26,679 bases of DNA from Candidatus Altarchaeum sp. (GTDB taxonomy: Archaea > Altiarchaeota > Altiarchaeia > Altiarchaeales > Altiarchaeaceae), in the NCBI GenBank assembly GCA_018260755.1, contig JAGTWP010000015.1, forward strand, positions 1-26,679, given 5' to 3'. Positions 1 to 26,679 of this stretch are shown here, piece after piece. The notes below the pieces were generated by a model that worked only from the letters and a program-made list of their open reading frames with translations, was not told where the DNA came from and did not search any database. Made by a program: the position numbers and the translations under genes. The stretch's first letter is position 1; each line of letters begins with the position of its first letter.

Positions 1-52
1 AAATTGATTATAAATTACAAATTGATTATAAATTACAAATTGATTATAAATT
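1..52. repeat. 18-bp tandem repeat, almost three copies
   Basis: The unit AAATTGATTATAAATTAC occurs at 1-18 and 19-36, and a third copy (37-52) is intact for 16 bases before diverging. It lies at the window edge, just past the 3' end of the minus-strand transferase gene, so the full array may extend further left. It is purely A/T-rich with no coding content. Confidence 0.85.
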
Positions 53-54
53 AA

Positions 55-1101
55 TTACAAATTATGTAAATTAGGAATGAAAAATATTAAAATAGCAATT
101 ATGCAAAATATTAATTCAATTCCGATAAATGTTAAGGTTAAATTTTTCTCGGAAATTCCTTTTGATAAATAAACAATAAACTGTAAAAATCCTTTTGGTT
201 TAGAGTAAGGATATAATTTTCCGTCAATGTATTTTCCTTCCCCGAATTTGGCGGTTCTTGGAAGTCCATTTTTTGCCTTTATGAAAAAATCAATTATAAA
301 AGGGAGCATAACAATAACACCATAACTTTCAAAATTTCCGATTATTACAGCAGTTGCAATTACTGCTCCAATCGTTAAATTTCCGACATCGCCGGGAAAA
401 ACCTTCGCAGGAAACCAATTGTATTTTAAAAATCCCAATAATGCACCTCCAAGAGAAATTAAAAGAATAAAAGCAATAAAACTTTCGGGTGTTCCAATAA
501 ACAATGCAATAACTGCCAAAGATAAACTCATAGTTATTCCCATTCCTGCTTCTACTCCATTAACTCCTGCGAGCATATTTGTCATATTACTGCAGGCAGT
601 GATGGCAACCGGAACTAAAATCAAGGCATATAAAATTCCGAAATTAATTTCGCCGATAAAAGGAATGTTTATGACCGGACTGCCGACACTTGCTATCGCA
701 ACCAATGGAAAAGATGCAAAAATCGGAATTACTGCTTTTACAGAATGTCTTAAATCAAACAGGTCATCAAGTATTCCGATAATTGCAATTACAAGAATTG
801 TAGATAGCGATGCAAAAATTAAGGTTAAATTTTTTCCATCTGTTATATCTATCAAAGATATTTCAAATATTTCATTAACATAAGTAATAATTCCGGTAAA
901 AACCAAAATACCTCCGCATAAGCCAATTACAACTGCCAGACCTCCCATCTCGGCGACCTCTTGTTTATCCGGCTTGTTTATATCTTTTCCTGTCATTCCT
1001 ATCGCCTTTAATTTTCTTATTAATCTCGGAAGGGTAAGATATGGAACTAAAAATGAAATTACAAAAGATATAAATCCAACTATCAATAAGGTATATTCCA
1101 T
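55..1101 (-). CDS. Polyprenyl-phosphate HexNAc-1-phosphate transferase (MraY/WecA/Alg7 family, GT4)
   Basis: Integral membrane enzyme expected to move a HexNAc-1-phosphate from a UDP-sugar onto dolichyl/polyprenyl phosphate, the first lipid-linked step of archaeal N-glycan or envelope glycan synthesis. The 348 residues are almost all hydrophobic helices. Family motifs are in order: KPDKQEVAEMGG (43-54), the Asp-Asp pair in GILDDLFDL (112-113), NMLAGVNG (175-182) and FPGDVGN (235-241), whose Asp is part of the active site. Length fits the archaeal/eukaryotic Alg7-like branch. The ATG start gives a natural N-terminal membrane helix. It follows atpI-atpK on the same strand after about 140 bp, in the place where atpE would normally be. 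The AglH function is plausible, but donor sugar and lipid cannot be read from sequence. Confidence 0.9.
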   Translation of the reverse strand: MEYTLLIVGFISFVISFLVPYLTLPRLIRKLKAIGMTGKDINKPDKQEVAEMGGLAVVIGLCGGILVFTGIITYVNEIFEISLIDITDGKNLTLIFASLSTILVIAIIGILDDLFDLRHSVKAVIPIFASFPLVAIASVGSPVINIPFIGEINFGILYALILVPVAITACSNMTNMLAGVNGVEAGMGITMSLSLAVIALFIGTPESFIAFILLISLGGALLGFLKYNWFPAKVFPGDVGNLTIGAVIATAVIIGNFESYGVIVMLPFIIDFFIKAKNGLPRTAKFGEGKYIDGKLYPYSKPKGFLQFIVYLSKGISEKNLTLTFIGIELIFCIIAILIFFIPNLHNL

Positions 1102-1244
1102 AATATAAGTCGTTTGATTTTTGATTTCAGAAAAAATTTAGAATGAAAAGTAAAGAATACGAAATAAAAAATATAAAAAAGAAAAAGAAAAAACCAAAAA
1201 TTCAAAATTTTACAATATCTATATATTCCTGCACTTTCATGCAC

Positions 1245-1685
1245 TTAAGCACTTATTAACATAAATGCTATAACGAATCCCATAATAACAGACAGATCCG
1301 GAATTGCAGTATATACAATATTGTTGACTTTTGTTGCAGGTGATCTTGCAGTTGAGCCAATACCTGCTGCTGCTACGGGTCCTTGTCCAATAGGCGTTAG
1401 TCCGGCAATTCCCATAGCAATTCCCGCACCAAGCATCTTCGCACCATCTAAAGAAGACATATCTACGTTAATCGCTCCAACAATCATTATTGCGATTACA
1501 AATCCAAAAATCACGGCTGTTTGTGGTAATGCTTCGAATATCAGCCCTGTCACAAATTCCTGTTTCTTTTCTGCTATAACTCCACTCGCACTTGCCCCGG
1601 CGAGACCACTTCCTATTGCACTTCCCAATCCCGGCAAACCCACTGCCAATCCGGCACCTATTGCCGCAAGTATAAATCCCTCCAT
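1245..1685 (-). CDS. atpK: A-type ATP synthase subunit K (rotor proteolipid, double hairpin)
   Basis: Membrane rotor (c-ring) subunit of the archaeal A1Ao ATP synthase, 146 residues folding as two helical hairpins, i.e. four membrane helices. The two halves are internally similar: EALPQTAVIFGFVIA (51-65) aligns with TAIPDLSVIMGFVIA (126-140). At the ion-carboxylate position the first hairpin has Gln55 and the second Asp130, so there is one carboxylate per double hairpin, as in V-type rings. PIGQGPVAAAGIG (98-110) keeps the Gln of the Enterococcus-type Na+ site. Thr56 is kept, but the next residue, a Gln ligand in Enterococcus, is Ala. It lies downstream of atpI after about 110 bp. Ion specificity is unresolved. 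Confidence 0.93.
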   Translation of the reverse strand: MEGFILAAIGAGLAVGLPGLGSAIGSGLAGASASGVIAEKKQEFVTGLIFEALPQTAVIFGFVIAIMIVGAINVDMSSLDGAKMLGAGIAMGIAGLTPIGQGPVAAAGIGSTARSPATKVNNIVYTAIPDLSVIMGFVIAFMLISA

Positions 1686-1753
1686 TTTCTTTATATTTTT
1701 AATTGATTTTTATTTTTTTGATAATTAAACTTTTTATTATGTCTATTATAATT

Positions 1754-1789
1754 AAATTTACATATAAATTTACATATAAATTTACATAT
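1754..1789. repeat. 12-bp tandem repeat, three exact copies
   Basis: Three perfect copies of AAATTTACATAT lie in the 111-bp spacer between atpI and atpK, upstream of the atpK start. The repeat could tune spacing or provide redundant promoter-like A/T sequence; no function is shown. Confidence 0.9.
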
Positions 1790-1796
1790 ACTATCT

Positions 1797-3830
1797 TCAT
1801 TGCTCTTCTACATAAGTGTATTTTCTTTTTTCTTCAAACGGTTTAAATTCATAACCTCCCCCTTCATAATATCTTGAAAAGTGTTCAACATACAGCAACC
1901 TCAACGCCTGGACAAAAGCACTTAGGACACCGATTAAAAAGTGAAGTGTTTGTCCAGCAGCAAATATAAGTATTGCAAATATTCCAAAGGCAAAACCCCA
2001 TGTCATTCCAGCTAACTGGTTAAATGCAGCTGCTACTGCACCTGCAGCAACAACCAGCGCCATAATTCTGGCGTAAGACAATATAAATGCAAAATAATCA
2101 ATTGCTTCTATCAGCGATAATCTAGGATCATGTTTCAAAGCAATCACAAATCCAATACCAATTAAAAACAGTGCCGCATCAGTAAAAATTGTGTCGGTAA
2201 ATGGAAGAAAAGGAAATCCGAAAACCTTTCCGAAAGATCCAAAAAATATTATGATCATTCCCAATCCGAATAAACACCAACTTATATATTTGTATAATGC
2301 TTCCTTTCGTTCCTTTCTTCTCATAGCGTCATAAAGTCCAAGCACAGTTCCGGACCATATATGAATTACCCCGAACCCGATAGCAATTTGAAGATAAAAT
2401 TTTAAATCAAGACCTGCGGGATGGAATAACTGTAACGGAAGATTTTTCTCTTCTTCTCCGGGCAATATTATATTATGTAATAAATTTCCAAAATACTCCC
2501 CGTTAATAATACCAACCCCTATTGCTATAACTGCACATATAGCAACAAAAGACATAAAATTTTTAAGCCCGTCAGAATAGGCCCCGTACTTTTTGCGCAG
2601 CATCAAAGCAATTCCTAACAATATTAGTCCGTAACATGCATCTGCTATCATTAAACCGATCATAAATGCAGCAGCCGGAACCACAACAAAAGACGGATCT
2701 ATGTGGTTATATTTCGGAAGCCCGTAAATTGATGTAAGGAATTCAAATTTCTTTATTACTCCTGGATTTTGCATCATGGTCGGAGCATTTTTTAGATCCT
2801 TATTCATCTTTACTACGCATACTCCTTCTGATTTCTCTTCAATGAGCTCTTTTATTTTACCTGATAATTGTGCAGGGACATACGCCTTAAAATAAGTTGT
2901 TTTTTCTGTTGAACAGCCATTAACAAATATTTCATATCTTTCTTTTTCAATTTCCAAAAGTTCCCTGCATATTAATAACTCTTCGTAATTCTCATCAAAA
3001 AATTTCTTTAGCGCAGCATTCAAATCATTTATTTCTTTTTCAATCTCGCCGGTTTTTTCTGACAATATTTTTATACCTTCTATAACAGTGCACTCTTTTG
3101 GCTCTTTCAGTATTCTAGCATTACCTGAAATTTTTTGTATAAATGAGTTTGCATTTTCATTCGGAATAACAATCGTTGCAGCATAAGTTACTTTTTTCTT
3201 GGTTCTTTCTAGTTCATATCGCCTGACATAAGAAATTTCACCGTTTGCATACATTGATTCAAGATTATTAAACACTTCATCACCTTCAAAAACAGAAATA
3301 AGTATTGTATAATATAAGCCCTTTCCGAGAGTGCTTAAATCAAAATTTCCCAACACATTTGAAAGGACTGAAATTTCTTCAATCTCTTTTTTCAGTTCGG
3401 ATAATTCGGCACTTTTTTTCTCAATCTTATTTGCGAGCACAATTACTCCATTTTCTCCGTCTTTAATCTTTGATACATCCTCGGCACGTTTTATTACTTC
3501 TCCGAAATTTAGCCGTTCTGTTTTTTTCTTTTCAATCTTCTCAACACTAAGCATCTCCTCAAGAAATGTTGCTTTTTTTGTTTCAAATCTGCTTAAAATT
3601 CCGATAATTCTATAAATCTCCAGCAAATTTTTTGACACATCAGCTTCACGCTCCAATGGAACCCCCCTCTTTAAGTCAAGTTCAAATTTTTTATTAATTT
3701 CGGAAATTTCGTTATCACTTAGGAATTCAATCTGGGTAATTCCTTTCTGATGAAGTGCTTTTATTACCTTATCTTTATAGCTGTTATGCACTACAACCTC
3801 AAGTTCATGCATCATTGCCGGCTGAAGCAT
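1797..3830 (-). CDS. atpI: A-type ATP synthase subunit I (stator/ion half-channel, V-ATPase subunit a homologue)
   Basis: Large stator subunit that carries the ion half-channels of the A1Ao ATP synthase. The N-terminal half (about 1-370) is soluble and charged with predicted coiled coils, as expected for the peripheral-stalk arm. The C-terminal half (about 380-650) has around seven to eight membrane helices. The channel arginines are visible in the helix beginning SYARIMALVVAAG and near the end in AFVQALRLLYVEHFSRYYEGGG. The length of 677 is normal. The annotated Met is followed by a second candidate, MMHELEVVV, five residues in. The first ATG sits in AAAATTTAAAATG with a TATA-like TTTATAAA about 34 bp upstream. 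Subunits E, C, F, A, B and D are not in the window. Confidence 0.95.
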   Translation of the reverse strand: MLQPAMMHELEVVVHNSYKDKVIKALHQKGITQIEFLSDNEISEINKKFELDLKRGVPLEREADVSKNLLEIYRIIGILSRFETKKATFLEEMLSVEKIEKKKTERLNFGEVIKRAEDVSKIKDGENGVIVLANKIEKKSAELSELKKEIEEISVLSNVLGNFDLSTLGKGLYYTILISVFEGDEVFNNLESMYANGEISYVRRYELERTKKKVTYAATIVIPNENANSFIQKISGNARILKEPKECTVIEGIKILSEKTGEIEKEINDLNAALKKFFDENYEELLICRELLEIEKERYEIFVNGCSTEKTTYFKAYVPAQLSGKIKELIEEKSEGVCVVKMNKDLKNAPTMMQNPGVIKKFEFLTSIYGLPKYNHIDPSFVVVPAAAFMIGLMIADACYGLILLGIALMLRKKYGAYSDGLKNFMSFVAICAVIAIGVGIINGEYFGNLLHNIILPGEEEKNLPLQLFHPAGLDLKFYLQIAIGFGVIHIWSGTVLGLYDAMRRKERKEALYKYISWCLFGLGMIIIFFGSFGKVFGFPFLPFTDTIFTDAALFLIGIGFVIALKHDPRLSLIEAIDYFAFILSYARIMALVVAAGAVAAAFNQLAGMTWGFAFGIFAILIFAAGQTLHFLIGVLSAFVQALRLLYVEHFSRYYEGGGYEFKPFEEKRKYTYVEEQ

Positions 3831-3860
3831 TTTAAATTTTGAATTAAATTTTGTAATTGA

Positions 3861-3868
3861 TTTATAAA
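3861..3868 (-). promoter_or_regulatory. TATA-like box for atpI
   Basis: On the minus strand TTTATAAA is centred about 34 bp upstream of the atpI ATG, a spacing that would give a leader of under ten bases by normal archaeal geometry. It lies in the A/T-rich divergent spacer (3831-4029) shared with tiaS. In sequence this rich in A/T the match is only suggestive. Confidence 0.35.
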
Positions 3869-4029
3869 TTTAATTAGTTATAATAATGAAATAATTAGTT
3901 TTATAATAAATTATAAAAAGAATTATTAAGAATTACTACTTATATTAAATATATTTGAATAATTTCAATTCGCTATTTTTCAATTTTAAAAATTTATTTT
4001 TAAAGAAAATATATTAAATTATTATTAAA

Positions 4030-5343
4030 ATGTTCATTGCATTAGACGATACTGACTCAACGGAAGGAATGTGCACAACCTATCTTACAACATTAATTTT
4101 AAGGAAATTAAGAAATAAATATCCGAATTTAAATACGGGAATGCCAAATTTAGTTCGGCTGAATCCTAATATCCCCTACAAAACACGAGGAAACGGAGCA
4201 TGCTGGTTTCACATTGATGACAATAATGATAATAATTTAAGCAACGAAAAAAAAGAAAAAGAAAAAGAGATGAAGTTAAGAAAGAAAGACATAAAAACAA
4301 TTGTTTTGGAATTTCTTAAAAAATATTCACTGTTTGAGGATGAGAATACAAATCCTGCCTGTTTATTTTTGGATGATAAAAATTTTGATAAAAATTTTGA
4401 AATTTTAAATAAATTTTACAAAAAAGCGGTAAGTCAATTATGCACAATTGAAGAAGCAGATGAAACCGGAAAAAAAATAAATGCAGAGGTTTATAAATTT
4501 AAAAACGGGAGGGGAATAATCGGTTGTCTCGGAGGTCTGGGCTGTGACTTTGCTGATTTGACTTATGAATTGCTTGTTTACAGAACAGAGGAAAATTTTG
4601 GTAAGGAAAGAAAGATTGATGTGGAAAGTGTCTTTAAAATGCATGAATTGCTTTATCCTGAGACCTTTGATAATGTGAATGAGGAAGAGCATAAACTTGT
4701 TTTTATGCCTCACGGAAAAGACCCGATACTTTGCGGAATAAGAGGAAATAGTGTTGATGTTGTTAATAAGGCATTTTCAATGCTCAAATTCAGGGAAGAA
4801 ATTTCATTCATGCAAATTTTCAGGACAAACCAGCATACTGATGCCCATTTAATGCCTAAAAAAATTTCGGAATTAAAGCAGTATGATGCTGCAATAATTG
4901 AAGGAACGGTTATTGAAAATCCGAAAAGAATAGAAAAAGGCCATACATTTTTTAAAATTTCCGACGGGACAGCAAATATTACCTGTGCTGCTTACGGAGT
5001 GACATGTCTAAAAAACATAGCGTTTAATTTAGTTAAGGAAGACAAAGTCCGGCTATGCGGGGGAATTGAGAGTCATAAAGATACATTTAACATTGAAAAA
5101 ATTGAAATTATTGAACTGGCAAAAATTTATAAAAAAGAAAATCCCATTTGCCCGAACTGCAAAATTCGTATGAAATCAGAGGGAAAAGATAAGGGATTCC
5201 AGTGCAAAAAGTGCAAGTTACGGCTTAAAAATGATACTGTCCGATTTATTGAAATTCCAAGAAATTTAAAACAGGAAATTTATGAAGTTGAGCCGGGGCA
5301 CAGAAGACATTTGAGCAAGCAGTTATGCAGATATAAAATTTGA
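4030..5343 (+). CDS. tiaS: tRNA(Ile2) 2-agmatinylcytidine synthase TiaS
   Basis: ATP-dependent enzyme that attaches agmatine to C34 of the tRNA-Ile CAU anticodon so that it reads AUA, an archaeal-only modification that this A/T-rich genome must need heavily. The N-terminus MFIALDDTDSTEGMCTTYL is the family signature, and GRGIIGCLGGLGCDFADLTYE (about 160-180) is the conserved Gly-rich core. An OB-fold-like stretch (about 288-345, around EGTVIENPKRIEKGHTFFKI) and a C-terminal zinc ribbon (CPNC then CKKC, about 374-397) complete the architecture. The length of 437 is typical. A Lys/Asn/Glu-rich insertion near 73-90 is low complexity. It is transcribed away from atpI and is followed by the helicase after 74 bp. 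Confidence 0.95.
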   Translation: MFIALDDTDSTEGMCTTYLTTLILRKLRNKYPNLNTGMPNLVRLNPNIPYKTRGNGACWFHIDDNNDNNLSNEKKEKEKEMKLRKKDIKTIVLEFLKKYSLFEDENTNPACLFLDDKNFDKNFEILNKFYKKAVSQLCTIEEADETGKKINAEVYKFKNGRGIIGCLGGLGCDFADLTYELLVYRTEENFGKERKIDVESVFKMHELLYPETFDNVNEEEHKLVFMPHGKDPILCGIRGNSVDVVNKAFSMLKFREEISFMQIFRTNQHTDAHLMPKKISELKQYDAAIIEGTVIENPKRIEKGHTFFKISDGTANITCAAYGVTCLKNIAFNLVKEDKVRLCGGIESHKDTFNIEKIEIIELAKIYKKENPICPNCKIRMKSEGKDKGFQCKKCKLRLKNDTVRFIEIPRNLKQEIYEVEPGHRRHLSKQLCRYKI

Positions 5344-5360
5344 GGTTTAAATTTAATCTT

Positions 5361-5399
5361 AGTAATTTAGTTTAGTAATTTAGTTTAGTAATTTAGTTT
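5361..5399. repeat. 13-bp tandem repeat, three exact copies
   Basis: AGTAATTTAGTTT is repeated three times without mismatch in the 74-bp spacer between tiaS and the helicase gene. The last copy ends 18 bp before the helicase ATG, so copy-number change would alter the spacing of its upstream region. Confidence 0.9.
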
Positions 5400-5417
5400 T
5401 AAGTAGCAAAATTTAAA

Positions 5418-8057
5418 ATGCCAATAAATGCAGAAAAACAAAAAATAATTGAACAAGATGGCAATGTCCTGGTTACTGCTAATCCCGGGACCGGAAAGAC
5501 GGATTTGCTTGCTTATAAGTATACCTATTTAATAAAAAAAGGTATTGAGCCCGAACAGATACTTTGCCTTACCTTTACCGAAAAGGCAAAGAAGGAAATG
5601 AAAAACAGAATTGTTAATATTCTCAAAGAACAAAATTTTTCTTTGGATATCTCCAAATTAAAGGTGTTTACTTTTCATTCTTATGCCATGGACAATATTG
5701 AAGAAAACGGGATATTAAGCACTAACCTGCTGAGATGTACTATTTTAAGGTATATTAAGGATAAAAAAATTTTGAATTATTCCGACGAATATCTCATTGA
5801 TAATATTGTTCCTAAGATGGAAAATTTAATGAGATACTTGAAAAGTTTTGGGATAACTCCTTACAAAATAGATATTGCAGAAGCAAAAAATTTCCTGAAT
5901 GATGGAAAGAAATACAATAAGGAAGAAATAGAACAATTTGCAGAATATTTTGTTGATATTTTCAGGTCTTATGAAGAACTAAAAAACAAAAGAGGTATTG
6001 ATTATGCTGATATGCTGCTCAAATTTATTGAATTGAAAAATAAGAATATATTTGATTATGTATTGGTTGATGAATTGCAGGATGTTAATATGATGGAAGC
6101 GGATGTTGCCATCATGTCGTGCAGAAATTTTTTTGTTGTAGGTGATAAAAAACAGGCGATTTTTGGCTTTCAGGGTGGCTCAATAATAAATTTCAGGAAG
6201 TTTGAAAATTCGGAAAAATTTATACTTTCCGAGAATTTCCGAAGCACGAATGAAATTTTGAATTATGCAAAAAATTATTTTGTCTCTAAAACAAAAGATA
6301 TCTCGCACAAAGAAGAACTAAAAAATTTATACAATGCTCGCAGTAAAACAGGACAAAAGCCCGCCATTTACGAAGTTGATAAGAACAAAATATATGCTGT
6401 TGCCTGCGAACTTGTCGGAAATTTGGACGGAAAAACGGCAATCATAGTGAGAACAAATTCTCAGATAACTCGGTTAGCAGGGGAACTCAAATCAAGAGGA
6501 ATAAATTTCGGTTCAACATTTCTATCATCTTCCGGCGACGCTAAAAAATACATTATAAATTTTATAAAGGGTATTTTAAGTTCTGATGTGCAGGATGTGA
6601 AAAATGCCATGTTTACTCCTTTTTTTCCATGTTCGTTGCGAGAGGCGTTTGAGATTTCATCTGTAAAGAAGGTAAGTATTGAAGATATATATGAAAAAAT
6701 TCCTGCTTTCATGGAACTTCGCAAAGATATAAAAAATGCTGATGATATAAATATTCTTTTCAGAGAAAGAATAATTCCGATGTGTATAATCCATGGCGAA
6801 GAATATCTTTCCGCTGGAATGGCTATACATTCGGCGTATCAGGAGGCATTATTTACCCTTGATGATAAATCTCTTGAATCCATGGTGGCTTATCTGAAAT
6901 CAACAGAACTGCCGTCTATGGATTCTGACATTGAAAGAAGGCTTACTCTTACAACAGTTCATAAAGCAAAAGGCATGCAGTTTGACAATGTGATTTATAT
7001 TCCGTCAAAACCAAAAGACAACGGCGATTTTATGGATAATATAGTTAAGGGGATTTTGAAATCAAAAGGGATAGATGTTGAAGAAGAACTTGAAGAAGAA
7101 GACCTGAGGGTTGATTTCGTTGCCTTTACCAGGGCAAAGAACAAATTGTTTATTCTTACGGATAAAATTAATGATTATTTGAACGATTACGGAGAACTTA
7201 ATGATGCGCATATTGACATTGGCAAATCACAAGCATCTGATTTGAATGAAAGCGTGAAGAGGGCATTCAATTTGTTTGTCAATAAAAAATTTGATGAAGC
7301 AAAGGCATTATTGAATTCAAATAATAAAGATAAATGGATAAATGACTTTGTCAGAAATTATTTTGAATCGCTGGAAGGTCTTTCTTTCAGTTCGCTTCCC
7401 GATAAAGCTTATGATTTTTTCGTCCATGAAATTTTGAAAATAAAGGAAAAGAATGACGCTGTCTCGCTGGGTTCGGAGGTACATAATGCCGCAAGACAAA
7501 TATTGTCCGGAGAAGAATATTCTGCAAGTCAAGATGCCGAACCCTTTGTTGAAAATATTTTAAAACTTATTGAAGAAATCAAGAAAAGTTATCCCGAGAT
7601 AGTTGCAGTAGAACTGAAGCTGGAACTTCCCCTAAACCATCTTGGATTTGATTCAAATTTAAAATTTAAGTCAAGTATTGATGCCATATTTAAAAACAAA
7701 GATAACTATCTGATAGCTGACTGGAAAACAAACAAGGACATCAATAATGCATCTAAACACAGGCAGCAGCTTGAAATTTATAAAAGAATTTTTTCAATTA
7801 AGAAAGGTGTTGATTTAAAAAACATCAAAGTTGCAATCGGTTATGCAGGATTGAGAAGTATAATAAATACAGGTAAAATTAATTACGAACTTGATATGAA
7901 GCAACCGGTTTCAAGCACTTTTGATACTATTTCCAAAAGAATTAACATGCTGTTGTCGTGGATTAAAACACCTGAAAAGTTTTTTGATGACTTTATTAAA
8001 GAGGATGTTGATGATATGCTTTGGAGGAGTGTTGCAGAAGAATTTAATAAAAAATAG
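5418..8057 (+). CDS. UvrD/Rep-family superfamily 1 helicase fused to a RecB-like PD-(D/E)XK nuclease
   Basis: DNA helicase-nuclease of 879 residues resembling bacterial AddA. Superfamily 1A motifs occur in order: Walker A ANPGTGKT (21-28), LTFTEKAKKEMKNRI (motif Ia), DELQD (218-222, usually DEYQD or DEFQD), GDKKQAIFGFQGG (motif III), LSENFRS (motif IV), TTVHKAKGMQFDNVIYI (motif V) and FVAFTRAKNKLFIL (motif VI, about 566-579). The C-terminal part has the RecB-nuclease pattern: GSEVHNAARQIL, then SSIDAIF with Asp755, IADWKTNK with Asp768 and Lys770, and QLEIYK. It probably acts in double-strand-break end processing or foreign-DNA degradation. No AddB-like partner is adjacent. The start is the only Met ahead of motif I. 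Confidence 0.9.
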   Translation: MPINAEKQKIIEQDGNVLVTANPGTGKTDLLAYKYTYLIKKGIEPEQILCLTFTEKAKKEMKNRIVNILKEQNFSLDISKLKVFTFHSYAMDNIEENGILSTNLLRCTILRYIKDKKILNYSDEYLIDNIVPKMENLMRYLKSFGITPYKIDIAEAKNFLNDGKKYNKEEIEQFAEYFVDIFRSYEELKNKRGIDYADMLLKFIELKNKNIFDYVLVDELQDVNMMEADVAIMSCRNFFVVGDKKQAIFGFQGGSIINFRKFENSEKFILSENFRSTNEILNYAKNYFVSKTKDISHKEELKNLYNARSKTGQKPAIYEVDKNKIYAVACELVGNLDGKTAIIVRTNSQITRLAGELKSRGINFGSTFLSSSGDAKKYIINFIKGILSSDVQDVKNAMFTPFFPCSLREAFEISSVKKVSIEDIYEKIPAFMELRKDIKNADDINILFRERIIPMCIIHGEEYLSAGMAIHSAYQEALFTLDDKSLESMVAYLKSTELPSMDSDIERRLTLTTVHKAKGMQFDNVIYIPSKPKDNGDFMDNIVKGILKSKGIDVEEELEEEDLRVDFVAFTRAKNKLFILTDKINDYLNDYGELNDAHIDIGKSQASDLNESVKRAFNLFVNKKFDEAKALLNSNNKDKWINDFVRNYFESLEGLSFSSLPDKAYDFFVHEILKIKEKNDAVSLGSEVHNAARQILSGEEYSASQDAEPFVENILKLIEEIKKSYPEIVAVELKLELPLNHLGFDSNLKFKSSIDAIFKNKDNYLIADWKTNKDINNASKHRQQLEIYKRIFSIKKGVDLKNIKVAIGYAGLRSIINTGKINYELDMKQPVSSTFDTISKRINMLLSWIKTPEKFFDDFIKEDVDDMLWRSVAEEFNKK

Positions 8058-8114
8058 AAAATGAAATTAATAATAGAAAATCAAATATTAACATCTAAAA
8101 TTTAAAATTTTTAA

Positions 8115-9041
8115 ATGAAATCCTCATCACCTGCAAAAATAATATTGCTTGGAGAACATGCAGCTGTTTACGGAAATCCCGTAATTGCGGCAACTGTAAA
8201 TTTAAGGACATATATTGATGTTAAAAAGAGAACTGACACAAAATTTTTTATAACAGAAAACAAAAATACGGAAATTTTTGACGGCATAAATAGTAATAAA
8301 TTTATAGGAAAATTTCCCGTAGTTGCAGAAGGTGTTCGTAAAGTTGAAAATTATATAAATCAAAAGTCAGGGTTAGACATAGAAATTTCATCACAAATTC
8401 CAATTGGCAAAGGACTTGGAAGTTCTGCATCTCTTGGAGCGGCTTTGTGTTTGGCAACAGCAGAAGAATTGGGACACAATTTGACAATAAAAGAAGTTGC
8501 AAATTTATCGTGGAATATTGAAAATGTAGTGCATAAAAAGTCATCCGGTGTTGACCCATTCACTGTCTCTTACGGAGGAATAATAAAATACACAAAAGGA
8601 AATGCGGAAAAGATAAAGATAGATGAGAATTTGGATGTTGCTATTGCCGATACAGGAATATCAATGAATACCGGAAAAGTTGTTATGGGCGTCTTCGGAT
8701 TGAAGGAACGGAATGAGAAAATTTTTGATGAATGGCTAAAGACAATGAAAATTATTGTTGAAGACGGGATAAATTTCCTAAAAAACAAAGACTATGAAAA
8801 TTTTGCCGACCTGATGAATATAAATCACGGAATGCTAAATGCTGTCGGCGTATCATCAATTGAATTGGAAAATGTTGTTTTTGAGTTAAGAAAATTTTAT
8901 AAAGGTGCAAAATTATGTGGGAAAGGACAAGGAGGAATTGCAATAGGACTGAAAAAAATAAAAGATACTGATAAATCAGACAGTAATTTAAATTTTATTT
9001 CGGCAAAGATATGTAATGAAGGTGTCAGAATTGAAGAATAA
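8115..9041 (+). CDS. mvk: Mevalonate kinase (GHMP kinase)
   Basis: Phosphorylates mevalonate to 5-phosphomevalonate with ATP, the committed kinase step toward archaeal isoprenoid lipids. Signatures: SSPAKIILLGEHAAVYGNP (3-22), the GHMP ATP loop PIGKGLGSSAS (96-106), GVDPFTVSYGG (about 144-154) and the C-terminal GKGQGGIAIGL. The length of 308 matches archaeal enzymes. It starts 57 bp after the helicase gene and may be co-transcribed with it. The ATG lies in the local A/T start context with no Shine-Dalgarno motif. The thiolase 1.6 kb downstream feeds the same pathway. Confidence 0.95.
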   Translation: MKSSSPAKIILLGEHAAVYGNPVIAATVNLRTYIDVKKRTDTKFFITENKNTEIFDGINSNKFIGKFPVVAEGVRKVENYINQKSGLDIEISSQIPIGKGLGSSASLGAALCLATAEELGHNLTIKEVANLSWNIENVVHKKSSGVDPFTVSYGGIIKYTKGNAEKIKIDENLDVAIADTGISMNTGKVVMGVFGLKERNEKIFDEWLKTMKIIVEDGINFLKNKDYENFADLMNINHGMLNAVGVSSIELENVVFELRKFYKGAKLCGKGQGGIAIGLKKIKDTDKSDSNLNFISAKICNEGVRIEE

Positions 9042-9151
9042 AAATTGACTGTAATTTTAAATCCGTGCCAAACCATTCAGCCACACAAAAAATGCTTTCA
9101 CAAATTTTTTGCTTCCATCATTATTAGTTCCATAATCAATTAAATTTATAT

Positions 9152-10153
9152 CTATTTTTCTTTTTTCCTGTAAGCAAGCGGATTTTTAAATTTTTCTTCC
9201 TCGCTGCTTATCCATATCCCCAAACTCTTGAGCGTGGAATAAGATGGACAAGTATATTTTCTCTTTGCCAAATAATTTATGTAATAAGATGTTTTTTTTT
9301 CATCGTAATTTGATGAACGAGCGAAAATTTTTTTTATTTCTTCAACAGGCATTCCCTTGTTAGTTAAAAATGTTGCCAGCACAAATCTCTCATTGTGATT
9401 TACTTTTTCGTTGCCTTCAATCTTTTGAATTATATGTGCAATACTCGGAGGCATTTCAAGATTTGTTGCTCTTATATTAAATTTAATTTTAGGAGAAATT
9501 TCACCTTCTATTTTTTGGAGTTCCTCCTTCACTAACTTTGCCTTCTCAACAATTGCATCAGGTAAATTTATATTGCTTAAATTTAAGGTCTCTGTATATT
9601 TTCTTTCCACAATATTCCTTGCTATGGTTATTAACTCACCCTCATTTACCTCAACAAAACCGTTATTCAGTCGTCTATTAATCAGTTCAAATTTCTCATA
9701 TTTTTCTCCTGTCAAATTTTTTATGTATGACAAATAATCAGCAAAGTAAACACTATATTTGTCTTTTTGAAAAGAAAAATTTAAAATTTCTTTTAAAATT
9801 TCGGTTCTTATGTTTTCATTTTCTTTCTTTACGGATGTTTCAAATAACACGCCTTCGCTTTCTCCATATCTTCGTTTTAAATTTTCACTAACCTCGGCTA
9901 AATTTAAAAAAATTTTTACGAGCGGAAATGAGAGCAGATAAATTTCATAACGGGCATCTCCGAGATTTGACATCAGAGAATACTCTGTTTTTCCTTGAAC
10001 ACCATTTAGGATTCTTTCTGCCGCTACTTTAATTGCACTTCCATAAACAGGACTTTCTGCAATTGTTTCTAAATTTAAATTTTTTCTTTCAATATATTCC
10101 TTGCCTTCCTTCAAAAACGGATATTTGCTTAAAAATCGGACATCTTTTTGCAT
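9152..10153 (-). CDS. priL: DNA primase large subunit PriL, lacking the Fe-S cluster cysteines
   Basis: Regulatory subunit of the archaeal/eukaryotic primase, partnering PriS in primer synthesis. The C-terminal domain is recognisable in MPPSIAHIIQKIEG (234-247), NERFVLATFLTNKGM (254-268), YDEKKTSYYINYLAKR (283-298), CPSYSTLKSLGIW (302-314) and KNPLAYRKK (323-331). Homologues carry four cysteines for a 4Fe-4S cluster, in PPC, PxxC, GLC and a Cys just before the (K/H)-(N/H)-P-L motif. Here those positions read Ser237, Tyr305, Trp314 and no Cys, and Cys302 is the only cysteine in all 333 residues. The rest of the domain is intact, so this looks like cluster loss rather than decay. The start codon lies in a 19-bp tandem duplication. 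It follows the CBS gene by 45 bp. Confidence 0.88.
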   Translation of the reverse strand: MQKDVRFLSKYPFLKEGKEYIERKNLNLETIAESPVYGSAIKVAAERILNGVQGKTEYSLMSNLGDARYEIYLLSFPLVKIFLNLAEVSENLKRRYGESEGVLFETSVKKENENIRTEILKEILNFSFQKDKYSVYFADYLSYIKNLTGEKYEKFELINRRLNNGFVEVNEGELITIARNIVERKYTETLNLSNINLPDAIVEKAKLVKEELQKIEGEISPKIKFNIRATNLEMPPSIAHIIQKIEGNEKVNHNERFVLATFLTNKGMPVEEIKKIFARSSNYDEKKTSYYINYLAKRKYTCPSYSTLKSLGIWISSEEEKFKNPLAYRKKEK

Positions 10154-10182
10154 GTTTTGGAAATTTTTGCATGTTTTAGAAA
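10145..10182. repeat. 19-bp tandem duplication spanning the priL start codon
   Basis: TTTTTGCATGTTTTGGAAA (10145-10163) is followed directly by the same unit with one change (G to A, 10164-10182). The proximal copy contains the priL ATG. The distal copy provides a second ATG upstream that is out of frame because 19 is not a multiple of three. Confidence 0.88.
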
Positions 10183-10198
10183 AATTTTAAAATTTTCT

Positions 10199-10609
10199 TT
10201 ATTCCTTAATCTCCCATTTTCCCAAATAATCCACTAAATTCTTTGTTGTCACAATTCCGACTAATTTTCCCGACGAAATAACAGGCAGGTGTTTAATCTT
10301 GTGTCTCTTCATCTCTTTTTCAATCTTTTCAACATCTGCCGTAGCAGGTATGGTAATCAATGGTTTTGACATAATATCCTGTGCGGTTAAATCAAAAAAT
10401 TTTTGTTCGTATTCGGATATTGTTCTTAAAATATCTGTTTCCGTGATTAAGCCAATCGGTTCATGAGATAAATTTACCACAACAATACTTCCGATCTTTT
10501 TATCAGCCATATTTCTCGCAACATCCAACAAGTTACTACTGTTTTCAGCAGTTACAACCCCTGCTCCCATAACATCCCCCGCACTTGCCCTTTTTTGTTT
10601 TCCTCTCAT
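10199..10609 (-). CDS. CBS-domain-pair protein
   Basis: Stand-alone pair of CBS domains (136 residues) likely to bind an adenine nucleotide such as AMP, ATP or SAM and act as a sensor. CBS1 covers about 10-65 (DVMGAGVVTAENSSNLLDVA, GLITETDILRTI). CBS2 covers about 75-132 (DIMSKPLITIPATADVEKIE, IKHLPVISSGKLVGIVTTKNLVDYL). There is no fused effector domain. The ATG lies in AAATTTAAAAATG. It heads a two-gene minus-strand unit with priL, but pairing with primase is not a known functional link. Target and ligand cannot be read from sequence. Confidence 0.9.
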   Translation of the reverse strand: MRGKQKRASAGDVMGAGVVTAENSSNLLDVARNMADKKIGSIVVVNLSHEPIGLITETDILRTISEYEQKFFDLTAQDIMSKPLITIPATADVEKIEKEMKRHKIKHLPVISSGKLVGIVTTKNLVDYLGKWEIKE

Positions 10610-10703
10610 TTTTAAATTTGGTTTTGTTGTTCTTATTAAATTTTAAATTTGTGTTTATAATTATAATTCTTTCTAAATTTATTTTTTAAATTTTAAAATC
10701 ATT

Positions 10704-11885
10704 ATGATGGGCAATAAAGTAGGAATAGTAGGTATAGGTATGACAAAATTTGGGGAACACTGGAATAAGGGATTAAGAGAATTAATTGTTGAGGCAGGTA
10801 TAAAAGCAGTACATGATGCTAATTTGACAGGAGGGGAAATACAGGCAATATACGGAGGATGTATGGCTCCGGGATTGTTTATTGGACAGGAACACATATC
10901 AGCTTTGATTGCAGATCAAGTTGGACTTGGAGGAGTGCCTTCAACAAGGGTTGAGGCAGCATGTGCAAGCGGAGGGTTGGCATTGAGACAGGCATATCTG
11001 GCGGTAAGGTCAGGAAGATTAAATGTTGTTGTTGCAGGGGGTGTTGAAAAAATGACGGATGTACCTACAAACCTTGCTACGGTTGCTTTAATGGGAGCGG
11101 GTGATGAAGAATGGGAGGGCTTTTACGGAATGACATTTCCCGGGCTTTATGCTTTAATGGCGAGAAGACATATGTATGAATTCGGAACTACCCGAGAACA
11201 ATTGGCGATGGTTGCGGTTAAAAATCATCACAACGGTGCAATGAATCCATCCGCACAATTTCAGTATGAAATAACCGTTGATAAAGTTCTGAAAAGTGCA
11301 CCTGTTGCAGACCCATTAACACTTCTTGACTGTTCTCCGATAACCGACGGTGCAGCAGCAGTAATTTTGGCAAGTGAAGAAAAAGCAAAGCAGATTGCAA
11401 ATGAAACCGGAAAGGAAATTATATGGATTGCATCGAGCGGACAGGCATCGGATACACTTGCATTACATGATAGGGACTCATTGTGCAAAACAAAGGCGGC
11501 AGTCCTGGCAGGTAGAGAGGCGTATGAGCAGGCGGGAATAAAAGTAAGCGATATTAATTTTGCAGAGGTTCATGATTGTTTCACAATTGCCGAAATAATG
11601 GCTATTGAGGGATTAGGATTCTGTGATTTCGGAGAAGGCGGGAAAATTACCGAAAACGGAGAAACAGCAATAAACGGAAGAATTCCTGTAAATACAAGCG
11701 GGGGCTTAAAGGCAAAAGGACATCCTATAGGAGCAACTGGAATAGCACAGGCAATTGAAGCGACTTTACAGTTAAGGGGAGAAGCAGGAGGAAGACAAGT
11801 TAAGAATCCCAAATATGGATTGACCCATAATGTTGGAGGATCCGGAGCAACATGTGTCGTGCATATTTTCACTAATGAATATTGA
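10704..11885 (+). CDS. Archaeal thiolase (acetoacetyl-CoA C-acetyltransferase type)
   Basis: Thiolase-fold enzyme expected to condense two acetyl-CoA into acetoacetyl-CoA, the entry to the mevalonate pathway. The nucleophile is Cys87 in [15 protein letters not shown]; the second active-site block is [14 protein letters not shown] and the C-terminal block [14 protein letters not shown]. The length of 393 is normal. The start may be the first or second Met (MMGNK). In many archaea this gene sits between HMG-CoA synthase and a DUF35 protein and forms a complex with them. Neither partner is present here. Mevalonate kinase 1.7 kb upstream supports an isoprenoid role. The divergent spacer with the CBS gene (10610-10703) is A/T-rich and should hold both promoters. 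Confidence 0.88.
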
Positions 11886-12005
11886 ATAAGGTTGAATTTA
11901 AATCGGAAAAATTTTAAATTTAAATAGGTGAAATTTTAAAGAGAATCAAAAAGGACACTTTTGAAAAAGATATGTTGTTTTTGCCGTCAAATGTTGTATT
12001 TGGAA

Positions 12006-12395
12006 ATGAGAGAAATAATAAATTTTCTGTATTTGTTTAGCTGGGATAAAATTCAAAGAAATGACAACAATGAACTCATAGAATTTATAGGGCAGAAATT
12101 TAGCATTGATTGGGTAAAAACTGCAAAAGTTGAAAAAATTAATGACGGCAGAACTATCCACATATCTACTGAAAAAAATAATCTTTCATTAGAACTTAAC
12201 GATGAAAAAACTGAAGTAACCCTAAAAATAGATGACGGCAGAACTGATAAATTCATCGCAAAGATGGAAAATGGCGAGCTAAACATATACAATTTTCTTA
12301 TCCTGAAAATACGTTCGCTAACGCTCGTGTATTTTCAAAATCTCTGCGATTTTGAAAATAACCTTACTTTTTGGAAATTGCTAATAAAGTGTTAA
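12006..12395 (+). CDS. Small conserved archaeal protein of unknown function, C-terminus extended by a repeat
   Basis: Unrecognised function. The core (from MREIINFLYLFSWDKI to GELNIY, about 95 residues) has a run of short charged beta-like strands: TAKVEKINDGRTIHIS, LELNDEKTEVTL, IDDGRTDKFIAKMENGELNIY. From memory it resembles short conserved hypothetical proteins in other euryarchaeal genomes that stop soon after the LNIY motif. Here the frame continues about 35 residues through a perfect palindrome (12330-12360), which argues that the tail was added by a repeat insertion. The frame is open further upstream to ATG 11991 and TTG 11961, so the start is uncertain; 12006 was chosen because the conserved-looking part begins there. 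Confidence 0.55.
   Translation: MREIINFLYLFSWDKIQRNDNNELIEFIGQKFSIDWVKTAKVEKINDGRTIHISTEKNNLSLELNDEKTEVTLKIDDGRTDKFIAKMENGELNIYNFLILKIRSLTLVYFQNLCDFENNLTFWKLLIKC
12305..12360. repeat. Palindromic element with two mutually exclusive hairpins
   Basis: TATTTTCAAAATC (12330-12342) and GATTTTGAAAATA (12348-12360) are perfect 13-bp inverted arms around a 5-base loop. Upstream, GAAAATAC (12305-12312) can instead pair with GTATTTTC (12329-12336), so the two stems compete for the same arm. The element lies within the 3' end of the small ORF and about 100 bp ahead of gyrA. It could be a mobile palindromic repeat or an attenuator-like structure. Confidence 0.8.
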
Positions 12396-12457
12396 AAACC
12401 TAATTTATATTTAAAGTTATATTAAATTTTAAATTTCATAAATTTTCATAATTTCAA

Positions 12458-15106
12458 ATGGATAAAGACATAAAGGAAAAGGAGACAAAAGAGACAAAAG
12501 AAGTTACAAAAGAGACAAAAGAAGTTACAAAAGAGATTATTATAGAAAGAAATGTTGAAAGTGAGGTTAAAAAGTCATATTTGGATTATGCAATGAGTGT
12601 CATTGTAGGAAGAGCATTGCCAGATGTCCGGGACGGATTAAAGCCGGTTCACAGAAGAATTCTTTACGGAATGCTTGAACTCGGACTGGATTCAAACAAG
12701 GCATATAAAAAATGTGCCAGAATAGTAGGAGATGTAATGGGTAAATATCACCCTCACGGAGACGCATCTATTTATGATGCACTTGTTCGAATGGCACAGG
12801 ATTTTTCTTATCGTTATCCTCTTGTAGACGGACAGGGAAATTTCGGTAGTATCGATGGAGACAGCCCGGCAGCTATGAGGTACACTGAGGCACGGCTCTC
12901 AAAAATTTCAGATGAAATGCTAAAAGACATAGAAAAAGAGACAGTTGAATTCAGGGAAAATTTTGACGGCACTTTAAAAGAGCCATCCGTAGTTCCAGCG
13001 AAATTTCCGAATTTACTCGTTAACGGTTCAAACGGAATTGCAGTCGGGATGGCAACGAATATGCCGCCTCACAATCTCAGCGAAATCATTGACGGAACAA
13101 TTATGCAAATAGACAATCCCGGAGTTACTGTTGAAGAATTAACAACCGTAATCCATGGTCCTGATTTTCCAACAGGCGGGGAAATTTACGGCAAAAGAGG
13201 CATTTTTGCTGCCTACGCAACCGGGCGCGGAATAGTAAAAATCAGAGCAAAGACAACAATTGAAGAAAAGAAAGGCAAGAACAGGATTGTTGTTGAAGAA
13301 ATTCCTTACCAAGTTAATAAATCGGTGCTGGTTGAAAATATTGCAAATTTATCCCGTGATAAAAAAATTGAAGGAATTGCAGACATAAGAGACGAATCAA
13401 ACAGGGATGGAATACGGATAGTAATAGATATGAAGCACAATACAAACGAGGAAATTTTGCTGAATCAATTGTTCAAGCACACGCAACTTACAACAACATT
13501 CGGAATTATAAATTTAGTTCTTGTAAACGGTGTTCCAAAGGTGTTAAACCTGAAAGAGCTTATAGGCGAATTTTTAAAACATAGAGAGGATATTGTCCGA
13601 AAAAGAGAAGAATACGAATTAAAAAAGGCAGCTGAAAGAGCACATATACTTGAGGGTTTCATAATTGTTCTGTCAAATACGGATGAAATTATAAGAGGCA
13701 TAAAGTCAGCTGAAAGTGTTGAGGAAGCACTCAAATTTTTAACAGATAAATTTAATCTTGACGAAATTCAGGCAAAGGCAATTTTGCAGATGAAATTACA
13801 GCAGTTAACAAAATTAGAAGGCGGAAAGGTTGAAGCCGAGCATAAATCACTTATTGAAGAAATTTCACACCACAAAGAAATTTTGGCAGATGTCCGAAAA
13901 ATTTATGAAATTATTAAAAATGAGTTAATAGAAATAAAGAAAAAATATGGTGACAAAAGAAGAACCGCTATTTTTGACGAAATTTCTGACTTCGCAGATG
14001 AAGATTTAATTCCGAATACAAATATTGTTTTGACACTTACGAATGGCGGCTATATCAAAAGAGCAACAGAGGATTCATATAAAAGACAGAACAGGGGTGG
14101 AAAGGGCTCATCCGGAGTAAAAATGATGGAGGCGGATTTTTTGAAAAATTTAGTTGATGCACAGTCACATGATTATGTGTTGTTATTCACAAATAAAGGA
14201 AAGGTATATTCAATAAAGGCATATATGATTCCCGAAGCAGGCAAGCAGAGTAAAGGAAAGGCAGCAATAAATTTAATCAATATAGTGGAGGATGAAAAAA
14301 TTATAAATATACTTCCCATATCTTCATTTAATGAAAATAAATTTTTACTGATGTGTACTGCAAAAGGAATAGTTAAAAAAACAAAAATTTCTGCTTATTC
14401 AAAGATAAAAAAGAGCGGAATTATTGCCATAAGAATCAGGGAAGACGATGTATTAATAAGTGCCGAGCTCATAGAACCGGGCAATCATGTTTTTTTGGTA
14501 ACAAAAAAAGGTATGTCAATAAATTTTATCGAGAATGATGTAAGGGAAGTTGGAAGAAATTCAATAGGAGTAAAGGGAATAAAGCTGAAAGTAGATGATG
14601 TTGTTGTAGGTATGATTACAGCAAAAGAAGAAGAAATTTCTTCGTTATCTTTGTTAACTGTTACCGAACACGGATACGGAAAAAGAACAATACTTTCAAA
14701 TTACCGGAAACAACGAAGAGGAGGAATCGGAACAAAGGACATTAAAACAGATGAAAGAAACGGGAATGTAATAGATGCAAAAAAAATTACTACGGAAGAG
14801 GAAATTTTACTTTCTTCATCATCCGGCAAGGTGATAAGAATGAGGGCGGGTGATGTACGGAAAATTAAGAGAAATACGAAAGGAGTGAGATTAATGGAGA
14901 TTGGCGAAAAGGAAAAGATAACTTCGGTTGATGTCATTGCAGCAGGCACGGCAGATACAAATGCTGTCCATACAGATATGGATAAACAAGACAATGATAA
15001 AAGACAAACAAATCATGATGAACAGATAAACCAGGATACTAATCACGAAGATCAAGAAAATCAGGATGCCACTCAAAATAAGCAAAGTAAGATTACGGAT
15101 GAGTAA
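12458..15106 (+). CDS. gyrA: DNA gyrase subunit A
   Basis: Breakage-reunion subunit of the type IIA topoisomerase that introduces negative supercoils, 882 residues. Key sites: [21 protein letters not shown] (44-64), [13 protein letters not shown] (95-107), catalytic Tyr142 in [11 protein letters not shown], and a GyrA box QNRGGKG at 544-550 in the C-terminal pinwheel, with a similar QRRGGIG later. Residue 103, equivalent to E. coli Ser83 of the quinolone region, is Ala. Two additions are unusual: an N-terminal Lys/Glu/Thr extension from a 21-bp coding repeat, and a hydrophilic Asp/Gln/Asn/His-rich tail of about 50 residues. gyrB is not adjacent. Bacterial gyrA in archaea is usually explained by ancient horizontal transfer. 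Confidence 0.97.
12491..12532 (+). repeat. 21-bp in-frame tandem repeat in the gyrA 5' end
   Basis: GAGACAAAAGAAGTTACAAAA occurs twice exactly, preceded by a partial copy (12482-12490). It encodes repeated E-T-K-E-V-T-K, so the N-terminal extension before the conserved gyrase fold grows in seven-residue steps. Confidence 0.9.
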
Positions 15107-15162
15107 AATTTATAAACAAGATTTCGGGTCGGGTTCGGGAGTATATATAAATTTATTTGATT

Positions 15163-15290
15163 AATATACTAATCCACCAGTGAAATTGGTAACTTTTTCA
15201 TTATTTTTCATTAGAGTATTCTTAAAACTCATCGTAATAGTTACTTAAATTACCTAAAAATTACAAAAAATACTTGCGGTTTAGTATATT
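15163..15290. repeat. 128-bp non-coding stretch bounded by 10-bp inverted repeats
   Basis: AATATACTAA (15163-15172) and its exact reverse complement TTAGTATATT (15281-15290) bracket a non-coding stretch that also contains GGTAACT and AGTTAC in inverted order. It ends 6 bp before the ATG of the 37-residue ORF. The arms are A/T-rich, so chance pairing is possible. The gyrA-proximal part (15107-15162) shows nothing else. Confidence 0.4.
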
Positions 15291-15296
15291 GCCACC

Positions 15297-15410
15297 ATGT
15301 CAGATGAGAAAATTGAGGAAATTTATAAAACAATAGAAATCAATGAAAAAAAATTAGGGGAACTCAAAGAAAGAATTAAAAAACATAAAGAAAAATTTCA
15401 AAATTTGTAA
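15297..15410 (+). CDS. 37-residue charged helical micro-protein
   Basis: Small open frame beginning MSDEKIEEIYKTIEINEK and ending KHKEKFQNL. It is almost entirely Lys/Glu/Ile with heptad-like spacing, which suggests one amphipathic or coiled-coil helix. No family is recognised. It lies between gyrA and the accessory genes. It has an ATG start, a TAA stop and a plausible residue mix, but the length alone cannot prove it is translated. Confidence 0.4.
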   Translation: MSDEKIEEIYKTIEINEKKLGELKERIKKHKEKFQNL

Positions 15411-15536
15411 CTATTCAGCCATCTAAAAAATAACCCTATTATTATTATCATTCGGATATTTCAAAAAATTTTTTTTTGAAATCTTGAGTAAATTTTTCAA
15501 TTTTTTTGTATTTTTCAAAATTTAAATTTTAATTGT

Positions 15537-15620
15537 TCCGCCAGACATTTTTACAAAGGAGGTAAAAGGTAATTAGGATAAGCAATAAGTATTGCTTTTT
15601 TATAAGACCTGTCTGGCGGA
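15537..15620. other. 84-nt structured element, predicted three-way junction
   Basis: Outer 11-bp arms TCCGCCAGACA (15537-15547) and TGTCTGGCGGA (15610-15620) are perfectly complementary and strikingly G/C-rich for this region. Inside are two further perfect hairpins: TTTTAC/GTAAAA (15549-15554 with 15562-15567), with loop AAAGGAG, and AAGCAAT/ATTGCTT (15580-15586 with 15591-15597), with loop AAGT and then a T-run. The layout suits a small structured RNA or a miniature inverted-repeat element. Strand is unknown. The remaining bases of this gap (15411-15536) are A/T-rich with nothing recognised. Confidence 0.6.
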
Positions 15621-15653
15621 TATTGATTTTCTTTTTTCTGATGACTTAACTTA

Positions 15654-15833
15654 CTAAAAGCGGCTTTTTCTTATGCCAATCGCTTTATCAGGATACTTTG
15701 ATTTGGCAGTTGTGAGTAATTCATCAAGATTGCTTCCTTTTAATATCAGTGTTCCGTTTACCCATATTTCAAATTCCATATTTATTTGTTGATTTACCTC
15801 TTTATCCATTTTTAATATAGGAGTTTCTTCCAT
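15654..15833 (-). CDS. Small protein, tandem paralogue 1 (59 residues)
   Basis: Encodes MEETPILKMDKEVNQQ, then EFEIWVNGTLILKGSNLDE, and ends IGIRKSRF. It is clearly paralogous to the next gene (15877-16053): MDKxVNQQ, the E(F/Y)EIWVN strand, LIL(K/R)G, NLDELL and a Tyr-Asp-(K/N) region align without gaps. The predicted fold is a beta-hairpin followed by an amphipathic helix and a strand, vaguely like the DUF5678 small-protein group, though this is from memory only. Relative to its sister it has eight extra codons at the N-terminus, flanked by a repeated AAAAATGGA, so slippage or duplication added them; the internal Met at residue 9 is an alternative start. Function unknown. Confidence 0.65.
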   Translation of the reverse strand: MEETPILKMDKEVNQQINMEFEIWVNGTLILKGSNLDELLTTAKSKYPDKAIGIRKSRF

Positions 15834-15876
15834 TTTTGTATATTTTTTAATTTTTTTAAAATTTAACTAAAATTTA

Positions 15877-16053
15877 TTACTGATTATTTTTTATATGACC
15901 TGTCGGCGAAGATTTTATTACAAGTGGGTTATCAATATACATCAATTTAGCATACCTCAACAATTCATCAAGATTCCCCCCTCTTAATATCAGTGCTTCA
16001 TTTACCCATATTTCATATTCCGCATTTGTCTGTTGATTTACCTTTTTGTCCAT
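15877..16053 (-). CDS. Small protein, tandem paralogue 2 (58 residues)
   Basis: Encodes MDKKVNQQTNAEYEIWVNEA, LILRGGNLDELLRYAKLMYI and a tail ending SSPTGHIKNNQ. It pairs with the 59-residue paralogue immediately downstream; the upstream leaders of the two genes are also similar (GTTAAATTTT followed by an A-run, then CAAAAATGGA), so the whole transcription unit was duplicated. Its tail DNA (GCCGACAGGTCATATAAAAAA) is matched past the stop of paralogue 1, where it forms part of the 84-nt element. Two adjacent diverging copies with conserved cores imply selection at protein level. It starts about 40 bp downstream of the winged-helix gene's stop and probably shares its transcript. Function unknown. 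Confidence 0.7.
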   Translation of the reverse strand: MDKKVNQQTNAEYEIWVNEALILRGGNLDELLRYAKLMYIDNPLVIKSSPTGHIKNNQ

Positions 16054-16094
16054 TTTTGCATATTTAAAATTTTTTTTAAAAATTTAACCAAATT

Positions 16095-16895
16095 TTATTT
16101 TTTGATTTTGTCGTTGGGTATCTGATAATACACCTTTTTATCTCGGATAATTTTTTCAAGCTCATTCTTTCTGTAAAGTATATTTAATCGCGCACTTGCT
16201 GCATTTTTCCCCTTATATTTAAATACATTCTGCACATCATCCGCACATACAATACCTTTTTCCTTTATAAAATTTAATATTTGTTTATCCGTAGTTGTGA
16301 GATTTTCTGCTCTTTTTGAATGCTCAATTATATCTTCAATATTCTTTATTCTCTTTCCGAGCACATTTTCAAATTTTTCCAGCCGTTCAATAATCATTTC
16401 TGATTTTTCATTGGTGTCTCTGTTTATTGCCTGCGAACCCTGTGTTAAATTTTTTGTCTCTTTTATGTTTTGAAGCACATCCATCGCGAAAGATGAATCA
16501 TTTAAAATTTTTACACTATGATTCATGCCTATATTTGACTTTATATCTTCTATATGTTTCATTATTTCATTTCTTACATCTTTTCTCACTTCCAAAATCA
16601 TTTCGTTTCTTTCTTCAATCAGGACATCTTTCACAAACTTTTCAAGGGCATTTGTAAATGTATCAATAGCAAGTTCTCTGCTTTCATTAGAATCATCGGA
16701 ACCAAGAAGGGCATCATAAATAAGTCGGACAAAATATTTCTTTCTGATATTGATTTTATCGCCTTTATTACTTTCATTATCACTTTTATTATCATATCTT
16801 TTATGATTTTCAGTGTTATCATTTACTCCTGATTTTTCTTTTCCAGAAAAAAAATTTATATTTTCCTTTTCCAAATCACGATTAATGGCATCCAT
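16095..16895 (-). CDS. Winged-helix DNA-binding protein with a long coiled coil, unknown function
   Basis: 266 residues in three parts. Residues 1-50 are Asn/Asp/Lys-rich and probably disordered. Residues about 50-200 are highly charged and helical (ALEKFVKDVLIEERNEMILE, RLEKFENVLGKRIKNIEDI), suggesting coiled-coil oligomerisation. The C-terminus (about 200-262) reads as a winged helix: TTTDKQILNFIKEKGIVCADD, then ASARLNILYRKNELEKIIR and the wing KKVYYQIP. It could be a regulator or architectural DNA-binding protein. The two small paralogues follow at once on the same strand, so the three probably form one operon. No membrane segment or enzyme motif is seen. Confidence 0.75.
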   Translation of the reverse strand: MDAINRDLEKENINFFSGKEKSGVNDNTENHKRYDNKSDNESNKGDKINIRKKYFVRLIYDALLGSDDSNESRELAIDTFTNALEKFVKDVLIEERNEMILEVRKDVRNEIMKHIEDIKSNIGMNHSVKILNDSSFAMDVLQNIKETKNLTQGSQAINRDTNEKSEMIIERLEKFENVLGKRIKNIEDIIEHSKRAENLTTTDKQILNFIKEKGIVCADDVQNVFKYKGKNAASARLNILYRKNELEKIIRDKKVYYQIPNDKIKK

Positions 16896-17088
16896 TTTGC
16901 AAACAGTTTATGATTTTTATGATTTTTGATTGGAAGAAAAATTTAATCGGAATTATTTAATTAATAATAAATAACTAAATATTTAAAATAATTAGATTAG
17001 CATGATATAATTATGATTTATAAAATTATAAAAGAATTATAAAAAGAATAAAAAGAAATAATAAAAAGAAATTTAAATTTATTAGTTT

Positions 17089-17125
17089 AAAGATTTATAA
17101 AATTTTAGCAATTTTAAGATGGAAA
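17089..17125 (+). repeat. 37-bp direct repeat, copy 1: start region of the restriction gene
   Basis: The stretch from AAAGATTTATAAAATTTTAG through ATGGAAA matches 18610-18646 at 35 of 37 positions and includes the ATG of the restriction gene plus its TATA-like TTTATAAA. Upstream of it, 16896-17088 is an A/T-rich divergent spacer with no other feature seen. Confidence 0.93.
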
Positions 17126-17793
17126 GAAAATATTTAAACATAGCACAACAGATCTCGGAGAAATTTGATGAAATTCCAATTCATTGGGATGGAAGAAAGG
17201 CAATTTTGGAAATGAAAGATGCAAATTTTCCACATTGGAGACAAATGGAATGGATTGGATGGTATTTTCAGTTTTTATGCGGAAAACTTTTAAAAGACGG
17301 CGTAAAAATTCCAGGTCCGAAATACGGTAACTTAGAGTTTGATGGATTTAAAGAAATTCCCTGGGATTTCAAAGCACATGCCACCAATACAAGCAGCCAT
17401 CAAATAATTGTAAATGATAGCGAAGCGACAGCAAAAGCAACAACAGAATTCGGTTGCGTTGGATTGATTCTTGCGATGGGTGAAGTTAAATATAACGATG
17501 ATGAAAGAACTTTTCAGAAATGGCATGAAGAACTTAAAGGAGGAAAATCAGAATATGAACTTGAAAGAATTAAACGAGGTGCTTGGTCAAGATTAAGAAA
17601 AGTAGAATTTAGATTAGAACAAATTTCTTTCATAAAAATTGACGATTCGGTTCTTGTTAAATGCGGTTCTTTCCAGAGGGATTTCAGAAACTCCAATGGA
17701 ATGCCAAGAAGAGAAAAGGTATTGGTAGATTTAGAAAAATTAGATGAGGAGATAGTTTTCTTACTTGATTTTCAGAACAGATTTAGTAAATAG
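17119..17793 (+). CDS. Putative type II restriction endonuclease
   Basis: 224 residues, directly followed after 15 bp by a DNA methyltransferase on the same strand. A PD-(D/E)XK-like core is visible in FDGFKEIPWDFKAHA (about 74-88), where Asp-Phe-Lys gives the D-x-K pair and an upstream Asp/Glu can complete the metal site. The Trp-rich N-terminal section (HWDGRK, FPHWRQMEWIGWYFQFLCGK) is of the kind seen in sequence-specific nucleases. I do not recognise the exact family or the target site, so identification rests on the core motif plus the neighbour. The gene begins within a copy of the thrC start region, so expression may use a borrowed promoter. Confidence 0.7.
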   Translation: MERKYLNIAQQISEKFDEIPIHWDGRKAILEMKDANFPHWRQMEWIGWYFQFLCGKLLKDGVKIPGPKYGNLEFDGFKEIPWDFKAHATNTSSHQIIVNDSEATAKATTEFGCVGLILAMGEVKYNDDERTFQKWHEELKGGKSEYELERIKRGAWSRLRKVEFRLEQISFIKIDDSVLVKCGSFQRDFRNSNGMPRREKVLVDLEKLDEEIVFLLDFQNRFSK

Positions 17794-17808
17794 AATTTAA
17801 ATGCTAAA

Positions 17809-18570
17809 ATGATTAATAAAGCACTGTTGGACGGATTTAAAATAAAAGATATGAACTCTTGGGAAAATGTTAATGCAGATCTTATCATCACGGATCCACC
17901 ATTTGGAATAGAATTTAGTGGTAAAAATGGGAATTATCACAGAAATGTTGAAAATGTAGTAAGCGGATATGTAGAGTGGAAAGTTTTAGAATATGAAGAA
18001 AAAATACAACAATTGTTAGGATGTATAAAAAAGAACTTAAAAGAGAACGGACAAGCTTTAATTTTTTCCGGGTGGAATAACAGCAATATTGTCCATAATG
18101 AAATTATGAAATTTAATGGTTTAATATTAAGAGGTAAAATGTATTGGACTTATAATTTTGCTCCGTCTTGTATAAAAAGACCTTCTCATAATGTATATGA
18201 AATTTATTGGATTACAAACGGAGACAAATGGAAGTATAATAGCAGGTGCACAACTCATCATTGTCAAAGCGGAGAACCAAATCTAACGACCCTTAACTTT
18301 AAGAGGGACTATAAAGTTAATATGCCAAAATACCCAACACGACTGCCATTCAAGCTTTTACATTGTTTAATAGAGCATTTTTCTAATGAAAATGATTTGA
18401 TTTTTGATCCTTTATGTGGCAGTGGAATGGTGGGATTAGTTGCATCTATGCTCAAAAGAAGATTTATAATTGGTGATTTAAATGAAAACGGTAAAATTGT
18501 ATTTGAACACCTTTCTAATTATTATCTAAATAAAAATAATTTAATTCAATATCAAAAATTGATGACATAG
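17809..18570 (+). CDS. DNA methyltransferase, beta class (N6-adenine or N4-cytosine)
   Basis: Modification partner of the preceding endonuclease, 253 residues. Catalytic motif IV is TDPPFGIEFSG (about 28-38), and the SAM-binding motif I, FDPLCGSGMVGLVASMLKRR (about 200-219), comes after it; this circular order marks the beta class. KYPTRLPFKLLHCLIEHFS (about 181-199) matches motif X. DPPF fits N6-adenine methylation, but N4-cytosine cannot be excluded. The target domain (about 115-175) carries Cys and His residues (YNSRCTTHHCQSG). A second ATG lies 7 bp upstream but out of frame. Intact motifs indicate a working enzyme. Confidence 0.88.
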   Translation: MINKALLDGFKIKDMNSWENVNADLIITDPPFGIEFSGKNGNYHRNVENVVSGYVEWKVLEYEEKIQQLLGCIKKNLKENGQALIFSGWNNSNIVHNEIMKFNGLILRGKMYWTYNFAPSCIKRPSHNVYEIYWITNGDKWKYNSRCTTHHCQSGEPNLTTLNFKRDYKVNMPKYPTRLPFKLLHCLIEHFSNENDLIFDPLCGSGMVGLVASMLKRRFIIGDLNENGKIVFEHLSNYYLNKNNLIQYQKLMT

Positions 18571-18609
18571 TGGAAAAAATAATTTCACTTACTTTAACTT
18601 TGTTTAATC

Positions 18610-18646
18610 AAAGATTTATAAAATTTTAGCGATTTTAAAATGGAAA
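18610..18646 (+). repeat. 37-bp direct repeat, copy 2: thrC start region
   Basis: This is the second copy of the 17089-17125 sequence (35 of 37 identical). It contains TTTATAAA and the annotated thrC ATG. The two copies are 1,521 bp apart and bracket exactly the restriction-modification pair. Confidence 0.93.
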
Positions 18647-19836
18647 AATATATGCAGTGTATTGACTGCGGAGAAAAATTTACGGAACAACCAATATGCA
18701 GGTGCAAAAAATGTAACGGATTGCTGGAAATAAAATTTAAATTAAGTGCGGGCGACTTTGACCTGAAAGAAGCAAGAAAGCGAAAATTTAATTTGTGGAG
18801 ATATGCCGACTTAATTCCTGCAAAAAAAAATGTATCATTGAACGAAGGTGGAACACCTCTTTATGAATGTAAAAATTTAAGCGATGAATTAAAAGTAAAG
18901 TTGTTTGTTAAAAATGAAGGTGCAAATCCAACGGGAAGTTTTAAAGACAGAGGCATGACTGTCGGTGTTTCCAAAGCAATTGAATTCGGAAAGAAAATTA
19001 CAACCTGTGCATCAACAGGAAACACCTCCGCAAGTTTGGCAGCGTATTCTGCAAGAGCAAATTTAAAATGTGCAGTTATTATTCCTTCCGGAAAGATCGC
19101 TTATGGAAAATTAGCACAGGCGCTGATTTTCGGAGCAAAGGTTATATCTATTGAGGGAAATTTTGATAAAGCACTTGAAATTGTTTTTAAGATTGGTGAC
19201 AAAGAAGGAATATATCTGCTTAATTCTATAAATCCTTATCGTTTAGAAGGACAGAAAACACTTGGATTTGAAATTTTTGACGAATTAAATCACATACCTG
19301 ATAGAGTAATTTTGCCAGTAGGAAATGCAGGAAATATATCTGCGATATGGAAGGGATTTAAGGAATTTTATGAACTGGGAATTGCCAATGAAAAGCCGAA
19401 AATGACAGGAATTCAGGCGGAAAAAGCAATGCCAATAGTGAATATGTTTAAAAAGAAAGGTGATTTTGTTCCCGAAAAGAATCCCGAAACGATTGCAACG
19501 GCAATAAGGATAGGAAATCCCGTAAGCTGGAAGAAGGCAATTAATGCGGTCTATGAATCAAAAGGGTATATGGAATCAGTGAGCGATGAAGAAATTTTAA
19601 ATGCACAAAAATTACTGGCTAGGAAAGAAGGTATATTTGTTGAGCCGGCATCTGCATCATCAATTGCAGGACTGATAAAATTGATTGATGAAGGAATTAT
19701 TGATAAAGGCGAAGAAATCGTGTGCATAACAACAGGAAACGGACTGAAAGACCCGAATACGGTGGTTGATGAATGTAAGAATGAAATAATTTATGCAAAG
19801 GAAGAAGAGATTGAAAATTTAATAAAAAATTTGTAA
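18640..19836 (+). CDS. thrC: Threonine synthase
   Basis: PLP enzyme converting O-phosphohomoserine to threonine, 398 residues. An N-terminal zinc ribbon (CIDC at 7-10, then CRCKKC at 20-25) precedes the fold. The PLP lysine is Lys102 in NPTGSFKDRGMTVG; the Ser/Asn loop ASTGNTSASLAAYSA and the Gly-rich phosphate-binding stretch PVGNAGNISAIWKG are both intact. The archaeal-type length and ribbon match. A second ATG (residue 5) lies 12 bp downstream and would place the TATA-like TTTATAAA at a more usual distance, so the true start could be there. It is followed after 21 bp by a one-helix membrane protein. Confidence 0.95.
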   Translation: MEKYMQCIDCGEKFTEQPICRCKKCNGLLEIKFKLSAGDFDLKEARKRKFNLWRYADLIPAKKNVSLNEGGTPLYECKNLSDELKVKLFVKNEGANPTGSFKDRGMTVGVSKAIEFGKKITTCASTGNTSASLAAYSARANLKCAVIIPSGKIAYGKLAQALIFGAKVISIEGNFDKALEIVFKIGDKEGIYLLNSINPYRLEGQKTLGFEIFDELNHIPDRVILPVGNAGNISAIWKGFKEFYELGIANEKPKMTGIQAEKAMPIVNMFKKKGDFVPEKNPETIATAIRIGNPVSWKKAINAVYESKGYMESVSDEEILNAQKLLARKEGIFVEPASASSIAGLIKLIDEGIIDKGEEIVCITTGNGLKDPNTVVDECKNEIIYAKEEEIENLIKNL

Positions 19837-19857
19837 TTTAAAATTTAAAGTTAAACA

Positions 19858-20034
19858 ATGCACGGAATAAAAAATAAAATTCTGAAATTTGAAGAAAAAA
19901 TAGATAAATTAAGGGATCCAGCGAGGATCAAAGAACATCCAATGGAAATGCCTATTCTTTGGGCATTGTTTATAATAGCATCAATTATTGTAAACTTCAT
20001 AAAAAATGATCGCTCATATACCTATTATCATTGA
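19858..20034 (+). CDS. Small single-pass membrane protein (58 residues)
   Basis: MHGIKNKILKFEEKIDKLRD is a charged helical head; MPILWALFIIASIIVNFI (about 31-48) is one membrane helix, followed by a short polar tail ending YTYYH. The gene begins 21 bp after thrC with ATG and ends in TGA. No family recognised. It is possibly translated from the thrC transcript. Confidence 0.6.
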   Translation: MHGIKNKILKFEEKIDKLRDPARIKEHPMEMPILWALFIIASIIVNFIKNDRSYTYYH

Positions 20035-20059
20035 ACTTTTGTGTTTTGCATTTTATAGT

Positions 20060-20184
20060 GTATTTGAACTTGGATTTATATTTGAATTTGTGCTTGAATT
20101 TTAAAATTTGCAAAACTTCAACAATGTGTTTATCCCTATCAGTGAAAATCAACATAAGAGCGAAAAAAATTAATTTTGTAAAAG
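20060..20184 (+). repeat. Left arm of a ~124-bp inverted repeat flanking the ParA/AlbA_2 operon
   Basis: This stretch is the reverse complement of 22557-22679 at roughly 80-85% by eye. It includes a perfect 24-base block at 20138-20161 (ATCAGTGAAAATCAACATAA plus four bases) and a perfect 22-base block at 20093-20114 (CTTGAATTTTAAAATTTGCA plus two). It fills most of the gene-free interval 20035-20360. Past it, 20233-20360 shows nothing recognisable apart from a short palindrome at the ParA stop. Confidence 0.93.
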
Positions 20185-20228
20185 ACGAGTTTCATGGAGA
20201 ATGGAACTATAAAATTATTCCAAATTGA
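20178..20228 (+). pseudogene. Possible C-terminal scar of an ISAzo13-type transposase
   Basis: The frame reads V-K-D-E-F-H-G-E-W-N-Y-K-I-I-P-N-stop. From memory, ISAzo13/Rhodopirellula-type DDE transposases end in a very similar F-H-G-(D/E)-W-N-Y-T-I block. Only about 16 codons remain and the left inverted-repeat arm runs into them from upstream. This rests on recall of a short motif, so confidence is low. Confidence 0.3.
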
Positions 20229-20360
20229 TTAAGTTATTTCGTTACGATTCCCTTGTCCAAAGTTTGCATTTTCATATATTGTAGCAATAGCAGGGGTTCA
20301 TTTTTGGTAATTCCCTTACAGCTTGTTGAGCTTTGATGTCAAAAAGGACGAAAAAGAGTT

Positions 20361-21335
20361 TCATTTGCAAATAGAAACAATTTTTTCTGCGAGTGTTTTG
20401 AAATCCTCATAACATTTTTGAACGGCATATACATGCATGCCAATTGCCCCATCTGCTGGTTTGAGTATAAACATGGGCTTGTGTGCTTCCATTGACATCG
20501 GTGCCAAGCTGTGATAATGCTTTAATAGTCCGATACAATTATCGTCTTCTTCAACCGTTTGAGATGGCAGTTGATTATTATTTAAAACATATTCGGAATA
20601 AAAATGCGGAATCCTATTTGCCCATTTTAAATAAGATTTTACTGGTCTGCTTTCTTTTGCAGTATATTGCATGACAATATAACCTGCGGGTAACTCCTTC
20701 CCTTTTGGAATATCAAAATTTAATAATTGCGGTTTTCTGTCAATTCTGTCCTGCCAGTCCTTTTTCCAATTGTTTAATGTAATACCAAGGTTTTTTATCC
20801 CCTGAAGTGAAAACAAATCAGATGCTACAGGTATTATTATATAATCGGAACTTATTGTAACGGCCCTGTTTATTGCCCCTAAATTCGGACCTACATCAAT
20901 TAGAACTACCTCTGCATTTTGCTGTCTGGCAGCATCATTTATGATTGTATTGAAAATACTCGTAATCTTAAATGAATAAATATCCCCCCCTAAACATTCC
21001 AACCACGCTTTACTTAATTTGTCTTCAAAGGCAGATAATGATAAATTGCCAATAACCAAACCAAGGTTATCTGTAATTTGCTCAACATGCACAGGAATGT
21101 AGGGATCGCCTGATGCAACAGGAATTATTGAGTCCAATATAGTTAGCTTTAATTCATTTTCATATATTTCTTCAAGTCTTTCCATTGTAAGAAACATAGA
21201 AGTAAGGTTTGATTGCGGATCTAAATCTACAGCAATGGTTTTTATACCTAATTGCGACAACATCCATGCAACATGATACACAGTTGTTGTTTTGCCAACA
21301 CCCCCTTTATTATTGAAAAAAGTTATTGCTCTCAT
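20361..21335 (-). CDS. ParA/Soj-family ATPase
   Basis: Deviant-Walker ATPase of 324 residues. The P-loop NNKGGVGKTTT (8-18) with its signature lysine, AVDLDPQSNLT (35-45) and LIDVGPNLGAINRA (about 145-158) are all intact. Such ATPases bind DNA as dimers and position plasmids, chromosomes or large complexes. The protein is longer than a minimal ParA, with an extra C-terminal portion (about 250-324, KPMFILKPADGAIGMHV, YEDFKTLAEKIVSIC). It starts one base after the end of the AlbA_2 gene, so the two are translationally linked. There is no ParB gene. The intact motifs and tight coupling argue for a joint function, perhaps defence or maintenance of a mobile unit; that is inference. Confidence 0.9.
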   Translation of the reverse strand: MRAITFFNNKGGVGKTTTVYHVAWMLSQLGIKTIAVDLDPQSNLTSMFLTMERLEEIYENELKLTILDSIIPVASGDPYIPVHVEQITDNLGLVIGNLSLSAFEDKLSKAWLECLGGDIYSFKITSIFNTIINDAARQQNAEVVLIDVGPNLGAINRAVTISSDYIIIPVASDLFSLQGIKNLGITLNNWKKDWQDRIDRKPQLLNFDIPKGKELPAGYIVMQYTAKESRPVKSYLKWANRIPHFYSEYVLNNNQLPSQTVEEDDNCIGLLKHYHSLAPMSMEAHKPMFILKPADGAIGMHVYAVQKCYEDFKTLAEKIVSICK

Positions 21336-21336
21336 T

Positions 21337-22533
21337 TTACCATTCTTTATTTATATGGATTGTAACTTTAAATCCTGTTACTGAGGATAAATCGAACTCA
21401 GGTTCTCCATTTCCGTTTTTTATCAGTTCTTCTTTTGCTCTCTTTATTCCGTAATTAAATCTATTAACATACCCAAGTACTTTCATCGCTTCTGCTATTG
21501 CAATGTTTCTGTAGTCGCTTCTATCCGGAAAATTGTCTTTATTTACATCACCATACAAACCGCCTGGGTTTACAATTTCAATTTTATTTGAAAATTCATA
21601 GATATATATCGGGGCATTGGATTCATAACTTCTGTGCATTATTGCATTTAAAATTAATTCTCTCACCGCCCAATAACTATAATTATAAATTATTTTTTCC
21701 TGAAAAGAATTCTGCCTTACTGGTCTTACTTTGATTATATTGTTTTTTATAAAAGTATCAATAGTATTAAGTCCAGTAATGAGTGCCTCTGAAAAATTTT
21801 TTTCAAATTCTACATTTGATAACATATCCTCTCCTGCAAATTTTACATATTGAATATACGCACCTGGCAAATTAAACAAAGGGTTTTTACCAAAGAGCAA
21901 AATACCTGCATTGGTGGGACAATTTTCTTTTAAATCATAAAACCGTAATGAAGCCATTTGGTTTTTCACATCCCTGTTATTTGTTTCCAAAGTTTCTTTA
22001 TCAATAGCTAGAGGCAGGTAGATTGATTTAAAGTACTCCTCCACTAAATCATCTAAGGTTGCACCTAATGTAGGAACTAAATCATAAGTTTTTACATAAG
22101 AATCTCTACGTTCAGTTAAAATAGTTTCTTCTGCAATGCTTGCTTTATCTCGTCTTGGACCTACCCTTATCCAACACCTGCCATCATAACGAACAGGAGG
22201 GTATAAAGATGGTTTTACCTCTATTACTACTACTTCACCATCTGGAAACTTAAAAACAGGACTTACCACTATGGATGGTTGCGGCAATACATTACCATTT
22301 GTTTTTATACTTCCTATTTTTTGAAGTTCTTTATCACTCCATTTCATTCCTGCAATAGATCCATCGTCATTTATACCTAATAATATATAACCTGATTTTT
22401 TATGGTTAGGGAAATCATTAGATAAAGCACACACTGCCGGACCTAACTTATCTTCCTTTACAGATATTGTTCTTTCAATGAAATCAGATTCCAAATCTTT
22501 CATCAGTGTTTTTATTTCGTCTATTGATAACAT
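21337..22533 (-). CDS. AlbA_2 (Schlafen-like) domain protein with C-terminal GHKL ATPase (COG2865 type)
   Basis: 398 residues. The N-terminal AlbA_2 domain is shown by the ESDFIERT start (15-22), GYILLGINDDGSIAG (about 48-62), VVVIEVKPS and CWIRVGPRRDKAS (about 119-131). The C-terminal half carries a histidine-kinase-type ATPase fold: RELILNAIMHRSYESNAPI with the N-box Asn, then NKIEIVNPGGLYG and NIAIAEAMKVLGYVNRFNYGI. These proteins are often annotated as transcriptional regulators or ATP-dependent helicases, and AlbA_2 domains recur in defence and mobile-element settings. It heads the operon with ParA, and its leader is the right inverted-repeat arm. The molecular activity is not established for the family. 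Confidence 0.9.
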   Translation of the reverse strand: MLSIDEIKTLMKDLESDFIERTISVKEDKLGPAVCALSNDFPNHKKSGYILLGINDDGSIAGMKWSDKELQKIGSIKTNGNVLPQPSIVVSPVFKFPDGEVVVIEVKPSLYPPVRYDGRCWIRVGPRRDKASIAEETILTERRDSYVKTYDLVPTLGATLDDLVEEYFKSIYLPLAIDKETLETNNRDVKNQMASLRFYDLKENCPTNAGILLFGKNPLFNLPGAYIQYVKFAGEDMLSNVEFEKNFSEALITGLNTIDTFIKNNIIKVRPVRQNSFQEKIIYNYSYWAVRELILNAIMHRSYESNAPIYIYEFSNKIEIVNPGGLYGDVNKDNFPDRSDYRNIAIAEAMKVLGYVNRFNYGIKRAKEELIKNGNGEPEFDLSSVTGFKVTIHINKEW

Positions 22534-22556
22534 TTTTTGTTTTATTCATGTTTTGC

Positions 22557-22679
22557 GTTTTGAAAAATTTATTATTTTAGCTCTTATGTTGATTTTCACT
22601 GATGGAGACGAAATACATTGTAAGTTTGCAAATTTTAAAATTCAAGTTCAAGTTCAAATACAGATTCAAGTTCAAATAC
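22557..22679 (-). repeat. Right arm of the ~124-bp inverted repeat; leader of the AlbA_2-ParA operon
   Basis: Inverted match of 20060-20184, with perfect blocks at 22580-22603 and 22625-22646. It ends 23 bp before the AlbA_2 ATG and so must contain or overlap the operon's promoter. On the minus strand it begins with two direct copies of GTATTTGAACTTGAA spaced 18 bp apart, an iteron-like arrangement. The rest of this gap (22680-22753) is A/T-rich with nothing seen. Confidence 0.93.
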
Positions 22680-22753
22680 TGTTTAAGGATTACAATGTAA
22701 TTAAATTTTGTCAGATAGTATAATATATGCTCAATTATTTGACATCCGACATT

Positions 22754-24451
22754 TTATTTTACAATGCTGTTATTCTTTTCAATCATTTCAAATAATTTTC
22801 CGCCAGGTCTGACCATAGGAAGAATATGCTCTTCCCGGTCAACCGCAACATCTATAATTGTCGGCTTTCCGCACTCCATTGCTTCTTTAAAAGCAGGTCT
22901 TATTTCATCTGGTTTCTCAACCCTAATTCCTTTTGCACTAAATGCTTCTGCAAATTTCACAAAATCTGGAACTTCGCCGAGATATGTGGCAGAATATCTT
23001 TTATTGTAAAACAAATTTTGCCATTGCTTTACCATTCCAAGCCATCTGTTATCAAGCAATAAAACAACAACCGGAATATTTTCAACGACACATGTTGCCA
23101 AATCCTGTGAAGTCATTAAAAAGGAACCCTCGCTTCCGACATCTATAACATTACATTCCGGTTTTGCAACCTTTGCGCCGATAGATGCGGGGAATCCGAA
23201 TCCCATTGTTCCCAAACCGCCGGAACTTATAAATTGTCTCGGATTTTTAATATTCAGATAATGCGCCGCCCACATCTGACATTGCCCGACTTCTGTGACA
23301 ATTATTGTTTTATCATCAATCAATTCGTTTAATTCCTTCATAACTCTTTGTTGTTTTATTGGCGTTGAATCATAATCATAAAAAGGCGCATATTCCTGCT
23401 TATATTTCTTTACCTTTTCACTCCATGCATACTTTTCTTTACTTTTTAAATTATTTGTAATTTCAATGATATTTCGCAATACATTTTTTGCATCGCCAAC
23501 TATTGGCACATCTACTCTTACATTTTTGCCTATTTCGGCTGCGTCAATGTCTGCATGAATAATCTTTGCATAATGGGCAAAGGACTTAATATCTCCGGTA
23601 ACCCTGTCACTGAATCTGCATCCGACGGCAAATAAAACATCACACTCGCTGATTAAGTAATTTGCCGCTTTTCTTCCGTGCATTCCAACCATTCCCAAAG
23701 AAAGAGGATGTGTTTCAGGAATTACGCCTTTTCCCATTAATGTTGTTGCTACAGGAATATTAAGCGATTCTGCAAATTTTATTAAGTCCGCAGACGCATT
23801 TGATGATATTACTCCTCCTCCAGCGAGAATTAAAGGCATTTCCGCATTCAAAAGCAATTCCGATGCTGCTTTTACGGGACCAGGATGAATTTCTGATTTT
23901 ATATCTTTATAACCTCGCAAATCAACATCATTCGGATAAAGAAATTTATTTGTTAGCTCCTTTCTTTGCATGTCCTTTGGAAAGTCAATTAAAACAGGAC
24001 CCTGTCTTCTCGTTGATGCAATTTTAAAAGCCGACTTTACAACTGTCGGAATTGTATCAGGATCTCTTATCTGAAAATTGTGCTTTGATATGGGTATTGT
24101 GATTCCCATTATATCTGCTTCCTGAAAAGCATCCTTTCCTATCATATAGCTCGGAACCTGTCCTGTTACTGCAACAATAGGTGTAGAATCCAGAAAAGCA
24201 TCTGCAATTCCCGTAACCAAATTTGTTCCTCCGGGCCCTGATGTAGCAAAACAAACACCTGTCTTTCCAGATGCCCGGGCATATCCTTCTGCTGCGTGTG
24301 CGGCAACTTGTTCGTGCCTAACTAAAATGTGTCTTATCTTTGAGTCCAAAAGTTTATCATAAACATCCAAAATTGCCCCCCCCAATATTCCAAATATATG
24401 CTCAACTCCTTCACTTTCAAGTGATTTTATAAGTGCTTCTGCGCCTTTCAT
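22754..24451 (-). CDS. ilvB: Acetolactate synthase large subunit
   Basis: Thiamine-diphosphate enzyme making acetolactate or acetohydroxybutyrate, the first common step of valine, leucine and isoleucine synthesis. The 565 residues contain the activating Glu47 in RHEQVAAHAAEGYARASGK, the central FAD/NAD-like domain (about 195-340) and the C-terminal cofactor domain. The cofactor motif reads VGSEGSFLMT where the family has G-D-G-S-F, so the Mg-binding Asp is Glu; the downstream LLDNRWLGMVKQWQNLFY is normal. No ACT-domain regulatory subunit is adjacent: downstream on this strand comes the AlbA_2-ParA unit. The large-subunit identity is firm, although other thiamine enzymes share the fold and the altered motif makes the substrate a little less certain. 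Confidence 0.9.
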   Translation of the reverse strand: MKGAEALIKSLESEGVEHIFGILGGAILDVYDKLLDSKIRHILVRHEQVAAHAAEGYARASGKTGVCFATSGPGGTNLVTGIADAFLDSTPIVAVTGQVPSYMIGKDAFQEADIMGITIPISKHNFQIRDPDTIPTVVKSAFKIASTRRQGPVLIDFPKDMQRKELTNKFLYPNDVDLRGYKDIKSEIHPGPVKAASELLLNAEMPLILAGGGVISSNASADLIKFAESLNIPVATTLMGKGVIPETHPLSLGMVGMHGRKAANYLISECDVLFAVGCRFSDRVTGDIKSFAHYAKIIHADIDAAEIGKNVRVDVPIVGDAKNVLRNIIEITNNLKSKEKYAWSEKVKKYKQEYAPFYDYDSTPIKQQRVMKELNELIDDKTIIVTEVGQCQMWAAHYLNIKNPRQFISSGGLGTMGFGFPASIGAKVAKPECNVIDVGSEGSFLMTSQDLATCVVENIPVVVLLLDNRWLGMVKQWQNLFYNKRYSATYLGEVPDFVKFAEAFSAKGIRVEKPDEIRPAFKEAMECGKPTIIDVAVDREEHILPMVRPGGKLFEMIEKNNSIVK

Positions 24452-24610
24452 TTTATGACATTATTTTTATGTTTTTATTTTAATTTCTTATTTTAAATTT
24501 CTAAATTTAGGTAATTACTTATTCTTTCACTATTTCTTTTAAATTTTATAATTAAAATTAGATAGTATAATTAAAATTTTGAATAAAAAACTAAATTTAT
24601 AAAAGTTAAA

Positions 24611-25393
24611 ATGTTAAATTTATGTGTTATCGGATGCGGAAATATCGGGAGAACGATAATCAGGGCAATTTACGAAGGAAAAATTGACTGCAAAGTGAGC
24701 GGTGTTTTTGATGTGAATAAAGACGGATACAATGTTCTTCCCGATGAAATAAAAAAACAGGTAAAATTTTTTGCTAACTTTGAGGAATTTATCAATACGG
24801 ACGCAAATTTAATATTGGAGGCAGCATCGCAGCAGGCAGTAAAAGCATATGCAGTTCCTGTCCTGAAGCACGATAAAAATTTAATGCTTATGAGTGTTGG
24901 GGCATTGGTTGACAAAAATTTATTTGAAAACATAAAAGAAATTGCAAGAGCAAAAAATTTAAAAATTTATATCCCGTCCGGAGCGGTTGTCGGTATTGAC
25001 GGAGTTAAAGCGGCACTGCTCGGAGGCATTGAAAGTGTCACATTGACAACAAGAAAAAACCCGAAAGGTTTGGGAATTACAACAGACGATGAAAAAATTT
25101 TATTTGACGGAAATGCGAGCGATGCGGTAGGTAAATTTCCGAAAAATATCAATGTTGCGGCAACTTTGAGTTTGGCAGGAATCGGATTTGGAAAAACAAA
25201 GGTTAGGATTATTGCGGATCCGAATGTCCGAGAAAACATCCACGAGATTCGCATTAAGGGAAAATTCGGGGAAATTTTAACTGTTGCAAAAAATTTACCT
25301 TCTCCAGATAATCCGAAAACATCTTATCTTGCTTCACTTGCGGCAATAGCATGTCTTAAAAAAATAACCTCTGAAATTGAGATAGGAACATAA
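24611..25393 (+). CDS. nadX: L-aspartate dehydrogenase
   Basis: NAD(P)-dependent oxidation of L-aspartate to iminoaspartate, the first step of de novo NAD synthesis where NadB is not used. The Rossmann N-terminus is CVIGCGNIGRTIIRAI (5-20). The catalytic region PSGAVVGIDGVKAALLGGIE and the C-terminal ADPNVRENIHEIRIKGKFG, with its conserved His, are intact. The length of 260 is standard. It opens a compact plus-strand unit of four genes with spacers of 10-31 bp. No quinolinate synthase or phosphoribosyltransferase is in the window. Confidence 0.93.
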   Translation: MLNLCVIGCGNIGRTIIRAIYEGKIDCKVSGVFDVNKDGYNVLPDEIKKQVKFFANFEEFINTDANLILEAASQQAVKAYAVPVLKHDKNLMLMSVGALVDKNLFENIKEIARAKNLKIYIPSGAVVGIDGVKAALLGGIESVTLTTRKNPKGLGITTDDEKILFDGNASDAVGKFPKNINVAATLSLAGIGFGKTKVRIIADPNVRENIHEIRIKGKFGEILTVAKNLPSPDNPKTSYLASLAAIACLKKITSEIEIGT

Positions 25394-25421
25394 AAAATTT
25401 AAAATGCAAAATTTAAAATGG
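25394..25421 (+). repeat. 14-bp tandem duplication spanning the start of the two-helix membrane protein gene
   Basis: AAAATTTAAAATGC (25394-25407) is followed directly by AAAATTTAAAATGG (25408-25421). Each copy contains an ATG; the second is the annotated start. The copies differ only in the last base. Confidence 0.88.
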
Positions 25422-25633
25422 ACGATAACCAAAAGGAAATTTTATACTGGATTTTAGGAATTATATTTGCAATTGTATTTGTTTTGACATTTGTTTATAT
25501 TTTATACCACCCTGAAATTGACTTTTTGATTCAGATTTTTCTTATGGTTGTAACATCGCTTTTAGCATCATATTTTTTAAGTTTGACGTATCAGTATCAC
25601 AAGATAAATAGAAAAATAGAAAAATTTAAATAG
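25418..25633 (+). CDS. Small two-helix membrane protein (71 residues)
   Basis: Two hydrophobic helices, ILYWILGIIFAIVFVLTFVY (about 8-27) and LIQIFLMVVTSLLASYFLSL (about 37-56), are joined by a short loop YHPEID and followed by a basic tail HKINRKIEKFK that should face the cytoplasm. No family recognised. It lies 24 bp after nadX and 31 bp before the archaeoflavoprotein gene, so it is probably co-transcribed. The K+ channel two genes on is a possible but unproven partner. Confidence 0.75.
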   Translation: MDDNQKEILYWILGIIFAIVFVLTFVYILYHPEIDFLIQIFLMVVTSLLASYFLSLTYQYHKINRKIEKFK

Positions 25634-25635
25634 AT

Positions 25636-25667
25636 AAATTTTAAATAAATGAAATTTTAAATAAATG
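25636..25667 (+). repeat. 16-bp tandem duplication spanning the archaeoflavoprotein start codon
   Basis: AAATTTTAAATAAATG occurs twice back to back (25636-25651 and 25652-25667). The second copy ends in the annotated ATG. The ATG of the first copy opens a frame of only three codons before a stop, so it is not a useful start. Confidence 0.9.
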
Positions 25668-26177
25668 AAAATTTTATGGTGTGTTACAGGAGCGGGGCAA
25701 TTTTTAAAAAAATGTGTTGAAATTTTGGATGGAAATGATAATGTCCAGGCAGTGGCAATTTCTGAAGCAGGCGAGGATGTTCTGAAAATGTATGGGATTA
25801 AATTAAATACGGAGCATAAAATTTTGGAGAGCAAACAGGGTAAATCATTTCCGTTTTGCGGAAAGGTGTGCAAAGGTGACTACGATCTGATTATTGCTGC
25901 GCCTGTCACTTCAAATACCGTTGCAAAACTCGCTTACGGGATTTCTGATTCTTTGCTCACGGTAATAATTACGCAGGCAATAAAATCGGCAATTCCTATT
26001 TATTTGTTGCCCACAGATATTTCAGAGGGATATTCAATAACGCCGAAGGGAAGGAAAATTTATGTGAAAGTAAGGGAAATAGATAAAGAGAATATTGAAA
26101 GAATATCTGCACAGGGAATTAAAATTTTAAAAAGTCCTGAAGAAATCACCTCGTTATTAACAGGTAAAAATTTTTAA
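25665..26177 (+). CDS. Archaeoflavoprotein (AfpA / MJ0208 family, DmrB-like)
   Basis: FMN-binding flavoprotein of the decarboxylase-like (UbiX/Dfp) fold, 170 residues. The N-terminal strand-loop ILWCVTGAGQFLKKC (3-17) and YDLIIAAPVTSNTVAKLAYG (about 73-92) form the flavin pocket; YLLPTDISEG follows. Relatives in methanogens include dihydromethanopterin reductase DmrB and AfpA, which takes electrons from ferredoxin. Which reaction applies cannot be decided here, because the lineage's C1 metabolism is unknown and no partner gene lies beside it. Cys residues in PFCGKVCKG (about 64-72) could serve redox roles but do not form a full 4Fe-4S motif. Confidence 0.8.
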   Translation: MKILWCVTGAGQFLKKCVEILDGNDNVQAVAISEAGEDVLKMYGIKLNTEHKILESKQGKSFPFCGKVCKGDYDLIIAAPVTSNTVAKLAYGISDSLLTVIITQAIKSAIPIYLLPTDISEGYSITPKGRKIYVKVREIDKENIERISAQGIKILKSPEEITSLLTGKNF

Positions 26178-26187
26178 ATTTAAAAAA

Positions 26188-26541
26188 ATGGATAACAATG
26201 ATAATGGAAACGAAAAAATAAGAATAGTTGTTGTATTGTTTTTGATTGGAATTTTGTTGATTATAGGAACCTTTGCATATTCTTATCTGGAGGGTTGGAA
26301 TTATGTTGATTCGTTTTATTTTTCGGTAGCATCTTTAACTTCCGCAGGTTACGGGGATATTTGCCCGACAACAGAAATTAGCAAAATTTTTACATCGTTT
26401 TATCTTTTATTTGGTGTTTCAATATTCTTTTACGGGCTTTTTATAGTTGGAGAACATGTAATTAACAAGAGAATGGGCAGATTAGAGAAAATAATGCAAA
26501 GAAAGATAAAAGAGGAAAAGGATGAAGGTAAAAAGATATAA
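26188..26541 (+). CDS. Two-transmembrane potassium channel (ion channel pore domain)
   Basis: Minimal K+ channel subunit of 117 residues expected to tetramerise. The first helix is VVVLFLIGILLIIGTFAYSYL (about 14-34), the pore helix FYFSVASLTSAGYGD (about 43-57) and the second helix IFTSFYLLFGVSIFFYGLFIV (about 67-87). The selectivity filter reads Ser-Ala-Gly-Tyr-Gly-Asp instead of Thr-Val-Gly-Tyr-Gly-Asp; the essential Gly-Tyr-Gly is kept. The C-terminus is a short basic/acidic helix (RMGRLEKIMQRKIKEEK) with no RCK/TrkA domain, so any ligand gating must come from elsewhere. It is last in the nadX unit, 10 bp after the flavoprotein. The remaining 26542-26679 shows nothing recognisable. Confidence 0.93.
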   Translation: MDNNDNGNEKIRIVVVLFLIGILLIIGTFAYSYLEGWNYVDSFYFSVASLTSAGYGDICPTTEISKIFTSFYLLFGVSIFFYGLFIVGEHVINKRMGRLEKIMQRKIKEEKDEGKKI

Positions 26542-26679
26542 CGAGGTTGAATTGTAGTGAATCTATCAACATTTTACACCTAATATACGATTGGTAGTGC
26601 TAAATAAGTAATGCTAAATGTTAACCCATTTTTATCACATTCATTTAAATTGAGCAAAAATTTAAAAATTTCAGCAGAG

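Follow-up and report, generated by a model that had tools for sequence, protein, structure and literature searches.

ParA proteins are almost automatically read as DNA-segregation factors, and SLFN_AlbA_2-HATPase proteins have traditionally been annotated as transcriptional regulators or as RecG-like proteins. A dyad of ParA/Soj and HEPN proteins was proposed as a toxin-antitoxin system in 2013 (Anantharaman et al., PMC3710099). Schlafen-HATPase-wHTH RNases have been reported to be common in BREX loci (PMC12839542); according to the citation in that paper, bacterial Schlafen defense is also the topic of a preprint. PARIS and other BREX-embedded ATPase-nuclease guards likewise join an ATPase and a tRNA-targeting nuclease in two-gene units within BREX or restriction-modification (R-M) loci.

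Here we describe a gene pair in a 26,679-nt stretch of DNA (the window) from Candidatus Altarchaeum sp., contig JAGTWP010000015.1 (Table 1). As in the dyad of PMC3710099, a gene for a predicted RNase shares a two-gene operon with one for a ParA/Soj-like ATPase. Here, however, the effector is a Schlafen_AlbA_2 protein with a HATPase domain (hereafter SLFN), it is encoded upstream of ParA, and this ParA falls in a separate clade. The SLFN protein shares the SLFN and minimal histidine-kinase domain order, as well as BREX integration, with the Schlafens of PMC12839542, but it has one specific ParA as its dedicated partner, and that paper makes no mention of ParA. PARIS consists of an OLD-type ABC ATPase and TOPRIM, whereas the present pair consists of ParA and Schlafen. 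Where sister ParAs have SIR2 partners, these match the ThsA, LmuA, and DSR models; in contrast to Thoeris ThsA/DSR, they are coupled to ParA, and the window pair has SLFN instead. No report of ParA paired with Schlafen, SIR2, or RelA/SpoT was found in our literature search, outside which most subscription journals and preprints lay. The ParA-HEPN dyad and the Schlafen RNases of BREX loci are already known, and the pairing of ParA with Schlafen, SIR2, or RelA is apparently unreported. We consider it probable that the pair is a horizontally acquired module for abortive infection, gated by an ATPase and built around exchangeable effectors, of which the present one is a Schlafen-type RNase, and that the inverted repeat arms around it are unrelated to it.

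Table 1. Features of the SLFN-ParA locus and its flanks (positions in the window)
Feature	Position	Strand	Basis or remark
Complete 152-bp copy of the MITE-like element (left arm), outside the module	20011..20162	+	Genome copies aligned
89-bp repeat, end of an ISAzo13-family insertion sequence (contig C27); IS remnant	20163..20251		
Third dispersed repeat, present at 8 or more further genomic places	20253..20329		
ParA-family ATPase, 324 aa	20361..21335	-	Pfam AAA_31, 1.6e-29; predicted sensor/regulator
SLFN_AlbA_2 + GHKL/HATPase_c_4 protein, 398 aa	21337..22533	-	Pfam; predicted Schlafen-type RNase effector
Old, truncated, ~86% identical copy of the MITE-like element (right arm)	~22579..22680	-	

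The gene coordinates and Pfam domains bore out the two-gene ParA and AlbA_2/HATPase unit of the preliminary description: the SLFN gene is the first in the operon and ParA the second, with a gap of 1 base between them. The deviant Walker A motif of ParA is KGGVGKTT, and its C-terminal extension (PMFxLKPADGAIGxH) is conserved; K10, G11-V13, K15, T16, D39, and D147 were invariant in an alignment of 27 family members. The best PDB match of the ParA AlphaFold model (pLDDT 87), covering the whole protein, was 3pg5 (Corynebacterium diphtheriae DIP2308; E=7.5e-40); Soj structures ranked below it. The SLFN protein matched PF04326 (9.1e-16). Among its 24 homologues E15 and E20 were invariant and D56 was at least 90% conserved, which fits the Schlafen ExxxxE...D pattern; by analogy with SLFN13 and SLFN11, we take these residues to be catalytic. 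The ATP-site residues of the GHKL domain (N296, H300, G324, and G328) were invariant in the same homologues. The model of the SLFN-HATPase protein had a pLDDT of 82.5 and a pTM of 0.61, so that the domain arrangement is uncertain; its best solved relative was 3lmm (C. diphtheriae DIP2311; Foldseek 3.5e-18), followed by histidine kinases and human SLFN14 and SLFN11. These features point to a predicted Schlafen-type RNase. DIP2308 and DIP2311 are structural-genomics entries without an assigned function, and their locus-tag numbers alone suggest that the two genes lie close together.

A single scan of GTDB genomes yielded 31 SLFN relatives, 24 of which had ParA immediately downstream, with gene gaps of -16 to +1 nt. 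Most of these pairs were from Bacteroidota; others were from Calditrichota, Acidobacteriota, Chloroflexota, and Methylococcaceae. The remaining seven relatives had no ParA match: two of them (L091 and L103) were truncated copies or lay at contig ends, and five (L076, L079, L085, L094, and L095) were intact. Since SLFN occurs alone in these five loci and ParA occurs alone in one congener (G003, see below), neither partner is strictly obligatory. The altiarchaeal ParAs were nested among Bacteroidota and Chlorobiota sequences in the ParA tree, which indicates transfer into the archaeon. No viral protein closely related to SLFN turned up in a single-sequence scan. On the evidence of the sequences, the SLFN-ParA pair is a horizontally spread two-gene cassette.

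After removal of redundancy, searches of plasmids and viral contigs left 161 ParAs that have the long C-terminal region. The partners tightly coupled to them were SLFN (26, upstream), SIR2 (26), RelA/SpoT (17), and HEPN RiboL-PSP (17), all four domains being confirmed by Pfam; the sampling was seeded by these partner types, and the counts are therefore not frequencies. The HEPN partners scored best to RiboL-PSP-HEPN, whereas the dyad of PMC3710099 contains a MAE_18760 HEPN protein. A further cluster of five partners (L205, L219, L223, L224, and L304; ~215-240 aa, beginning with 'VAFIDILGF') had no Pfam match in the two proteins tested and is cyclase-like by eye only; it is possibly a fifth partner type. 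The remaining ParAs, including many prophage copies, had no such neighbor within the stretch read. The SLFN-, SIR2-, and RelA-coupled ParAs each fell in a well-supported clade (SH-aLRT 100), and the HEPN-coupled ParAs occurred within the same ParA set. The effector (SLFN, SIR2, HEPN, or RelA/SpoT) is thus exchanged within one ParA family, and relatives of the window ParA are joined to other toxins in bacteria and in bacterial viruses. A ParA-like ATPase and a toxin-type enzyme form a tight operon in the window as well, and this tight spacing was conserved over 24 genome loci.

The neighbor genes of the SLFN-ParA loci included known defense genes in a minority of cases; many other loci lie between housekeeping genes. 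Two loci combine the pair with type III R-M genes in the order Mod-SLFN-ParA-Res (L088) and SLFN-ParA-Res (L087), and SLFN without ParA lies between Mod and Res at L079. At L171, a methylase-sized ORF and a PglZ-domain protein flank SLFN-ParA; single strong matches to PglX, PglZ, and BrxL among the neighbor genes were assigned to one BREX operon at this locus. Within the window itself, no other defense gene adjoins the pair, save for a possible R-M pair beyond thrC. This possible pair (17119-18570, upstream of thrC) comprises a 224-aa protein without a Pfam match and, 15 bp later, an N6_N4 DNA methylase; it is absent beside thrC in the congener G003 and is likely a lineage-specific R-M pair. 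PADLOC has no model for the SLFN-ParA pair. The proposal that the unit could be a little-described defense or maintenance system is supported by evidence other than the arms: the horizontal spread of the pair, its placement within type III R-M and BREX operons of some genomes, and the swapping of effectors around one ParA family.

In the abortive-infection mechanism that we propose, the SLFN_AlbA_2-HATPase protein would act as the effector, a Schlafen-type RNase with tRNA as its probable target. Encoded on the same mRNA, the ParA-like ATPase would sense infection or the loss of a partner defense system and would control the effector, either restraint or activation being conceivable. The action of the effector would stop translation and abort the infection. 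We infer a defense role of the pair in its Altiarchaeales host, and the RNase activity and what ParA senses are likewise predicted. Counting against this reading are the occurrence of each partner without the other, the missing PADLOC model, the traditional annotation of SLFN_AlbA_2-HATPase proteins, and the surroundings of the window pair, where the possible R-M pair is the sole other defense candidate.

The same operon could also be a toxin-antitoxin module, with the SLFN RNase as the toxin and ParA as the antitoxin, which would serve its own persistence rather than defense. We regard this reading as possible and hold it tentatively. It accords with the shared operon, with the proposal of ParA/Soj as the antitoxin of HEPN in PMC3710099, and with the persistence of ParA alone in G003 after the loss of SLFN, as would be expected of a harmless antitoxin; however, five loci have SLFN but no ParA, and the placement within BREX and type III R-M operons points to coupling with defense. 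It is improbable that the genes form a ParABS-like chromosome or plasmid partition pair, or a transcriptional regulator with a ParA cofactor. The ParA fold and the frequent annotation of AlbA_2/HATPase proteins as regulators would suit such a role, but no ParB was found in the window, the C-terminal extension of ParA is conserved, ParA lies far from two partition ParAs on the tree, and the partners of the family are toxin-type enzymes (SLFN, SIR2, HEPN, and RelA/SpoT) instead of a ParB acting with a centromere. No RNA families were found in the window.

The preliminary description had drawn attention to inverted arms around the pair, and these are real: 69 nt at 83% and 51 nt at 86% complementarity, far above chance as a repeat. 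They include two stretches that match perfectly, one of 24 bp (ATCAGTGAAAATCAACATAAGAGC) and one of 22 bp (CTTGAATTTTAAAATTTGCAAA). Their edges had been placed at 20060-20184 and 22557-22679; the repeats were upheld but the edges were not, and the true copies are those of Table 1. When the left arm was used to search the window's own genome (Altiarchaeales, 1.32 Mb, 78 contigs), 31 or more near-full copies, itself among them, and several partial copies were recovered. The aligned copies had the same fixed ends, CGCTCATATACC...AACATAAGAGCG, across a unit of ~150 bp and shared CGCTC...GAGCG termini; the element is short and has no ORF. Perfect 8-bp target duplications flanked 3 of 14 clean-ended copies, compared with 0.41 expected (6 of 2,000 shuffles); this signal is modest, and no signal was seen at other lengths. 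The arm element thus behaves like a lineage-specific MITE. It shares with prokaryotic MITEs its shortness, the lack of an ORF, inverted ends, 8-bp target duplications, and many copies; no parent transposase with its ends was found among the few loci read for end-only matches. Two internally deleted copies of ~105 bp lie 0.5 kb apart in direct orientation at L069 (1822-1926 and 2331-2435).

The element was not found in any genome of the genus or in that of Candidatus Altiarchaeales archaeon WOR_SM1_SCG (G026), although two genomes farther removed gave weak matches to parts of it, and no arm match was found at the 31 related loci or in the congener regions. Where enough flanking sequence was available, 21 of 22 pairs had no flanking inverted repeat whatever. 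The exception, L096, has flanking inverted repeats of 94 bp (95% identical) that are unrelated in sequence to the arms and are probably a dispersed repeat too. The orthologous pair of G026 lies at a different locus without arms, and its DNA homology to the window (78%) covers exactly 20359-22546, that is, just the two genes. If 38 copies were placed randomly in 1.32 Mb, 1.4 inverted neighbor pairs closer than 2.7 kb would be expected, and the probability of at least one inverted copy pair within 2.7 kb would be 0.78; the enclosure of the gene pair is therefore unremarkable. The TATTTGAA direct repeats, which had been suggested as binding sites for ParA or the AlbA_2 protein, are internal to the element and present in copies genome-wide, and hence are not operators of the operon. 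The SLFN start codon is 46 bp away from the right-arm copy, which lies upstream of it and may provide leader or promoter sequence for this gene. On the other side, the ISAzo13-end repeat and the third dispersed repeat both lie between the ParA stop codon and the left copy.

These results do not support a reading of the arms as the limits of a discrete mobile or invertible module: they belong to a dispersed repeat that is common in the genome, related pairs and the congener locus lack them, and it is ParA, not the whole pair, that is stably placed without them. Most of what the preliminary description had named as refuting its reading was thus observed. We rejected both a composite and an invertible module because of the dispersed copies, the truncated right copy, the armless relatives, and the chance statistics. 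Joint movement of the pair as a composite or MITE-mobilized transposon is very unlikely: two inverted copies of an element with inverted ends and 8-bp target duplications do enclose the genes, but the right copy lacks its outer end, so that intact ends on both sides are missing, no second armed copy exists in the genome, joint movement with the genes was not seen, homologous pairs elsewhere are armless, and ParA was already at the locus in an armless congener. A phase-variable segment flipped by recombination between the ~120-bp inverted repeats, with their perfect 24- and 22-bp blocks, is just as hard to maintain, since arm identity is ~85% with short perfect blocks, the element occurs genome-wide, both genes are free of arm sequence, no promoter switch can be seen, and no recombinase is found beside the arms; the reported lack of a recombinase, as of a ParB in the window, was confirmed. 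The arms are two MITE-like repeat copies without a functional link to the ParA and SLFN genes.

The spacing of thrC and ilvB, which had been proposed for comparison with relatives lacking the unit, was uninformative since the two genes are on separate contigs in congeners. In G003, ParA (88% identical) adjoins ilvB in the same orientation and without arms, and of SLFN all but ~23 bp at the 3' end is deleted. On the far side of ParA, G003 has a gene for a 784-aa protein with TPR and a beta-lactamase fold; this gene recurs on contig C66 of the window genome beside a 3' fragment of ParA (DNA 93.5% identical). This fragment (L142, 3049-3489; residues ~206-324, 90% identical) is a trace of a rearrangement or duplication of the ParA locus. 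The synteny in G003 and the contig C66 fragment indicate that ParA was already at the ilvB locus within the genus and that the locus was rearranged later; dispersed repeats may have mediated this rearrangement. The 251-bp window stretch 20001-20251, comprising the element and the IS end, recurs on contig C19 (L068, 429-679). It lies there upstream of a gene whose congener counterpart comes next after thrC, which suggests a rearrangement breakpoint at the repeat. A module of ~90 aa (FCWDDVPG...IDW...IHIS...) was also seen in the window (11961-12395) and at L068, L142, and L129; it occurs ~14-22 times per genome (the window genome G000, G003, and G026) within otherwise different open frames, has no confident Pfam family, and resembles a protein insert or domain dispersed within genes.

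For the reading of genomes, these findings are a caution: where MITEs abound, an ordinary gene pair can resemble a bounded mobile module. A broader proposal, to which we give an even chance, is that the ParA family with the C-terminal extension is a general infection-sensing immune switch with clade-specific, interchangeable killers, carried on chromosomes, plasmids, and prophages, transferred from Bacteroidota into an archaeon, and built in places into BREX and type III R-M operons as a back-up suicide layer. If this is true, the killers swapped would be a Schlafen RNase, a SIR2 NADase, a HEPN RNase, a RelA/SpoT-type enzyme, and the 'VAFIDILGF' protein. The repeated pairing of a ParA-type ATPase with toxin-type enzymes in this family turns genes annotated as 'ParA family protein' and 'ATP-binding protein' into a testable class of immune switches, and prokaryotic Schlafen RNases gain a specific partner that may tell how Schlafen RNases are controlled.
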